Assembly (NCBI RefSeq): GCF_900070355.1
Contig: NZ_LN849456.1
Span: forward strand, 1,364,001 to 1,428,000
Length of the DNA stretch: 64,000 nucleotides
Direction of reading: 5' to 3'
From: Devriesea agamarum
Lineage (GTDB): Bacteria; Actinomycetota; Actinomycetes; Actinomycetales; Dermabacteraceae
Below are positions 1 through 64,000 of this stretch, in pieces (the first letter of the stretch is position 1; each line of letters begins with the position of its first letter). The notes beneath the pieces were generated by a model. It saw only the letters and a list, made by a program, of their open reading frames with translations. It was not told the DNA's origin and did no database searches. The position numbers and the translations under genes are program-made.

Positions 1-187
1 TTTCGCCCATACTCGTGAAGTGGTGGACGCCGGATCGGCGGCAGCCGGGCATGTGGTGAACCTCGGCCACGGCGTGCCACCCCATACCGACCCGCAGGTC
101 CTCACCGACCTCGTCGCCTATATCCATTCGCTGCGTCCCTACGGTCCAGACGCAACAGCCTCACAGAATGGGCATACCCATGAATGA
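1..187 (+). CDS. hemE: Uroporphyrinogen decarboxylase, C-terminal end (partial)
   Basis: Only the last 61 codons are in the window; the frame begins at base 2 and stops with TGA at 185-187. The translated end contains [22 protein letters not shown], shortened here to its key part NLGHGVPP, the conserved C-terminal signature of HemE. HemE removes four carboxyl groups from uroporphyrinogen III to give coproporphyrinogen III in the cytosol. It overlaps the start of the oxidase gene downstream, as expected in a haem operon. The upstream part lies outside the window, so catalytic residues cannot be checked. Confidence 0.88.
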
Positions 188-1586
188 CACCACCACCGCC
201 CGTCGAACACTTGTGATCGGCGGAGGAATCTCTGGGTTGCTCTACGCCTGGCAAGCCCAGCAAACCGGGTGCCAGGTGACCGTCCTCGAAGCCGCCTCCG
301 TCTGCGGCGGAGCCATCGGCGCGCATGAACTCGACGGCCTTGAGCTCAACACAGGCGCCGAAGCGTTTGCGACCGCGGGTGGCACCGTGCGCGAGCTCCT
401 GGGCGACCTCGGCCTCAGCGAACACATCGTCGAGCCGTGCCCGTCCGGAAGCTGGGTGGTGACCCGAGGTGGAGCCGCGCCGCTGCCAGCCGCCGGGTAC
501 CTCGGCATCCCCGCGAATCCGCTGGCCCCGGATGTCCGCCGGATCATCGGCTGGCCCTCAGCTTTGCGCGCAGCGATCGGAGATGCCCTCCTACCCGGCT
601 CTTATGCCCTGCGCGAAGGCACAACTCTGGGCGATTATGTGCGCACCCGAATGGGACGCCGAGTGCTCACACGGCTCGTTGAACCGGTAATCGGTGGGGT
701 TCACGCCACAGATCCCAATCTGCTGGAACTGGCCGCCATCGCCCCCAAACTCCCGGACGCGACCCGCCGCACCGGTTCCCTCGCCCGAGCCGTGGCACAT
801 CTGCGTCCCTCCCGTAAAGCATCCGGCGCCGCTGTGTCCTCCCTGCGCCCCAGCATGGAGCTTCTGCCCCGCACCCTGGCCCAGCAGATCACCGACCGCG
901 GCGGTGTCATTCTCACCAACTCCCCGGTCACCGGCCTGGTCCGTCTACCCGATGGGACTTATCGCGTCAGCTCAGGTCCAGATCAGCAGGAGTTCACCGC
1001 CGATCACGTGGTGCTAGCGGCCCCGGGAGAAGTGACCCGGGAGCTCGTGCGCGGGGTGAACCCGGCGGTGGCCGAGCTGATCCCCGTCGCCCCTCCCTCA
1101 CCGGTCCGACTGGTCACCTTAGTGCTGGATGCTCCGGCGCTGCGCGCCAGGCCCCGCGGCAACGGGGTTCTGATCGCCGCTGAAACCACCGGTGTGCAGG
1201 CTAAAGCGCTCACCCATGCCACCGCCAAATGGCCACATCTGCGCGACGCAGCTGGTCAGCGGGAAATTGTGCGCTTGTCTTACGGTCGCTCAGGCGGACC
1301 GTTGCCAGCCCCGGAACTTTTCCCCGATCTGGCCCTCGCCGATGCATCCCGGATTCTCGGGGTGCCCTTGGACCGGTCACAGCTGCGCGCCCACGAAGTC
1401 ATCACGTGGGAACGCGCACTATCTCAAGCCCGAGCGGGTCACCAGGCTGCGCTCGAGGACGTCGAGACCGCTCTGCGTGAAACCCCCGGCTTAAATATTG
1501 TCGGCGCGTGGCGCAGCGGAACCGGTCTCGCCGCTATCACCGGATTCACGCGACGTCTCGCTCGCACCATGGAAGGACAGTTATGA
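168..1586 (+). CDS. cgoX: Coproporphyrinogen III oxidase, FAD-dependent (HemY/CgoX)
   Basis: The 472-residue protein opens with a dinucleotide-binding motif ([10 protein letters not shown], then an acidic residue at the end of the second strand in VTVLEA), typical of the HemY/PPOX flavoprotein family. In Gram-positive bacteria this enzyme oxidises coproporphyrinogen III to coproporphyrin III. The assignment to the coproporphyrin branch rests on the chdC gene that follows. The start is ambiguous: ATG at 168 or ATG at 180, both inside the end of hemE and neither with a strong ribosome-binding site; translational coupling to hemE is likely. The TGA stop overlaps the ATG of chdC (ATGA). Length is normal for the family. 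Confidence 0.9.
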
Positions 1587-2317
1587 CCGCGCACCCGCAT
1601 TCCACCCCTTCGCACCCGGCGCCGCACCTGAGCGGTGAGGGAGAAGATGTCATCCGGTACGCCGCCTACATGGTGTACACCAAGACCCAGTGCCACGGCG
1701 CTAAGGCCCCGGTTGATACCGCTGAGCTCACCGCGTCCCTCGAGAAATTCATTGCTGATCAGGAACAGCGCGGAGTTGTGGTCCGCGGCCTGTACGATGT
1801 GTCGGATTTCCGGGCAGACGGCGACATTATGACCTGGATGCACGCCGAGAATCCAGCCGCATTGCAGCAGGCGGGACGCGATTTCCGTGCGCTTATGCCC
1901 GGCCGCCTCAGCCGCACGTGGGCAGCCATGGGTGTGCATCGCCAGGCTGAGTTCTCTAAGGATCACGCCCCCGCTTTCCTCGATGATCGGCGCACTCCGA
2001 AGGAGTGGATCACGGTCTACCCGTTCGTGCGCTCCTATGACTGGTATCTTCTGCCCGAGGATGAGCGCCGCGAGATGCTGCGTGAGCACGGCATGCTCGG
2101 CCGCGATTTTCCGCAGGTTCACGCCAACACGGTGGCCGCGTTTGCCCTGGGCGACTACGAGTGGCTGCTTTCTTTTGAAGCTGATCATCTCCACGAACTG
2201 GTCGATATGATGCGGCATCTGCGTTACTCTAAGGCGCGCCTGCATGTCCGTGACGAGCTGCCCTTCTATGCGGGCCGCCGCGTCACTCCCGCCACCGCTG
2301 CCGATCTGATGAACTGA
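1583..2317 (+). CDS. chdC: Coproheme decarboxylase (HemQ/ChdC)
   Basis: The 244-residue protein belongs to the chlorite-dismutase-like ChdC family, which performs the last step of the coproporphyrin pathway: peroxide-driven decarboxylation of coproheme to haem b. The motif TVYPFVRSYDWY is followed by LREHG. Tyr146 and His169 are 23 residues apart, matching the spacing of the actinobacterial catalytic Tyr and proximal haem His. The start at 1583 is chosen because it overlaps the preceding stop as ATGA; an upstream in-frame extension would run inside cgoX. Together with cpfC it shows that this organism uses the Gram-positive haem route. Confidence 0.93.
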   Translation: MTAHPHSTPSHPAPHLSGEGEDVIRYAAYMVYTKTQCHGAKAPVDTAELTASLEKFIADQEQRGVVVRGLYDVSDFRADGDIMTWMHAENPAALQQAGRDFRALMPGRLSRTWAAMGVHRQAEFSKDHAPAFLDDRRTPKEWITVYPFVRSYDWYLLPEDERREMLREHGMLGRDFPQVHANTVAAFALGDYEWLLSFEADHLHELVDMMRHLRYSKARLHVRDELPFYAGRRVTPATAADLMN

Positions 2318-2329
2318 AGGCCCTCCCGG

Positions 2330-3616
2330 ATGCCCTTGACTGACCACACTGCGCCCGCACCGACAGACTCCACCCAGCCGTTAGAGTCCGACCAGCCGAT
2401 TGACGATAACCACACCCGCCGAGGCCAACACCGTGCTTTCGACGGGATTTTGCTCGCGTCTTTCGGAGGTCCGGAAAAACCTGAGGACGTTATGCCGTTC
2501 CTGCGCAATGTGACGCGCGGTCGGGGCATCCCGGAAGAGCGGCTGGAGGAAGTCAGCCACCACTACCAGGCCATGGATGGCCAGTCCCCAATCAACGACC
2601 AGAACCGCGAATTGTTGCGCGACTTGCGGGCGGAGCTGGATCGCCGTGGGATTGAGCTACCCGTTGTCTGGGGTAACCGGAACTGGCATCCTTTTATGCG
2701 TGACGCCGTAGACGAGCTGTATGCGCAGGGCAAACGCCATATCCTTGGCATCGCAACCTCCGCATATTCGTCCTATTCGTCCTGCCGGCAATATCGGGAG
2801 GATTTCGGGACCATCCTGCGCGATAGTGGCCGCGATGGTGAGATGACGATCGATAAGATCCGCACCTATTTCAACGTTCCGGGTTTCTTGGATCCGGTGG
2901 TCGACGGGGTGGACGATGCGCTCACCTCGCTGCTCGATGAGGGCTTAACGCTGCCGGAGATCCGGGTCGTCTTCACCACGCATTCCATCCCGCTCACCAT
3001 GGCCGACACCTCTGGTCCGGAGGATACGCATGAGCGCGGTTCCGGCGGGTGGTACGTCGAGCAGCACTTGGCAGCCTGCCGATACGTCGCAGGGGCCATC
3101 GCACAGCGTCGAGATATCGCGGTCACCGACTTAATGGATGACCCCGACCAGCAGACCGCATCGGGGCCGTTGCTCAGGTGGCAACTCGCCTACCAGTCCC
3201 GGTCTGGCCCACCTCAGGTTCCGTGGCTGGAGCCCGACATCGTCGATGTGATCGAGGAGATCAGCGCTTCGGATGACGTGTGCCGAGGCATCGTGGTCGC
3301 TCCGATCGGGTTTGTTACCGATCATGTCGAGGTGATTTGGGACCTGGATAAGGAGGCTCGTGAGGCTGCTGAGGAACACGGGCTCACCTTCCGTCGGGTG
3401 GCGACCGCGGGTCACGATCCGCGTTTCATTACCGCGCTCGTTGACCTGATTGAAGAACGCCTGGATCCGGCGCGGCCCCGCGCAGCGTTGACCGACTTTG
3501 GTATGACCCCTGACGTCTGCGGCCGTCGCTGCTGTCCAGGCAGGACGATTAGACCCACCACCTCGGGCATTGACTCAGATGAGGACTGTGCCCGGGCTGA
3601 GCAGGAGTCTGCATGA
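2330..3616 (+). CDS. cpfC: Coproporphyrin ferrochelatase (CpfC/HemH)
   Basis: The 428-residue protein inserts Fe2+ into coproporphyrin III. After a roughly 38-residue, Pro/Asp-rich N-terminal tail not typical of the core fold, it shows the ferrochelatase start (ILLASFGGPEKPEDV) and HYQAMDGQSPIN. A Cys in SSYSSCRQYRED plus a C-terminal Cys cluster (CGRRCC) resemble the Cys set that binds a [2Fe-2S] centre in actinobacterial ferrochelatases, although the C-terminal spacing should be aligned before relying on it. It begins 12 bases after chdC and overlaps hemC by ATGA. The function is well supported; the cluster is inferred. Confidence 0.92.
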   Translation: MPLTDHTAPAPTDSTQPLESDQPIDDNHTRRGQHRAFDGILLASFGGPEKPEDVMPFLRNVTRGRGIPEERLEEVSHHYQAMDGQSPINDQNRELLRDLRAELDRRGIELPVVWGNRNWHPFMRDAVDELYAQGKRHILGIATSAYSSYSSCRQYREDFGTILRDSGRDGEMTIDKIRTYFNVPGFLDPVVDGVDDALTSLLDEGLTLPEIRVVFTTHSIPLTMADTSGPEDTHERGSGGWYVEQHLAACRYVAGAIAQRRDIAVTDLMDDPDQQTASGPLLRWQLAYQSRSGPPQVPWLEPDIVDVIEEISASDDVCRGIVVAPIGFVTDHVEVIWDLDKEAREAAEEHGLTFRRVATAGHDPRFITALVDLIEERLDPARPRAALTDFGMTPDVCGRRCCPGRTIRPTTSGIDSDEDCARAEQESA

Positions 3617-4728
3617 GCACCAATCCGCAGGCGACTGCTCACACCGGGGGGTCGCTGACCGGTGGTCACGGTGACTATCCGCGTCTACGGGTGGGAACCC
3701 GCGGGTCTTTGCTCGCGCTCGCGCAGTCAGAACAGTTTGCGATGTCCTTGGGGTGCCCATTTGAGCTGGTTCCGATCAGTACACACGGGGACAAGGACCG
3801 CACGAGTGCTCTGACGTCGATCGGTGGCACCGGTGTGTTTGTGACCGCGGTGCGCCAAGCGCTGTTAGATGGCGAGGTCGATGTCGTCGTTCACTCGATG
3901 AAAGATCTGCCCACTGCTCCCCCGGACGGTATTGCACTGGCGTGTGTGCCGCAACGCGAAGACCCTTCCGATGTGCTGTGCACCCGCAATGGCGAGTCGC
4001 TCAATGACCTTCCTGGCGGGGCTCGAGTGGGAACGGGTTCACCGCGCCGAGCTGCCCAGCTTTTGCGGATCCGACCGGATCTTTCGGTCCACGGGGTGCG
4101 CGGCAATATTGATACGCGTCTTGGCTTAGTAACCGGTGGCTCGTTCGATGCAATTGTGTTGGCGGCGGCTGGTTTGCGGAGAGCTGAACGCACCGCGGCT
4201 ATCGGCGAGGTGTTTTCACCCGATGCGATGGTTCCGGCCCCCGCTCAGGGTGCCTTGGCTATTGAGTGCCGGGCCCACGATTTTGGATCCCCCAGCTCAC
4301 AGTTGCCAAGTTCGGACGGCGGCTATCTGGACGGGCATCCGCTGGTGGCGCTCACCCCGCGGCTTGGGGAGGGCGCAGCTTGGTTTGCCCAGTTGTTGCG
4401 CGCCCAGGATGACCTAGCCAGTCGGCACGCAACGCTTGCTGAGCGTATGGTGCTGCGCCGTCTCGAAGCAGGATGCGCCGCCCCCGTGGCCGCGTACGCC
4501 CATATCACCGCTCAGCCGTGCCCGACGCTGCACCTGCGAGCACTGGTGATCTCGGCGGATGGCTCTCAGATTGTCGATAGATCTGTGTCGGGGGCACTAC
4601 CCGAGGACTTATCGTCTTTTTCGGCTGAAAAGACTGCGGCTGAGTTGGGTATCCAATGCGCCGATGCCCTGCTCGAAGCCGGTGCCGATGCCATCCTCAA
4701 GGCCGCGGCAGAGGCCTTGCACCCTTAA
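3613..4728 (+). CDS. hemC: Hydroxymethylbilane synthase (porphobilinogen deaminase)
   Basis: This 371-residue enzyme polymerises four porphobilinogens into hydroxymethylbilane. It starts with the family signature RVGTRGSLLALAQSEQ and has HSMKDLP, the GTGSPRRAAQLLRIRPDL block, and the dipyrromethane-cofactor Cys in LEAGCAAPVAAYA (usual form LEGGCQVPIAAYA). Between the AIECR segment and the cofactor domain there is an extra stretch (FGSPSSQLPSSDGGYLDGHP and beyond) that makes it longer than the usual roughly 310 residues. Its ATG overlaps the cpfC stop. It converges on the symporter gene with only 21 bases between stops. Confidence 0.93.
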   Translation: MSTNPQATAHTGGSLTGGHGDYPRLRVGTRGSLLALAQSEQFAMSLGCPFELVPISTHGDKDRTSALTSIGGTGVFVTAVRQALLDGEVDVVVHSMKDLPTAPPDGIALACVPQREDPSDVLCTRNGESLNDLPGGARVGTGSPRRAAQLLRIRPDLSVHGVRGNIDTRLGLVTGGSFDAIVLAAAGLRRAERTAAIGEVFSPDAMVPAPAQGALAIECRAHDFGSPSSQLPSSDGGYLDGHPLVALTPRLGEGAAWFAQLLRAQDDLASRHATLAERMVLRRLEAGCAAPVAAYAHITAQPCPTLHLRALVISADGSQIVDRSVSGALPEDLSSFSAEKTAAELGIQCADALLEAGADAILKAAAEALHP

Positions 4729-4749
4729 GAACCCGCGGCAGGGTCCGTC

Positions 4750-6207
4750 CTATCGTCGTGAGGCGCTGCTTTCGCCCATGAATTCCTCCACCGTTGCTCG
4801 GTCTGCGCGCAGTGTCGGGTCGCGGTCGAGGTAGAACTTGGTTTCACGGGCTATCAACCCCGACAGCAGTAGCAAACCGATCAGGTTGGGCAGCGCCATC
4901 AGGCCGTTCATGAGATCGGCGAAGTTCCATACGATGTCCAGGGGAACCGTCGCACCGACGAACACCATCAGTGTGAAAACAACGCGGTACACGTACACGG
5001 CGCGCAGCCCCATTAAACGCTCGACGCAGCGCTCACCGTAGTAGGACCACCCGAGGATTGTGGAGAACGCGAACATAACCAGTCCGATGGTCACGATGTA
5101 GCCTCCCCATTCACCGGGCAAACCGTGACTGAAGGCATGGTTGGTCATGACACCCTTATCAATGTCTTCTTTCCACACTCCGGTGGTCACCAGCACCAGG
5201 CCGGTGAAGGTCACCACGACCAGGGTGTCGATGAAGGTTTGGGTCATAGATACCAGACCTTGGCGCACCGGGTGATAGGTGCGTGCAGAGGCGGCTGCAA
5301 TGGGTGCGGATCCGAGCCCGGATTCGTTCGAGAACAGGCCGCGCGCCACCCCCAGCTGCATCATGAGCAGGAAGGCTGAACCAAAAAGTCCACCGGCGGC
5401 TGCGCTGCCACTAAAGGCTTCGGTGAAAATGAGGACAATGGCATCGGGAATAGCGCTGACATTTGCGATCAGGATCCATGTAGCGCCGAGGATATAAAAG
5501 ACGATCATGATCGGTACGAACGCCGCGGTCACTTTACCGATTGCTTTAATACCGCCGATCAGAACAATGCCGGTCAACACGGTGATTACCAGACCGGTTA
5601 CCCAGACTGGAATCCCGAACGTGCCTTCCATATTGGTGGAGACCGCATTGCCCTGTGTGGTGTTACCGATACCGAACGAGGCTAAGATGGCGAAAATCGC
5701 GAACAGCACCGACAGAATTGCCGGGAATACCTTCCACCCAAAATGCTGAGTGAGCCCCTGGCGGAGATAGTATTGCGGCCCACCAGAATATGCACCGGAG
5801 GCATCCTTCGTTCTAAACCGCACCGCTAAAAAGGCTTCGGAATACTTTGTCACCATGCCAAAGAGACCGGTCATCCACATCCAAAACAGCGATCCGGGGC
5901 CGCCGATTGATATCGCCCCGGCCACACCGACAATGTTTCCCACCCCGACAGTGGCTGCCAGCGCGGTCGTCAGGGCCTGAAATTGCGAAATCTCGCCTTG
6001 GTCGTCAGCACCTTCGTCGGTTCGATCGACGAATGCTAGGCGTAGCGCTGGAATCAGCTTGCGCAGTTGCAGACCGGTGAGCCGGATGGTCAGGAAAATT
6101 CCCGTTCCGAGCAGCAGGGGGATGAGCAAGAAGGGCCCCCAGACAATGCCGTCAATCGCGACGATAATGTCGTTGAGATGGGTGAGGAATGAAGTGTCTT
6201 CGGGCAT
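4750..6207 (-). CDS. Sodium:alanine/glycine symporter (AGCS family)
   Basis: The 485-residue polytopic membrane protein carries the family segments VGVGNIVGVAGAISIGGPGSLFWMW and GLFSNESGLGSAPIAAA (both quoted here only for their AGCS signatures, GNIVGVA and NESGLGSAP). AGCS carriers import alanine, glycine or related amino acids with Na+. A GTG six codons upstream is possible, but ATG at 6207 has GGAAAGGCGG at a good distance, so it is preferred. The gene sits reversed in the haem locus between hemC and hemD. Supply of glycine or alanine has no direct role in the C5 haem route, so the neighbourhood may be incidental. The precise substrate cannot be read from sequence. Confidence 0.9.
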   Translation of the reverse strand: MPEDTSFLTHLNDIIVAIDGIVWGPFLLIPLLLGTGIFLTIRLTGLQLRKLIPALRLAFVDRTDEGADDQGEISQFQALTTALAATVGVGNIVGVAGAISIGGPGSLFWMWMTGLFGMVTKYSEAFLAVRFRTKDASGAYSGGPQYYLRQGLTQHFGWKVFPAILSVLFAIFAILASFGIGNTTQGNAVSTNMEGTFGIPVWVTGLVITVLTGIVLIGGIKAIGKVTAAFVPIMIVFYILGATWILIANVSAIPDAIVLIFTEAFSGSAAAGGLFGSAFLLMMQLGVARGLFSNESGLGSAPIAAASARTYHPVRQGLVSMTQTFIDTLVVVTFTGLVLVTTGVWKEDIDKGVMTNHAFSHGLPGEWGGYIVTIGLVMFAFSTILGWSYYGERCVERLMGLRAVYVYRVVFTLMVFVGATVPLDIVWNFADLMNGLMALPNLIGLLLLSGLIARETKFYLDRDPTLRADRATVEEFMGESSASRR

Positions 6208-6390
6208 GGAACCGCCTTTCCGCACCTCGCCGATAACCAGAGCTATCGACGCGGCGCATACGATCGCGTCACCCAGCTACCCTCAGCAGCTGCCGAAATG
6301 TGACCTAGGAGACAGAGGAGATGGGACCTGTGCATTCTGCCATCCGAGCGCACGTTCCGTCCGCCATCCCGCGTGTCGAAACCCAATGTT

Positions 6391-6396
6391 TATGAT
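6391..6396 (+). promoter_or_regulatory. Candidate -10 element upstream of hemD
   Basis: TATGAT lies 60 bases before the hemD start, in the divergent gap between the symporter and hemD. No convincing -35 was found at 16-18 bases, so this is a weak promoter call. Confidence 0.3.
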
Positions 6397-6455
6397 CGAC
6401 ATGAGGCGTGACAGTGAAATCGTCGCAGCACCCTGACCCCGACAATGGAGGCGGA

Positions 6456-7253
6456 ATGAGCGTTGAGCAGGCACGCGTACTGATCACTCGCCCCGCTGGG
6501 CGGGCCGAGGTGTTGCGAGAACTGCTGGCTGATGCTGACATCCAGGCTGATAGCTGTCCGTTTATTGACTTGAAGCTGGCTCCCGAGGATGAGCGGGCCA
6601 AGGTGAGTCGTGAAGCTGCCAGCGGTGGTTTTGCATGGGTTGCATTGACCAGTAAAACAGCTGTGGACGCCCTGGATTTCTCTTGGTTCGCTCGGCCCAA
6701 CAGGTGGCAGCCTCCCCACGGGAAGGTCGGGAGCGATGGCAAGATTGCTACCCACATGGGGACGCTTCCTCGCATTGCCGCAGTTGGGGGGGCCACCGCG
6801 CGGGCCGCTGAACGGGCCGGACTCTCCGTAGCGCTGACAGGTCTCGGTTCGGCTCAGGCTCTTTGCGAGGTCTTCCCTCCCCCAGCTCACCCCGACGAGA
6901 AGGTTCTTCTGCCGACCTCTGCCAAAGCGGCGTATACGCTCCACGACGGGCTGAGGGCCCTGGGCTACATGGTGATCCGGCGGCATGTCTACGACACGGT
7001 GCCCGCCGAGGTACCGCAGCCGGTCCTCGATAGGCTTCGCAAGGGCGAGTATTCCGCGGTGGTGCTGACATCGGGCACAGCGGCTCAACGTCTGCACGCT
7101 CTCTGTCCGGCATCGACGATCCGCACCATCGTCATTGGCGAGGCCACCAAGGCGAGCGCCGAGGCGCTAGGACTCACGGTGGCAGCCATGGCGAGCCGTC
7201 CGACCGATGACGCACTCGCCACCGCTGTGCGCGAGGTCGTTGCCCACGGCTAG
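6456..7253 (+). CDS. hemD: Uroporphyrinogen-III synthase
   Basis: This 265-residue protein has the two-domain HemD layout: VLITRPAGRAEVLRELL at the start, LTSKTAVDAL, RIAAVGGATARAAERAG, then YDTVPAEVP, VVLTSGTAAQRL and IVIGEATKASAEALG. It closes and inverts ring D of hydroxymethylbilane to make uroporphyrinogen III. The family diverges strongly in sequence, but these motifs and the haem context make the call firm. ATG at 6456 is chosen over an upstream in-frame start because GGAGGCGG precedes it at 5 bases. It is separated from hemC by the reverse-strand symporter and converges on the TetR gene. Confidence 0.9.
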   Translation: MSVEQARVLITRPAGRAEVLRELLADADIQADSCPFIDLKLAPEDERAKVSREAASGGFAWVALTSKTAVDALDFSWFARPNRWQPPHGKVGSDGKIATHMGTLPRIAAVGGATARAAERAGLSVALTGLGSAQALCEVFPPPAHPDEKVLLPTSAKAAYTLHDGLRALGYMVIRRHVYDTVPAEVPQPVLDRLRKGEYSAVVLTSGTAAQRLHALCPASTIRTIVIGEATKASAEALGLTVAAMASRPTDDALATAVREVVAHG

Positions 7254-7283
7254 GGCTGCTCTGACACCAGGGCGTTGTGGCCG

Positions 7284-7895
7284 TCAGGCTTGAGCTTTTA
7301 GCCCCTTGGTCGCAGGCTCCACCAATAGGGCGTGAATAGCATGTTTCAGCAGATCGACCACCGGCGTGCCCGGGGGGTTCCACCGGGAGGCGCTTTGCAC
7401 GGTAAAGCCGCCAACCAAACCGAGGAGTGTCTGCACTCGCTCTCGCATGCGGTCAAGATGCGGATATTTCGCCGTCGCAAGTTCCGATACGGCAGCAATG
7501 GTTCTTTCTGTGGTCCGCTCCACCCAGGCTCGCGCGTCCTCGTCGTGGCAAGCCAGCATGGAAAACTGAACCCACATTATCGCCAGGCCGCGTGCCCGTT
7601 CGGTGTCAGCTAACGCACCGGTGAGGATCGCCATTAAGGCATCTAAGGGATCGTCGCACTCTGCCAGGATCCGCTCATATTCAAGATGAACGAGTTCGGA
7701 GACTCTTTCCATCGCCGCGGACAGCATGTGGCGCTTTGTTGGGAAATGGTGCTGAACTGCTCCGATCGATACTTCAGCTCGATCAGCAACGCTGCGCACA
7801 GAGACAGCATCCATCCCCCGCAGGACAGCAATCTCAATCAGACTGTCCGCGATACGGCCAGCGGTCGCTGACCTCGGGGCAGATGAGGGACTCAT
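7284..7895 (-). CDS. TetR-family transcriptional regulator
   Basis: The 203-residue protein has an N-terminal TetR helix-turn-helix: IADSLIEIAVLRGMDAVSVRSVADRAEVSIGAVQHHFPTKRHML, of which VSVRSVADRAEVS and HHFPTK are the recognisable parts. The C-terminal ligand domain (roughly residues 60-200) is not specific to a known ligand class. It lies between hemD (convergent) and hemB (divergent across 505 bases). It may regulate itself or hemB, or an unrelated target; nothing in the sequence decides this. Confidence 0.85.
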   Translation of the reverse strand: MSPSSAPRSATAGRIADSLIEIAVLRGMDAVSVRSVADRAEVSIGAVQHHFPTKRHMLSAAMERVSELVHLEYERILAECDDPLDALMAILTGALADTERARGLAIMWVQFSMLACHDEDARAWVERTTERTIAAVSELATAKYPHLDRMRERVQTLLGLVGGFTVQSASRWNPPGTPVVDLLKHAIHALLVEPATKGLKAQA

Positions 7896-8400
7896 GTTTC
7901 AATCATGCACCTGAATCACGGATAACAGCGACCGAACAATACAATCGAACTGGGGTTTTGTGCAAAATTTAGAGGGGAGATCGGGACGTATGCACGACGC
8001 TTTACGTATCGTTCAACTCCGCCGCAGCGGCGTCTTGGCACGTCAGGCGGAATCCTCGCGCTCACCATGATTCAAAGGTCAAACAACCTCAGCTCAGATC
8101 TCCATAAATAGTGATGTGCATCACTGCGCAATGGATTACCGTGTTATGAGAGGAAGTTCTACTTTGGAAGCGACCGTGGTTTCAGACCAGCTCACAGCGT
8201 GACTGGCTAAGTCAGCGCCAACACCCTACCGCGTTCAGCATGTCCTTAACTACGGCTCCACCACCTGCGCCGCACCCCCACACCACAAGCTTTGACATCC
8301 GCATTCCCTTAAGGCCGTCCGCCCTTTATTCTCCGCAGCATTCACCGCAGCGCACACATGGATTCAACGAAGCCCCACGATCCTGGCGTACTGTGACTGC
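7896..8400. other. Divergent intergenic region tetR / hemB
   Basis: These 505 bases hold no convincing gene. The left half (7896-8180) is visibly AT-richer than its surroundings. A TTGACA hexamer is at 8292-8297 without a matching -10. TACTGT at 8389-8394 sits 6 bases before the hemB ATG at 8401, and no Shine-Dalgarno sequence is present, so hemB may be transcribed as a leaderless mRNA. No clear TetR palindrome was recognised by eye. Confidence 0.4.
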
Positions 8401-9414
8401 ATGCCCATGCAGTTGCCGATCGACCGACCTCGCCGGCTCCGCTCAACCGGCGCCCTACGACGCCTCGTGCGCGAGCACCGGGTCCGTGCATCCGATCTCG
8501 TCTTACCCATGTTCGTCCGAGAAGGCGCCGACGCCCCTCGTGAAATCTCCTCCATGCCCGGAGTCCTTCAGCACACACTGGACTCCCTCGTGCGCGCAGC
8601 CGTCAGCGCCACCGAAGCCGGAGTCGGTGGCATCATGCTTTTCGGAGTGCCGTTATACAAAGACGCCGTCGGCAGTGGCGCCACCGATGATGACGGCATC
8701 TTGAACGTGGCTCTGCGCCGCCTGCGCTCCGAACTCGGAGACGCCACCGTCCTCATGTCAGATCTATGCCTGGACGAGTTCACCGACCACGGTCATTGCG
8801 GCGTGCTCACCGAAGACGGCCGAGTAGACAATGACGCCACCCTCCTGCGCTATCAGCAAATGGCCCTGGTACAAGCAGAAGCAGGCGCACACCTGCTCGG
8901 GCCATCCGGAATGATGGATGGCCAAGTGCGCATCATGCGCCAAGCGCTCGATGCCAAAGGCCACCAGGACGTCGGCATTTTCGCCTACACCGCCAAATAT
9001 GCCTCCGCGTTCTACGGGCCCTTCCGAGAAGCCGTGGACTCATCGCTGACGGGCGACCGCCGCACCTATCAGCAAGATCCCGCTAATGGGTCCGAAGCGC
9101 TGCGCGAGACCGCACTCGATCTCGACGAGGGGGCAGACCTCCTCATGGTGAAACCCGGGCTGCCCTATCTCGACGTACTCAAAGACGTCTGTGCAATCTC
9201 GCCTGTTCCCGTGGGCAGTTATCAGGTTTCCGGTGAATACGCGATGATCGAAGCCGCAGCCGCCAACGGCTGGATCGACCGAGACCGAACCATCTTGGAG
9301 TCGCTGCTCGCATTCCGCCGCGCCGGTGCAAGCATAGTTTTAACGTATTACGCCGCTGAGGTCGCCACTTGGCTCCGCAACGGTTTGCCAGCCCACCTGG
9401 AGGAATTCGCATGA
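8401..9414 (+). CDS. hemB: Delta-aminolevulinic acid dehydratase (porphobilinogen synthase)
   Basis: The 337-residue enzyme condenses two 5-aminolevulinates to porphobilinogen. It starts [18 protein letters not shown] and contains [16 protein letters not shown]. The position that is a second Cys in zinc-type enzymes (CLC) is Asp here, so a Mg2+-type active site is inferred. The Schiff-base lysine region [13 protein letters not shown] and [10 protein letters not shown] are also present. Two ATGs (8401 and 8407) are possible; neither has a ribosome-binding site. It overlaps hemL as ATGA, so both are cotranscribed. Confidence 0.94.
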
Positions 9415-10742
9415 GCACACCATCTGTCAGCGCTGACTTATTTGAGCGAGCCCGTCGCGTCATCCCGTCGGGAGTGAACTCTCCGGTGCGCGCCTTCGGC
9501 TCCGTCGGGGGAACACCGCCGTTCATCACCTCGGCACACGGAGCGTTCGTGACGGACGCGGACGGACGCGACTATGTCGACCTCGTCTGCTCCTGGGGGC
9601 CCATCATCTTGGGGCACGCCCATCCAGCCGTGGTCGATGCGGTCCGGGAAGCCGCAGGAAAGGGCCTGTCGTTCGGCGCCCCGCAACCGGGAGAAGTTGA
9701 GCTTGCAGAACTGGTGACAGGCCTGATCACCCCGGTGGAGAAAATTCGGATGGTCTCCTCTGGGACCGAAGCCACCATGTCCGCAATCCGTCTCGCCCGC
9801 GGCGCCACCGGTCGGGACCTGATCGTAAAATTCGCAGGCTGCTACCACGGCCACGTCGACGCCTTACTCGCCGAAGCGGGCAGCGGCGTGGCGACCTTCG
9901 CAATGCCGGGTTCTGCGGGCGTCACTGCGCACACCACCGAAGATGTCCTAGTACTCCCGTACCACGATCGCGATGCTGTGCGCGAAGCCTTCGCTCGCGA
10001 CGGCCAGCGCATCGCCGCCATCATCACCGAAGCCGCCCCCTGCAATATGGGCGTGATTCGACCCGACGTGCAGGACGGCATCGGGTTTAACCATTTCCTC
10101 GCCAACATCGCCCATGCTCACGGTGCCCTTCTGATCAGCGACGAAGTCCTCACCGGCTTCCGGGCCTCCGCCACCGGTCAGTACGGCCTAGATGGCCAAG
10201 GGTGGGCACCCGACCTCATGACATTTGGCAAGGTGATCGGCGGTGGCATGCCGGTCGGCGCCTTCGGCGGACGCGCCGACATTATGGATCTGCTGGCCCC
10301 GGCTGGACCGGTATATCAAGCCGGAACTCTCTCCGGCAATCCCCTGGCGACCGCCGCGGGCCTCGCCACGCTACGCGCACTTGACGCCTCGGTGTACGCC
10401 CGCCTGGGCGATGCTTCCCAGCGCCTGCAAGAAGCCATCTCTGAAGCGCTGACCAGCGCATCGGTTCCTCATACGGTGAATTCAACGGGAACCTTGTTCT
10501 CGGTATTCTTCCGAAACGGCGACGTGTGCGACTACTCCGATGCACAACAGCAAGACACCCGCGCCTACGCCGCGTTCTTCCATTCGATGCTGGAGCAGGG
10601 TATCGCTCTGCCTCCATCCGCGTACGAAGCCTGGTTCCTTTCTATCGCACACGATGACTCGGTTCTTGACCGCATCGTCGCCGCGTTGCCTGCGGCTGCC
10701 CGGGCAGCCGGACGCGTTGCAGGCTCGTCAGCATCGTCCTGA
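9411..10742 (+). CDS. hemL: Glutamate-1-semialdehyde 2,1-aminomutase
   Basis: This 443-residue PLP enzyme converts glutamate-1-semialdehyde to 5-aminolevulinate, so the organism uses the C5 route. The start [21 protein letters not shown] leads to [10 protein letters not shown]-type sequence; [25 protein letters not shown] and DEVLTGFR follow, and the PLP lysine is in [18 protein letters not shown]. The ATG at 9411 overlaps the hemB stop; a longer in-frame ORF would run into hemB. A small His/Asp-rich protein gene begins 19 bases downstream. Confidence 0.95.
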
Positions 10743-10761
10743 GGATTGTCCACCGCTATCC

Positions 10762-11187
<426 letters not shown>

Positions 11188-11590
11188 AGCGTGAGACCGG
11201 CGATAAAGCGCCGTTGCGGATTCAATATGACGTGACCGTGGCACGCAAGAGTTTGTTCACCCTGCTGCCGAGCCCTACCCGGAACTGCGCGGATCGAAAA
11301 CGGGGATGAAATGCTTTCAGTATCAACCCCGCGCCGCAGAACCCGTCCCCGCCAGCGACAATGATCGTTATAGCTCCCCATCCTCCGTATTCGTACAGAC
11401 CTTGGATCGATACACATCTTCGGTATCGTTCTGCTGGGCTATCGACCGTCGGTAAGCATCCGCTTGAATCCCTCAGGCGTGGCACACGGGCGTGAACCGG
11501 CTCGCGCGTCTAACCTATTCCCACGGTCTGTGCTGGTCAAAGCTAAGCATCCGGGGATGAACTTGCCATGAACTTAAGGTGATACGACAC
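11188..11590. other. Intergenic region upstream of the DHPS paralogue
   Basis: These 403 bases contain no supported gene. A short hairpin (CGGCG-ATAAAG-CGCCG, near 11200) could mark the end of the hemL transcript but lacks a T tract. An 87-codon reverse frame at 11222-11485 has no family features. AAGGTGA at 11577-11583 is the ribosome-binding site for the next gene. Confidence 0.4.
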
Positions 11591-12472
11591 ATGGGCACTG
11601 CCTCCGCTACCTCGCCGTACCCGCTTCCACTACCCAATCTGACACACGCTATTGCGGTGATGGCGATTGTTAACCGTACCCCTGATTCGTTCTACGACCA
11701 GGGCAAAACCTGGGCGCTGAAGGCAGCTATCGACGCCGCGGTGAAGGCTGCATGCACCGGCGCCCAGATCGTCGATATCGGCGGGGTTCCCTTTGCGCCA
11801 GGGCATCCTCTGCCCGGAGACGACGAAGCAGACCGAGTTGAGCCCGTTGTTCGGGCTTTACGGGACCGGGATACACACGTGCTGATCTCCGTCGATACGT
11901 TCCACGCCAGTGTGGCGCAGCGTGTCCTAGCGGCAGGCGCCGACATTATTAATGACACCACCGGGTTGGCCGATCCTGAGCTGGCATCCGTGGTCGCCGA
12001 GTATGGGGCCTCCATTGTGCTCACGCACTCCCTAGCGTCTCCCCGCACGCCCTACCCGCGCCCCGTCTACGGCGACATCGTCACCGAGGTGCGGGATTTT
12101 CTGGAGACGCGAATCCAAACGGCGTTGGCGGCGGGAATTTCGGCTGATCGGATCATTATTGATCCGGGCCCGGACCTCAATAAGTCCACGGTGCACACGC
12201 TTGAGCTTTTACGCGGACTAGATCGGATCGCCGATCTGGGCTACCCCATGTTGGCGGCGCTGTCTCGCAAAGATTTCATCGGCGAAAGCCTCAGCCTGCC
12301 CAAGGAGGACCGGCTAATCGGGTCACTTGCCGCTGCCAGCCAGTGTGTCGAACGCGGCGCCCGCATCCTGAGGGTTCATGATGTCGCCGAAACATTGCAG
12401 TTCACCAGGATGATCGAAATTATGCGGGGTTGGCGCACCCCCAGCGGCCCGCTCGTGCATAACGCGAGCTAG
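11591..12472 (+). CDS. Dihydropteroate synthase paralogue (FolP2-like)
   Basis: The 293-residue protein has the DHPS TIM-barrel motifs in order: AIVNRTPDSFYD (loop 1), VDIGGVPFAPGHP (loop 2), ISVDTFHA, ADIINDTTG, IDPGPDLNKST, and LSRKDFIGE. Its NRTPDSFYD and the altered DIGG loop resemble mycobacterial FolP2 more than FolP1. FolP2 is a paralogue reported not to act as the main sulfonamide-target DHPS. ATG at 11591 is preferred to GTG at 11579 because AAGGTGA precedes it at about 7 bases. No other folate gene is nearby. It ends at a strong shared hairpin with the convergent mannosidase gene. Confidence 0.85.
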   Translation: MGTASATSPYPLPLPNLTHAIAVMAIVNRTPDSFYDQGKTWALKAAIDAAVKAACTGAQIVDIGGVPFAPGHPLPGDDEADRVEPVVRALRDRDTHVLISVDTFHASVAQRVLAAGADIINDTTGLADPELASVVAEYGASIVLTHSLASPRTPYPRPVYGDIVTEVRDFLETRIQTALAAGISADRIIIDPGPDLNKSTVHTLELLRGLDRIADLGYPMLAALSRKDFIGESLSLPKEDRLIGSLAAASQCVERGARILRVHDVAETLQFTRMIEIMRGWRTPSGPLVHNAS

Positions 12473-12475
12473 CCG

Positions 12476-12516
12476 TCGCGGGGCGGAGCACCACTTGAGG
12501 GTGCTCCGCCCCGCGA
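12476..12516. terminator. Strong hairpin between convergent genes
   Basis: A 17-bp perfect stem (arms 12476-12492 and 12500-12516, GC-rich, 7-base loop) lies directly after the FolP2-like stop and 93 bases before the mannosidase stop. There is no T tract. It is likely a bidirectional transcript end. Confidence 0.7.
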
Positions 12517-12608
12517 TCAACCGTTCCTATGAAGGTGGCGCTGGCAATCTCACCGATGCGCCCCTCTCCCTATATACCCGCGGAAAGGGGCGCTACCAGC
12601 GGGTCGCG

Positions 12609-15600
12609 TCAACGACGGCGAAGGCGCAGGGTCTTGATCTCGAACGGACGGAACGAGAGTGCGATCCCGTTCTCCGTCTCCTCGAGTCGGGTCCGATGCG
12701 CAGGGGCTGTCTCGGGGAAGTCCCGTTCGAGTAGATCCACAACCTTCGGGTCCGTCAGGCTATCGGCCACCGACACCAATGCCTGTGCCCTCGAGCCCTC
12801 GGACTCGTACAGGCGCAGCACCAGATCGCCGGAGCGGTCCTCGGCGAGCTTGATCGTCTCCACGATGACGGCGGGATGGCTGACGGAAACCAGCGGATGA
12901 GCCGGTGCCGCCGGGACCTGCTGTTGAGTGCCATCAGCGGGCTCGGGCAGAACCCGCACCGGAAGGTTCACCTGGTAACCCTCGGATACGGCGTCGCGGA
13001 TTTCCGCACCCGGACGGATCGACACCGTCAGGGTGTAGCGCTTGTTGTCGGCACGCGGATCGGGATATTCAGGCGAGCGCACCAGGGTCAGGCGCGGAAT
13101 CGTGGTTGAGCCGCCGTCCTCGGGCCGAGTGTGGCGCAGAACGTCGTGACCGTAGGTGGAGTCGTTGGCGATGGCCACCCCGTAGTCGGGTTCGCCCAGG
13201 TGCACCCAGCGGTGTGCACAGGTCTCAAACCGTGCGTAGTCCCACGAGGTGTTCACCGGCACCGGGCGTTTAATGTGTCCGAACTGGATTTCACTGGTCA
13301 TATCGGCGGCACGCAGATCGAGCGGGAAGGCGAGCTTCAGAGCTTTCTTCTTTTCCTTCCAGTCGATGTCGTGCCGGATATCCAGGCTGCTGGCTCCACG
13401 ACGCAGCACGTAGGTCTGCACGATGGTGGATTCGCCACCGGTGACACCACGGGTTGCTTCGCCCTCGGCGGTCGCCGTGCGGTAGGTGACAGCAACTCGC
13501 ACCGCATCCTCGTCCTGCGTGGCTTCGATCGACACCGGAGTGGTGAGGTCACGCACCACGCGACGGTAGAACTCGTCGATGTCCCAGGCGTCCCAGGCGT
13601 TCGGGGTGTCGCGGTGCAGTTGGAGCAGGGCTCCTGCCGCTCCCGGTGCGATGGCCTCGCGTCCGGTATCCGCATCCACCAGGGACGAGATATTTCCGGC
13701 TGCGTCGATGACCGCGGTGACTAAGCCATTGCTGAGGGTCCAGGTGCGCCGTTCACCCTCGCCGCTTTCGGTGACGCGCAGGTTTGCCGTCGGATCGGTA
13801 GCTGCCGACGCCGCGCCAACGGCGTACGGCGCAATGTCGCCGCGGGCGACGGGGGCAGTGTTCACAATGCTGCCGGGAAGGCCAACCCCGGCTGAGCTCA
13901 GCGCGGCAAGTGCCGTCTCGATGATCCGTTCGCTGCGGGTGCGCACCGATTCGTAGTTGTGCTCGGCGTCCTTGTGTACCCAGGCAATCGATGAGCCCGG
14001 CAGGATGTCGTGGAACTGCATGAGCAAAACGTCGTGCCACATAGCTTCGAGCTCGTCATACGGGTACTCGAATGCCTCGGGGGCGCTGAGGCTCGCCAGG
14101 GACGACAAAAACTCGGCTTCGTGCAGCAGATGCTCGCTGCGCCGGTTGCCCTGTTTGGTGGACAGCTGCGCCGAGTAGGTGCCGCGATGCAGTTCGAGGT
14201 AAAGCTCACCGTTCCAGGTTTGAATCTCTTTGTATTCGTCGCGGGCGCGGGTGAAGAACTCTTTGGGGGTGCCGAATTCGACCTTGGGGCTGCCGTCGAG
14301 GTCCTGGGCGCGGCGTCCGGCTGCAATCTGTTCGCGGGTGGGGCCTCCGCCACCGTCGCCCCAGCCGAACAGGTCGATGCCGATGCTTGAGCGGCCTTTG
14401 TCTTTGAAGTTCTTTTCAAAGAACGCGAGTTCGGTGCCGGACAGCATGCCGTTGTAGGTATCGGCGGGCGGGAAGTGCGTGAACATTTCGGTGCCGTCGA
14501 TACCTTCCCACCGGAAGGTGTGGTGGGGGAAGGTGTTGTACTGGTTCCAGCTGACCTTCTGGGTCAGGAAGAACTCATGCCCGGCGAGCGCTGTGATCTG
14601 GGGAAGAGCACCCGAGTAGCCGAAGGAATCCGGTAGCCAGGTTTCAGTGGTCTCTACGCCGAAGTTTTCCAGGAAGAAGCGTTTACCGGCGATGAACTGC
14701 CGAGCCATTGCCTCGGACCCTGGCATGTTGGTGTCGGATTCCACCCACATGCCGCCGACGGGGATGAACTGTCCGGCCGCTACTTTTTCCTTGATCCGCT
14801 CGAACAGCGCCGGATAGTGCTGTTTAATCCAGGCGTACTGCTGGGCGGACGAGCAGGAGAAGGTGAACTCAGGGTCGGCATCCATGAGGGCGCACACATT
14901 GGAGAATGTACGGGCGCATTTGCGGATGGTTTCACGTACCGGCCAGAGCCAGGCGGAATCGATGTGGGCGTGGCCTGTGGCGACGACGGTCAGCGCGGAG
15001 GATGCGGCGGGACGGCTGAGCGCGGGGCGCAGAGCATCGCGGGCCGCCTGGACGGTGCCGGACATGTCGTCGGGGTCGGCGATATCGCAGGCATCTTCGA
15101 GGGCACGCAAGATTTCGTGGCGGCGTGAGGAATGCTCGGGGAGGGCATCCATCAGTGTCTTCAGGGCCAGCATGTCTTGGTGTAGTTCCCAGATGCGCTT
15201 ATCGCGGTGCGCTAGACGCAGCTCGGTGATCTCGTAGATCTCTTCGTCGGGGATGGTGTCGGGATCGCCGAGGGGGGTGGGGGCGAAGTCCCAGTTTCCG
15301 GCGACGGATGGGTTGGCGGCGCATTCGAGGTAGTAGTCGAGCTTTTCGCCCGGGCGCACCGGCAGGTAGTGGTTGTACGGGTTGATCGCTTTCACGGTGG
15401 TGCCGTCGGGGCGAAACACCAGGGCTTCGGCCTGGAATCCGGGCATGTTAGTGAAGGCGAGGTTGACTAGCAGTTCGCAGTCGGTGTCGTCCGTGGATGC
15501 CCAGTGTTCTGGAACGGTGCCGGTGACGTGCAACCACATGGTGCCCCATGGGCGGCCCCAGCGTGCGCCTACGGCAATGGGTTCGTAGGTAGCGGCGATA

Positions 15601-15743
15601 GCTTCACGGGGCGGGATCGGTTCTCCCGGCACCTGGTAGACGGCGAGGCTGACGTCGGCAAATTCGCGGTACGTCTTGCGTTCGACGTGGTCCCGGATGA
15701 AGCGTTGAATGCGTTCTTCAGTGATTTTGCGGTTTTCATGCAT
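12609..15743 (-). CDS. Alpha-mannosidase, glycoside hydrolase family 38
   Basis: The 1044-residue protein hydrolyses alpha-mannosidic bonds. An N-terminal region of about 250 residues precedes the GH38 catalytic domain, where GHAHIDSAWLWP gives the zinc-binding His260-x-Asp262 and WLPDSFGYSG gives the nucleophile Asp372. Middle and C-terminal beta-rich domains follow, as in bacterial cytosolic family members. No signal peptide is seen, so it is probably intracellular and acts on imported manno-oligosaccharides. ATG at 15743 is preceded by TAGGAGA. A longer frame would add 42 Arg-rich residues without family similarity. No transporter is adjacent. Confidence 0.92.
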   Translation of the reverse strand: MHENRKITEERIQRFIRDHVERKTYREFADVSLAVYQVPGEPIPPREAIAATYEPIAVGARWGRPWGTMWLHVTGTVPEHWASTDDTDCELLVNLAFTNMPGFQAEALVFRPDGTTVKAINPYNHYLPVRPGEKLDYYLECAANPSVAGNWDFAPTPLGDPDTIPDEEIYEITELRLAHRDKRIWELHQDMLALKTLMDALPEHSSRRHEILRALEDACDIADPDDMSGTVQAARDALRPALSRPAASSALTVVATGHAHIDSAWLWPVRETIRKCARTFSNVCALMDADPEFTFSCSSAQQYAWIKQHYPALFERIKEKVAAGQFIPVGGMWVESDTNMPGSEAMARQFIAGKRFFLENFGVETTETWLPDSFGYSGALPQITALAGHEFFLTQKVSWNQYNTFPHHTFRWEGIDGTEMFTHFPPADTYNGMLSGTELAFFEKNFKDKGRSSIGIDLFGWGDGGGGPTREQIAAGRRAQDLDGSPKVEFGTPKEFFTRARDEYKEIQTWNGELYLELHRGTYSAQLSTKQGNRRSEHLLHEAEFLSSLASLSAPEAFEYPYDELEAMWHDVLLMQFHDILPGSSIAWVHKDAEHNYESVRTRSERIIETALAALSSAGVGLPGSIVNTAPVARGDIAPYAVGAASAATDPTANLRVTESGEGERRTWTLSNGLVTAVIDAAGNISSLVDADTGREAIAPGAAGALLQLHRDTPNAWDAWDIDEFYRRVVRDLTTPVSIEATQDEDAVRVAVTYRTATAEGEATRGVTGGESTIVQTYVLRRGASSLDIRHDIDWKEKKKALKLAFPLDLRAADMTSEIQFGHIKRPVPVNTSWDYARFETCAHRWVHLGEPDYGVAIANDSTYGHDVLRHTRPEDGGSTTIPRLTLVRSPEYPDPRADNKRYTLTVSIRPGAEIRDAVSEGYQVNLPVRVLPEPADGTQQQVPAAPAHPLVSVSHPAVIVETIKLAEDRSGDLVLRLYESEGSRAQALVSVADSLTDPKVVDLLERDFPETAPAHRTRLEETENGIALSFRPFEIKTLRLRRR

Positions 15744-15986
15744 GGGGCGTCTCCTACGGGACGACGTCGTTGTGGTGCGTCGTGGATGGGCGTTTCGACG
15801 GTGGTGGAATGGTTGTTGGGGGTTCCTGCGAGTGGTGAATGGCTGCTGTTTTCGCGTCTGGTTCCGCACCTGAGTCGTGAGCGCTTGGTCAAACTTTTGG
15901 TTACGGAAACCGCCCGCTATTTTTGCCGGTGGAAAGCAGCTTCACCGGTTTATCTACCCTAACCCGGATTGGCGCCTCCACTCCAC

Positions 15987-16838
15987 TCAGCGAGCCGGGA
16001 CTTTTCTGTCGGCATCGGCGAAGCGACCCAGCACCTCGTCAGACAGCCGAGACCACAGGTGCTGGTGTATCTCCCCGAACGGTTGCTCGCCGAGGAAAGC
16101 ACACGCCACCCCAGCCTCAGGATCCACCCACAGGAAGGACCCCGACTGACCAAAATGACCGAACGTGCCCGGGCTATTCCCCGATCCCGTCCAGTGCGGA
16201 GACTTCTGTGCCCGGATCTCCACCCCCAGACCCCAATCGTTATGTTCCTGGCGGCCATAACCGGGCAACACCCCTGGCAACCCCTCGAACACCACATGGG
16301 TGGCCAGACGGTGCAGCTGCGGTGAGACCAGCGTCGGGCACAGCAGTTCCCGTCCCAACGCGAGCAAATCCAACACACTGGCGCAAAACCCTGCCGCAGG
16401 AGACCCCTCAATCACCGCATCGGCCATCCCCAGAGGCTCTACCACCGTGCGTTCAATCCAATCCAGAGGGTCATACCCGGTGTCCGCCCCAATCTGATCA
16501 CCCAAAATCTCAAACCCGCGGTTTGAATACGTCCGCCTCCGACCTGGTGCGCTCAAGACGTCGTCGGAACTAAACGCAAGACCCGCGGCATGGCTGAGCA
16601 GATGCCGCACGGTGGCCCCCGGAGGCCCAGCGGCAGCGTCAAGATCAAGCAGTTCCCGCTCCACCGCAATCCACGCGGACATCGCCGTGATCGGCTTGCT
16701 GACACTCGCCAGCGGATACGGCCTGCGCGGATCACCCAGTGTGCACCCGGTGCCGCGGGCATCGGTCACACCCAGGGCGCAGGAGAACGGAAACTCGTCA
16801 AAAACCGGGATCGAACTCACCGCTCCAGCATCCCACAA
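15987..16838 (-). CDS. Serine hydrolase, beta-lactamase (class C-like) fold
   Basis: The 283-residue protein has the three active-site motifs of the beta-lactamase/EstB family: SxxK at 45-48 (SVSK), YSN at 104-106, and a His-Gly motif in GTFGHFGQSG. It is short and without a signal peptide, which fits a cytosolic esterase or peptidase more than a secreted beta-lactamase. The start is TTG at 16838 with GGGAG about 7 bases upstream; a GTG six codons later is possible. It reads away from the fhaA operon. Substrate unknown. Confidence 0.8.
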   Translation of the reverse strand: MWDAGAVSSIPVFDEFPFSCALGVTDARGTGCTLGDPRRPYPLASVSKPITAMSAWIAVERELLDLDAAAGPPGATVRHLLSHAAGLAFSSDDVLSAPGRRRTYSNRGFEILGDQIGADTGYDPLDWIERTVVEPLGMADAVIEGSPAAGFCASVLDLLALGRELLCPTLVSPQLHRLATHVVFEGLPGVLPGYGRQEHNDWGLGVEIRAQKSPHWTGSGNSPGTFGHFGQSGSFLWVDPEAGVACAFLGEQPFGEIHQHLWSRLSDEVLGRFADADRKVPAR

Positions 16839-17115
16839 TCACCGCTCCCACCGTCCGCCCACCAGCCAATCCACTACCCCCGACCAACTGTTCACCCCAC
16901 TCTGTCGTCCGTCCCCGCCCGCGCCTCCGCACAGGTGAACGAGTCACCCAAGCTGGTATTCACGTGGAGTTACCCGGCGTTTTTCACAGGTTTATTACAT
17001 GACCTCGACCTCGACACCATGAAGCGCTCGACCTTCTCGGATACGATGACCAGCGAGGAGATTGCCACAACCTTCGGATAGGAACCGGCGGGTAACGAGA
17101 GCTGAGGAAACGATC

Positions 17116-17835
17116 GTGGGATTTTTGGACCGGCTGGAACGCGGGCTCGACCGCGGTGTCACCAGCGTATTCTCACGCGGGCGCGGACAGATTAAGCCGC
17201 TCGACCTCGCCCAAGGACTGCGCCGTGAATGCGACGATCAGATCCAGGTCCTGGACCGGGATCGCACCCTAGCTCCGAACGTCTTCACGGTCTACCTGAA
17301 CTCCGAAGACTACGACCGATTCGCTAGCTGGATCGACACCCTAATCGAAGAGCTGACCCGCCTCGTGGTCGAACACGTAGAGCGCCAGCGGTACACCCTG
17401 GTCGGCGCGGTCGCCGTGCACATCGAACGCGATGACGAAGTGCGCGCAGGCCGGTTTGAAACCGAGTCACGCACCGACAAGAACACTGGTACCCCCGCAA
17501 CCTCATCCGCCGCTTCCGCTGCACCCGCCCCCAGCACCGATCCGATTATCGATATCGACGGACAGCAATACCTGCTCAGCGGCCCCGTCACCGTTATCGG
17601 AAGAGGCGGCGACTCCGACATTATTCTCGACGACAGCGGAGTCTCCCGACACCACGTCGAACTGCGGCGCGAGCGCACCGGACTCGTAGTCACCGATCTC
17701 GGGTCCACCAATGGCACGTTCCTCGACGGTGAACGCATCCGCACCCCCGTAAGTGCGCACGACGGTCAGCGCATCCGCATCGGCCGCACCACCTTGACCC
17801 TCACCCTTCCCACCCCGACGGCAGACGAGTGGTGA
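17116..17835 (+). CDS. fhaA: FHA-domain protein FhaA (DUF3662 plus FHA)
   Basis: First gene of the kinase/cell-wall operon. The 239-residue protein has an N-terminal DUF3662 domain (FLDRLERGLDRGVTSVFSRG through KPLDLAQGLRRECDDQ) and a C-terminal FHA domain with GRGGDSDIILDD, SRHHVEL and TDLGSTNGTFLDG (about residues 145-235). FhaA binds phosphothreonine proteins; in mycobacteria partners include the PknB-phosphorylated MviN pseudokinase domain. GTG at 17116 is preferred to an upstream ATG because GAGGAAA lies just before it and the N-terminus then fits the family. Confidence 0.93.
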   Translation: MGFLDRLERGLDRGVTSVFSRGRGQIKPLDLAQGLRRECDDQIQVLDRDRTLAPNVFTVYLNSEDYDRFASWIDTLIEELTRLVVEHVERQRYTLVGAVAVHIERDDEVRAGRFETESRTDKNTGTPATSSAASAAPAPSTDPIIDIDGQQYLLSGPVTVIGRGGDSDIILDDSGVSRHHVELRRERTGLVVTDLGSTNGTFLDGERIRTPVSAHDGQRIRIGRTTLTLTLPTPTADEW

Positions 17836-17847
17836 GGCCTTTCACTC

Positions 17848-18366
17848 ATGAGTGAACTCACAATTATTCTGCTGCGTATCGGTTTCGTCGTCGCACTGTG
17901 GCTCTTTTTGTTCCTCGTGCTGGTGGTTTTGCGCAGCGACCTTTTCGGAACCGCGGTGGTTGCCCGAGGTCGCGCGGCGAATCGCAAAAATAGCCGTCGC
18001 GCAGAGTCCCGCAGTGAGACCAGCCGAACAGATGACACCCCCGCCTCTCGCACCGACCCCTCCGTGACCGCCCGCAACCTCGTGGTCACCGCTGGCCCAT
18101 TGCGTGGCACATCACTGCACTTGCAATCCATGCCCGTCCTCATTGGCCGCGCCCCAGAATGCACCCTGGTTCTCGACGACGATTACGCATCTAATCGTCA
18201 CGCGCGCGTGTTCGCCAAAGACGGCGAATGGTTTGTTGAGGACCTCGGTTCCACCAACGGCACCCTCTTAGCAGGTCGCCGTATCGATTCAGCAACCCTA
18301 TTTAAACCGGGGGCAACCTTGCGCATTGGCCGAACAGAGATCGAATTGAGACGAGGACCTCGATGA
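17848..18366 (+). CDS. fhaB: Membrane-anchored FHA-domain protein FhaB (FipA)
   Basis: The 172-residue protein starts with a single transmembrane helix (about residues 5-28, LTIILLRIGFVVALWLFLF), a basic linker, then an FHA domain with IGRAPECTLVLDD, SNRHARVF and EDLGSTNGTLL. It is the membrane FHA partner linked to cell division and elongation through Ser/Thr phosphorylation. It lies 12 bases after fhaA and overlaps pstP as ATGA. Confidence 0.93.
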   Translation: MSELTIILLRIGFVVALWLFLFLVLVVLRSDLFGTAVVARGRAANRKNSRRAESRSETSRTDDTPASRTDPSVTARNLVVTAGPLRGTSLHLQSMPVLIGRAPECTLVLDDDYASNRHARVFAKDGEWFVEDLGSTNGTLLAGRRIDSATLFKPGATLRIGRTEIELRRGPR

Positions 18367-19697
18367 CCATCGCCCTGGACTATGCGGCACGGTCCGATGT
18401 CGGGCTCGTCCGGTCAAATAACCAGGACTCCGGATACGCAGGTAGTCACCTGCTCGTCATCGCGGATGGCATGGGCGGACACGCCGGCGGAGACGTCGCC
18501 AGCTCCGTCGCGATCGGCTACCTTGCCCACCTCGATTCGGAAACGCCCGCCACCGACATCGTGGCGGGTTTGGAGGAAACGATTCTCCAGGCCAACGACG
18601 CTATTTTGCAGCGTTCGCGGGAAGAACCTCAGCTGGCTGGGCTGGGAACCACGGTGACCGCGCTGCTGCGCAGCGAGGGTAAGTTCGCGCTCGCACACAT
18701 TGGCGATTCACGGGCATATCTGCTGCGTGAGGGCCAGATGACCCAGGTCACCAAAGATCACACTTTTGTGCAGCGCCTCATGGATGAAGGGCGTCTGACC
18801 GAAGAGGAAGCCGAACGCCACCCCCAGCGTTCCGTGCTCATGCGAGTGCTCGGCGACGTCGACTCTGAACCGGACCTCGACCTCTCCCTGCGCCCGGCCC
18901 ATCCGGGCGACCGCTGGCTGCTGTGCTCGGACGGCCTATCGGGCATTGTCTCCGCCGACACCATCGCTCACACGCTGACCAGTTACGACCAGCCCGGTGA
19001 TTGCGCTGAGGCCTTAGTACAGCTTGCGTTAAAGGGTGGCGGCCCGGATAACGTGACCGTCATCGTCGCCGACGTCATAGACCTGGATGACATGCCCTCC
19101 GGGTATCCCACACCATCGACCACAGCCCAGGTCGTGGGGTCAGCCGCCCGCGACCGCAACCGTCCCACGGCCGCCACCGGACCTGCGGCCCGCGCTGCGG
19201 CACTGACCCGCCCCAACCCCGAGGTCCCTTTCGAGGACGAAGACTTCCAAGAAGATGAGCCGCCCCGCCGCACCCTGTGGCCACTGTTGGTGATTATTGC
19301 GCTTTTAGCCGCGGTTACCGTCGGGCTCGGGTGGCTCGGCTACCAGTGGAGCCAAAAACAATATTTCGTGGGCACCGACGGCGCCAATGTCGTGGTGTAT
19401 CGGGGCATTAACCAGGACATTGGCCCGATCAGTTTGTTTGAGCCCGAGGTGGTCACGCCGGTGAAAGTGGCCGATTTACCACCCGTCTACCAAGAACGCG
19501 TCCGCTCCACCATCACCGCCCAGGACCGTGGCGACGCCGAACGCATTATTGCCAGTCTGAAAACGGAAGTGACCTCGCACGGCATTCCCACGCCGACCCC
19601 TGACGCCTCCGTAGATCCCACCGCAGATCCCAGCCCCTCCCCCGCCCAGCCTTCACCGCACAATCCGGGACCTGCCCCCGGGTCGAGCGGGGAGTGA
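18363..19697 (+). CDS. pstP: PP2C-type Ser/Thr protein phosphatase PstP
   Basis: The 444-residue protein has a cytosolic PP2C domain (residues 1-240) with VRSNNQDS, IADGMGGHAGGD, HIGDSRAYLL, LLCSDGLSG and GPDNVTVIV, which supply the metal-binding aspartates. A linker, one transmembrane helix (WPLLVIIALLAAVTVGLGWL, about 300-320) and an extracellular Pro-rich tail follow. It dephosphorylates PknA and PknB and their targets. Its start overlaps the fhaB stop, and it is 7 bases from rodA. Confidence 0.95.
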   Translation: MTIALDYAARSDVGLVRSNNQDSGYAGSHLLVIADGMGGHAGGDVASSVAIGYLAHLDSETPATDIVAGLEETILQANDAILQRSREEPQLAGLGTTVTALLRSEGKFALAHIGDSRAYLLREGQMTQVTKDHTFVQRLMDEGRLTEEEAERHPQRSVLMRVLGDVDSEPDLDLSLRPAHPGDRWLLCSDGLSGIVSADTIAHTLTSYDQPGDCAEALVQLALKGGGPDNVTVIVADVIDLDDMPSGYPTPSTTAQVVGSAARDRNRPTAATGPAARAAALTRPNPEVPFEDEDFQEDEPPRRTLWPLLVIIALLAAVTVGLGWLGYQWSQKQYFVGTDGANVVVYRGINQDIGPISLFEPEVVTPVKVADLPPVYQERVRSTITAQDRGDAERIIASLKTEVTSHGIPTPTPDASVDPTADPSPSPAQPSPHNPGPAPGSSGE

Positions 19698-19704
19698 CCA
19701 CACC

Positions 19705-21123
19705 ATGGCGACAGTCCTCTCGTATGCCCCGCGCACCCGGCGCGCCACACATGCATTCCTGATGCTGTGTGCCGTTGCCATCGCCGTGGGCGCCCACATT
19801 CTGGTCGGCATCGGCCGATTCCAGCAGGTTCCAGACGACATCTGGATCTACGCCGGAGTGTTCCTGGCCTTCGGAGTGCTGCTGCATGTCATCGTTTGTT
19901 GGAAAGCACCGTATGCCGATCCCGTGATCGCCCCGGTCGCGGTCCTGATTAACGGACTCGGTGTGGCCTTAATTGCCAGCGTCGACGGCGCCCGGCAAGT
20001 CTTTGAACACAAAACCTTCGGCTACGCTGACCGCCAGCTCATGTGGACTGCCCTCGGGATCATCCTGTGCTGCGTCGTGATGCTGTTTTTACGCGACCAC
20101 CGATTGCTTCGCCGGTACACCTGGATCTCAGCGCTGGCCGGAATCGCCCTGTTGTTGATGCCGTTGCTTCCGCTGATCGGCCACGAGGAAAATGGGTCCC
20201 GGATTTGGATCAAGATCGCTGGCTTCAGTTTCCAGCCCGGTGAGATCGCCAAAATCTGCTTCGCTATCTTCTTTGCCGGTTACCTCGTCTCTCGCCGGGA
20301 TACCTTGGCACTGGCAGGCCCCAAGCTCCTCGGGATTCACTTCCCGCGGTGGCGAGACTTCGGCCCGATCCTGGTTGCCTGGGTCTTCGGTCTAGCCGTT
20401 TTAGTGTTTGAAACCGACCTCGGAACCTCCCTGCTGTTTTTCGGGTTGTTCGTTGCGGCGCTCTATATCGCCACCGACCGGCTGTCATGGATCATCATCG
20501 GCTTCGTGATGTTCGTGCCACCGGCAGTGTTCGCAGCCACCCACATCTCACATGTGCAGACCCGTATGACCTGCTGGATTGATCCGTTAGCGCGGGAAAA
20601 TTACGACCGCTGCTACCAGGTCGCACAGGGCTTATTCGGTATGGCTAACGGCGGCATCACCGGGGCTGGACTGGGGCAGGGACGTCCGAATCTGGTTCCG
20701 TTCTCCTGGTCGGACTTCATTTTCTCCACCGCCGCCGAGGAATTGGGGCTGGTTGGAATCTTCGCGATTTTGATTCTGTACCTGGTGTTGATCGAACGGG
20801 CATTCCGCACCGGAGTTGGCATCTCGGACGGGTTCGGCAAACTCTTAGCGGGCGGTCTGGCGTTTGTGACCGCACTTCAGATCTTCGTAGTGATCGGTGG
20901 AATCACCCGCGTGATCCCGCTGACCGGCCTCACGTTGCCGTTTATGGCAGCGGGTGGATCTTCACTAATCGCCAACTGGATGATTATCGGTCTGCTGCTG
21001 CGCATGTCCGATTCCTCGCGCAGGCCCGACCCTAAACCCGTCTCTCCGGACGACCCCGCAGTGCAAGCAGCTCTCGCCGCCCAAAGCCTGACCCCACCAC
21101 CGGCTGGGGTGAAGGCAGCATGA
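19705..21123 (+). CDS. rodA: SEDS peptidoglycan glycosyltransferase (RodA)
   Basis: The 472-residue polytopic membrane protein belongs to the SEDS family. Signatures include WIKIAGFSFQPGEIAKI, ETDLGTSLLFF, GITGAGLGQGRPN, DFIFSTAAEELGL and VIPLTGLTLPFMAAGGSSLI. SEDS proteins polymerise lipid II. Pairing with pbpA in the pknA-pknB operon is the actinobacterial elongation arrangement, so RodA rather than FtsW is chosen. GGGAGTGA precedes the ATG. It overlaps pbpA as ATGA. Confidence 0.93.
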   Translation: MATVLSYAPRTRRATHAFLMLCAVAIAVGAHILVGIGRFQQVPDDIWIYAGVFLAFGVLLHVIVCWKAPYADPVIAPVAVLINGLGVALIASVDGARQVFEHKTFGYADRQLMWTALGIILCCVVMLFLRDHRLLRRYTWISALAGIALLLMPLLPLIGHEENGSRIWIKIAGFSFQPGEIAKICFAIFFAGYLVSRRDTLALAGPKLLGIHFPRWRDFGPILVAWVFGLAVLVFETDLGTSLLFFGLFVAALYIATDRLSWIIIGFVMFVPPAVFAATHISHVQTRMTCWIDPLARENYDRCYQVAQGLFGMANGGITGAGLGQGRPNLVPFSWSDFIFSTAAEELGLVGIFAILILYLVLIERAFRTGVGISDGFGKLLAGGLAFVTALQIFVVIGGITRVIPLTGLTLPFMAAGGSSLIANWMIIGLLLRMSDSSRRPDPKPVSPDDPAVQAALAAQSLTPPPAGVKAA

Positions 21124-22565
21124 ACAAGACCCTGCGCCGAGTGTCAGTGGTCGTCACTGTCATGTTTTTGCTGCTGTTTGGTTCCAGCACCTATTTCCAG
21201 GTGGTGAACCAGAACACGCTCAACCAGGATGGACGCAATGTCCGGGCCCTGTACAACGAGTATGGAAAGCATCGCGGACCGATCGTGGTCGCGGGGCAAT
21301 CCATTGCTTCATCGGTCAAGGTGGATGATGTCTACGGATATCAACGTACCTACACGGATGGGCCTCTCTACGCTCCCGTCACCGGCTACTACTCGGTGGT
21401 GTACGGGTTCTCCGGCCTGGAACGCACCCTGAACGACACCCTGTCCGGTGATGCAGATGCCCTGTTCTACCAGCGCATTTCCGACGTTCTCTCGGGTAAG
21501 CAGGGACAGGGCGCAACCGTTGAGCTGAGCATCGACCCCGCCGCGCAGAAAGCCGCGTGGAACGCGCTAGGTGATCATCGTGGCGCCGTGGTCGCACTGG
21601 ACCCCTCAAACGGCGCTGTGCTCGCCATGGTGTCAAAGCCGTCCTACGATCCAAACCAGTTGGCGAGCCACGACGTCAAAGCCGTCCGGGAGGCGTGGAA
21701 AAAGCTCAACGCCGACCCCAACAAACTGCTGGTAAACCGCGCCATTGCCGGCGACCTATATCCGCCCGGTTCTGTGTTCAAACTGGTCGTAGCATCCGCC
21801 GCCCTCAAAACTGGCCACTACACCAAGGACAGTCAGATTCCCGGACCCGGCAGCATGGTGCTGCCCGGGACGAAAACCACGCTGACAAACCATCCCCGGG
21901 GTGACGCCTCACCGTGCGGTCCCGACGGCAACTCAAGCCTGCTCGATGCCATCCGCCAGTCCTGCAATACCTCGTTCGCTCAGCTCGGGCTATCCCTTGG
22001 CGATCAGGCACTTACCAACGAAGCGAAGAGCTTCGGATTCGGACAAGCGCTGAAGATTCCGCTCGGGGTCACGCCGTCGTCCATCGGAACCGGACTCAAC
22101 CAGTCACAACTCGCGATGAGTTCCATCGGCCAATACGAAGACCGCGTCACTCCCCTGCAGGTGGCGATGATCTCAGCCGCTGTCGCAAACGACGGCGTGG
22201 TGATGAAACCGCAGCTCGTATCCGCAATACGGACCAGTGACCTGCGCGAAATTGATGCACTTGCGCCCAAGGAACTCTCGCAGCCCCTCTCTGCGGCCAA
22301 TGCCGCTCAAATGCGCGACATGATGGTCGCCACCGTGAAAGATGGCACCGGCACCGCGGCTCAGATCAAGGGCGCTGAGGTCGGCGGTAAAACCGGCACC
22401 GCCGAGTGGGGAGCAGGCCGAACCCCGCACGCTTGGTTCACCGGGTACGCCAAGAGCGGTGACCGTAAAGTTGCGGTCGCCGTGGTTGTGGAAGAAGGCG
22501 GATATGGCGGCGATGCAGCGGCTCCTGTGGCCCGCGACGTGATGAAGGCGGTGCTGAAGAAATGA
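21120..22565 (+). CDS. pbpA: Class B penicillin-binding protein PbpA
   Basis: The 481-residue transpeptidase has an N-terminal membrane anchor (VVVTVMFLLLFGSSTYFQV), a dimerisation region and the penicillin-binding domain with YPPGSVFKLV (SxxK), SCN and GGKTGTAEW (KTG). It cross-links peptidoglycan made by the neighbouring SEDS enzyme. Its start overlaps rodA and its stop overlaps pknA as ATGA, indicating coupled translation. Confidence 0.95.
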   Translation: MNKTLRRVSVVVTVMFLLLFGSSTYFQVVNQNTLNQDGRNVRALYNEYGKHRGPIVVAGQSIASSVKVDDVYGYQRTYTDGPLYAPVTGYYSVVYGFSGLERTLNDTLSGDADALFYQRISDVLSGKQGQGATVELSIDPAAQKAAWNALGDHRGAVVALDPSNGAVLAMVSKPSYDPNQLASHDVKAVREAWKKLNADPNKLLVNRAIAGDLYPPGSVFKLVVASAALKTGHYTKDSQIPGPGSMVLPGTKTTLTNHPRGDASPCGPDGNSSLLDAIRQSCNTSFAQLGLSLGDQALTNEAKSFGFGQALKIPLGVTPSSIGTGLNQSQLAMSSIGQYEDRVTPLQVAMISAAVANDGVVMKPQLVSAIRTSDLREIDALAPKELSQPLSAANAAQMRDMMVATVKDGTGTAAQIKGAEVGGKTGTAEWGAGRTPHAWFTGYAKSGDRKVAVAVVVEEGGYGGDAAAPVARDVMKAVLKK

Positions 22566-24205
22566 GAACGCGCGAAGGCCTGATCCTCGAAGATCGCTAT
22601 CGTCTGGTCCGGCTGATTGCCACCGGTGGCATGGGGCAGGTGTGGGAAGGTGTCGACCAAGACCTCGAACGCCCCTGCGCCATTAAAATCTTGCGCGAAG
22701 AATACGCGGGAGATCCCGGGTTTCTCGAACGGTTCCGTGCTGAGGCACGCCACACCGCAGCGTTAGCACACGATGCCATCGCGGCGCTGTATGACTACGG
22801 CGAAGCCGACGGCCGCGCCTACATTGTGATGGAGCTCGTTCCGGGCCGTCCCCTAGCCGACATCATTGAAGAAAACCCCGATGGCCTGCCGGAACGGCGA
22901 GTCCTGGATGTTCTCATTCAGCTTGCCCGAGCTTTAGAAGCCGCACATGCAGCGGGGGTCGTGCACCGCGACGTCAAGCCCGAAAACATTCTGGTTGATG
23001 ACGAGAATAACTGGGCCGTAAAGATCACTGATTTCGGGATCGCCCGCAGCGCAGAACAAGCCCGCCTGACGAAATCTGGCTTGGTGATGGGCACCGCCCA
23101 ATATCTGTCACCCGAGCAGGCAATGGGTAAGCAGGCCACCTCCCTGTCCGATATTTACGCTCTTGGGATCGTGGCTTTTGAGATCCTCTCCGGCCATCGA
23201 CCGTTCACTGGGTCTAGCCAGGTCGAGATCGCGATGGCGCAGGTGAAACAGAAAGTTCCGCCGCTTCCCGACAAGGTTGACCCGGATCTGCGCACCCTGG
23301 TTGAGATGTGTCTGGCAAAAGCTCCGGCCAACCGTCCCCGGTCCGCAGCCTCCGTTGCCAGAGTGTTGGAGTCTATCCGCCGCGGCGAAACCCCGCGCTT
23401 TACCACGGGTTCTTTGCCCGTCTCCTCACCGCGTGACGCGTCACGACCTGCGCAATCGCCGGCCCGCACCGCTGCCCGGCCTGTCCCTGCTACCTCGCCG
23501 ACCGGAACCCGCACCGCCGCCATGCCATTGCCCACCGCCGACAAGCCGCGGAACATGCGCCATCGGAGCGTCCGCCGTCCGGTACCGGTGCGCGGATTCT
23601 CTACCTCGACCTCCGCTAAGGATCGTCGGGCGCTTTCGAGCACCCACCCGGCATCCAATCCGGCCCACCCAGCACCCACAGCGAGTACGGCACCAAACCA
23701 GGGCGCACAGCGTGGAACGCTCGCCAGAAGCGGGCATGCTTCTGCCCAGGCGCAGGATACTGGTCGCGCCTCGTCCCCGGCAGGACCAGGGGCGACTGGA
23801 AACCCCCAGCACTCCTCGCTGCCACCGCAAACGGGCACCAGCGACCTTTGCGAAGCATCCTCGCCAAGGCCCCAGGGCACCTCCACCGGCCGTCGCCTCG
23901 GGCGATGGACCTTCCCGGGAATCGTTTTAGTGGTTCTTCTCGTGGCCGCCGCTGTGGTGGGCATCCTGACGGCCACTCGTACCATCTCTTTAGGAGCACC
24001 GGTACCGGGTGCAGTGACGGGCACTTCGGTGTACGCCAGCACCTCCGCAATATTCAGCGCGCCCGCCCCCGTGGCGGCTACGACCCGCAGCGACGATGAC
24101 CAGGTTATGCCCGGACACCGTGCAGCTCACAGGTTGCGCGCCATTAGTATGGATCGATTAGTCACGACGCCGCACGGCATGAGGACGGAACAGCACAGTG
24201 AGTGA
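22562..24205 (+). CDS. pknA: Ser/Thr protein kinase PknA
   Basis: The 547-residue protein has a Hanks-type kinase domain (residues 10-275): glycine loop IATGGMGQVWEG, VVHRDVKPENIL, ITDFGIARS and the activation segment through GTAQYLSPEQA. A long Pro/Ser/Thr/Ala-rich juxtamembrane region (about 280-450) leads to one transmembrane helix (GIVLVVLLVAAAVVGILTA) and a short outer tail without PASTA repeats, as usual for PknA. It overlaps pknB by 8 bases. Confidence 0.94.
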   Translation: MRTREGLILEDRYRLVRLIATGGMGQVWEGVDQDLERPCAIKILREEYAGDPGFLERFRAEARHTAALAHDAIAALYDYGEADGRAYIVMELVPGRPLADIIEENPDGLPERRVLDVLIQLARALEAAHAAGVVHRDVKPENILVDDENNWAVKITDFGIARSAEQARLTKSGLVMGTAQYLSPEQAMGKQATSLSDIYALGIVAFEILSGHRPFTGSSQVEIAMAQVKQKVPPLPDKVDPDLRTLVEMCLAKAPANRPRSAASVARVLESIRRGETPRFTTGSLPVSSPRDASRPAQSPARTAARPVPATSPTGTRTAAMPLPTADKPRNMRHRSVRRPVPVRGFSTSTSAKDRRALSSTHPASNPAHPAPTASTAPNQGAQRGTLARSGHASAQAQDTGRASSPAGPGATGNPQHSSLPPQTGTSDLCEASSPRPQGTSTGRRLGRWTFPGIVLVVLLVAAAVVGILTATRTISLGAPVPGAVTGTSVYASTSAIFSAPAPVAATTRSDDDQVMPGHRAAHRLRAISMDRLVTTPHGMRTEQHSE

Positions 24206-26246
24206 TACCCCCATAGTCCTGGGAGGACGCTACGAGCTCGGAAAGATGCTCGGCACGGGCGGCATGGCCGACGTCTTCCTCGGCAAAGACACGCGCCTGC
24301 ACCGCACGGTTGCGATTAAGATTTTGCGCTCTGACCTGGCGCGAGACGAGAACTTCCAGGAGAGGTTCCGCCGAGAGGCCCAGAGCGCAGCGGGACTGAA
24401 TCATCCCACCATCGTCGGCGTATACGACACGGGAGAGGACCACCGCACAGACCACACGGGGCGGGACGTCTCGATCCCCTACATCGTGATGGAATATGTG
24501 CAAGGGCACACCCTGCGGGAACTGGTGAATCCCGACGATCCGCTGAGCGTGGATAAAGCAGCCGAAGTTATGGGGGGTGTGCTCTCGGCGCTGGAATACT
24601 CACACCGTTCAGGGATCGTGCACCGCGATATTAAACCGGGCAATGTGATGATGACACCCGCCGGTGAAGTCAAAGTCATGGACTTTGGCATCGCACGCGC
24701 GGCGGACGCCACCAGCGGTATGACCGCCACCCAGACCGTCATGGGCACCGCCCAATACCTCTCTCCTGAGCAGGCCCTCGGGGAGACCGTCGATTCCCGC
24801 TCCGATATCTACTCCGCCGCCTGTGTTCTGTACGAGCTGCTGACAGGACGTCCCCCGTTTACCGGTGACTCCCCCGTTTCCATTGCGTACCAGCACGTAC
24901 GCGAACCTGTTCTGCCTCCGAGCCACTTCAACCCGAAGGTGCCCCCGGCGATGGACCAGGTGGTGCTCAAGGGGCTCGCCAAGTCGCGCGATGACCGCTA
25001 TCAGTCGGCGGCCGAGTTTGCCCGTGACATCGCTAATGTCATCGCTGGCCGCCCCACAGCTGCGGCTCTTGGCGCCGCTGAAGCGGCAGGAGCGGGTCCA
25101 GATGACGCCACCCAGGTGCTCGGACGCGTGGCTGGCGCTACGGCCGCGACCACGGTGCTTCCCAACGGCAGCGCACCCACGCAGGCTCTATCCAGTCCTC
25201 ATAAACCTCAGCCTGCCACCCGTCCGGCTGCGGCGCCGTCCCCATCGGGTCATCGCGCCGATGCAGACCGGAAGAAACGCAAGGCGTGGCCGTGGATCCT
25301 GCTAGCCGTTGTGATCGTGGCTATTTTGGCACTGGTCGGTTTCCTGTTTATCGGCGGTGGCTCACAGTCGGTGGCGGTTCCCAATGTGGTGGGGATGACC
25401 CAAGCCGATGCCCGCACCGCGCTGAATAAGGCTGACCTCAAAGCCCAGTTCCAGGAGATTCCCTCCACCGATGTTGAGCAGGGCAAGGTGATTTCAACTG
25501 ACCCGCCCGCCGGCCAGAAAGCCGATGCCGGTTCCACCGTCAAGGTCAGTATTTCCTCGGGTCCGGATGCGGTGAAGGTTCCGGATCTCTCCGGAAAGAC
25601 CAGTGACCAGGCTCAGCAGATGCTGGCCCAAGCCGGGTTGAAGATCGGCACGGTGAAGGAAGAAGACTCCCCCGGGACGAAGGCGGGTGAAGTTATCCGG
25701 TCTGAGCCAGCCGCAGGCACCCAGGTTCAGCAGGGCTCCCAGGTCAACATCCTGATCGCGTCCGGGCGGATCCCGGTACCGAACGTGGTCGGGCAGACCC
25801 AGGCCAGTGCCGAAGCCACCTTGAAGAACGCCGGATTAAAAGTGCAGGTTGTTCAGAGCCAGAGCAGCGATGAAACCCCCGGTCAGGTAGTGGCGCAAAA
25901 CCCCGATGCATCTAACGGCACCACCGTGAAGATTGGGTCCACTGTTCAGATCACGGTGGTTGTCGAACCGAGCGAAGTCACCATGCTCAACTACGTTGGG
26001 AAGAACGCCGACGATGCGATTTTGAGTCTGCAGCAGCTCGGGTTCGGGATCCAGCGCCAGGAACAGTATTCAGCCTCGGTGCCGTCGGGTCAGGTGATTT
26101 CGACCAACCCTGCGGGTGGAACGAAGGTGAAACCGAACAGCACTGTGACCGTGGTGATCTCGAAGGGAGCCTGGGGCAGCCCCAGTGCCACCCCGACTGC
26201 GACCCCGAGTTCTCCCTCGGCTGGACGCCGCAATGGTCAGGACTAG
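24198..26246 (+). CDS. pknB: Ser/Thr protein kinase PknB with four PASTA domains
   Basis: The 682-residue protein has an N-terminal kinase domain (MLGTGGMADVFLG, VHRDIKPGNV, MDFGIARA, activation loop TATQTVMGTAQYL with two Thr as in PknB), a juxtamembrane linker, one transmembrane helix (ILLAVVIVAILALVGFLFI) and four extracellular PASTA repeats beginning VPNVVGM, VPDLSGK, VPNVVGQ and MLNYVGK. PASTA domains sense muropeptides or lipid II. GTG at 24198 is the start, overlapping pknA. A Ser/Thr/Pro tail ends the protein. Confidence 0.95.
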   Translation: MSDTPIVLGGRYELGKMLGTGGMADVFLGKDTRLHRTVAIKILRSDLARDENFQERFRREAQSAAGLNHPTIVGVYDTGEDHRTDHTGRDVSIPYIVMEYVQGHTLRELVNPDDPLSVDKAAEVMGGVLSALEYSHRSGIVHRDIKPGNVMMTPAGEVKVMDFGIARAADATSGMTATQTVMGTAQYLSPEQALGETVDSRSDIYSAACVLYELLTGRPPFTGDSPVSIAYQHVREPVLPPSHFNPKVPPAMDQVVLKGLAKSRDDRYQSAAEFARDIANVIAGRPTAAALGAAEAAGAGPDDATQVLGRVAGATAATTVLPNGSAPTQALSSPHKPQPATRPAAAPSPSGHRADADRKKRKAWPWILLAVVIVAILALVGFLFIGGGSQSVAVPNVVGMTQADARTALNKADLKAQFQEIPSTDVEQGKVISTDPPAGQKADAGSTVKVSISSGPDAVKVPDLSGKTSDQAQQMLAQAGLKIGTVKEEDSPGTKAGEVIRSEPAAGTQVQQGSQVNILIASGRIPVPNVVGQTQASAEATLKNAGLKVQVVQSQSSDETPGQVVAQNPDASNGTTVKIGSTVQITVVVEPSEVTMLNYVGKNADDAILSLQQLGFGIQRQEQYSASVPSGQVISTNPAGGTKVKPNSTVTVVISKGAWGSPSATPTATPSSPSAGRRNGQD

Positions 26247-26263
26247 GGCCATTACGATGACTG

Positions 26264-26938
26264 GTGATCATGGCTAAGAGGTCATTTTCGGACGAGACCA
26301 CGGCAGGCCCCCGGGTGCTGGTCGTCGATAATTACGACAGCTTTGTCTGGACGATTGTCGGCTACCTGCGCCAGATGGGTGCCCGCTGCCAGGTTGTGCG
26401 CAATGATGAGGTGCCCACCTCGTCGCGCGGTGTGGACCTCACGGGATATGACGCGGTGCTCGTCTCCCCGGGCCCGGGGCATCCTCGCGAGGCGGGTCTA
26501 ACCCTGGAGACTATTCGCGCATGTGCCGACATCCAACTCCCCATGCTCGGGGTGTGCCTTGGGCACCAGGCACTCGGCCAGTTTTTCGGAGCGACCGTCA
26601 CCCATGCGCCGCGTTTAATGCACGGCCAGACCAGCCAGATTCATCACGAGGGCCGTGGGGTCTTCGAGGGGTTACCGTCCCCGCTGACGGCAACCCGCTA
26701 TCACTCGTTGACGGTTGTTCCCGATACGGTGCCCCAGGAACTGATGGTGACGGCTCGCACCGAGGATGGCGTGATCATGGGTCTTTCCCACCGCACGCTG
26801 CCGCTGCACGGGGTACAGTTCCATCCGGAGTCGGTGCTCACTCAGTCCGGTCACCGGATGCTGGCAACATTCCTAGGGTTTGCCGACGGGCACGATCCAG
26901 CGGAGCGTTCCGCGGGTTTGGCGCCTCTGGTGGGTTAG
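26264..26938 (+). CDS. Glutamine amidotransferase, anthranilate/aminodeoxychorismate synthase component II
   Basis: The 224-residue class I amidotransferase has VVDNYDSFVWTIV at the start, the oxyanion/nucleophile motif LGVCLGHQALG with catalytic Cys, and HPESV near the end. It supplies ammonia for anthranilate (TrpG) or aminodeoxychorismate (PabA) synthesis. Placement after pknB is the same as trpG/pabA in mycobacteria, so either symbol is possible and none is assigned. Starts at GTG 26264 or ATG 26270 cannot be separated. Confidence 0.88.
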   Translation: MIMAKRSFSDETTAGPRVLVVDNYDSFVWTIVGYLRQMGARCQVVRNDEVPTSSRGVDLTGYDAVLVSPGPGHPREAGLTLETIRACADIQLPMLGVCLGHQALGQFFGATVTHAPRLMHGQTSQIHHEGRGVFEGLPSPLTATRYHSLTVVPDTVPQELMVTARTEDGVIMGLSHRTLPLHGVQFHPESVLTQSGHRMLATFLGFADGHDPAERSAGLAPLVG

Positions 26939-27084
26939 GGGCGCTGTCTCCTCACCGTGCGCTTGAGCGGCGCGTCCTTTACGCTAGTCCTGCTGCTCAC
27001 CACCGCCTGTTCTCCACCGCGTCTGGTCCTCAGAACGGTGATGGCTAGGAACCTAGGTGTTCCGGGTGTAGCAGTAACAACGCC

Positions 27085-27108
27085 GATCGATACCTATATT
27101 GATCGATA
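27085..27108 (+). promoter_or_regulatory. Direct repeat flanking a -10-like TATATT upstream of crgA
   Basis: Two GATCGATA copies (27085-27092, 27101-27108) are 16 bases apart, and TATATT at 27095-27100 lies between them, 52 bases before crgA. No clear -35 is visible. It is a candidate promoter with flanking protein sites. Confidence 0.3.
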
Positions 27109-27151
27109 ACGTATGAGTACCTGACCGATGACTGACGGAAAGAGGCACCGG

Positions 27152-27553
27152 ATGGCCCGCGATAAGGTCCGCGCCCAGGCGGAGACAGACAACGTCGAGG
27201 ATGATCCGTCGATGCCCGTAAAGCCCCGTAAGGTTCCCCGCGACCGCGCTGTCTCAACCCGTGGCAAGGCTCCTGCCCGCCAGACTCCCGCCGCTGCTAA
27301 GGATCGCGCCGCTACTGCGCCGAGTGCGGATCGGCCCGCCCCTGGGGCATCGCGGAGGCGCGTTGCAGCCCCGCGCCCTAATCCGCGATGGTGGGTTCCG
27401 ACCATGGTGACCCTGTTCATCGTGGGTTTGCTCTATCTGGTGGTTTACTACCTGTCCACGGGGGCATATCCCCTTCCTATCGGCGACTGGAATCTGATTG
27501 TCGGGTTCGGAATCCTGATTCTCGGCTTCGCGATGACAATGCGCTGGCGTTAA
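27152..27553 (+). CDS. crgA: Cell division protein CrgA
   Basis: The 133-residue protein has a basic, Pro/Ala-rich cytosolic N-terminus (about 75 residues) and two C-terminal transmembrane helices: WVPTMVTLFIVGLLYLVVYY, then WNLIVGFGILILGFAMTMRW. This is the CrgA layout; CrgA links FtsZ and peptidoglycan synthases at the septum. The linked location near pknB-trpG is conserved in actinobacteria. ATG at 27152 has GAAAGAGG upstream, so it is chosen over ATG 27128. The N-terminal tail is longer than in mycobacterial CrgA. Confidence 0.9.
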   Translation: MARDKVRAQAETDNVEDDPSMPVKPRKVPRDRAVSTRGKAPARQTPAAAKDRAATAPSADRPAPGASRRRVAAPRPNPRWWVPTMVTLFIVGLLYLVVYYLSTGAYPLPIGDWNLIVGFGILILGFAMTMRWR

Positions 27554-27590
27554 CAAAGTTTTGGCGTTGACCACGCGTTAGTGATGACTA

Positions 27591-27620
27591 TGGCCCGGGC
27601 AGCTGCACGCTCCCGGGCTA
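27591..27620 (+). terminator. Short hairpin after crgA
   Basis: GCCCGGG (27593-27599) pairs with CCCGGGC (27612-27618), followed by TATGTTCTTT. It is a plausible weak terminator between crgA and xfp. Confidence 0.45.
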
Positions 27621-27696
27621 TGTTCTTTAACCTCCCAGGGATGGACCGAGAACGGTGACTATCGTCGAAGTAGTTACCGGATAAAGGAGAGTTCTC

Positions 27697-30111
27697 GTGG
27701 ACACCCGATCGGTCTTCAATGACGACGCGCTCAACGCGCTAGCCCACCCCACCGCAGAGGAGATTGCGTCTCTAGATGCATGGTGGCGGGCAAGCAATTA
27801 CCTGACTGTCGGCCAGATTTACCTCAAGTCAACGCCGCTCAACCCTCAGGAACTCACCAGCGAGGACATTAAGCCGCGTCTGCTCGGCCACTGGGGAACC
27901 TCACCGGGACTCGCGTTTATTTACGCGCACGCCTCGCGTCTTATCCGCGCCACCGGACAAGACATGGTCTACCTTGCTGGTCCCGGCCACGGCGGCCCTG
28001 CACTGGTCGGTGCCAGCTGGCTGGAAGGAAGCTATACGGAGAAGTTCCCTGAGGTCACCCAAGACCGTGAAGGCATGACGCGTCTTTTCCGACGGTTCTC
28101 AGCTCCCGGCGGTATCCCCTCCCATGTCTCGGTGACAACTCCGGGGTCGATTCACGAGGGCGGCGAACTCGGATACGTTCTGGTCCACGCCTTTGGGGCG
28201 GTATTCGACAACCCGGATCTGCTTGCACTGGCGGTGGTCGGCGACGGCGAAGCTGAAACCGCGCCGTTGGAAGGCTCGTGGAAGGGCATCAGCTTCCTGA
28301 ACCCGCAACGCGACGGGGCAGTTCTGCCCATCTTGCACTTAAACGGCGCCAAGATTGCAGGGCCCACCGTCCAAGGCCGCAAAGATCCTAAGGAGCTGCG
28401 CAAGCTGTACGAGGGCCATGGATACCGCGTTATCGAGGTTACCGGGCACGATCTGCCGGGGATGCACGAACGGTTTGCGCAGGCGTTAGCCGATGCGTAC
28501 GGTCAGATCCGAGACATTCAGGAACAGGCTCGCCACGGTGATTGGGACGGGACGCGGCCCGTTTGGCCCATGATTATTTTGCGGTCCCCGAAGGGCTGGA
28601 CTGGACCGCATGAAGTTGATGGGGTGCTGACCGAGGGCACCTGGCGTGCGCATCAGGTTCCGCTGTCCGGTGTCAAAGACAATGAAGCGCATCTTGAGAT
28701 TTTGCGCGAGTGGATGGCGTCCTACCGTCCGGACGAGCTATTCGATGCCGATGGACACCCCACGCCCATCGTATTGTCGGCGAATCCATCCGGGGACAAG
28801 CGCATGAGCGCAACCCCCTACGCCAACGGCGGGAAGATTCGCAAAGACCTGACCATGCCCAACTTCCGGGACTATGCGCTGGATGTGTCAGAGCCGGCGA
28901 CGGTGCGCGCCGAGTCCACGCGCACACTGGGCTCGATGATGCGGGATCTGTACCGGCTCAACCCTGAACGGTTCCGCCTGTTCTGCCCTGACGAAACAAA
29001 CTCCAATCGGCTCGGTGCGGTGTTTGAGGCCAGCGACCGCGCTTTCATGGAAAACGTTGTGCCCGAGGACGTCAAACTGTCTCACCAGGGCCGGGTGATG
29101 GAAGTTCTCAGCGAACATAACTGCCATGGCTGGCTGGAGGGGTACACCCTGACCGGCAGGCACGGCCTGTTTGCGTCGTACGAGGCCTTCGGCATGGTCA
29201 GTGCCTCCCAGACGATTCAGCACTGCAAGTGGCTGGAAGAAATGAACCATCTGGGATGGCGCAACAAAGTGCCCAGCTTGAACATCCTGCTGTCTTCGAC
29301 CTGCTGGCGCAATGACCACAATGGGTTTTCACACCAGGGCCCAGGCCTGATCCAAAATGTGATTAACCAGCGAAAAGACGTTGCCCGCCTGTATTTCCCG
29401 CCGGATGCCAACTGTCTTGCGTCTGTGGCAGATCACGCGTTCAGGTCCCACAACCGGGTGAACCTGATCGTTCAAGACAAACAGCCTCAACTGCAGTATC
29501 TCGATATTGATGCGGCGGCTCGACACTGTGAACGCGGCTTTGGAGTGTGGGATTGGGCCGGGAATGAGGACGGGTCCAAAGATCCGGACATCGTGCTCGC
29601 CTGCGCGGGCGATGTGGTGACTATGGAGACGGTTGCTGCCGCTCAGATCCTGCGCGAGAAACTCCCTAATTTCTCGGTACGGGTGGTGAACGTGGTGCGT
29701 TTGATGACGCTGTCTCGCCCCAAGGATCATCCCAATGGCATGAGCGAAGTGGACTTCCGCGAGACGTTCACCGACACCCAGGATGTCATTTTCTCCTTCC
29801 ACGGTTATCCGGGCGCCATCCATCAGCTGGTGCATGGCCGGCCGGATGCGGACCGCTTCCATGTGCGCGGTTTCATCGAGGAAGGCACGACCACGACCCC
29901 CTTCGACATGCTGGTGCGCAATCAAGCCGACCGGTACCACTTGGTTTTAGACGCGATTAACAATGCGTCGCGCCTGCCGCACGGCGCTGGCGAACTGGCG
30001 CGTTGGTGCGAGCGGAAGCTGGCCAAACATGAGCGCTATGTGGTCGAACATTTGCGTGACATGCCAGAGGTGAGGGACTGGCATTACACCCAGCCGATCG
30101 GCATGGACTGA
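27697..30111 (+). CDS. xfp: Xylulose-5-phosphate/fructose-6-phosphate phosphoketolase
   Basis: The 804-residue ThDP enzyme cleaves X5P and/or F6P with phosphate to acetyl-phosphate plus GAP or E4P. Motifs: WWRASNYLTVGQIYL, GPGHGGPALVGASWLEG, EGGELGYVL, VVGDGEAETAPLEGSW, HLNGAKIAGPT and PDETNSNRL. Length is typical. GTG start at 27697 has AAAGGAGA at 7 bases. The gene stands alone; the following pfl genes suggest a joint role in fermentative sugar breakdown. Whether it prefers X5P or F6P cannot be told here. Confidence 0.95.
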   Translation: MDTRSVFNDDALNALAHPTAEEIASLDAWWRASNYLTVGQIYLKSTPLNPQELTSEDIKPRLLGHWGTSPGLAFIYAHASRLIRATGQDMVYLAGPGHGGPALVGASWLEGSYTEKFPEVTQDREGMTRLFRRFSAPGGIPSHVSVTTPGSIHEGGELGYVLVHAFGAVFDNPDLLALAVVGDGEAETAPLEGSWKGISFLNPQRDGAVLPILHLNGAKIAGPTVQGRKDPKELRKLYEGHGYRVIEVTGHDLPGMHERFAQALADAYGQIRDIQEQARHGDWDGTRPVWPMIILRSPKGWTGPHEVDGVLTEGTWRAHQVPLSGVKDNEAHLEILREWMASYRPDELFDADGHPTPIVLSANPSGDKRMSATPYANGGKIRKDLTMPNFRDYALDVSEPATVRAESTRTLGSMMRDLYRLNPERFRLFCPDETNSNRLGAVFEASDRAFMENVVPEDVKLSHQGRVMEVLSEHNCHGWLEGYTLTGRHGLFASYEAFGMVSASQTIQHCKWLEEMNHLGWRNKVPSLNILLSSTCWRNDHNGFSHQGPGLIQNVINQRKDVARLYFPPDANCLASVADHAFRSHNRVNLIVQDKQPQLQYLDIDAAARHCERGFGVWDWAGNEDGSKDPDIVLACAGDVVTMETVAAAQILREKLPNFSVRVVNVVRLMTLSRPKDHPNGMSEVDFRETFTDTQDVIFSFHGYPGAIHQLVHGRPDADRFHVRGFIEEGTTTTPFDMLVRNQADRYHLVLDAINNASRLPHGAGELARWCERKLAKHERYVVEHLRDMPEVRDWHYTQPIGMD

Positions 30112-30120
30112 CGCCGGCCC

Positions 30121-30161
30121 GGGCATCGCGCATCGCCTTTTGTTTCCGGTGCGCGATGCCC
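30121..30161 (+). terminator. Hairpin after xfp
   Basis: A 12-bp perfect stem (30121-30132 and 30150-30161, GGGCATCGCGCA arm) with a 17-base T-rich loop begins 10 bases after the xfp stop. No T tract follows it. Confidence 0.6.
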
Positions 30162-30219
30162 ACCCGAACCGGGACCATCGTCCCGTCTCATATCCCGAGA
30201 ATTTTATTTACCCAGGTCA

Positions 30220-30234
30220 GAGGTCAGTGACCTC
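30220..30234. promoter_or_regulatory. Palindrome in the pflB upstream region
   Basis: GAGGTCA-G-TGACCTC is a perfect 7+1+7 inverted repeat, 146 bases before the pflB start. The spacing suits an operator for a dimeric regulator. No known regulator motif was matched with certainty. Confidence 0.35.
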
Positions 30235-30379
30235 GCCCACGTCAAGGACATCACACCAGACGAAACGCCTATTCGGTTTCTCTCTAAGGCACCCCGCCTA
30301 GGGTGGAAACCAAGGAGAGTCCCCCAGCGGCCAACAGCCACGGACCCTCCCCCGGCCGACATCACGGAAAGAGGCAGAT

Positions 30380-32503
30380 ATGACCATCCAGGCCACCGAA
30401 AAACCTGCTCAGGAACCCTCCGAAGCCCCCGGCGACTCCGCCTGGGAGGGCTTTGTCAGCGGCCCCTGGCAGGAAACTGTCGACGTACGCGACTTCATTC
30501 AGCGCAACTACACCCCGTACGAGGGCGACGCCTCCTTCCTCGCGGGTCCCACCGAGAAAACCCTCCGGGTATGGGACACCTTGGAGAAGGATTACCTGGC
30601 TAAGGAACGCGAACGCCGCGTCTACGACGTTGACACCAAAACTCCGGCTGACATCGACGCATTCCCCGCCGGTTACATCTGCGAGGACGACAACGTCATC
30701 GTCGGCCTTCAGACCGATGTTCCGCTCAAGCGCGCCATGATGCCCAATGGCGGCTGGCGCATGGTCGAGACCGCCATCAAAGAGGCGGGCAAAGAACCCG
30801 ACCCCGAGGTGAAGAAAATCTTCACCCAGTACCGCAAGACCCACAACGACGCGGTGTTCGATATCTACACCCCGCGCATCCGCGCCGCTCGGTCCTCCCA
30901 CATCATCACCGGTCTTCCGGATGCCTACGGTCGTGGCCGCATCATTGGTGACTACCGCCGCGTGGCACTGTACGGGGTCGATGCCCTGATCGAAGCCAAG
31001 ATGCGCGATAAGGATGCGGTCGCCGACAAGCCGTTCACTGAGCACTGGGCCCGCTACCGCGAAGAGCACAGCGAGCAGATTAAGGCTCTGAAGAAGCTGA
31101 TCCACCTCGGCGACATGTACGGCTTTGATCTTCGCCGCCCGGCCCGTGACTCCAAAGAGGCCGTGCAGTGGACCTACCTCGCCTACCTCGCATCGGTGAA
31201 GTCGCAGGACGGCGCGGCCATGTCGATCGGTCGTCTCTCGGCCTTCCTGGACATCTACTTCGAGCGGGATCTGGCCGCTGGCAAGATCACCGAGTCTGAC
31301 GCTCAGGAAATCATTGATGCGCTGGTGATCAAGCTGCGCATCGTCCGCTTCCTGCGCACCATCGACTACGACCAGATCTTCTCCGGTGACCCGTACTGGG
31401 CAACCTGGTCAGACGCTGGCTTCAGCGAGGACGGACGTTCCCAGGTCACCAAGACTTCGTTCCGTCTCCTGCAGACCCTGCGCAACCTTGGCCCGGCCCC
31501 GGAACCGAACATCACCATTTTCTGGGATCCGGCGCTGCCTAACGGCTACAAGGAATTCTGCTCCGCTATCTCAATTGAGACCTCCTCGGTCCAGTACGAG
31601 TCGGACGCTCAGATCCGCGAGCACTGGGGCGACGACGCGGCTATTGCCTGCTGTGTGTCCCCGATGAAGGTCGGCAAGCAGATGCAGTTCTTCGGTGCCC
31701 GCGTCAATGCGGCGAAGTCGCTTCTGTACGCGATTAACGGTGGCCGCGACGAGATGAGCGGCAAGCTGATCGTGCCGGGTCACAAGGGTGTTGAGGGCGA
31801 CGGACCGCTCGACTTCGACGATGTGTGGCACAAGTACGAGGAGATGCTGGACTGGGTGGTCGGCACCTATGTTGAGGCGTTGAACATCATCCACTACTGC
31901 CACGACCGCTACGCCTACGAGTCCATCGAGATGGCTCTGCACGACTCGGACATCATCCGCACGATGGGTTGCGGTATCGCAGGTCTGTCCATCGTGGCGG
32001 ACTCGCTGTCCGCTATTAAGTACGCCAAGGTGACCCCGGTTCGCGATGAGACCGGCCTGGTGGTCGACTACGTCACCGAGGGAGACTTCCCGGTTTACGG
32101 TAACGACGACGACCGTGCGGATGACATTGCCGCCACCGTGGTGCACACCGTGATGAGCAAGATCAAGGCCATCCCGATGTACCGCGATGCCATTCCGACT
32201 CAGTCGGTGCTGACCATCACCTCGAACGTGGTGTACGGCAAGGCCACCGGTTCCTTCCCCTCCGGTCACAAGAAGGGCACCCCGTTTGCTCCGGGCGCAA
32301 ACCCGGAAAACGGTATGGACAGCCACGGCATGGTTGCCTCCATGCTGAGCGTGGGCAAGCTCGACTACAACGATGCGTTGGACGGCATTTCGCTGACCAA
32401 CACCATCACCCCGTCGGGTCTCGGCCGCAGTAAGGAAGAACAGGTCAAGAACCTGGTCGGTATCCTCGATTCCGGATTTATCATCGACGAACCGGTGAAC
32501 TAA
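30380..32503 (+). CDS. pflB: Pyruvate formate-lyase catalytic subunit lacking the glycyl-radical domain
   Basis: The 707-residue protein matches formate C-acetyltransferase, which converts pyruvate and CoA to acetyl-CoA and formate. The catalytic Cys pair is Cys424-Cys425 in AIACCVSPM, and the glycyl-radical-enzyme barrel is complete. However, it ends at [14 protein letters not shown], before the C-terminal segment that in ordinary PFL (about 760 residues) carries the RVSGYAV radical-glycine loop. That segment is encoded by the next gene. There is a clear ribosome-binding site (GAAAGAGG) and a natural TAA stop. The activase gene pflA is 2.5 kb downstream. Confidence 0.95.
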
Positions 32504-32564
32504 CCGTCCAGGGGCTTTATCCCACAACCACGGCCCCCGGGCCACTGCCACAAAGGAGAAAGAA

Positions 32565-32816
32565 ATGTCAGTCAAGACTTTCGATGAGCGCATGGCCGAT
32601 ATGAAGGCGAAGCGTTCGGAGAGCAATAGCGACTCCGGCCTGTACCACGCCAACATCAACGTTCTGGAGCAGTCCACGCTGGAGGACGCCATGGAGCACC
32701 CCGAGAAGTACCCGAACCTCACCGTTCGCGTCTCGGGTTACGCGGTGAACTTCGTGAAGCTTACCCGTGAGCAGCAGCTCGACGTTCTGCACCGTACCTT
32801 CCACCAGAACGCCTGA
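32565..32816 (+). CDS. Separate glycyl-radical domain protein (GrcA-like PFL fragment)
   Basis: The 83-residue protein is equivalent to the PFL C-terminus: [23 protein letters not shown] with radical Gly58, then [16 protein letters not shown]. Residues 1-24 are a new charged N-terminus ([15 protein letters not shown]). It has its own AAAGGAGA site and starts 62 bases after pflB. Because pflB here has no radical domain of its own, this protein is probably required for PFL activity, unlike E. coli GrcA, which rescues an oxygen-damaged full-length enzyme. It must dock in trans and be activated by PflA. Confidence 0.92.
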
Positions 32817-32823
32817 TTCTGAC

Positions 32824-32868
32824 CGGTTCACCTCCCGCTAGCGATCGTCGCTATCGGGAGGTGAACCG
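32824..32868 (+). terminator. Long hairpin after the glycyl-radical gene
   Basis: Arms 32824-32844 and 32848-32868 pair over 21 positions with one mismatch and a 3-base loop. On the plus strand it is followed by A6 rather than T, so it would end or protect the pfl transcript by structure alone. Confidence 0.6.
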
Positions 32869-32913
32869 AAAAAACAGCGGCCCGGCACATGATGACCATG
32901 TGCCGGGCCGCTG
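32869..32913 (-). terminator. Intrinsic terminator for the permease gene
   Basis: A perfect 17-bp hairpin (32875-32891 with 32897-32913) is followed on the minus strand by T6 (complement of 32869-32874). This is a textbook terminator for transcription coming leftward from the purine permease. It may also act on the pfl transcript. Confidence 0.75.
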
Positions 32914-33122
32914 TCATGCGCGATTCACCCGTGCAAAGGTATGTGCCCTGGTGGCGAAGAGATATGTGCCGCAGCGAGCAGGTTCACTCCAGGGCAACAG
33001 CTCTCAGCAACCTAGCCGCAGTCGTCCTGATAACACTCGGTGCACCATGAACGCTCAGTGCGCCATGAACACTCGATATGCCATGAGACGACAGTGACCA
33101 CGCCATACGGTGATGCCGCCGG

Positions 33123-34646
33123 TTAGCTCACTGCGGCGGTGATCGGGCCGATCGCGAAGTAAGCGACGAACGCAGCCGCTACCACCCACATCAGTGGATG
33201 GATAGTGCGAGCTTTACCCGCCATCGCATGCGTGACCACCCAAGCGATGAAGCCGACCCCAATCCCGTTGGAAATCGAATAGGTGAAGGGCATGACCACG
33301 ATGGTGAGAAACGCCGGTAGCGCAATCTCGAAACGGTGCAGATCAATCTGGGTAATCTGCGAGACCATCAGCGCACCGACCACCACCAGAACCGGCGCCG
33401 CCGCCTCGATCGGCACGATCTGATACAGAGGCGTTAAGAACATGGCGCCCAAGAACAGCAGACCCGTCACGATATTGGCGAGTCCAGTGCGGGCACCGTC
33501 GGCAATACCCGATGCGGAGTCGATGTACACGGTGTTTGACGAGGAACTGACGCCGCCGCCGACAATTGCACCCACGCCTTCGACCACGAGCGCACGCTTC
33601 ATATTCGGAAGGTTGCCGTGGCTGTCAGCAAGCTTGGCTTGCCGGCCCAGGCCAGTCATGGTTCCCATGGCGTCGAAGAAGTTGGCCAACACCAGCGTAA
33701 ACACGAGCAGTGAGGCGGTCAGGGCACCGACGTTAGCGAACGCACCAAAAAGGTTAACTTGCCCGACCAGCGAGAGATCGGGCAGACCTCCGATAGAGGA
33801 GGGAAGGGTCGGCACTGCCAGCGCCCAACCCGACGGATTAGGTTTACCGTCCACGAACGACGGTCCGGCATGGGTGAGGGCCTGCACCACAATCGCGATG
33901 ACCGTGGTCGAGAAAATGCCGAGGAACAGTGCTCCGCGCACGTTTTTCACCATCAAGGTTGCGCAGATGACCAATCCGATCACGAACACGAACGTCGGCC
34001 ACGAGGCGATAGATCCGTCGATGCCAAGGCCCACCGGAACAGTGGTTTGTGCCGCGTCGGGAAGGCGCCGCACAAAACCCGCATCGACCAATCCGATAAA
34101 GGCGATGAATAGACCGATCCCCACCGAGATCGCAGCTTTGAGATCGTGCGGAATTGCATGGAACACGGCGGTACGAAACCCGGTCAGTGCAAGCAGCACG
34201 ATAATGATGCCGTCGAGCACCACCAGGCCCATGGCTTCGGGCCAGGTGAGCCCCTCCACTTTGACCAGCGTGACCGCTACCAGGGTGTTAATTCCAAGCC
34301 CGGTCGCGATACCGAAGGGGTATTTAGCTACCAAACCAAACATGATGGTCATCACGCCTGCGGCGAGTGCGGTTACCGCAGCGACCTGGTTGGGGGCGAG
34401 TTCGGTGCCATTGCGGTCGGCAATGCCGCCCAGGATCAGCGGGTTCAGCACGATGATGTAGGCCATCGCGAAGAAGGTGACCAGACCGCCCCTCAGTTCA
34501 CGCGGGATGGTCGAACCGCGGGAGCTGATGTGGAAGAAACGGTCGAGAGCACCCGCAGTACGACCCGGGGTCTTTGGTCCAGGTGGGGATGAGGAGTGAG
34601 GGGATGTGTTCGGCGCGAGATCCGAGGTGGAGGGGACGTGCGACAC
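33123..34646 (-). CDS. NCS2-family purine permease (AzgA/PbuG type)
   Basis: The 507-residue polytopic protein has ELRGGLVTFFAMAYIIVLNP at the first helix, GLGINTLVAVTLV, and later VEGVGAIVGGGVSSSSNTVYIDSASGIADGARTG, of which SSSNTVYIDSASG is the diagnostic part of guanine/hypoxanthine/adenine permeases. Transport is proton-driven. The start is GTG at 34646 with GAAAGGTG upstream. A Pro/Ser-rich 40-residue cytosolic N-tail precedes the first helix. It is divergent from pflA. Confidence 0.92.
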   Translation of the reverse strand: MSHVPSTSDLAPNTSPHSSSPPGPKTPGRTAGALDRFFHISSRGSTIPRELRGGLVTFFAMAYIIVLNPLILGGIADRNGTELAPNQVAAVTALAAGVMTIMFGLVAKYPFGIATGLGINTLVAVTLVKVEGLTWPEAMGLVVLDGIIIVLLALTGFRTAVFHAIPHDLKAAISVGIGLFIAFIGLVDAGFVRRLPDAAQTTVPVGLGIDGSIASWPTFVFVIGLVICATLMVKNVRGALFLGIFSTTVIAIVVQALTHAGPSFVDGKPNPSGWALAVPTLPSSIGGLPDLSLVGQVNLFGAFANVGALTASLLVFTLVLANFFDAMGTMTGLGRQAKLADSHGNLPNMKRALVVEGVGAIVGGGVSSSSNTVYIDSASGIADGARTGLANIVTGLLFLGAMFLTPLYQIVPIEAAAPVLVVVGALMVSQITQIDLHRFEIALPAFLTIVVMPFTYSISNGIGVGFIAWVVTHAMAGKARTIHPLMWVVAAAFVAYFAIGPITAAVS

Positions 34647-34966
34647 TGTGCACCTTTCGGGAACGTCACATCAGCCCGGACGATCTCCGGGCCCCTCGCA
34701 GCGGGGCCCACAATCGCTGGGGAGACATGCGGAGATGGCCGGCCATGTGGCCGCCCGTGGACATCTGACCTTAGGGTAAGTGAGGTTTGCGATCCTCGCG
34801 ACATCGCAGCGGCGGGTGACCTATAACAATGACGGAACTCACCTAGATCAGGACCCCATCGGGACTTTCTCAACGCCCGTTTTACCTGCAAAAACGCTAG
34901 GCTGGAGGAGATGTGATCCCGCGGATCGCGGCGGTCAGTGTCCACCAGGAACGGGAGGTCCCTGCC
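34647..34966. other. Divergent region permease / pflA
   Basis: The 320 bases are a promoter-bearing spacer for two divergent genes. GGGAGG at 34953-34958 is the pflA ribosome-binding site. No riboswitch or convincing FNR/CRP palindrome was recognised. Confidence 0.4.
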
Positions 34967-35884
34967 ATGAGCGCACCAGCGACGAGTGCATCGACCAATG
35001 CCATGCACGATGGAACCGCAGGCGTTTATCGCCCCGCGCCGGTGAGCGTTCCTGTCCCCCGGGTCCGCGGCGCAGCGGCTGGTATCGGTACCACGACGAC
35101 GGACGCCCACTTAGCCACGGACAACCGCTCCGAGCGTTTCCGGCTGGTCCGCGAGGGGAAAGTCGCAGCCATTCACTCGTGGGAACTTGTCACTGCGGTG
35201 GATGGCCCCGGCACCCGTATGACTCTTTTCCTGTCGGGCTGCCCGCTGCGCTGCGTGTACTGCCACAACCCCGACACCTTGCAGGCTAAGGACGGTTCCA
35301 ACCAGTCTTTGGAGGACGTGCTCGCACGGATTGCACGCTACCGCAAAGTGTTCCGCGCCACCGGTGGCGGCATTACGATCTCCGGCGGCGAACCCCTATT
35401 CCAGGCTCCGTTTGTCAAAAACGTATTGCGCGCATGCCAGGAGATGGGCGTACACACCGCGATTGACACCTCCGGTTTCCTGGGAGCCAAGTGCGATGAC
35501 GACATGATCGACGATATCGATCTGGTGTTGCTGGACGTGAAATCGGGAATCCCGGAGACTTACCACAAAGTCACCGGCCAAGAGCTGGCTCCGACCATCG
35601 CCTTTGGCGACCGGTTAGCAGCGAAGAACAAGCGCATCTGGATTCGTTTCGTGCTGGTGCCCGGTTGGACTGATGCACCGGAGAATATTGAGGCCGTCGC
35701 AGATATCGTCACTCGGTGGAAGAGCGTGGATCGCGTTGAGGTGCTGCCTTTCCACAACATGGGTAAAGACAAATGGGAAGCGCTCGGTATGGATTACCAG
35801 CTGGAGGACACCACACCCCCGTCGTTTGAAGCTATCAACGACGCGCGCGAGCGCTTCCGCCGTCGCGGTTTGACGGTGTTCTAA
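34967..35884 (+). CDS. pflA: Pyruvate formate-lyase activating enzyme
   Basis: The 305-residue radical SAM protein has the cluster motif SGCPLRCVYCHNP (CxxxCxxC), TGGGITISGGEPL for SAM binding, and the PflA C-terminus VEVLPFHNMGKDKWEALG. It abstracts hydrogen from the radical glycine of PFL; here the target must be Gly58 of the separate 83-residue protein. An extra N-terminal segment of about 60 residues, Ala/Pro-rich, precedes the usual start of the family. ATG at 34967 has GGGAGG at 8 bases and is chosen over GTG 34913. Confidence 0.93.
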   Translation: MSAPATSASTNAMHDGTAGVYRPAPVSVPVPRVRGAAAGIGTTTTDAHLATDNRSERFRLVREGKVAAIHSWELVTAVDGPGTRMTLFLSGCPLRCVYCHNPDTLQAKDGSNQSLEDVLARIARYRKVFRATGGGITISGGEPLFQAPFVKNVLRACQEMGVHTAIDTSGFLGAKCDDDMIDDIDLVLLDVKSGIPETYHKVTGQELAPTIAFGDRLAAKNKRIWIRFVLVPGWTDAPENIEAVADIVTRWKSVDRVEVLPFHNMGKDKWEALGMDYQLEDTTPPSFEAINDARERFRRRGLTVF

Positions 35885-36138
35885 ACCGGTTTCGCGCCGA
35901 TACCTGACAAGGCGCACCGTAGAGTCGCGTATATCCATCGCGACCGGGTACTCGCGTCTATCCGCGCGATACCGCAGCGACCGCATATACGCCGTCACGA
36001 CCGGACTGTAGTCCAGCCATCATGGCCTGGCCCGCATCCTTGCGGGCATGGCTCACCCGGCGTCAACGCAACCTGAGAAGGCTCAGTTTTGTCACCGAGC
36101 CTCCAGCTTTTCCCTTGCTATCTCGGTACGGTAGATCA

Positions 36139-36987
36139 ATGAATCCCTCGCAGGCCCAGCCTCATCTCGACGATAACCGCCGCCATCCTTGGACGCGATT
36201 CGTCGCGCTCGGGGACTCCTTTACCGAAGGGATTGGCGATCCCATGCCGGACGCCCCTGGAGGTCATCGCGGGTGGGCAGACCGTGTCGCCGAGGAACTG
36301 AGTCACGACACCCCTGACTTCGCCTATGCCAATCTCGCGATCCGGGGTCGGTTGTATAAGGACATCGTCGCCGAGCAGGTCGAACCCGCAATTGCGCTCA
36401 AGCCCGATTTAATTTCGTTCTTCGCCGGGGGAAACGATGTCATCAGACGGGGCGATCCGGATCGCATCGCACATGATCTAGACGATGCCATCGGACGCCT
36501 GGCCGCGACCGGCGCATCGATTATTTTGTGGACCGGTCCGGACATTGGCACTACGCCTGTGCTGAACCTAATTCGCGGCCGGGTCGCGATTTACAACGAA
36601 AACATGCGCACCATCGCCAAACGGTACGGTACCTACGTGGTGGACCTATGGTCGATGCACAATCTGGCGGCAGACCCCATGTGGGCGGATGATCGCCTTC
36701 ATTTCTCTCCGCTGGGGCATCACACCATCGCGATTGAAGTGCTCAACACTCTCGGGGTGGAGCACTCGCTTCATCCGCATGAGGTGCGTTCTCTGCCACC
36801 AAAGACCTGGCGCGAAGCGCGCGCTGAAGACCTTGTGTGGGCCCGCACTCACCTCGCTCCATGGATGATGCGCCGTCTGCGCGGTCAGTCCTCGGGCGAT
36901 GCGGTGCGACCCAAGCGACCGGTCGCAGGGCCGGTATTCGGTGCGCCGATGCCTCCCGGGTCCGCGAGCTTCGAGCACGAGGACTGA
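36139..36987 (+). CDS. SGNH/GDSL-family hydrolase
   Basis: The 282-residue protein has block I FVALGDSFTEGIGDP with the catalytic Ser, block III FFAGGNDV, and the C-terminal DDRLHFSPLGH with catalytic Asp and His. It is an esterase/lipase-type hydrolase. No signal peptide is seen. A longer frame begins at ATG 36022 (adding 39 residues), but those residues are Arg-rich and unlike the family. Neither start has a good ribosome-binding site. Substrate unknown. Confidence 0.85.
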   Translation: MNPSQAQPHLDDNRRHPWTRFVALGDSFTEGIGDPMPDAPGGHRGWADRVAEELSHDTPDFAYANLAIRGRLYKDIVAEQVEPAIALKPDLISFFAGGNDVIRRGDPDRIAHDLDDAIGRLAATGASIILWTGPDIGTTPVLNLIRGRVAIYNENMRTIAKRYGTYVVDLWSMHNLAADPMWADDRLHFSPLGHHTIAIEVLNTLGVEHSLHPHEVRSLPPKTWREARAEDLVWARTHLAPWMMRRLRGQSSGDAVRPKRPVAGPVFGAPMPPGSASFEHED

Positions 36988-37094
36988 TCGCTCTAATGTG
37001 AGGTCTTCAAACGTCTTAGCGTAAGTCCTGCTCACGGGTGACCTTTCATGTTTATAGTGGAGTGTTCACCATTCCCCCTAGATCAGGATTTGAT

Positions 37095-37994
37095 ATGTCC
37101 TCATCCAAGTGGCTGACGCGTCTGCGTCTCCTCTGTATCGTTCCCCTGCTCATCGTTTAGGCTGCCTGCGGCAAGCTCGACATGACGATTGATGTCACCA
37201 ATCCCAAAACGGTCAATATGGCCTGGGAGTTTTCCATGCAAAAGGAGCTTGCAAGCCAACTGCTCAACAAGGCGGGTAAGCCAATCGGCCCAGAAGCCAT
37301 GTGCGAGGAAGCTCAGGGCTCCGACTTCTTTGCTAAGACGAACACCAAAATCCAAACTTCAGGTGTACCTTTCGAGAAGGGCGACATCATCGGCTGCCGG
37401 GTGACGCTGACGGTCCCAGCTTCGGAGATGGGCAATGACTTCAAACTCACCACGCAGGGCGACCAATACAATTTCGTCATGGCAAGTGTCCCCCGGGCGA
37501 CGGATGACGATATAAATAAGATCAAAGCCTCAGGCTTTGAGATGAAAATCGTATTCAAGATGCCAGGCAAGGTCCTGAACAGCAACGTGGGCCAGATCTC
37601 GGGCAGCGAGGTCATCGTCACGGATCTTAAACAATTCGTGTCTGGAATCAACGTGACCGGCGAGGCCCCAGCGAAGGCAGAAGCGCCCGCACCGGGCAAG
37701 AACTCCTCCTCGCCGGCAACTAAGAGCGATAAAGCCGCGATGGGCTGGCTCATAGCCTTGATTGCCATCGTGATCGGTCTGTTGATTGTCATCGCGGTCG
37801 TGGTGATCATCATTGTGGTCATGACGAAGTCCAAGAAGAAGCAGGTCCAGCAGAACGGACCCGCGGCCGGCCCGGTGCCGCCCGCTCCCTACGGCCAGGT
37901 ACCTCCAACTAACGGCAACTTTGGCCCGAATGCCCAGGGTCCCGGTCAACCGGATAACGGTGGGAACGGCGACCACCAGAGCCCGCAGAGCTGA
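37095..37994 (+). pseudogene. LppM-like lipoprotein gene interrupted by an amber codon in the lipobox
   Basis: From ATG 37095 (AGGA just upstream) the frame encodes a lipoprotein signal: MSSSKWLTRLRLL, hydrophobic CIVPLLIV, then TAG at 37158-37160, then AACGKLDM in the same frame. A single change such as TTG to TAG would create this; LIV-L-AACG would be a normal lipobox. Downstream, 270 codons are open from ATG 37182: an LppM-type beta-rich domain, a transmembrane helix (LIALIAIVIGLLIVIAVVVI) and a Pro/Gly/Asn-rich cytosolic tail. Without the signal the domain would not be lipidated. A sequencing error or readthrough is also possible. Confidence 0.8.
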
Positions 37995-38040
37995 GGCACT
38001 TGTCTGCTCACCCATGTGAGCACAAGCATCAATGAGCACA

Positions 38041-38084
38041 AGGCCGCGGGCGGAGAGTCGCACAAGCCTCTCCGCCCGCGGCCT
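38041..38084 (+). terminator. Rho-independent terminator after the LppM-like gene
   Basis: A 17-bp GC-rich stem (38041-38057 with 38068-38084) and 10-base loop is followed by CCTTTT. Confidence 0.8.
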
Positions 38085-38184
38085 CCTTTTCCCTACGATT
38101 CGTCGATGTGATCAGGCTCTCCGTCTATCAATTGGCGCCGGATGCCACCGATGTCCTAAGCTTTAAGAGTCGCTGAAGCGATGG

Positions 38185-38257
38185 GCGCCTGTAGCTTAAC
38201 GGATAGAGCATCTGACTACGGATCAGAAGGTTGGGGGTTCGAATCCCTCCAGGCGCG
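38185..38257 (+). tRNA. tRNA-Arg(ACG)
   Basis: A 73-base cloverleaf is readable. The acceptor stem GCGCCTG pairs with CAGGCGC, with discriminator G. The anticodon stem TCTGA/TCAGA encloses loop CTACGGA, giving anticodon ACG, and the T arm contains GGTTCGAAT. CCA is not encoded. A weak promoter (TTGGCG at 38132, TAAGCT at 38157, 19-base spacing) lies upstream. It marks the left edge of the AT-richer accessory island. Confidence 0.95.
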
Positions 38258-38261
38258 CAAC

Positions 38262-38295
38262 GGAAGCCCCGTCACCACCGAGTGGCGGGGCTTCC
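38262..38295 (+). terminator. Terminator after tRNA-Arg
   Basis: GGAAGCCCCGTCAC (38262-38275) pairs with GTGGCGGGGCTTCC (38282-38295), 14 bp with one G-T pair, just after the tRNA. Confidence 0.75.
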
Positions 38296-38766
38296 TCATG
38301 TAGTCCCCCGTGGAAGGTCGAGCGTCAACCCCATGCACCCCAAGTCGGCAATCCACCTTTACACTCATAACCTACATTTCCATAGGCTTCGAGCCCGGCA
38401 AGTTTCCCTGAGACATACCCTGCCTTTATAGTGACATCTCGCAATTTCCATCACCCCGAATTCAGGTTGTTGCGACGTAAGGTTGCGGCGGCGCACGACT
38501 CGCAACACACAGCCCCATCCACGGCAATCTCAGCAAATCGCTACACAGCTGGCGGGATGCCCACAGCACATATCCCAACAAATGATGGCCACCCAAATCA
38601 CTAGTAAACGTAGAACCAGTTACACAGAAACTTTCCTGAAGATCTCAAATTAGTTGGCGATGCGGCTACCTATACCCCCATAGCGCTATCTTTGCAATAT
38701 CACATTTATGCCTTACGGACACCAAAAGGGGCTAGGTGTTACCACAGTCACATCATCTCACCCCGA
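38296..38766. other. AT-rich intergenic region at the edge of the accessory island
   Basis: No supported gene was found in these 471 bases. Base composition drops clearly from about 38360 onward compared with the rest of the window. No copy of the tRNA-Arg 3' end or other att-like repeat was found by eye. Confidence 0.5.
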
Positions 38767-38795
38767 CTGAGATGTCCCTCACTTCCAGGTATGAT
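38767..38795 (+). promoter_or_regulatory. Promoter of the putative RiPP cassette
   Basis: CTGAGA (38767-38772) and TATGAT (38790-38795) are separated by 17 bases, a good sigma-70-type match. Predicted transcription would start near 38802, 26 bases before the precursor ATG. Confidence 0.5.
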
Positions 38796-38827
38796 TTCGA
38801 TATAGCGCCGGAGAGGAGGTGTTGACA

Positions 38828-38908
38828 ATGTTTCGGAAGATCGCTGAAGCACTCGGGATCGACGTAGTAATCAGGTGGGACGATAAGTGTCCGGCGTACC
38901 GCCGATGA
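38828..38908 (+). CDS. Putative RiPP precursor peptide, 26 residues
   Basis: The frame starts at ATG 38828 behind a near-perfect GAGGAGGT site at 7 bases and stops at TGA 38906. The peptide has a helical, amphipathic leader-like half (MFRKIAEALGIDVVIR) and a C-terminal half WDDKCPAYRR. The latter has Trp17, Cys21 and a terminal Tyr24-Arg-Arg. Its size resembles PqqA and mycofactocin precursors. The radical SAM gene and ABC exporter follow directly. No family was recognised. Trp-Asp-Asp and Tyr-Arg-Arg fit the aromatic-x-x pattern of three-residue cyclophanes; a Cys thioether is another possibility. Confidence 0.7.
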   Translation: MFRKIAEALGIDVVIRWDDKCPAYRR

Positions 38909-38920
38909 AAAATCTCCCTT

Positions 38921-38954
38921 GGGCGCCCTTGCCTTCCCGGAGCCAAGGGCGCCC
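38921..38954 (+). terminator. Attenuator-like hairpin between precursor and radical SAM gene
   Basis: GGGCGCCCTTG (38921-38931) pairs perfectly with CAAGGGCGCCC (38944-38954), with a 12-base loop and no T tract. It lies 13 bases after the precursor stop and its right arm covers the only ribosome-binding-like sequence before GTG 38959. It could keep precursor transcript in excess over enzyme transcript. Confidence 0.6.
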
Positions 38955-38958
38955 TCCT

Positions 38959-40128
38959 GTGTCAAGCAGAGCCACAATATGGGCAGCACGGGGGCGTACA
39001 TGCTCCGTTGTGACGACTGAGAAATATAGGGCCGTGGGCCCCAAATGGATGATCAGCAGGTCTGGGAAATTAAGAGTCCCTGCGCACTGGCTCCAGCACT
39101 TGTCTGCGCCGCCGCCTAGAGCTGAGTCGCAAGCGTTTGACGTGGCCTATCATCCTGGGTTCGCATGCAATCTATCCTGCAAATACTGCTATCAGGCAGC
39201 CGAGGGACAGGAAGGCCTGTCATCGCGTATCGCGACAGGTAAAGACCGCGCCAAACCTAGTGACATTGCTAGATTCGTGCAATCAAAAATGCGTGAGGCC
39301 GAAGCAAACAACTGTACGGTCACTCTACTTGGAGGAGAACCCCTTCTCTACATGCCTGAAATCGAGAAATTCTTGCTTGAGCTTCGCCTACTAACACCCG
39401 TCACTCATGTACTTATGATAACAAATGGAACTCTCTTAAAGAAGAACACCCTTCAATGGCTTACTGCGATCGGATGCCTGCAGCTTCAGATCACATTGGA
39501 TGGCTGGCGTGTTCAACACGACCAGTTCCGTCACCTGCGAAATGGCAAAGGTACATATAGTGACACATTGCGGATGATAAACTTTGCCTCTAATGCCAAT
39601 ATAAGTATAGTTTTGCGGATCAACGTGACAAGTTACAACATCGCTCAGATCCCACACCTTCTCGACGACGTCCAGCACTTGGATTGCGCAGGTGATATAT
39701 CGATCTACTTCTCTTTAATAAACGATACAGAAGCATTTAAGGACGAGAATATAGAGTCGTCGGTGATGGCTAAGCGCTACGGCGCACTCCACTTCGATGC
39801 GGCAAGTCGAGGTTTAAATATCCTCAATCCTTCCCATAGAGGTAATTGTACCGTTTGCCAAACCCCTGAGGGTGGAGTGGTTTCAAACGGAGGCCTGGTT
39901 GTTTCTAGTACCGGGAAACTCTATAGCTGCTGGGAAAGCGCAGGTCAGGCAGGACGTGACGTCGGAAATGTAGTAGACGGATACGATCCAGCACGCTTTA
40001 AAGCCAACTGGGTGCAGTGCGGATATCACGGGGGCAGAAGCACTATCTTTCAGCGGCACGCGGAGAACTGGGCGTTCCTTGGGATGGAAGATGGGAAACG
40101 CGTCCACCTAGGATCAGCGGCGACATAA
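38959..40128 (+). CDS. Radical SAM peptide-modifying enzyme (SPASM-like)
   Basis: Counting from GTG 38959 (389 residues), the radical SAM motif CNLSCKYC is at residues 70-77, LLGGEPLLY supplies the SAM-binding GGE, and ITNGTLL, LQITLDG and LRINVT continue the barrel. The C-terminus has CTVC, SCWE and a further Cys in WVQCGYH, as in SPASM/twitch auxiliary-cluster domains. The start is uncertain: GTG 38959, GTG 39010 or ATG 39049. Codons are AT-richer than in neighbouring core genes. Between a 26-residue peptide gene and an ABC exporter, the natural reading is a RiPP maturase. I see no clear PqqD-like RRE domain. Confidence 0.85.
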   Translation: MSSRATIWAARGRTCSVVTTEKYRAVGPKWMISRSGKLRVPAHWLQHLSAPPPRAESQAFDVAYHPGFACNLSCKYCYQAAEGQEGLSSRIATGKDRAKPSDIARFVQSKMREAEANNCTVTLLGGEPLLYMPEIEKFLLELRLLTPVTHVLMITNGTLLKKNTLQWLTAIGCLQLQITLDGWRVQHDQFRHLRNGKGTYSDTLRMINFASNANISIVLRINVTSYNIAQIPHLLDDVQHLDCAGDISIYFSLINDTEAFKDENIESSVMAKRYGALHFDAASRGLNILNPSHRGNCTVCQTPEGGVVSNGGLVVSSTGKLYSCWESAGQAGRDVGNVVDGYDPARFKANWVQCGYHGGRSTIFQRHAENWAFLGMEDGKRVHLGSAAT

Positions 40129-40149
40129 CAGGCTCCTGGGAGGTGCTAA

Positions 40150-41886
40150 ATGAAGCGAATATGGTCAGCCAGTCGATGGAGCTTGGCCTTCGCGTTCAGA
40201 TCAGCGCCTTGGCTGATGACCATCACAGTCATCGTGACTTTAGTGACCGCATTAGTGCCCAGTGCCCAGGTAATCCTCGTAGGAAAACTGACCGACGCGG
40301 TAGGCGCTGGAGACTCAGCAGGCGCAACATTATGGGCCGTCGTCACGGGTGTAGTAGTCGCCGGATATTTAGCGTTACAGCAGGTCATGTACGCGGTTCA
40401 ACGCATGACCCAGGTGGTGTTGACCGCAGACATGTCGGTGCAGGTTGATCGTGTGCTGAGCGGGCTGGAACCAATAGACATCGCGGACCAGCATCTTCAA
40501 GCGAAAGCGCGTGGCGCGCGCGAGGCAGTCGTCGAAGGCAAGGTGCAGCTTCAGGCAACCTCACTCCTATCCTTGGTCTTCGCGGTGGTTGTCGCAGGGT
40601 CACTGTGTTTAGCCATTGGCCGCAGCAGCATCGGTGCCGCTCTGTTCGTGCTGGGGTGCTTGGTGCCGCTGACAGTGTCCTCGATGTGGTACGCGAAGAA
40701 AGATGCGAAGATCTGGCCGTCGATCTCTGAGGAGCGTCGTCGCGGCGATTACAAACAGGACCAGATCACCTATCAAACGACCGCCACCGAACTCGCAACG
40801 CTCGGCGCATCCAACACGATGGCGCAGGGGGCGGCAGTGCATCGCTATGCCGCTCGCGGTCACGAACTTGCGCTTGAAAGGGTCTCGGTCATCGGCGACG
40901 GGCTAGCAGGTATTGTGTCAGCCTTTTGCCTCATCGGAGCCCTGTTATTTCTCGTATCACAGGACCTATCCCCCGGCGCGTTGGCAGGCGGAGCCGTGGG
41001 CATTTTATCCGGAATCCTAGCTACCGGTAACGTTGGTTTTGTCGTCGGCAGCCTGATGTCCGGGGCGAACGCGGTCGAGCGTTATCGCGCCTTTGTTGAT
41101 CGACCTACCAAAGCTTTATCTTCAAGGCCGCTCGTGGATCACCCCAGGATCATTGAGACACGCGACCTGTCGGTTCGATACCCCTCACGGCAAGAGGAGT
41201 CCCTGTCTAATGCATCGATTATCGCGCGGCAGGGCGAGATGATTGCCCTCGTCGGCCCCAACGGCGCGGGAAAGTCGACGCTCGTGAAAGGTCTGATGGG
41301 TATGGCTCCCGTCAATGGCGGCTCAGTGCTCTTCGATGGCATCGATGTCACCGATCAGGGATTTCAGGAGCGCCGCCCCTGCTTTGGACTGCTATCCCAG
41401 GAGTTCGGTCGGTATGAGTTGACGGTGCGCGAAAACCTGCTGCTTGGCGCACAAAGCGGCAGCCCTGGCGATCAGAAGCTGTGGGAAGCCCTTGAGGCCG
41501 CGCGTGCGGCTGACTACGTCCGCGCCCTCGACGGCGGCTTGGATGCGCAACTCGGAGAGCAGTGGGGAGGCTCGGGTCTATCCGGTGGACAGTGGCAGCG
41601 TCTCGCCTTGGCCAGACTCATGTTGCGCGACGCGGCCGTATGGATTCTCGATGAGCCGACCAGCGCCATTGATGCCGAGGCGGAGGAGGAAATCTTCGCC
41701 GAGCTCCATCGCGTTGCCGCTGATCACATCACAATCGTCGTCTCACACCGGGCCTGGACTCTGCGGCACTGCGACCGCATATATGTTGTCGACGGGGGCC
41801 GCATTGTCGAGTCCGGATCCTTCCAGCAGCTCAAAGAGGGCGGGGGACGCTTCGCAGCATTGTTCGCCACCCAAAATGCCCAGTAG
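40150..41886 (+). CDS. ABC exporter, fused membrane and ATPase domains
   Basis: The 578-residue protein has an N-terminal six-helix exporter domain (residues 1-320; APWLMTITVIVTLVTAL is the first helix) and an ATPase domain with GPNGAGKST (Walker A), LSGGQWQRLALARLML (signature), AVWILDEPTSAID (Walker B) and a switch His in VVSHRAW. There is no peptidase C39 domain, so the leader would need another protease, or the whole peptide is exported. GGGAGGTG lies 6 bases before the ATG, and it begins 21 bases after the radical SAM gene. It probably exports the modified peptide and may confer self-immunity. Confidence 0.9.
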   Translation: MKRIWSASRWSLAFAFRSAPWLMTITVIVTLVTALVPSAQVILVGKLTDAVGAGDSAGATLWAVVTGVVVAGYLALQQVMYAVQRMTQVVLTADMSVQVDRVLSGLEPIDIADQHLQAKARGAREAVVEGKVQLQATSLLSLVFAVVVAGSLCLAIGRSSIGAALFVLGCLVPLTVSSMWYAKKDAKIWPSISEERRRGDYKQDQITYQTTATELATLGASNTMAQGAAVHRYAARGHELALERVSVIGDGLAGIVSAFCLIGALLFLVSQDLSPGALAGGAVGILSGILATGNVGFVVGSLMSGANAVERYRAFVDRPTKALSSRPLVDHPRIIETRDLSVRYPSRQEESLSNASIIARQGEMIALVGPNGAGKSTLVKGLMGMAPVNGGSVLFDGIDVTDQGFQERRPCFGLLSQEFGRYELTVRENLLLGAQSGSPGDQKLWEALEAARAADYVRALDGGLDAQLGEQWGGSGLSGGQWQRLALARLMLRDAAVWILDEPTSAIDAEAEEEIFAELHRVAADHITIVVSHRAWTLRHCDRIYVVDGGRIVESGSFQQLKEGGGRFAALFATQNAQ

Positions 41887-41990
41887 CGTACCTGATGGTT
41901 TATCCACATTAGCTCATCCGATATGCGCCTAGCCCTACAATAAATACACATCTCCAACACGAAGCATTAGATGTAACATCGGGGGTCACC

Positions 41991-42487
41991 ATGGTCGAGC
42001 TCGCATATCAGAGGGCCCGCAAGGAAGCACGAAGGCTACTGGAAGTGTGCTGGGACGGAAAGTCCCGGTTGATTTACGGCCTATAACCGATGAGCTGAAT
42101 GCCGAGTTATATCGCGCAGACCTCGGGAACAGCTTGTCCGGCCTGGTTTCAAAAGACAAAGGGAAACCCGCGCGGATCGTCTTGAACTCGCGCCACGTTG
42201 ATCGGCGTAACCGTTTCACGTGAGCGCACGAGCTCGGTCACATCGTGGAGCGAAAGAATATCGCAGGTGACGATGACTATTCCTTCGAGGAGCTCACGCG
42301 CGGTCGCGAGTACGATTTACACGAGTTTTTCGCAGATGAGTTCGCAGGAGCCCTGCTCATGCCCTCCTTCGCGATTAACCACCTAAAGAGCAAGGGCGTC
42401 ACGGTCGAAGAAATGGCGAACTATTTTAACGTCTCCATAGATGCCGTTAATAAATGCCTTGAACGACTAGCTAAGAATCCAGAATGA
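41991..42487 (+). pseudogene. ImmA/IrrE-type metallopeptidase, frameshifted and interrupted
   Basis: From ATG 41991 the frame reads MVELAYQRARKEARRLLEVCWDGK, then runs out at TAA after a one-base loss near 42060. The next frame continues VPVDLRPITDEL and on through NRFT, TGA at 42221-42223, then AHELGHIVER with the zinc motif HELGH. It goes on as FADEFAGALLMP, typical of phage/ICE ImmA proteases. Two lesions make the gene almost certainly inactive, though the last 80 codons could be translated from ATG 42245. It overlaps the next gene as ATGA. Confidence 0.8.
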
Positions 42488-42732
42488 ACGAATCACCCCA
42501 GATACCGTTCGAGACTGTCAAGACAGATGCGTTAACGAAACCTAAAATCAAAAGTCCAGCATCATCCGGTCTCTCTGCCGAAATCGCAAATGAATACAAG
42601 CAACGCAAAGATCAGCGCAAGTTTCTATTCGCATGCATTTTGACACTCGTATACGTAAGCCTTTTTACCCTACTCGCATTCATCACCTGTCTCGGAACAA
42701 AAGTTTTGTCCTGTCGGGCCCAGCTTCGGTAG
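42484..42732 (+). CDS. Small single-span membrane protein, possibly truncated
   Basis: The 82-residue product has a charged cytosolic N-terminus (about 55 residues) and one transmembrane helix (FLFACILTLVYVSLFTLLAFI). The +1 frame continues with another hydrophobic stretch (SVAAISALGVQPFILVGIL) to 42833, so the original gene may have had two helices and lost the frame near 42700. It starts in the stop of the decayed ImmA gene. Function unknown. Confidence 0.5.
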   Translation: MNESPQIPFETVKTDALTKPKIKSPASSGLSAEIANEYKQRKDQRKFLFACILTLVYVSLFTLLAFITCLGTKVLSCRAQLR

Positions 42733-42851
42733 CCGCTATCTCCGCACTGGGAGTTCAACCTTTTATATTGGTCGGCATTCTGACCACTAACGTATACAGA
42801 GATCTACCGACGAACGGTAATTCAGACAGGTAGCTGAGCGACAATTAGCCT

Positions 42852-43253
42852 TCACTGCGAAGCGAGCTGCTGAATGCGCTGACGGGACACACCCAAAATC
42901 GTCGCAATATCTGCCTGCGACATATCAAAACGGACAAGGGTATGGATGGCATCGCGGCGCAAGGTGGCCGCCTCGGCAAGAGCCTCCCGTCCGATCTGTT
43001 CACGCCCACCCGCTCTAGTGAGAACGGACTCAACGTCATCCGGAAGACTGTAGGTGACATGAACAGTGAAATCTTCTGTACCAGTCCACAGGGAAATCAC
43101 GTCGTGTGCCTCTGCGGGGACATCTTTTGCATAACGCGCCTGGCCCATTGCGATGACCTTTTCCCCTGGGCGGAGGGCAGGACCGTACACGGAGGGAACT
43201 TTAAAAGTCCACCATGCGCCGTCCTTAAAGGCGACGACTTCATAAGCGGTCAT
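42852..43253 (-). CDS. HicB-like domain protein with C-terminal helix-turn-helix
   Basis: The 133-residue protein begins MTAYEVVAFKDGAWWTFKVPSV, resembling the HicB partial RNase-H-fold antitoxin domain. It ends with a helix-turn-helix (MSQADIATILGVSRQRIQQLA, quoted in part: ADIATILGVSRQRI). No HicA toxin is adjacent on either side. ATG 43253 with GGAGG at 8 bases is chosen over GTG 43268. It may be an orphan antitoxin or a stand-alone regulator. The right boundary of the accessory island lies just beyond it. Confidence 0.65.
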   Translation of the reverse strand: MTAYEVVAFKDGAWWTFKVPSVYGPALRPGEKVIAMGQARYAKDVPAEAHDVISLWTGTEDFTVHVTYSLPDDVESVLTRAGGREQIGREALAEAATLRRDAIHTLVRFDMSQADIATILGVSRQRIQQLASQ

Positions 43254-43368
43254 AACGCGCCCCTCCACTCCCGTGGGATTTCAATACACGATCACTAGTC
43301 GGCGTTACAACTTCTACGGACCCCATCTGGACGTCGAAAGGAGCTATAACGCACGCACCAGCATCGCC

Positions 43369-44619
43369 CTACCTTCGGCAGCGCGGCCACGCCTTAATTG
43401 CGTCGCGAACGCTGCTCCACGAGGTCATAATCTCGCGCGTCCGAGGATTCATCTCTGCTGCTATCGCGGCAGTTCGAGCTTCCTCAAGCAGCTCATCAAT
43501 GACCACCCGCCCGCCTCGGTCCACAGACGCTACCGCTGCCTCAACCATGGCGAAACTCAAAAGGTTGTCGTGAATCTCGTTCATCGGGGTGTACCCCGTG
43601 CGAACAGCCTGGCAAAACTCCACCAGTGAGGCGTCGATCTGCTCCAGCTCCGAGACGGTATCCTCAGCGAGGAGGGACGCCAATCGCTGATTTTCATCAT
43701 CGTCATCGGTGCCGAGGCGAAGTACGCTCTGACCATCCCAGGTAGCGCTGCCTCTTTGGCACCCGACCCGCCATTCGCTGTTCCACCAGGTGGCAAGACC
43801 GCGCACATTCCAGCTGCCGCTGTAGACAAAAAGACCTCCGCCGTCCATCTCGAACGTGCAGCTGACGGTGGCATCCCCGGCGTAGGTGCTCCATGGCGGG
43901 TTCGCCCCATGTGCGGTCACCGCAACCGGTTCAGTTCCTGTCATGTATCGCACGGCATCGAACGCATGGATTCCCATATCGCGAAGCAGCGGATGTTCCT
44001 GGATCGCACGAAACCCATCTTGTTCTGTAAACAGGGTGAAGTAGGCATTGGTCAACCAGGCAGGGCCGTGCTCGCTGACGAAATCACGGATCTGTCGAAC
44101 CTGACGAAAATAACGCCGAGACTGCGACACCATGAACAACGTTCCCGTAGCCTCAGCATGAGCCATTAAAGCAATGGCCTGCGGCAGCGTGTCGGTGACA
44201 GGTTTTTCGCCGAGCACCGGGATTCCTGCAGCCAGAGCCTGCACGGTAATGGGGTGGTGAGCTGCGGGGACCGTCGGGTTGATGATGATGTCGGCGCTAA
44301 GGCTCTGGGCGAGCGCTACCCCGTCGGTACCCAGCTGCACCGATGCCGGGTCCAAGTGTCCGGACTGGGCGAGTGCTTCTGCAGCAACATCTAGCGAAAG
44401 ATCAGCGATGCCGACAAGTTCGGCAACCTCGCTGGCGACCACGCAGCGAGCCCACCAATGCCCCATAATGCCCGCGCCGATGATGACGGCTCGCAGCTTC
44501 GGCGGGCGATGGACGCGTTTATGATCATCACGCCCGTTATAGCCCTCGAGCCCGCCACGCCCGTCCTCTACATGGCTACTATCAGAGTGCGCGGTTACAC
44601 GGCTGCTATCAGAGTGCAC
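43369..44619 (-). CDS. Gfo/Idh/MocA-family oxidoreductase
   Basis: The 416-residue protein has an NAD(P)-binding Rossmann fold (RAVIIGAGIMGHWWARC), the family EKP motif in VLGEKPVTD, and HPLLRDMGIHAFDAVRYMTG, the catalytic-domain signature. It would oxidise a sugar or polyol. About 40 residues precede the Rossmann start and contain a duplicated nine-residue element (HSDSSRVTA / HSDSSHV). GTG 44619 with AAGGTGA upstream is chosen; GTG 44628 is also in frame. It overlaps the ThuA gene stop, so both are coexpressed. Substrate unknown. Confidence 0.85.
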   Translation of the reverse strand: MHSDSSRVTAHSDSSHVEDGRGGLEGYNGRDDHKRVHRPPKLRAVIIGAGIMGHWWARCVVASEVAELVGIADLSLDVAAEALAQSGHLDPASVQLGTDGVALAQSLSADIIINPTVPAAHHPITVQALAAGIPVLGEKPVTDTLPQAIALMAHAEATGTLFMVSQSRRYFRQVRQIRDFVSEHGPAWLTNAYFTLFTEQDGFRAIQEHPLLRDMGIHAFDAVRYMTGTEPVAVTAHGANPPWSTYAGDATVSCTFEMDGGGLFVYSGSWNVRGLATWWNSEWRVGCQRGSATWDGQSVLRLGTDDDDENQRLASLLAEDTVSELEQIDASLVEFCQAVRTGYTPMNEIHDNLLSFAMVEAAVASVDRGGRVVIDELLEEARTAAIAAEMNPRTREIMTSWSSVRDAIKAWPRCRR

Positions 44620-44623
44620 GGTG
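44570..44623. repeat. 27-bp tandem duplication at a gene junction
   Basis: Two copies (44570-44596, 44597-44623) with a few differences encode the duplicated element at the oxidoreductase N-terminus. The right-hand copy also covers the ThuA-gene stop codon and the oxidoreductase start. Confidence 0.8.
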
Positions 44624-45376
44624 ATCACCTTCGGATCGGAACCAGTCACGGTTGGCTCGGGCGATGGGAATCGGGGCACGCTCACGATGTTCGGGCCTTG
44701 CCCACAGCGCGGCGTTGGCGAGAATCCGCTGTATCTCCGGCTGATGGTAGACAGGGTAGTCCTGATCGCCCGGGCTGAAGTAGAAAATCTTGCCTTTGCC
44801 GCGCCGGAAACAGCACCCCGACCTAAACACTTCTCCCCCAGCGAATGAGGAAATAAAAACCAGCTCGTCAGGTTCCGGGATATCAAACATTTCCCCATAC
44901 ATTTCTTGTTGCGGAACGATGACGGGATGGGGCACTCCGCGGGCAATGGGATGAGATCCGTTAACCGTCCAAATTCGTTCCTCTTCCCCTTCGCTGCGCC
45001 ACATCAGGTTGCAGGTGGTACCCATTAAACGGGTGAAGACCTTGGAGTAATGGGCTGAATGTAAAGCGAGCAGCCCCATCCCGCCGTGGACGTGCCGCAC
45101 AACTCGATCAGCTACCTCATCAGGAACGTCCTCGTGCGCCTTATGCCCCCACCATGTGAGCACATCGGTGTTCGCGAGAGTCTCTTCATCCAATTCGCTC
45201 TCAATGTGGTCGAGCAGCACAATGCGAACATCCACGTCAAGACCGTCCGCCGTGAGCACGTTCTGAATCCCGGAAGCAATCGCGGCATGCATACCGTCGG
45301 GATAAATCCTTTGCACAGTCTGATCTACGCGTTCATGCCAGTTTTCGCCGAAAACAGTAAGCCGCAAAGAGGGCAC
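44609..45376 (-). CDS. ThuA-domain (trehalose-utilisation-type) protein
   Basis: The 255-residue protein has the ThuA fold: LRLTVFGENWHE, YPDGMHAAIA, VLTWWGHKAHEDV, GMGLLALHSAHYSKVF and KGKIFYFSPGDQDYPVYHQPEIQRILANAALWA, of which FYFSPGDQDYP is most typical. The family is usually found with Gfo/Idh/MocA oxidoreductases and sugar ABC transporters, as here. A role in disaccharide or keto-sugar use is inferred; the reaction is not established by sequence. GTG start with GGAGGATGAT upstream. Confidence 0.85.
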   Translation of the reverse strand: MPSLRLTVFGENWHERVDQTVQRIYPDGMHAAIASGIQNVLTADGLDVDVRIVLLDHIESELDEETLANTDVLTWWGHKAHEDVPDEVADRVVRHVHGGMGLLALHSAHYSKVFTRLMGTTCNLMWRSEGEEERIWTVNGSHPIARGVPHPVIVPQQEMYGEMFDIPEPDELVFISSFAGGEVFRSGCCFRRGKGKIFYFSPGDQDYPVYHQPEIQRILANAALWARPEHRERAPIPIARANRDWFRSEGDHRAL

Positions 45377-45766
45377 ATCATCCTCCGTGGGGTGTGATGA
45401 GAGACTCGGCGATTACATCGTAAAAGCATGAGTCGCACACGATCCGGGAACCTCGCCGGGACTTCAGAACAGGCTAGCCCGCCAAACCCAACCTTGGGCG
45501 TATCCTCGAGCCCAGCCAGCCGTACGCACAACCCGGCAACGGTCCCACCACCATCCCGTACCCCACGGGACTTTGTGCCTTATTCGCATGCTATGGTCTC
45601 CGAAGATGCCACCGATTCGCCGGATATCGCGCGCATACGTAGCGGCGTTGATGCCCGTGCAGCGGAAGCATTGACCACCGCACGCCGTCGTCCCCTAAGA
45701 GTCCGTTCACCACCTCTTAGCAACCCAATCAACAGTTCTCATCGTTCAATGACGAAAGATCTACCG
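45377..45766. other. Divergent region ThuA gene / ABC importer
   Basis: This 390-base spacer is open in the frame of the downstream binding protein, but the translation is Pro/Ser/Arg-rich and lies upstream of a clear signal sequence, so it is treated as noncoding leader. It must contain promoters for both divergent transcripts. No operator was identified with confidence. Confidence 0.4.
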
Positions 45767-47140
45767 ATGATCCGCCCCCATCGCTCCCACTCATCCCCAC
45801 ATGTTGTTTCCCGTAGGAACCTCTTGCGCGCGGGCAGCGCCCTTGGAGCCGCTGCGCTCACAGGCTGCGCAGCTACCGTCGGGGCTGGAACCAAAGGCGA
45901 AGGTTCAGCACCCTCCCACGTTGAAGCGGGCAGTGGTTCACGTACCCTGACAATTTTGTCCATGGCGGCATCCATCCCCAAAGAAGACATCAACCAGTTC
46001 GCCGCCGAAAACAACTGCAGGGTGTCCATCCTCGAGTATTCCTATGACAAGCTCACGGCCATGCTGGCCGCTGGCGATCCTCCCGATATATGCCGAGGGC
46101 TCGGAGGCACTGACACACCATTTTTACAGCTCAAACAGCTGGCTGAACCTTTGGACCCTCTCCTAAAGTCCAGCCGCAAGTTGCGCATGGATATGCTGGC
46201 GCCCGTCAATAACCTGTGGCGCCATGATGGACACGAACAGGGCAAGGGAACCTACTGGGGCATCACCAAGGACTACTCGTATGACCTCCAGGTGTGGATC
46301 AACGCTGAGCTCGCGGGCGAGACCCCAACGAACAATGCTCCGTGGACGTATCAGAAGATTCTCGATGTAGCCAAAAAAGCTACGAAGACATCGCAGGGGC
46401 GGGTTGAGACCTACGGTTATGGCTGCTACCTCCAACCCCCTCCGGACCTCCAAGCCGTCCAAGCAATGATGTCGACCGCGGATCAACGACTTTTCCGTGA
46501 CGATTTTGCGAGCCTCGACTTCACCCAGGAGGCGGGGATTCAAGCCATTGATTTCTTCAAGCAGCTCTGGGATACGTCAGCCACCCCGAACCCTCTGGCA
46601 CCGAGTTCAAACGACATTTACGCGATGTGCAAGGCGGGTCGCATCGGAGTGTTCCAATCTGGGTACTGGACCCAGGCGATGTTCGCTGACGGTAAGCCTG
46701 AGGACCTTGAAAAGCTGTATCTCCTGACTACTCCGATGCTAGGGGATGAGCGGACCGCCTCTGTTCTCTCCGCCACCGGATATTGGATTCCGCGGGCCAG
46801 CTCCCAAAAGGATTTGGCGTGGAAATTCATGGAGTTTCACCTCGCCGGAGAATCCGCTCGCAAACGCGCCGAAAGTGGTTGGGGCATCCCGGCACTCATC
46901 ACGGATGACAAGTACATGCCCACGGCGACCACGTTGAATAAGCGAGCTCTTGCCGCGAAGCAGGCCGATGACCCCTATTTCAAGGTGCAAAGCTTCACGC
47001 CCTACGCCAAAATTGACGCACTCAACCTCGACCTGAAAAAGGCGATGGAGAGAGGCGTGAAGAACGGCCATTCCGCGAAAGAAATCGCAGCCGAAGCTAC
47101 CGAACGATGCAATGCCCAGCTTAAACGGGGGAAGCGCTGA
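45767..47140 (+). CDS. Sugar ABC transporter substrate-binding lipoprotein
   Basis: The 457-residue protein starts near ATG 45767 with a twin-arginine-like lipoprotein signal: SRRNLLRAGSALGAAALTGC, where Cys follows the LTG lipobox. The mature part is a family 1 extracellular binding protein (ILSMAASIPKEDINQF, GDPPDICRG, GVFQSGYWTQ, SATGYWIPRASSQKDLAWKFMEF). It captures a sugar or oligosaccharide at the outer face for the two permeases downstream. Upstream ATGs at 45749 and 45428 are in frame but less likely. Confidence 0.88.
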   Translation: MIRPHRSHSSPHVVSRRNLLRAGSALGAAALTGCAATVGAGTKGEGSAPSHVEAGSGSRTLTILSMAASIPKEDINQFAAENNCRVSILEYSYDKLTAMLAAGDPPDICRGLGGTDTPFLQLKQLAEPLDPLLKSSRKLRMDMLAPVNNLWRHDGHEQGKGTYWGITKDYSYDLQVWINAELAGETPTNNAPWTYQKILDVAKKATKTSQGRVETYGYGCYLQPPPDLQAVQAMMSTADQRLFRDDFASLDFTQEAGIQAIDFFKQLWDTSATPNPLAPSSNDIYAMCKAGRIGVFQSGYWTQAMFADGKPEDLEKLYLLTTPMLGDERTASVLSATGYWIPRASSQKDLAWKFMEFHLAGESARKRAESGWGIPALITDDKYMPTATTLNKRALAAKQADDPYFKVQSFTPYAKIDALNLDLKKAMERGVKNGHSAKEIAAEATERCNAQLKRGKR

Positions 47141-47141
47141 T

Positions 47142-48143
47142 ATGACCTCCATCGACAACAGGCCGTCTAAGGCAAGCCCCGCTGCCCTCACGCCGGCGCG
47201 TGGTTCCTCGCCCGATGGGGGACGACGGTGGCGTCGCTACCGCCCCGCCACTTTTTACGCCTTCACCGCCCCATGGATTTTTGGCTTCGTTGCGCTCACC
47301 ATCTTTCCTCTCGGGTTTGCTTTGTGGATGTCCTTTACCGACTATGACGGCATCTCCCCCACCACCAAAGGGGTCGGTTTCGCGAACTACGCGCGGGCTT
47401 TCGGTGACGCCGATCTAGGATCTTCCCTCATTCTCACGTTGATGCTCATGCTGGTCGTGGTGCCTTTGAGTGTCCTCTTCGGTCTCGCGCTTGCCGTGCT
47501 GTGCAATCAGCAGTTGCGTCTGCGCGGACTATACCGGTCGATTCTCTACTTACCAGCCGTGTTGCCGGTGACGGCGGGCGCCCTCGCGTTCAGGCTATTG
47601 TTCGACCAAGACACCGGCCCGATTAACGGCTTGCTGACCGCTATTGGCCTGGATGCGGTTCCGTGGCTTCAGGGGAATTACGCCTTCGGTTTGATGCTTG
47701 CCTACATGCTCTGGGGAACCGGTGCTTCGATGGTGATCTCTTTGGCGTCCTTGCAAAGTGTGCCGACCGAACTTCTCGAAGCAGCCATGGTCGACGGCGC
47801 GGGCGCCTGGCGGCGATTCTGGCGCATTACGGTTCCGCTCATTTCACCAATGCTGCTGTTTCAGTTCGTAACCGGCGTCATCGGATCCATCCAAATGTTC
47901 ATTCCGGCCCTACTCATGGGCAACCAGAACATGGCCAGCAACGACTTTACGAGCATCCCCGAGGGTCTGCGGGTCTACATGTTGTTCGTCTATCAGACGT
48001 ACTTCGCCTACGGGGACTTCGGATATGCCTCGGCCATGCTGTGGCTTTTGTTCATCGTGATCGTGGCGATCACGGTCCTGATCTTCACCTGTAGCCGCCG
48101 CTTCGTCTTCTATCAAAACTCCGGACCGGGGGATTCCAAATGA
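47142..48143 (+). CDS. Sugar ABC transporter permease (MalF/UgpA type)
   Basis: The 333-residue protein has six predicted helices, beginning FYAFTAPWIFGFVALTIFPL, and the ATPase-contact EAA loop PTELLEAAMVDGAGAWRRFWRITVPLISPM. ATG 47142 is one base after the binding-protein stop, with GGGGGAAG upstream. No ATPase gene is in the cluster, so a shared MsiK-like ATPase encoded elsewhere is expected. Confidence 0.9.
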   Translation: MTSIDNRPSKASPAALTPARGSSPDGGRRWRRYRPATFYAFTAPWIFGFVALTIFPLGFALWMSFTDYDGISPTTKGVGFANYARAFGDADLGSSLILTLMLMLVVVPLSVLFGLALAVLCNQQLRLRGLYRSILYLPAVLPVTAGALAFRLLFDQDTGPINGLLTAIGLDAVPWLQGNYAFGLMLAYMLWGTGASMVISLASLQSVPTELLEAAMVDGAGAWRRFWRITVPLISPMLLFQFVTGVIGSIQMFIPALLMGNQNMASNDFTSIPEGLRVYMLFVYQTYFAYGDFGYASAMLWLLFIVIVAITVLIFTCSRRFVFYQNSGPGDSK

Positions 48144-48967
48144 GATCCACACGTCGCAACCGCATCATCGCAAACGTCATCCTCGCTCTGGTCTGTCTGA
48201 TCTTCCTGCTTCCGATCATTTGGATGATCGACCTCTCCCTGAAATCAGAATCCGAAGTGGCAGCGTTCCCAACCGTATGGTGGCCCGAATCCCTGCGGTG
48301 GGATAACTTCGCCTCCGCATTCACCTACATTGATTTCCTTGGCTACTTCAGGAATTCGTTAATCATCACAGCGATTTCCACGGTGCTGACGGTTCTCTCC
48401 AGTTCTGCGGTCGCGTTCGCCTTGGCTACTCAACGGGCCCGGGGCAAGAAAGTCATCTTTGCCATCATCATCGGCACCATGATGATTCCGTCGATCATCA
48501 CCACGATTCCGGTCTACATCCTGTACGCGCGTCTCGGCTTAACCGATACCTACGTGCCCTGGATCCTGATGGGGATCGGTGGCTCAGCGTTCCTGATCTT
48601 CCTCATCCGGCAAGGTTTTGGCTCCATTCCCAGCGAGGTTGAAGATGCGGCGCTCATCGACGGGTGCGGATACTTCCGCATCTGGTGGCAGATCTATCTG
48701 CCGATGTCCAAGCCGATCCTCGCCGCCGCGATTGTTTTACAATTCGTCTTCTCCTGGGGCGATTATCTGATGCCGAAGCTTTTGCTCAGCAATGAGTCCA
48801 CTACCCTCGCTGTCGCGATCAGCAATGGCTATGTGGATCAAATGCAAAATCCGCTGCAAACGATGATTGCTGCCGGAAGCCTATTGTTCTGCATTCCCGT
48901 GGTTCTGGTCTTCATCGTGCTCCAGAAATACTTTGTTCAGGGATTCGCCACCTCGGGGCTCAAATAG
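48140..48967 (+). CDS. Sugar ABC transporter permease (MalG/UgpE type)
   Basis: The 275-residue second permease overlaps the first as ATGA. Helices begin with VILALVCLIFLLPIIWMIDL; the EAA loop is PSEVEDAALIDGCGYFRIWWQIYLPMSKP. It completes the membrane pore of the importer. The operon probably ends at a short hairpin downstream. Confidence 0.9.
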   Translation: MRSTRRNRIIANVILALVCLIFLLPIIWMIDLSLKSESEVAAFPTVWWPESLRWDNFASAFTYIDFLGYFRNSLIITAISTVLTVLSSSAVAFALATQRARGKKVIFAIIIGTMMIPSIITTIPVYILYARLGLTDTYVPWILMGIGGSAFLIFLIRQGFGSIPSEVEDAALIDGCGYFRIWWQIYLPMSKPILAAAIVLQFVFSWGDYLMPKLLLSNESTTLAVAISNGYVDQMQNPLQTMIAAGSLLFCIPVVLVFIVLQKYFVQGFATSGLK

Positions 48968-48974
48968 ATGCGGC

Positions 48975-48995
48975 CCGCCGATAGATAGGCGGTTT
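48975..48995 (+). terminator. Short hairpin after the ABC importer
   Basis: CCGCC (48975-48979) and GGCGG (48988-48992) flank an 8-base loop and are followed by TTT. It is a weak but suitably placed terminator. Confidence 0.4.
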
Positions 48996-49120
48996 AGTCT
49001 CCCCCGGTTACCCCTCCAGGTACTCCTCGCTTCACCAAAGCCCGCATACGCTCCCCCTACAGGATTATCCATATGACCGCTTCCCCATAATTTCCTCCCC
49101 GAACAGGAAGGCATAACGCT

Positions 49121-50803
49121 GTGGTATTTCATCAGAAGAATTCCCATCCTGTCACCACTAAGGCTCACTCCTCAGGCTTGAGGCTGCCCAGCAACGATCC
49201 AGGCACCAGCGGAGAATATCCCGCCGTCCCAGATACCCGGCACCGGTCGATCAGAGCCTCCCAGCGCGGCACAGTTGCCACTGCCGTCGCGGCGTTACTG
49301 GGCAGTTCCCTCGTGGTGCTGCCAGCCCTGCCAACAGCAGCGCAGCAGATCCTCACGGATCCCGCCTTGCCTCGCACCCTGTACGTCGACTGCTCAGCTG
49401 AACAGTCAGGAGACGGGAGCGCATCAGCGCCGTTGAATAATCTCGACGAGGCATCCTCCATTTCACTTGCCCCGGGAGATTCCCTGCTCTTTCATCGTGG
49501 ATCAACCTGCCGGGGAACCTTAACCGTCACCGGCTCAGGCACAGCGCGACTACCCATTCGGATCTCCGATTACGGCGATGTGCCAGACCGAGCAGTCATC
49601 GATGGTAACGGTGGATCGTCGGCAATTGTGCTCGACAATATGGAGCACGTTGAGCTCTCGAATCTTGAGGTCACCAACGCAAATAATCCCGGCACTACCC
49701 GGACCGGGGTGCGTGTGGAGGCCAGAGATACCGGCGTTCGCTCGGGCATTACCATCCGCAAGCTTTTTGTGCACGACATTCTCGGTGACGATTCAAAGTG
49801 GACCGATGGTAGCCAAGGCATCGGTTTCGTCGTGCGCGCAGGTGATGTACCCACCCGGTTCGAGAATATTTCCGTCATCGGTAATGTGGTAGAACGGGTT
49901 GACCGGCAAGGTATTCAGCTGGTGGCCTCCGACTATGGCTCCCGTCCTGAAGAAGACCGGACCTCGGATAAGCCTCGCAACTGGCTAGCGTCAACTTCGA
50001 TCCGGATTGCTCACAATGTGGTTCGCGATGTCGGCGGCGATGGCATCGTGCTCAATGCGACCGACGGTGCGATCGTCGAACGCAACACCGTCACCGGATT
50101 CCAGCGGCGCTCGGCGGGGTATAACGCGGGGATTTGGGCCTACAACGCCGACAATTCAGTGTTCCAATACAACGATGTGTCCGGCGGCGAAACCCACCGC
50201 GACGGCATGGCTTACGACATTGACCAGGGAAATATCGGCACCACATTCCGGTACAACTATTCCCACGACAATGAAGGTGGGGCCTTCCTCATATGCCAAA
50301 ACGGTCCCGGAACCATCCGCGACGGACTCTTCCACGACAACTGGTCAACTAATGACTCTTATCGAGGGGTGGAAAATTGTAGCGGTGCCGTGGAGTCAGC
50401 CGCTATCGACCACAACACCTTCTATATCGGAGACGGGGTCTCTCAAACGGTTATTCAGGAAAATGTGAAAGCACCCCGCGCCATTTCCTTTACCAATAAC
50501 CGCGTCACCAAGGAAGGCGACGGCACCGCAGGGTTCTCACTTCTGGACGACGGGTATACCTTTGCGGGCAATACCTTCACTGGCGTCATCGGTGCCCCAG
50601 TTCAGAACCGCGAGGCCGGCGCTGGAGCATGCGCTCCAGGCGCAGTAGTTCCGTCGGTTCTCAGTGACCTCGTGCTCACTGATGCTGATGGGAATGCGAT
50701 TGGGATTCGCCCGGGCGCAGATACCAGCGCTGTCTTTGGCGCCTATTCATCTTTCACGATTGACCCTAATCAGGTCGCCGAGGATCGGCTCGGGTGCTTC
50801 TAG
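49121..50803 (+). CDS. Secreted right-handed beta-helix protein
   Basis: The 560-residue protein has a signal peptide at about residues 45-75 (VATAVAALLGSSLVVLPALPTAAQ) after a long polar N-terminus. The body is a parallel beta-helix: repeated coils with Asn/Asp-rich turns such as HVELSNLEVTNA, ENISVIGNVVERVD, TSIRIAHNVVRDVGGDGIVLNATDGAIVERNTVTGF (cited for pattern only). The fold is shared by pectate lyases and other polysaccharide-acting enzymes. The catalytic set cannot be assigned. GTG 49121 follows AGGAAGG. Next to a sugar importer, an extracellular polysaccharide role is plausible. Confidence 0.8.
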   Translation: MVFHQKNSHPVTTKAHSSGLRLPSNDPGTSGEYPAVPDTRHRSIRASQRGTVATAVAALLGSSLVVLPALPTAAQQILTDPALPRTLYVDCSAEQSGDGSASAPLNNLDEASSISLAPGDSLLFHRGSTCRGTLTVTGSGTARLPIRISDYGDVPDRAVIDGNGGSSAIVLDNMEHVELSNLEVTNANNPGTTRTGVRVEARDTGVRSGITIRKLFVHDILGDDSKWTDGSQGIGFVVRAGDVPTRFENISVIGNVVERVDRQGIQLVASDYGSRPEEDRTSDKPRNWLASTSIRIAHNVVRDVGGDGIVLNATDGAIVERNTVTGFQRRSAGYNAGIWAYNADNSVFQYNDVSGGETHRDGMAYDIDQGNIGTTFRYNYSHDNEGGAFLICQNGPGTIRDGLFHDNWSTNDSYRGVENCSGAVESAAIDHNTFYIGDGVSQTVIQENVKAPRAISFTNNRVTKEGDGTAGFSLLDDGYTFAGNTFTGVIGAPVQNREAGAGACAPGAVVPSVLSDLVLTDADGNAIGIRPGADTSAVFGAYSSFTIDPNQVAEDRLGCF

Positions 50804-50961
50804 GTGGTCAGGGTGAGCACCGCTAAATCGCACCCAACCAACGCGAACATGCAGACCATCGCTATCACGCAGCGGCAATGGTCACCATGAACAGCTACCA
50901 GGCAAAAAATAGCTACCGCGCCCGGCGTAGGGCTACTGAGAATGGTGGCCCTGCGCCAGAG

Positions 50962-52773
50962 TTACCGGGGCAGTCCCCGGCCCAACCGGGTGATGGCGCG
51001 CCGCACCCCTCGGGCCGGACCACCGCCCGCCGATAGATAGATCCCGAGCAGAGCCGATGCTCCACCTGCCACGAGCATGAGCGGATCTCGGAAGCGGGCA
51101 GTTCGACCCTGACCACTAGCCAAAACACTCCCGATGCCGACGAAAAGCGCACCCATGGTGATCCCTGCGATCAGACGGTCAGCGGTTCCCTCTAGCCGTT
51201 CGATGATCGGTTCCAAGTCTTCGGGGGAGATGCGGACTTCAAGCCCCCTCGCTTCGTAGTCTTCAAGCAAGCTCAGCCCGCGTTCGGGAAGGTTGGTCGC
51301 AACGCGCATCGCATGCAGACCCGAATCTGCCAGGTGCTTGGCAAGGCTTGCTGGAGACCATTGCTCGAACAGGGTTCCGATCCCCACCTGCCCAAGCACC
51401 TGGGTCAGATGGAAGTCCGGATCGAGCACCGCCGCTGAGGACTCGGTCAGGACCAGCATGCGCAGCAGCGCGGCCACTTCGGGCGGCAGCTGCAAACGGT
51501 GGTCGCGCAGCAGCGCGGTGAGTTTCTGGAAGAACTCCATCACTGCAAGGTTGGCAAAGTTCTGTCCGCCGACGAAGTGCACGAGGATACTTACATCGCG
51601 CACGAGCGCACGTCGATCAACCCGACGCCGCGGCGGCGCAAGTTTCATCAGGGCTGAGGCGGCCGCTTCGGCGTCGTTGTGACGCAGCGCAATCAGTAAA
51701 CGTAAAATGTCCTCGCGGGTGCGGGCCGACAACCGTCCCACCATGCCGAAGTCGATCAGCCACAAACCTCCGTCGGGTCGCACAAAGAGGTTCCCGGGGT
51801 GCGGGTCGGCGTGGAAGAAACCATCGACTAACACCATCCGCACGATGGTTCGGGTGGCGGCGTCTGCCAACTCGGACCGGTCGACCCCTGCCTCATCGAG
51901 CGCCTCGGTATCCGTAATCCTCATTCCCGAGACATATTCTTCGGTGAGGATGCGCGACGTGGTTGCTTCCCAGATCACTTGTGGAACATGAACGAGCCGG
52001 TCACCCGCCAGATTCTTGGCGAACTGAACGGCGTTGCGCGCTTCGGTGAGGTAGTCGAGTTCAGCCCGCAGCATCTCGGCGAAATAGTCGACGATACCCA
52101 CGATGTCGTAGTCATTAGCCGCCGCCCACTCCCGGGAGGCCACCGAGGCGAGATTTTGCAGAATCTCCAAGTCGGTGGTCACCATGCGCGAAACCCCTGG
52201 TTTACGCACTTTTACCACCACATCGCGTCCATCCCGCAGCCGAGCCCGATGGGTCTGTCCGATGGAGGCGGAGGCCAGCGGCTCACGCTCAAATGACGAG
52301 TACACGGTGGATAGATCTCCGCCGAGTTCTTCTTCGACGATCTTGACGATGGTATCCCCGTCAACCGATGCGGTTCCGTCCTGCAATTTCGACAGTTCTC
52401 GCACATACGCAGCTGGGAGAATATCTTCGCGGGTGGACAGCAATTGACCGAGCTTCACAAAGGTTGGCCCAAGGTCCTCGAAGGCTCGTCGCAACCGGGC
52501 GGGACCCGTATTCTCATTCCCGTTGCTATCGCGCCCGCTGCGGTTGTGCCCATCGCCGATATGCCCGCTATGAGAGTTCTCGCTGCCGGTGCTGGCGTCG
52601 CCGTGAGGTTCGCCCTGGTCGGTTCCCTCAACTGTCAGTGCTGCGTCCTGTACCCGATTCTTTCTCCAGCGCAGCAGATGAGTGCGCAGCCCAACCTCAT
52701 TGGCTACAACGCTCCATCCAGACCGGGCTAGAACCTCCGCGATTTCGCGATACCTCTCGGAATGACGTGGCAT
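50962..52773 (-). CDS. AarF/ABC1/UbiB-family kinase-like protein
   Basis: The 603-residue protein has the UbiB KxGQ motif (FVKLGQLLSTREDILPAAYVRELSKLQD, cited for KLGQ), ALKV-like VVKVRKPGV, FFHADPHPGNLFV and LIDFGMVGRLS. Two hydrophobic segments at the C-terminus fit a membrane anchor. The family is an atypical ATPase/kinase linked to isoprenoid-quinone metabolism in other bacteria. A Gly/Asn/His-rich low-complexity insert of about 45 residues follows the first helices. It ends the leftward iol-side group, 39 bases after the GntR gene. Confidence 0.9.
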   Translation of the reverse strand: MPRHSERYREIAEVLARSGWSVVANEVGLRTHLLRWRKNRVQDAALTVEGTDQGEPHGDASTGSENSHSGHIGDGHNRSGRDSNGNENTGPARLRRAFEDLGPTFVKLGQLLSTREDILPAAYVRELSKLQDGTASVDGDTIVKIVEEELGGDLSTVYSSFEREPLASASIGQTHRARLRDGRDVVVKVRKPGVSRMVTTDLEILQNLASVASREWAAANDYDIVGIVDYFAEMLRAELDYLTEARNAVQFAKNLAGDRLVHVPQVIWEATTSRILTEEYVSGMRITDTEALDEAGVDRSELADAATRTIVRMVLVDGFFHADPHPGNLFVRPDGGLWLIDFGMVGRLSARTREDILRLLIALRHNDAEAAASALMKLAPPRRRVDRRALVRDVSILVHFVGGQNFANLAVMEFFQKLTALLRDHRLQLPPEVAALLRMLVLTESSAAVLDPDFHLTQVLGQVGIGTLFEQWSPASLAKHLADSGLHAMRVATNLPERGLSLLEDYEARGLEVRISPEDLEPIIERLEGTADRLIAGITMGALFVGIGSVLASGQGRTARFRDPLMLVAGGASALLGIYLSAGGGPARGVRRAITRLGRGLPR

Positions 52774-52812
52774 ACAGTCAGCTTAAAGCCCGCGCCTGAA
52801 CCCACGCACCGC

Positions 52813-53565
52813 TCAATCGACCAGGGTAACTTCAAAGGAATACAGGGTTGGGCGATACAGGTGCCGCCCGAACTCGATCACATCTCCCGAATCAGAGTGC
52901 GCTTTGCGGTCCATGGATAGCAGGGGTGCCCCAATCTCTTCGCCGAGCAGCTGGGCATCGCCTTCCTCCGCGGCGCACGCACAGATGCGTTCATGGGCTA
53001 CCACGCTGCGCACGCCTCGGCTGCGCAGCGCCGCGTACAGACCGGTTTCCACGAGTTCAGCGTGGGAAGGCGCGATGCGGGCGGGAAGCACATTGCGCAT
53101 TAACGCCAACGGTTCCCCGTCTAACAGACGCAACCGGGTCAGTTCCAGAACATGCTCCCCAGATTCCAGGAGCAGTCTGTCCGCTTGTTCGGCGGTCGGT
53201 TCCCCGATGCGATACTCGACGACCTGGGTGGACGGCGTCTTCCCGGTGCGCTGAAGATCATCAAATAATGAGGTCAAAGCCACTTTCCGGTTGACGTGAC
53301 CGGATACCACCTGGGTTCCAACGCCGCGCTTTCGCACCAGCATGCCCTTGTCCACAACTTCTTGAATCCCCTGGCGGACGGTGGGTCGGGAAAGACCCAG
53401 CCGTTGGGATAGGGCGACCTCGTTTTCTAACCGGGCTCCTGCCGGCAGGGTTCCGTCGAGCACGGACCGCTCTATTACCCCTGCCAGTTGTAAATACAGA
53501 GGGGTCGATGAGGAACGGTCAATGTCGAATTCAATTTCGACGACGTCCATCGGATTAGTCGACAT
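52813..53565 (-). CDS. GntR-family (HutC subfamily) regulator, probable inositol regulator
   Basis: The 250-residue protein has an N-terminal winged helix (TPLYLQLAGVIERSVLDGTLPAGARLENEVALSQRLGLSRPTVRQ, with LSRPTVRQGIQ diagnostic) and a C-terminal UTRA ligand domain (QVVEYRIGEPTAEQADRLL through SYEF-like end). ATG 53565 with GGGAGG at 8 bases is chosen over an upstream in-frame start. Position inside the iol cluster suggests it is the inositol repressor; the palindrome at 58431-58446 is a candidate target. Direct evidence for the ligand is lacking. Confidence 0.88.
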   Translation of the reverse strand: MSTNPMDVVEIEFDIDRSSSTPLYLQLAGVIERSVLDGTLPAGARLENEVALSQRLGLSRPTVRQGIQEVVDKGMLVRKRGVGTQVVSGHVNRKVALTSLFDDLQRTGKTPSTQVVEYRIGEPTAEQADRLLLESGEHVLELTRLRLLDGEPLALMRNVLPARIAPSHAELVETGLYAALRSRGVRSVVAHERICACAAEEGDAQLLGEEIGAPLLSMDRKAHSDSGDVIEFGRHLYRPTLYSFEVTLVD

Positions 53566-53682
53566 AATGCTGGCCTCCCGCCGTGTGGGGCGCATCGAGT
53601 GCGAAACCCGTTCACGCCTGTTTCCACGAGGTTCCGTGCGGATAAATCTACGCCTTCAGAAGGGCTTTTACCGGCAAGCCCA

Positions 53683-54849
53683 TCATTCGGGGGGTTCCTG
53701 TAATGCGACCGCAACAAAACCGTCTTCTGTCAAAGACTTTTCAGCCGCTTCGCAGGTGGCCGCTGCGACATAGCCGTCCCAGGCCGTCGCCGCCTGAGGC
53801 GCGATATTGCTACCGTCGGCAATGGCATGAATCCATGCCTGGAACTCGGAATCGTATGCGGCAGCAAAACGCGGGCGGAAGTCTTCGGGAAGTTTTCCTC
53901 CCCATTGCGCGCCCGGCGTATGGGTGGTGATGCGTCCGTGCTGGAGCCCAATCGTGGCGATCCCTCGCGATCCGAGGACTTCGGTGCGCACTTCGTACCC
54001 GGATCGCGTATTCACATAAAGCTCATCGGTGACGATCTTTCCCGATGCCGTTGTGAACAGGAAAATCATCGGGTCGTGCTGTCCAGGGTGAGCATTCGCA
54101 GACGGGGTGGGCAGAACGGTCTGCACCTGCACAATGGGTTCGCCCAACAGGAATGAGACCGTATCAATTTCGTGAATCGCCGAGTCGTACACCATCATCT
54201 CGTCGCGGAAGCCGCTGTGAACATAAGCATTGCGATGTTTACAGTTGATCACTGAGATCTCGCCCAACTCCCCAGAGTCCATCGCGGCTTTGAGCTCGAT
54301 GTATTCGGGGTCGAAGCGCCGCATGAACCCGAGTGACAGGTAGCGTCCGCCGCTTTTATGCTCGGCCTCCACGACCTGGTACGCGTCCTCGGGGTTCATA
54401 GCCAACGGTTTTTCGCACAGAACCGGTTTTCCCGCCTGGATACATGCGATGGCCTGGTCCCGGTGGTACCGGCCCGGGCTCGCGATCACCACCGCGTCCA
54501 CCGCATCAGAGGTGATCAGATTGATCGGCGTTGGCGACTCCTCGCATCCGGGGATACGCGCGGACACCGCATGTGATCGCGTCGCATCGGCATCGAACAC
54601 TGCAGTCACCCGCGCGCCCTTAATACGTCTCTGAAGGCGATCCACGTGATCTGCGCCCATCATCCCCACGCCGATCACTCCGACGCGGATGTCACCTGGC
54701 AGCTCAGATCGGGCACCCGCACCGCGGATATCACCTGGCACCTCAGATTGGGCAGCGGCACCGCGGATAGCACTGGCACCGGCGCGGATATCGCGATCAC
54801 CGCGCCGGATTCCAGCGACATCATCGCGGCCAGCCAGATTCTCATTCAT
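53683..54849 (-). CDS. iolG: Inositol 2-dehydrogenase (IolG-like)
   Basis: The 388-residue Gfo/Idh/MocA enzyme has RVGVIGVGMMGADHVDRL, the CEKPLAMNPEDA catalytic lysine motif, RRFDPEYIELK and DSAIHEIDTVSFLLGEP. It would oxidise myo-inositol to scyllo-inosose with NAD+. Unlike usual IolG, 54 residues precede the Rossmann strand, and they contain two 13-residue repeats ending VPGDI and LPGDI. There is no start codon close to the usual N-terminus, while ATG 54849 has GGAGG, so the extension is probably real. Cotranscribed with iolB. Confidence 0.88.
   Translation of the reverse strand: MNENLAGRDDVAGIRRGDRDIRAGASAIRGAAAQSEVPGDIRGAGARSELPGDIRVGVIGVGMMGADHVDRLQRRIKGARVTAVFDADATRSHAVSARIPGCEESPTPINLITSDAVDAVVIASPGRYHRDQAIACIQAGKPVLCEKPLAMNPEDAYQVVEAEHKSGGRYLSLGFMRRFDPEYIELKAAMDSGELGEISVINCKHRNAYVHSGFRDEMMVYDSAIHEIDTVSFLLGEPIVQVQTVLPTPSANAHPGQHDPMIFLFTTASGKIVTDELYVNTRSGYEVRTEVLGSRGIATIGLQHGRITTHTPGAQWGGKLPEDFRPRFAAAYDSEFQAWIHAIADGSNIAPQAATAWDGYVAAATCEAAEKSLTEDGFVAVALQEPPE
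54685..54762. repeat. 39-bp tandem repeat in the 5' end of iolG
   Basis: Two units (54685-54723, 54724-54762) with few mismatches, and a degenerate third start, encode the 13-residue repeats of the IolG extension. The unit is in frame. Confidence 0.85.
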
Positions 54850-54892
54850 ATTGAGGCCTCCTTCGTCTCAAGCACCCGCAGCTCGTGCGGTA

Positions 54893-55834
54893 TCACATCC
54901 GGTCGGTGTTCTCAGTGCGCTCCGGGCACAGACGCGGATCTGGCGCCAGTTCGTCCCAGGTTCCACGAACCCAGGTCTGATCGGGGTGATCGGTAATGTT
55001 CCATGCCCGTTCATCGTCAGGACCAGCCATTACATTCAGGTAGTACATGTCATGTCCGGGGGCGGCTGCGCACGGACCGTGCCAGCCATGGGGCACTAAC
55101 ACCACGTCGCCCGTGCGCACTTCGGTCAGCAGTTCCAAGTCCCGATCACTATGTGCGCTGGTGGTCTGGTGGAAACCAAAACCGGGTGTGCCCGACGGTG
55201 CTGGCGCGATTTCGTAGTAGTAGATTTCTTCGAGTTCGCTCTCGGTCTCGGTGGTCTCATCGTGCTTGTGCGCGGGATAGCTAGACCAGTTCCCTCCGGG
55301 AGTAATCACCTCGCAGGCGATCAACGAGTCACAGTCGTCGAATCCGCCGACGGTGCCGAAGTTCCGCACTTGCCGCGTCATATTCCCAGCGCCGCGCACT
55401 TCCACCGGAATATCCTCCGCGCGAATCAGTGTGACTGGATGTTCAGGGGCTCCCTGCTTCACCATCGCGGAGGCGAATGCGAAGCGTCCACCGTGAGAAC
55501 TGCGAAGCCGAATTTTGCATCCGGTTCCGGCATACAGCACATCGGTGGACCCAGCGAACACGTTCAAACGTCCGCGCAGAGAGTAGTTCTGACCGGCGAC
55601 GCTGGCCTCACAGGACCCGTTGAGGGGAACCAACATGGTTTCCAGGCATCCCGTGTCGAATGTGGCCTCCGAACCGGGAGCCAAGTTCAGCACGTGCAAG
55701 CCGGTGTACTGCCAATCATCACGGGCACGCGGATCCACCACGATTTCAAATGGTCCGGTGCCGCTGCTCTGGGCGGGAATCACAAAATTTCCTTGTTCGG
55801 TGTGATGACCGGGTTTGTGCAAGCTGCTGGTCAT
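54893..55834 (-). CDS. iolB: 5-deoxy-glucuronate isomerase
   Basis: The 313-residue bicupin has the IolB core YPAHKHDETTETESELEEIYYYEI (key part HKHD...LEEIYYY), VPHGWHGPCAAAPGHDMYYLNVMAG and GGNWSSYP. It isomerises 5-deoxy-D-glucuronate to 2-deoxy-5-keto-gluconate. ATG 55834 follows AAGGAGAG. It is 43 bases before iolG and 154 bases after the aldolase-type gene. Confidence 0.94.
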   Translation of the reverse strand: MTSSLHKPGHHTEQGNFVIPAQSSGTGPFEIVVDPRARDDWQYTGLHVLNLAPGSEATFDTGCLETMLVPLNGSCEASVAGQNYSLRGRLNVFAGSTDVLYAGTGCKIRLRSSHGGRFAFASAMVKQGAPEHPVTLIRAEDIPVEVRGAGNMTRQVRNFGTVGGFDDCDSLIACEVITPGGNWSSYPAHKHDETTETESELEEIYYYEIAPAPSGTPGFGFHQTTSAHSDRDLELLTEVRTGDVVLVPHGWHGPCAAAPGHDMYYLNVMAGPDDERAWNITDHPDQTWVRGTWDELAPDPRLCPERTENTDRM

Positions 55835-55988
55835 GTCTCTCCTTCATGCTGCGAGGGCGCACGGTGCGCGTCCGTCGGTAGTAGCTGGGTATATCTGCTG
55901 GTCGTTATTAAATGTGTCCGTTAGTCGTGTGCGTCTGTCGCGCGTGTCTGTGAGGTACGTCGGGGTTGACGTCAGCGGTTTAGGCGGT

Positions 55989-56984
55989 TTATCCAATCAT
56001 GTCGGCGGCGATGGATACGGCCTGCCGTACGTCGTCATCGCCCGGATAGAGCAAGCTTCGCCCGATCACCAGGCCTCGAACGGTGGGGAGGTCAAGCGCC
56101 CGCTGCCAGGAGGCATAGGCAGCCTCGGGGTCCCCGCTCGGGTTCCCTCCGAGGATGACAGTGGGGAGCGTGGTCGCATCCATGACTCGTTCCATATCCC
56201 GAACCGCGGGCAGTTTTAGCCAGGTGTAAGCGGAGGTGTGCCCGAGTCCCTGAGCAATATGAATCGAGGTGATGACCGCTTCGGGGCTGAGATCGTTAAT
56301 GAGCTGGTCCCCGTCGCGGACGGTCAGGAATGGTTCCACCATGGCGATGAGCTGGCGCCGGGCGAGGTCGCTGATCGCGTGTGCGCATAGGTCGAGAGCG
56401 GTTGAGGTGCGTTCATCGGCATGATTGATGCGGGTGAGCATTTTCCCGCCGTTAAAACCGAAGCTATCCAATGTCGCCGCGTCGTAGGCGGTGAAACGGT
56501 CTTCAATCTCCCACGTTCCGCCTTGCAATCCGCCACGGTTCATTGAACCGAACACGACTTTGTTTTCCAGAGCGCCGCACAGCAACAAATCTTCCAGCAC
56601 ATCGGGAGTCCCGAGCACGCCATCGACCCCGGGAACCGCAAGTGCTTCTAAAAGCCGGTCGAGCAAGTCGGTTCGGCTGTGCATCGCGTACGGATCATTA
56701 CCGACTCCGAGCGCCCCGCGGGCAGGATGATCAGCGGCAATGATCAGCAGTTTCCGGTCCGACGGGGTAGCTCCTCTCGACTCCCTGGCAAGTCCGCTCG
56801 CATAACTATCGAGGTCGGGATTGAGACTGCGGCGAGCGCGCACCGCCGCTAAACGCCGAATCCGTCCCGGATCCTGTGCCCGCACCTGGGTGATCTCGGC
56901 ATAGGAGGAACAGAATGCATCAGCAGCGGGAACCGGCGGGGCAGGATCCGCCCGCATCTGGTCCATGGTGGGTGCGGTGTTCAT
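55989..56984 (-). CDS. Aldolase-type (beta/alpha)8 protein of inositol clusters (Cgl0159-like)
   Basis: The 331-residue protein resembles the DeoC/FbaB-like aldolase family that is found in actinobacterial iol loci (IIAADHPARGALGVGN, GVLGTPDVLEDLL, FNGGKMLTRINHAD, LGGNPSGD). It probably cleaves 2-deoxy-5-keto-6-phosphogluconate to DHAP and malonate semialdehyde in place of IolJ. The catalytic Lys is likely in GGKML, but that is inferred. It sits between iolC and iolB. Confidence 0.75.
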   Translation of the reverse strand: MNTAPTMDQMRADPAPPVPAADAFCSSYAEITQVRAQDPGRIRRLAAVRARRSLNPDLDSYASGLARESRGATPSDRKLLIIAADHPARGALGVGNDPYAMHSRTDLLDRLLEALAVPGVDGVLGTPDVLEDLLLCGALENKVVFGSMNRGGLQGGTWEIEDRFTAYDAATLDSFGFNGGKMLTRINHADERTSTALDLCAHAISDLARRQLIAMVEPFLTVRDGDQLINDLSPEAVITSIHIAQGLGHTSAYTWLKLPAVRDMERVMDATTLPTVILGGNPSGDPEAAYASWQRALDLPTVRGLVIGRSLLYPGDDDVRQAVSIAADMIG

Positions 56985-57066
56985 CTGTGTGTCACTCCGT
57001 TGTGTCCAGCTGGTGCATCAAAGGGGCATGGTAGGGCGCGGTCACGTTGCGGTACTCGAGCTCCTG

Positions 57067-58176
57067 TCATCGCACTCGGTTGCGTAGGCTGGTGAGCATT
57101 TCCTCAACGCTGCTACCTCGGTTAGGGTCATCGCCTGCCAGCAGCATGTCTATTTCCTCGGCTGTGGGCATCGCAGTGGAACACTCGAGCCGGGAACTGA
57201 CAATGGCACCGGCCGCGTTACACCTGGTCAAAAGTGTGGTGAGGTCGTGTCCGGCAAGCAGACCGTGGCACAGCGAACCGCCGAAGCTGTCTCCCGCCCC
57301 CAGACCGTTAATCACACGAATCCGATTCGCAGGCACTTCGACGCGTTCGGTGCGGGTTTTACCTAAAACACCGCGCGGGCCCTGCTTCACAATGGCCAGT
57401 TCAACCCCGAGATCCAGCAGAGCATCGGCAGCCCGATCGGGATCGCTCTGCCCAACCGCTACCTCGCACTCTTCGCGGTTTCCCACGGCCACGGTGCACA
57501 GAGCTAAGGCCTGTTGAACATACTCACGAGCCTGCTCCCGAGACTGCCAGAACATCGCTCGGTAGTCGAGGTCAAAGACAGTGTGCCTCGGCGCTCCCGG
57601 CGACACGGCTGACAGTTGGGTACCCGGTGCGGGCGTCTTGGCCTGAACACCGCTACCGCGAGCTACTTCGGCGCGGGCTCGCAATGCCTCAAAGTGCGCG
57701 CTCCGACTCGGGTCACAGGACAGCCCAGTGCCGGAAATCCAAAACAGCGGGGCCGCCGCAATCGCGTCGAAATCAAGATCCTCTGGCCTAAGCTGCAGAT
57801 CCGGCGCCGAGGGATCGCGGTAAAAGAAGAGTGGGAAATCATCGGGCGGGTAGATCTCACAGAAGGTGACCGGTGTAGCGAGGTCGGCATCGGTCACCAC
57901 AAAGGCCGAGGAGACACCGAGCCGTTCCATTTCCTGCACCACGAACCGCCCAAAGGGATCATCGCCGACCCCGGTGACCGCGGCCGCGCATCTGCCAAGG
58001 CGTGCGGCGGCAACCGCCACGTTAGTGGGGCTTCCACCGAGGAACTTCCCGAAACTGGTGACGTTTTCGAGCCCTACCCCTACTTGCAAAGGGTAGATGT
58101 CCACACCGCTGCGCCCAATGGTGATGACCTCGAGCGCAGATCCCTGATTCTCCTGCGATAGCGAGGGCTTAACCAT
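57067..58176 (-). CDS. iolC: 5-dehydro-2-deoxygluconokinase
   Basis: The 369-residue PfkB-family kinase has the N-terminal FGKFLGGSPTNVAVAAARLG and the C-terminal GLGAGDSFGGSLCHGLL with the catalytic Asp. It phosphorylates 2-deoxy-5-keto-gluconate. An extra stretch of about 30 residues (VARGSGVQAKTPAPGTQL and after) sits before the FDLDYRAMFW segment, making it longer than usual IolC. TAAGGAG lies 11 bases before the ATG. First gene of the leftward iol operon. Confidence 0.93.
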   Translation of the reverse strand: MVKPSLSQENQGSALEVITIGRSGVDIYPLQVGVGLENVTSFGKFLGGSPTNVAVAAARLGRCAAAVTGVGDDPFGRFVVQEMERLGVSSAFVVTDADLATPVTFCEIYPPDDFPLFFYRDPSAPDLQLRPEDLDFDAIAAAPLFWISGTGLSCDPSRSAHFEALRARAEVARGSGVQAKTPAPGTQLSAVSPGAPRHTVFDLDYRAMFWQSREQAREYVQQALALCTVAVGNREECEVAVGQSDPDRAADALLDLGVELAIVKQGPRGVLGKTRTERVEVPANRIRVINGLGAGDSFGGSLCHGLLAGHDLTTLLTRCNAAGAIVSSRLECSTAMPTAEEIDMLLAGDDPNRGSSVEEMLTSLRNRVR

Positions 58177-58430
58177 GCTCTCGGAACTCCTTACCAGGCG
58201 CGCGACGCTGCGGGGCGACGTTAAGGTGCTTCATCTCTGAACCGAACCTACTCGAAGTTTGTTCGGTCATTTGTCACTACGCTATCACGGAGCTTTTCAG
58301 CACACCAGAGCCAGCGCCAACAGAACAGTAAAAATACGGTTCTGACCTCGGACAGCTCCCCTTCGACACCCCCAGGTCTGGGCGACCTCCAATCCGCGGA
58401 GCGCTCCATCCGGCAGCCTTCACATGCGAC

Positions 58431-58446
58431 CTATGTTCTTACATAG
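58431..58446. promoter_or_regulatory. Candidate operator palindrome of the iol locus
   Basis: CTATGT-TCTT-ACATAG is a perfect inverted repeat that ends 2 bases before the -35 box. It is well placed for repression or activation by the GntR-family regulator encoded at 52813-53565. Confidence 0.5.
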
Positions 58447-58448
58447 TC

Positions 58449-58477
58449 TTGACATATGACAGCTAGACCACGATGCT
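58449..58477 (+). promoter_or_regulatory. Promoter of the rightward iol operon
   Basis: A perfect TTGACA (58449-58454) is followed after 17 bases by GATGCT (58472-58477), a poor -10. Predicted start is near 58484, about 45 bases before the first ATG. Confidence 0.5.
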
Positions 58478-58529
58478 TAGAAGCGTCCCGAACTCAGCGA
58501 TGAGATCGCGTGCTCAAGGAGAGAAGAAA

Positions 58530-59609
58530 ATGAACCAGTCCCTCGCTGGCGGCCCCCTCGGCGAAATGACCCGAACCACCCCCACCGTGCTGTGGAACGA
58601 TTCGGCGGACCCCGACGAGCTGGCCCAGTCCATCGGCTTCGGAGCCGTCGGAGCCACCTGCAACCCGGTCATCGCGTACACCGGCATCACCAAACACATG
58701 GACATCTGGGGACCCCGCATCGCAGAAATCGCCGCTGAGCGCCCCACCGCTAGCGAATCGGAAATCGGCTGGCAGATCGTCAAAGAAATGAGCGTAGAGG
58801 CAGCCAAGCTTTTGCACCCGGCGTTCGTGGAATCCAATGGGCGCAACGGACGCCTCTCCATCCAAACCGACCCGCGCCTGCACCGAGACAAGGACGCCCT
58901 GGTTGCCCAGGCCGTTGAATTCTCCCAGCTGGCCGAGAACATTATCGTCAAAATTCCCGCCACCTCCGTCGGCATTCAGGCCATCGAAGAAGCCACCTAC
59001 CAGGGCGTCGTAGTCAATGTGACCGTGTCGTTCACAGTTCCGCAGGTGATCGCCTCAGCCGAAGCCATCGAACGCGGGCTGCGTCGCCGCGAAGCCGAAG
59101 GGCTCGACATTTCCTCCATGGCCCCGGTCGTCACCCTGATGGGCGGCCGGTTAGACGACTGGCTCAAAGAAGTCGTCAAACGGGAAGGAATCGTGCTGGA
59201 CCCCGGATACCTGGAATGGGCAGGCGTTGCCGCCATGAAACGCGCCTACGCCGAGATGCGCACTCGCGGTCTGCGCTCGCGACTGCTGTCCGCCGCATTC
59301 CGCAACCACCTGCAGTGGAGTGAACTCATCGGTGGAGACCTGGTCGTATCCCCGCCGTTTGCCTGGCAGAAGAAGTTCACCACCTCATCTATCGAATGCC
59401 GCAATCGCATTGACGAACCGGTGGACCCCAAGATCATCGAAACCCTCGAACGGCTCGTCCCTGAGTTCCATCGCGCCTACGAAGTCGATGGCATGACCCC
59501 CGAGGAGTTCGACAGCTTCGGCGCCACCCGCAAGACGCTGCGTCAGTTCCTGCAGGCCGACGCTGATCTGGACGCCCTGGTGCGCGACATCCTGGTTCCC
59601 GCCCCCTGA
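58530..59609 (+). CDS. Transaldolase-family protein of the inositol locus
   Basis: The 359-residue protein has transaldolase-like signatures: FGAVGATCNPVIAYTGI, NIIVKIPATSVGIQAIEEATYQGVVVNVTVSFTVPQ (with the Schiff-base Lys in IVKIPAT). It could be an aldolase acting on an inositol-derived ketosugar phosphate, but it is not a standard Iol enzyme. ATG 58530 has AAGGAGAG at 7 bases. It is the first gene of the rightward arm, 44 bases before iolD. Confidence 0.8.
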   Translation: MNQSLAGGPLGEMTRTTPTVLWNDSADPDELAQSIGFGAVGATCNPVIAYTGITKHMDIWGPRIAEIAAERPTASESEIGWQIVKEMSVEAAKLLHPAFVESNGRNGRLSIQTDPRLHRDKDALVAQAVEFSQLAENIIVKIPATSVGIQAIEEATYQGVVVNVTVSFTVPQVIASAEAIERGLRRREAEGLDISSMAPVVTLMGGRLDDWLKEVVKREGIVLDPGYLEWAGVAAMKRAYAEMRTRGLRSRLLSAAFRNHLQWSELIGGDLVVSPPFAWQKKFTTSSIECRNRIDEPVDPKIIETLERLVPEFHRAYEVDGMTPEEFDSFGATRKTLRQFLQADADLDALVRDILVPAP

Positions 59610-59653
59610 GAACATCACACTGGATGTCGTCCAGACCAATGAACGAGGATCGT

Positions 59654-61597
59654 ATGAACGCCACTCCATCCCACGAATCCGCCGCACCCGCGAAACCCAC
59701 GTCCGCAGGCAGCCGCACCGTCCGCTTAACCGTCGGCCAAGCCCTGGTCCGTTTCCTATCCGTGCAGTACAGCGAACGGGACGGTCAGCGCCAACGCCTG
59801 ATCGCGGGCGTGCACGGCATCTTCGGACACGGCAACGTGTGCGGGGTCGGCCAGGCACTGCTGGAAAACCAGCTCGACCCCGCCGAGGGTGAAGAACACC
59901 TGCCGTTCTACCAGGCTCGCAATGAACAGAACATGGTGCACGCAGCGGTGTCCTACGCACGCACCAAGAACCGTTTGCAGACCTTCGCCTGCACCGCCTC
60001 CATCGGACCGGGGGCCACCAATATGGTTACGGGCGCCGCGCTCGCCACCATCGACCGCATCCCGGTTCTGCTCCTGCCCAGCGATATTTTTGCGAACCGA
60101 GCAGTGGATCCGGTGTTGCAACAGCTCGAGGACGAACGATCCCTCGATGTCTCGGTGAACGACGCCTTCCGGCCCGTATCCCGGTTCTTTGACCGGATCA
60201 ATCGTCCTGAACAGTTGATCCCGAGTCTGCTTGCTGCCATGCGGGTGCTCACCGACCCAGCCGAAACCGGCGCGGTCACCGTATGCCTTCCTCAGGATGT
60301 ACAGGCCGAAGCCTATGACTGGCCCCTGGCCTTCTTCACCCCCCGCACCTGGCATGTGTCGCGGCCTGTTCCGGAAGCCGGACCGATTGCCCGCGCCGCC
60401 GAGGCGATCCGCTCAGCGCAGCGGCCACTGCTCGTTGCCGGTGGCGGAGTGATCTATTCGGAGGCCTCATCAGCCCTAGCGGCCTTTGCAGACGCCACCG
60501 CCATTCCGGTATCCGACACCCAAGCGGGCAAGGGGGCGCTCTCCTGCGACCATCCCGCATCCGTCGGCGGTCTCGGAGCCACGGGCAATGATGCGGCCAA
60601 CACACTGGCCGCCGAAGCGGATCTGGTGATCGGGGTCGGCACCCGCTACACCGATTTCACCACCGCCTCCCGCACCGCGTTCAAGAATCCCGACGTGCGC
60701 TTTGTCAACCTCAATGTCAAAGCGTTCGACGCAGCCAAACATAGCGCTGAGATGATCGTCGCCGATGCTCGCGAAGGTCTCCTCGCACTGACCAAGGCCC
60801 TGGAGGGTTACCGCGCGGACGATGGCCACACCACTCGCGCACAGCGTCTAGTTAAGGCGTGGACCGAACGGTCCCGGCCTTGCTTCGAGCCCCACAACCA
60901 GGAACTTCCCGCTCAAACCGAGATCTTCGGCGCTCTAAACGAACTGATGGGTGATGAGGACATCGTCATCAACGCCGCGGGCTCCATGCCCGGCGACCTG
61001 CAGGCACTGTGGCGCGCCCGCACCCCCGTGCAGTACCACCTCGAATACGGATACTCCTGCATGGGGTACGAGATTCCGGCCGCCTACGGTGCCAAACTCG
61101 CCTCTCCCCACAGCGAAGTCGTCGCGATTGTCGGCGACGGAACCTTCCAAATGGCTCCGCAGGAGATCGCCACCGTTGTTGCCGAAGGCATCAAGGTCAT
61201 CTTGGTGATCCTGCAAAACTATGGCTGGTCATCCATCGGTGCCCTGTCTGAATCCCACGGCTCCCAGCGCTTTGGCACCAAGTACCGGATGCGCGATGAA
61301 CAGTCGGGAATGCTCGACGGGCCCAAGCTGCCCATGGACATCGCCGCAAATATTCGCAGTTACGGTATTGATGTCGAGGAAGTGCGCGATACGCCGAGCT
61401 TCCGGGACGCCTACCTTCGCGCCTGCGAGAAGGACCAAACCTGCGCCATCGTGGTGGAGACCGACCTATACGGACCCAACCCGCCCGGAATTGGCTGGTG
61501 GGATGTTCCCGTCGCCGAAGTCTCGAGGTTGGAATCCACCCATAAAGCCCGTGCGGTTTACGAACAGCAGCGGGCCGACCAGCGTCCCTACCTCTAG
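59654..61597 (+). CDS. iolD: 3D-(3,5/4)-trihydroxycyclohexane-1,2-dione hydrolase
   Basis: The 647-residue ThDP enzyme opens trihydroxycyclohexane-1,2-dione to 5-deoxy-glucuronate. It has the acetolactate-synthase-like fold: GVHGIFGHGNVCGVGQAL, the catalytic-type Glu in ARNEQNMVHAAVSYAR, SIGPGATNMVTGAA and the ThDP motif VGDGTFQMAPQEI ending in QNYGW. ATG 59654 has GAGGATCGT upstream; 59639 is another in-frame ATG. A hairpin separates it from the dehydrogenase gene. Confidence 0.95.
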   Translation: MNATPSHESAAPAKPTSAGSRTVRLTVGQALVRFLSVQYSERDGQRQRLIAGVHGIFGHGNVCGVGQALLENQLDPAEGEEHLPFYQARNEQNMVHAAVSYARTKNRLQTFACTASIGPGATNMVTGAALATIDRIPVLLLPSDIFANRAVDPVLQQLEDERSLDVSVNDAFRPVSRFFDRINRPEQLIPSLLAAMRVLTDPAETGAVTVCLPQDVQAEAYDWPLAFFTPRTWHVSRPVPEAGPIARAAEAIRSAQRPLLVAGGGVIYSEASSALAAFADATAIPVSDTQAGKGALSCDHPASVGGLGATGNDAANTLAAEADLVIGVGTRYTDFTTASRTAFKNPDVRFVNLNVKAFDAAKHSAEMIVADAREGLLALTKALEGYRADDGHTTRAQRLVKAWTERSRPCFEPHNQELPAQTEIFGALNELMGDEDIVINAAGSMPGDLQALWRARTPVQYHLEYGYSCMGYEIPAAYGAKLASPHSEVVAIVGDGTFQMAPQEIATVVAEGIKVILVILQNYGWSSIGALSESHGSQRFGTKYRMRDEQSGMLDGPKLPMDIAANIRSYGIDVEEVRDTPSFRDAYLRACEKDQTCAIVVETDLYGPNPPGIGWWDVPVAEVSRLESTHKARAVYEQQRADQRPYL

Positions 61598-61620
61598 CCC
61601 CCTCGCATAAGTCACGGATC

Positions 61621-61646
61621 GCGCCGTCTCCCCACCGCGACGGCGC
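61621..61646 (+). terminator. Hairpin between iolD and the dehydrogenase gene
   Basis: GCGCCGTC (61621-61628) pairs with GACGGCGC (61639-61646), 10-base loop, no T tract. It may attenuate or stabilise the segmental transcript rather than fully terminate. Confidence 0.4.
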
Positions 61647-61690
61647 GCCACCCCTTGTCTCAACATTTCACAGCATCGAAGGAGATATAC

Positions 61691-63187
61691 ATGACCACCG
61701 TCCAGCATTGGATCGACGGTAAGGAAACCCCGGGTTCCACCGGCACCACCCAGCCCATCATCAACCCGGCCACGGGAGAAGAGATTGGGACTCTCACGGT
61801 TGGAGATGCCAACACCGTCGATACCGCTGTGCGCATCGCAAAAGAAGCGCAGAAGAAGTGGGCGCGTTTCTCCCTGGCCAAGCGCACCCAAGTGATGTAC
61901 CGCATGCGTGACCTGATCCTCGCGCACGTTGACGAAATCGCTGAGATCATCACCCGCGAACACGGCAAGACCATTGGCGATTCCAAGGGCGAGATCGCGC
62001 GCGGACTGGAGACCCTCGAGTTCGCCACCTCGATCACTCAGGAAACCCGCGGCGACTACTCGTCGAACGTCTCCACCGGCGTGGACATTCACACCATCCG
62101 CCAGCCCCTGGGCGTGGTCGCAGGGATCACCCCGTTTAACTTCCCGGCGATGGTTCCGTTTTGGATGCACCCGATCGCTATAGCGACGGGTAACGCCTTC
62201 ATTTTGAAGCCGTCCGAACGCGATCCCTCCGCCTCGAACCTGTTTGCTCGCCTCTACCAGGAAGCTGGTCTTCCCGACGGCGTGTTCCAGGTCGTTCATG
62301 GCGGCAAAGACACCGTGGAGGCCCTGTGCACGCATGAAGACGTTGCAGCCGTCTCCTTCGTCGGCTCCACCCCCATCGCCAAACACGTCCATTCCCTTGC
62401 CAGCACCCATGGCAAGCGGGTGCAGGCGCTCGGCGGAGCGAACAACCACGCCGTCGTGATGCCCGACGCCAACATGGAGTTCGCCGCATCGCAGATCTCC
62501 TCAGGTGCATTCGGCGCCGCTGGCGAGCGCTGCATGGCCGTGCCAGTTGCAGTCACCGTCGGCGAGGCCCACGAGCCGTTCCTCGCGGCCATCAAGGCCG
62601 AAGCTGAGAAGGTAGTCGTCGGTCGGGGCGATGATCCGAAGGTGGGGATGGGCCCGGTCATCACCGCCCAGGCACGTCAGCGCGTCATCGACTTCACCAA
62701 CGCGGCGGAAGCTGCTGGTGCCAAGGTTCTGGTCGATGGGCGCGACCTGGTGGTTGAAGGCTGCGAGAACGGTTTCTTCGTGGGCCCCACCGTGCTCACA
62801 GATGTTCCGCTAGATCAGCCCGCCTACTGCGAGGAAGTATTCGGCCCGATGCTGGTTGTCGTGCATGTCGACAATTTCGACGAGGCCCTGAACCTTGTGA
62901 ACTCCTCGCCGTTCGGTAACGGCACCGCCATCTTCACCGGCTCCGGACACTACGCCCGCCGCTACGAAGACGAGGTCCAGGTCGGTATGGTCGGCATCAA
63001 CGTTCCGATCCCGACCCCGGTCGGCTACTACTCATTCGGCGGATGGAAGAACTCCATCTTCGCTGAATACCACGCGCATGGCCCTGAAGCCGTGAAGTTC
63101 TACACCCGCCAGAAGGCCATCACCACCCGGTGGCCGCGGCAGGATGAGGCGCTGGAAGCCTCTATGAGCTTCCCGACCAACGACTGA
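61691..63187 (+). CDS. mmsA: Methylmalonate-semialdehyde dehydrogenase (CoA-acylating)
   Basis: The 498-residue aldehyde dehydrogenase converts malonate semialdehyde (inositol path) or methylmalonate semialdehyde with CoA and NAD+ to acetyl-CoA or propionyl-CoA; it equals IolA. Motifs: PLGVVAGITPFNFPAMVPFWM, VGSTPIAKHV, LGGANNHAVVMPDA and the catalytic Cys in GAAGERCMAVPVAV. ATG 61691 follows an ideal AAGGAGATATAC. It is the last step of inositol breakdown, and the hairpin downstream may separate it from the iolE-like gene. Confidence 0.95.
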   Translation: MTTVQHWIDGKETPGSTGTTQPIINPATGEEIGTLTVGDANTVDTAVRIAKEAQKKWARFSLAKRTQVMYRMRDLILAHVDEIAEIITREHGKTIGDSKGEIARGLETLEFATSITQETRGDYSSNVSTGVDIHTIRQPLGVVAGITPFNFPAMVPFWMHPIAIATGNAFILKPSERDPSASNLFARLYQEAGLPDGVFQVVHGGKDTVEALCTHEDVAAVSFVGSTPIAKHVHSLASTHGKRVQALGGANNHAVVMPDANMEFAASQISSGAFGAAGERCMAVPVAVTVGEAHEPFLAAIKAEAEKVVVGRGDDPKVGMGPVITAQARQRVIDFTNAAEAAGAKVLVDGRDLVVEGCENGFFVGPTVLTDVPLDQPAYCEEVFGPMLVVVHVDNFDEALNLVNSSPFGNGTAIFTGSGHYARRYEDEVQVGMVGINVPIPTPVGYYSFGGWKNSIFAEYHAHGPEAVKFYTRQKAITTRWPRQDEALEASMSFPTND

Positions 63188-63252
63188 GCGGCAACCGCAC
63201 ACTGACCGAGAATCGCGTGCATCATGCGTTGCTGCGTCGCACGCCCTGAAGT

Positions 63253-63301
63253 CGGGGCCCAGTACGAGGTGAGGAATGTCTTCACCTCTAGCCGGGCCCC
63301 G
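63253..63301 (+). terminator. Two-tier hairpin between mmsA and the iolE-like gene
   Basis: CGGGGCCC (63253-63260) pairs with GGGCCCCG (63294-63301); inside, GAGGTGA (63266-63272) pairs with TCACCTC (63282-63288), with symmetric 5-base internal loops. No T tract. It may be a processing or attenuation element. Confidence 0.5.
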
Positions 63302-63347
63302 GCTTCGCGCTATCTCACCCATCATTTCTGTCACTGGAGACAACCCG

Positions 63348-64000
63348 ATGAACACTGGTCAAACCCGCACCTCTGACCGTTCCCGCAACCCCGCCGCACC
63401 GTTTCATCGGCTCACGATCGGCGTATGCCCTGATCAATGGGGTGTCTGGTTCCCTGAGGATGATCAGCAGATTCCCTGGCGCACCGCCTTGGCGGAAATG
63501 GCGCAGGCCGGTTTCAGTGTGATGGAGACCGGCCCGTACGGGTATTTCCCCACCAATCCGACCGAGCTACGCGATGTTATGGACGAGCACGGATTCCGCG
63601 TGGTGGCGGGCACTGGCTGGGGCGTGTTGCACCGTGCTGAGGCCTGGCCCGAGACCGAACAGCGGTTCCGCCGGATCGCCGAGACCCATGCTGCGGTCGG
63701 CGCGGAATACATCGTGCACCTGCCGCCGATGTTCCGCGATGAAAAAACCGGTGCGTTCACCGATGACCGGGAATTATCGACCCAAGCCTGGAACTTGTAC
63801 ATCAAGCATGCCAATGCTCTTGGCAAACTGCTCAAACGCGATTATGGGCTCACCATGGTGCTGCACCCGCACGGCGATAGCCATATTGAAACTCCCGAGC
63901 AGATTGAGCGCATCTTTGAGGCGACCGATCCCGAGTACGTAAGTTTCTGCCTCGATACCGGCCACATCGTGTACGGCGGCGGTGATCCCTGTCAGATGGT
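63348..64000 (+). CDS. IolE/IolI-like TIM-barrel protein (partial)
   Basis: The 217 visible codons start at ATG 63348 with GGAGA at 8 bases and run off the window. The sequence LTIGVCPDQWGVWFPEDDQQIPWRTALAEMAQAGF (key part GVCPDQWGVWF) and GPYGYFPTNP, VLHPHGDSHIETPEQIERIF and CLDTGHIVYGGGD are typical of the xylose-isomerase-like TIM barrel. In an inositol locus lacking another dehydratase in view, myo-inosose-2 dehydratase (IolE) is the likely role, with inosose isomerase (IolI) or IolH as alternatives. The C-terminus is missing. Confidence 0.82.
   Translation, partial: MNTGQTRTSDRSRNPAAPFHRLTIGVCPDQWGVWFPEDDQQIPWRTALAEMAQAGFSVMETGPYGYFPTNPTELRDVMDEHGFRVVAGTGWGVLHRAEAWPETEQRFRRIAETHAAVGAEYIVHLPPMFRDEKTGAFTDDRELSTQAWNLYIKHANALGKLLKRDYGLTMVLHPHGDSHIETPEQIERIFEATDPEYVSFCLDTGHIVYGGGDPCQM

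Follow-up and report, generated by a model that had tools for sequence, protein, structure and literature searches.

A gene of only 26 codons that precedes a radical SAM enzyme and an exporter in Devriesea agamarum raises the question of whether this compact cassette produces a modified peptide and, if so, which residue carries the modification. In the window, that is, the whole stretch of 64,000 nucleotides that was analysed, the cassette consists of the precursor gene, a hairpin, a radical SAM enzyme gene and the gene of a peptidase-less ABC exporter, in that order, with a tRNA-Arg gene nearby. The features are as follows:

38185-38258, + strand: tRNA-Arg (acg) gene, identified with ARAGORN
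38767-38795, + strand: promoter-like CTGAGA-17-TATGAT, 9/12 consensus matches
38815-38819, + strand: ribosome-binding site GGAGG, 8 nt 5' of the precursor ATG, read from the sequence
38828-38908, + strand: precursor peptide gene, 26 aa, with a putative leader (~1-16) and a Cys21-bearing core (~17-26)
38921-38954, + strand: hairpin between the precursor and enzyme genes, z -3.4 against 300 mononucleotide shuffles
38959-40128, + strand: radical SAM peptide maturase, 389 aa from GTG 38959
40150-41886, + strand: ABC exporter, 578 aa
41991-42487, + strand: broken gene of the ImmA/IrrE type (Peptidase_M78), perhaps left over from a mobile element

We consider it probable, if well short of certain, that the cassette represents a new subfamily of short peptides modified by a radical SAM enzyme, in which Cys21 forms a thioether, perhaps to Asp18 or Asp19, and the product is exported as a small bioactive peptide. 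An earlier note on this DNA had proposed an uncharacterised RiPP cassette with Trp17 and the terminal Tyr-Arg-Arg in the core; the compact RiPP-type cassette is retained here, but the core residue shared with relatives is the Cys.

The precursor gene comprises 26 codons, from the ATG at 38828 to the stop codon at 38906-38908, and the GGAGG ahead of it bears out the strong ribosome-binding site described previously; a longer version of 29 aa, starting at a GTG at 38819, is open as well. The core, W-D-D-K-C-P-A-Y-R-R, combines an aromatic-x-x motif, Tyr-Arg and the single Cys of the 26 residues. The promoter ascribed to the gene is a weaker point: the scan yielded 4 sites compared to a mean of 2.5 in shuffles, so that the 9/12 site is not above chance. 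Altogether, 21 frames of at least 20 aa, among them those of the precursor and the enzyme, overlap positions 38259-38958; between the tRNA and the precursor, the only frame longer than 66 aa is one of 82 aa that runs antisense over the precursor.

Related enzymes in the same gene order were identified in Rothia sp. RSM386, Ancrocorticia populi and Trueperella bernardiae. Short frames beside radical SAM homologues, which the earlier note had recommended looking for, are present upstream of all three same-subfamily enzymes, and the short frame, hairpin, radical SAM gene and ABC gene follow each other identically at all four subfamily loci, the window included. In gapless comparisons with the window peptide, the Trueperella frame scores 34, the best of 380 short frames at its locus (the next scores 1), and the Rothia frame scores 14, the joint best of 474; both match well above shuffles. 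The Ancrocorticia precursor frame scores -15, outside the top six of 486 short frames, and the match of this frame 0 to the window peptide is not significant (2261/20000 shuffles); the best score at that locus, 19, belongs to a frame starting inside the precursor region. Compared with the Trueperella peptide, the Ancrocorticia precursor frame scores 54 (0/20000 shuffles). A short precursor gene is found beside a modifying enzyme and is conserved along with it, as expected of a RiPP system, with frame 0 of Ancrocorticia as the weak case. The existence of these relatives in three other bacteria suggests a real cassette, one member of a small family that apparently has no name.

Frame-breaking changes in relatives, which had been named as evidence against a precursor, do occur in part. 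In Trueperella, the precursor frame stops directly after Cys-Pro, the enzyme is broken and the exporter is frame-shifted; in Ancrocorticia, a run of seven G precedes the Cys-containing end, which is encoded in a different frame. Because the leader and the gene order survive, we read these breaks as probable decay or sequence error. With damaged or disturbed precursors in two of the three relatives, the alignment is thin.

Within this alignment, the window and Trueperella peptides share Leu9, Gly10, Asp18, Asp19, Lys20, Cys21 and Pro22 without gaps, and the window and Rothia peptides share Gly10, Ile11, Val14 and Cys21. The Cys is in register in these three peptides and appears in Ancrocorticia only in the second frame, as does Asp-x-Cys-Pro. 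Asp-x-Cys is common to all four only if that second frame and the second Cys of Rothia, which places the motif out of register with Cys21 of the window, are counted. Among the residues whose conservation had been put forward as a mark of a modified core, Cys21 is thus common, with the Ancrocorticia proviso, but Trp17 and the strict Tyr-Arg-Arg are unique to the window. This bears directly on the leading alternative, namely, that Trp17 or Tyr24-Arg25 carries a carbon-carbon or ether cross-link (of cyclophane, dynobactin-like or Arg-Tyr type) and that Cys21 is incidental. We judge it unlikely: the window core does contain the aromatic-x-x motif and Tyr-Arg, and the enzyme weakly matches the DynA, YhhB and FxsB models, but Trp is found in only one of the four precursors, so that the aromatic-x-x motif is not conserved, and Tyr-Arg is absent from the Rothia and the truncated Trueperella peptides (Ancrocorticia has Arg-Tyr, in the second frame only), whereas the Cys is common. 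Because Trp17 and the strict Tyr-Arg-Arg occur in the window alone, a Trp cyclophane was rejected as first choice.

The radical SAM assignment of the enzyme was confirmed by Pfam (60.8 bits; cut-off, 29.5). Its start is either GTG 38959 or ATG 38905, and the frame is also open from GTG 38887. The SPASM-like character attributed to it earlier is reflected in the conserved Cys pattern, that is, CxxxCxxC (CNLSCKYC) and four C-terminal Cys in the window, Rothia and Ancrocorticia enzymes, but not in a SPASM domain match in the Pfam search of the window proteins. Comparison with NCBIfam yielded matches to 72 families, and none of the best 25 of these reaches its cut-off, in agreement with the earlier view that the cassette is apparently uncharacterised. 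Among these best 25, the top score belongs to CefB (NF038107; 107.8 bits, cut-off 600); TIGR04463 (103.3 and 525) and PapB (83.8 and 340) also fall short, as do the SCIFF maturase model (46.6 and 425) and the models of the cyclophane makers FxsB (58.2 and 370), YhhB (61.9 and 445) and DynA (51.9 and 450). The first six families are matched by all three subfamily members tested. By these scores, all far below the cut-offs, the nearest families are mostly Cys-peptide maturases, ahead of cyclophane makers.

The predicted structural model of the enzyme, built from 4 sequences, is mediocre (pLDDT 69.7). Its top structural match is 5why_A (Z 21.4, 295 aligned residues, rmsd 3.4); 5why and 5wgg are structures of the thioether enzyme CteB. 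SkfB reaches Z 18.2 (268 aligned, rmsd 3.8), and ChlB (Z 20.7) and anSME (Z 20.6) are tied with the thioether enzyme in this ranking. In this model, the enzyme shares the CteB/SkfB fold over most of the protein. The fold also bears on a second alternative, in which the product carries no non-alpha thioether to Asp but is instead epimerised or has its thioether at an alpha-carbon, as in sactipeptides. SkfB is the best PDB match by sequence as well as being among the structural matches, and in the QMP subfamily, sactionine rings with a single residue between the linked positions are known; however, the PapB ranthipeptide maturase is among the best NCBIfam neighbours, and the streptosactin maturase GggB reaches only 53 bits, which is weak evidence. 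We regard this second alternative as unlikely, too.

The Cys21 thioether that we prefer has parallels in known systems. Cys23 of NxxcA is joined to the upstream Asn20, and the Cys of freyrasin to Asp, both through the beta-carbon. The window system resembles the ranthipeptides of the PapB/freyrasin and SCIFF (CteB, Tte1186) types in the auxiliary-cluster Cys of the enzyme, a conserved core Cys donor (in Ancrocorticia, in the second frame only) near acidic residues, the top structural match to 5why/5wgg and the PapB model match, but its precursor has one Cys rather than a Cys-rich array and its enzyme misses the PapB and SCIFF cut-offs. With the NxxC subfamily of streptococcal RaS-RiPPs, the system shares a radical SAM gene and a Cys with a candidate acceptor 2-3 residues upstream. 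Unlike that subfamily, however, the window system is actinobacterial, its acceptor would be Asp rather than Asn, and no NxxC-named model is among the best 25 of the 72 NCBIfam families. Also in contrast to the Rgg-linked streptococcal RaS-RiPP, the window has no Rgg-sized frame between the tRNA and the precursor; Rgg-type regulation was rejected on this ground. The CefB and TIGR04463 maturases give the top NCBIfam scores, but the window precursor lacks the Cys-rich pattern implied by these family names. More tentatively, and as something possible rather than expected, the cross-link could be an undescribed one, for example a tight non-alpha thioether that joins the Cys to the Asp two positions before it (Asp19-Lys20-Cys21); very short actinobacterial RiPPs of this kind would then form a new class.

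Under the Cys21 thioether reading, the 26-aa precursor would be translated from the strong ribosome site, and the downstream hairpin would probably keep its mRNA in excess of the enzyme mRNA. The enzyme, with one putative auxiliary iron-sulphur cluster held by its four conserved Cys, would bind the leader through a motif around Leu9-Gly10 and link Cys21 by a thioether to a residue close by, with Asp18 or Asp19 the likeliest partner. The exporter, correctly recognized in the earlier note (ABC_tran, 99.4 bits; cut-off, 25), may then send the product out. Because no peptidase domain was matched in it in Pfam, the leader would be cut by a host protease or left on. The product would most likely be a small antimicrobial or signalling peptide. 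The testable prediction shifts from Trp or Tyr-Arg-Arg to Cys21 with Asp18 or Asp19; if this reading is true, the locus makes a small thioether macrocycle and possibly a new antimicrobial or signal. The cassette offers a compact, easily expressed enzyme-substrate pair, below the cut-offs of the best 25 of 72 matched maturase families and found in four genera of actinobacteria.

Two further alternatives concern function as such. The window cassette could be an inactive relic, decaying like the broken Trueperella cassette and adjoined by a broken ImmA-like gene, but the precursor, enzyme and exporter frames are all open over their full length, and CxxxCxxC, GGEP and the four C-terminal Cys of the enzyme and Walker A and SGGQ of the exporter are intact, making this quite improbable. 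Least probable is that the short frame encodes a regulatory leader (an attenuator) acting with the hairpin while the enzyme modifies another substrate: the predicted hairpin does recur, strong and within ~40 nt 3' of the precursor, at all four loci (in stretches picked by position, of unequal lengths of 70, 70, 80 and 130 nt, controlled with mononucleotide shuffles only), and other frames of at least 20 aa lie between the tRNA and the enzyme, but leader and core residues are kept gapless at the amino-acid level in Trueperella and Rothia, and short frames with a Cys also occur in several more distant relatives.

These more distant relatives are nine wider actinobacterial loci (L004, L005, L011-L016, L021) with enzymes 30-35% identical to that of the window. 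By raw count, a short frame containing Cys and acidic residues lies upstream in six of the nine, and no convincing frame was found in L004, L012 and L021. Unlike the subfamily members, they have different precursor sequences, and in the tree, which left out L021, the other eight fall outside the clade of the window, Rothia and Ancrocorticia (support, 99/100). The count leaves out L018-L020, another branch of the tree, where two of three loci show such frames, and the relatives compared do not include matches G830 and G832 (E ~4e-26). The scan of genome contigs with the single window enzyme as query gave zero relatives; with an alignment, it gave four loci: three subfamily members and a distant one (L025, Selenomonadales, 26%). 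In a literature search covering mostly papers free of subscription, the core letters of the window and Trueperella peptides gave no match, no title or opening of an abstract among those listed describes the cassette, and neither do passages of PMC13347742 and PMC8549736. Among viral contigs, the pattern search was empty and zero of 37 stretches were confirmed; 61 plasmid and 4 phage records were matched, all at <60% identity.

As to its origin, the cassette does lie beside a tRNA gene, as previously noted. The 28-base pattern from the tRNA 3' end matched only the tRNA itself within the window, and the 17-base pattern gave one extra match with 3 mismatches at 9391, with 0.35 matches expected by chance. 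Because this search gave no tRNA-end repeat, integration at the tRNA, as judged from sequence, is unproven. The AT-richness ascribed to the region applies to the enzyme gene (GC 0.508 compared to 0.604 for the whole window) but not to the exporter gene (0.599). Horizontal acquisition, which had been considered likely, is plausible from composition and the scattered distribution, although the exporter GC is ordinary and a second copy of the tRNA 3' end was not found in the window. Positions 39001-40000 have the lowest GC (0.495) among the 64 one-kb bins of the window.

The best-supported reading of the cassette product is a Cys thioether RiPP. The gene order of the cassette (precursor, hairpin, radical SAM enzyme, ABC exporter) recurs at three further loci, in Rothia sp. 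RSM386, Ancrocorticia populi and Trueperella bernardiae, which together with the window locus we refer to as the subfamily. In the window, the features are as follows.

38185-38258, tRNA-Arg gene, upstream of the cassette
38815-38819, ribosome-binding site GGAGG, ahead of the precursor gene
38828-38908, precursor gene of 26 codons, encoding MFRKIAEALGIDVVIRWDDKCPAYRR
38921-38954, hairpin between the precursor gene and the radical SAM gene
38959 (best start, GTG) to 40128, radical SAM enzyme gene
40150-41886, ABC exporter gene

The precursor frame has an alternative GTG start three codons earlier, which overlaps the ribosome-binding site, and the peptide occurs only once in its own 2.96-Mb genome, where the cassette enzyme is one of 11 matches to the radical SAM model PF04055. 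The enzyme frame is open from 5' of the precursor stop onward and also contains an ATG at 38905, overlapping the precursor stop codon; because homology to the Rothia and Ancrocorticia enzymes begins near W-A-A-R-G, GTG 38959 appears to be the best candidate for the enzyme start.

The Trueperella precursor, MLLALLRKLGFGTFTPMDDKCP followed by a stop, aligns to the window peptide without gaps and is identical at 8 of 22 positions (Met1, Leu9, Gly10, Asp18, Asp19, Lys20, Cys21 and Pro22). None of 20000 shuffles reached the ungapped score of this alignment (34), and the frame ranks first among 380 short frames at its locus, with the runner-up scoring 1. The Rothia precursor, MVKFMCNLFGIEIVPAGGGRCADHCGGRMPIPGQKPL, has Gly10, Ile11, Val14 and Cys21 in register with the window peptide (score matched by 3 of 20000 shuffles) and is joint first among 474 frames, the co-equal frame being located within an ABC gene. 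In Ancrocorticia (locus L023, 5744-5870), frame 0 reads MLLILLRKLGFGSVTPMGG, after which the pattern is lost, and past a run of seven G another frame gives GGDTCPARYIQR and a stop, with the Cys-containing end located there. Frame 0 is significantly similar to the Trueperella precursor (0/20000 shuffles) and not to the window peptide (2261/20000); the frame change at the seven-G run may reflect a sequencing error, phase variation or frameshifting. Asp-x-Cys is found in all four precursors only if the second Ancrocorticia frame and the out-of-register Rothia Cys are allowed, and Trp is present in one of the four.

A strong hairpin follows the precursor at all four loci, with z scores of -3.4 (window), -4.6 (Rothia), -2.8 (Trueperella) and -4.4 (Ancrocorticia); for each locus, the comparison was with 300 mononucleotide shuffles of a 70-130 nt stretch. 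In the window and Rothia the stem begins 12 nt past the stop, as opposed to ~36 nt past it in Trueperella and ~23 nt past the second-frame stop in Ancrocorticia; the sequences differ, and what the hairpins have in common is position and strength. Such a hairpin would keep the precursor in excess.

The earlier note had held that frame-breaking changes in close relatives would tell against a RiPP cassette, and this applies in part to Trueperella, where the enzyme is split into two pieces in different frames (matching model positions 11-136 and 248-378 of 385) and the exporter has a frame change within its ATPase part. Because leader, core, gene order and hairpin remain recognisable there, we treat this damage as the decay of a formerly working cassette.

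The highest NCBIfam scores of the window enzyme (bits/cut-off) were for CefB (107.8/600), TIGR04463 (103.3/525), PapB (83.8/340), FlmE/OhkG (80.9/500), Clo7bot (78/600) and geopeptide (74.4/400), all of which match 3/3 subfamily members; models of cyclophane makers gave 52-62 bits. Past the radical SAM half, the window, Rothia and Ancrocorticia enzymes have in common a C-x2-C, a Cys in LYSCW and a Cys in W-V-Q/R-C-G-Y, a pattern that would fit one auxiliary cluster. The best Foldseek matches of a moderate AlphaFold2 model (pLDDT 69.7, pTM 0.71, from 4 sequences) were 5why/5wgg, presumably CteB, with an entry title referring to thioether bond formation, followed by SkfB. In VIA-align, 5why (Z 21.4), ChlB (20.7) and anSME (20.6) score so closely that we consider them tied, with SkfB at 18.2.

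Precedents are Cys23 linked to the beta-carbon of Asn20 in NxxcA and Cys linked to the beta-carbon of Asp in freyrasin (PMC8326336), as well as the QMP subfamily, whose sactionine rings can span a single intervening residue (PMC13361665). The cassette would work like a ranthipeptide or RaS-RiPP system, yet we assign it to no named family, because the window enzyme reached no cut-off among the best 25 of 72 matching NCBIfam families. The exact core letters are absent from the open-access papers searched, and no description of the cassette was found in those parts of the literature that the search covered. A short radical SAM-modified peptide is a known kind of product; what appears new is this subfamily, together with its likely motif.

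The window exporter (578 aa) matches ABC_tran, with no Pfam match to a peptidase domain, and is 36-39% identical to the Ancrocorticia exporter and two Rothia exporters; self-protection through export is plausible. The two Rothia genes are in tandem (L007, 1090-4654, minus strand), and their ATPase halves have a long identical protein stretch in common, resembling the outcome of recent gene conversion.

When the window enzyme served as query for whole-genome searches (E 1e-15), matches were found in 1 of 47 genomes of its own family (its own genome), 5 of 396 of the order (three belonging to the subfamily, namely its own, G100 and G265, and two lying outside, G146 and G230) and 12 of 394 of the class. 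A three-row alignment matched 4/213 genomes of the Trueperella family and 1/295 of the Rothia family (both at 1e-25), and 1/396 of the phylum (1e-50); the genome samples for all these searches overlap, and larger groups are represented by samples. A pattern scan of 84,980 species genomes retrieved four loci, namely those of Rothia sp. RSM386, Ancrocorticia populi and Trueperella bernardiae and a distant Selenomonadales locus. Thus, the subfamily seems to be rare, with scattered occurrences in four genera, a distribution compatible with, though not proof of, the horizontal transfer that the earlier note had considered likely. In a tree from which the Trueperella enzyme was left out because its gene is broken, the enzymes of the window, Rothia and Ancrocorticia group together in a single clade (support 99/100).

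GC content falls to 0.495 at 39001-40000 and is 0.508 in the enzyme gene (0.518 at third positions) versus 0.604 for the window as a whole. No AT enrichment is seen in the exporter gene, with a GC content of 0.599 overall and 0.67 at third positions; for two neighbouring genes, the third-position values are 0.724 and 0.673. Downstream of the cassette, an ImmA/IrrE-like (Peptidase_M78) gene at 41991-42487 is disrupted by a frame change plus a stop codon in frame, directly before its HELGH motif, and may be a mobile-element remnant; upstream of the tRNA gene, the protein encoded at 37182-37994 has a weak, below-cut-off LppM-like match. Reads of the 454 type are prone to run-length errors, a reason for care with the present sequence if its host is Devriesea agamarum. 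The Devriesea agamarum assembly is a 2,953,346-bp consensus made from 454 reads (PMC4543515).

Outside the subfamily, six of nine distant actinobacterial loci (30-35% identity) carry a short frame directly upstream (L005, L011, L013-L016) with a ribosome-site-like stretch, Cys and acidic residues, a raw count from a permissive filter without chance control; under the same filter, L004, L012 and L021 have no such frame. This suggests that a precursor Cys is common beyond the subfamily. Additionally, at L013, L014, L015 and L016, from large-genome actinobacteria, a further precursor family is located 5' of the radical SAM gene, adjoining related enzymes; its peptides have a V-V-A-H motif, after which come acidic residues and Cys. 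On another tree branch, L019 (~815-1030) contains two tandem 25-aa precursor-like frames, 18/25 identical and with Cys at the end, upstream of a radical SAM gene.
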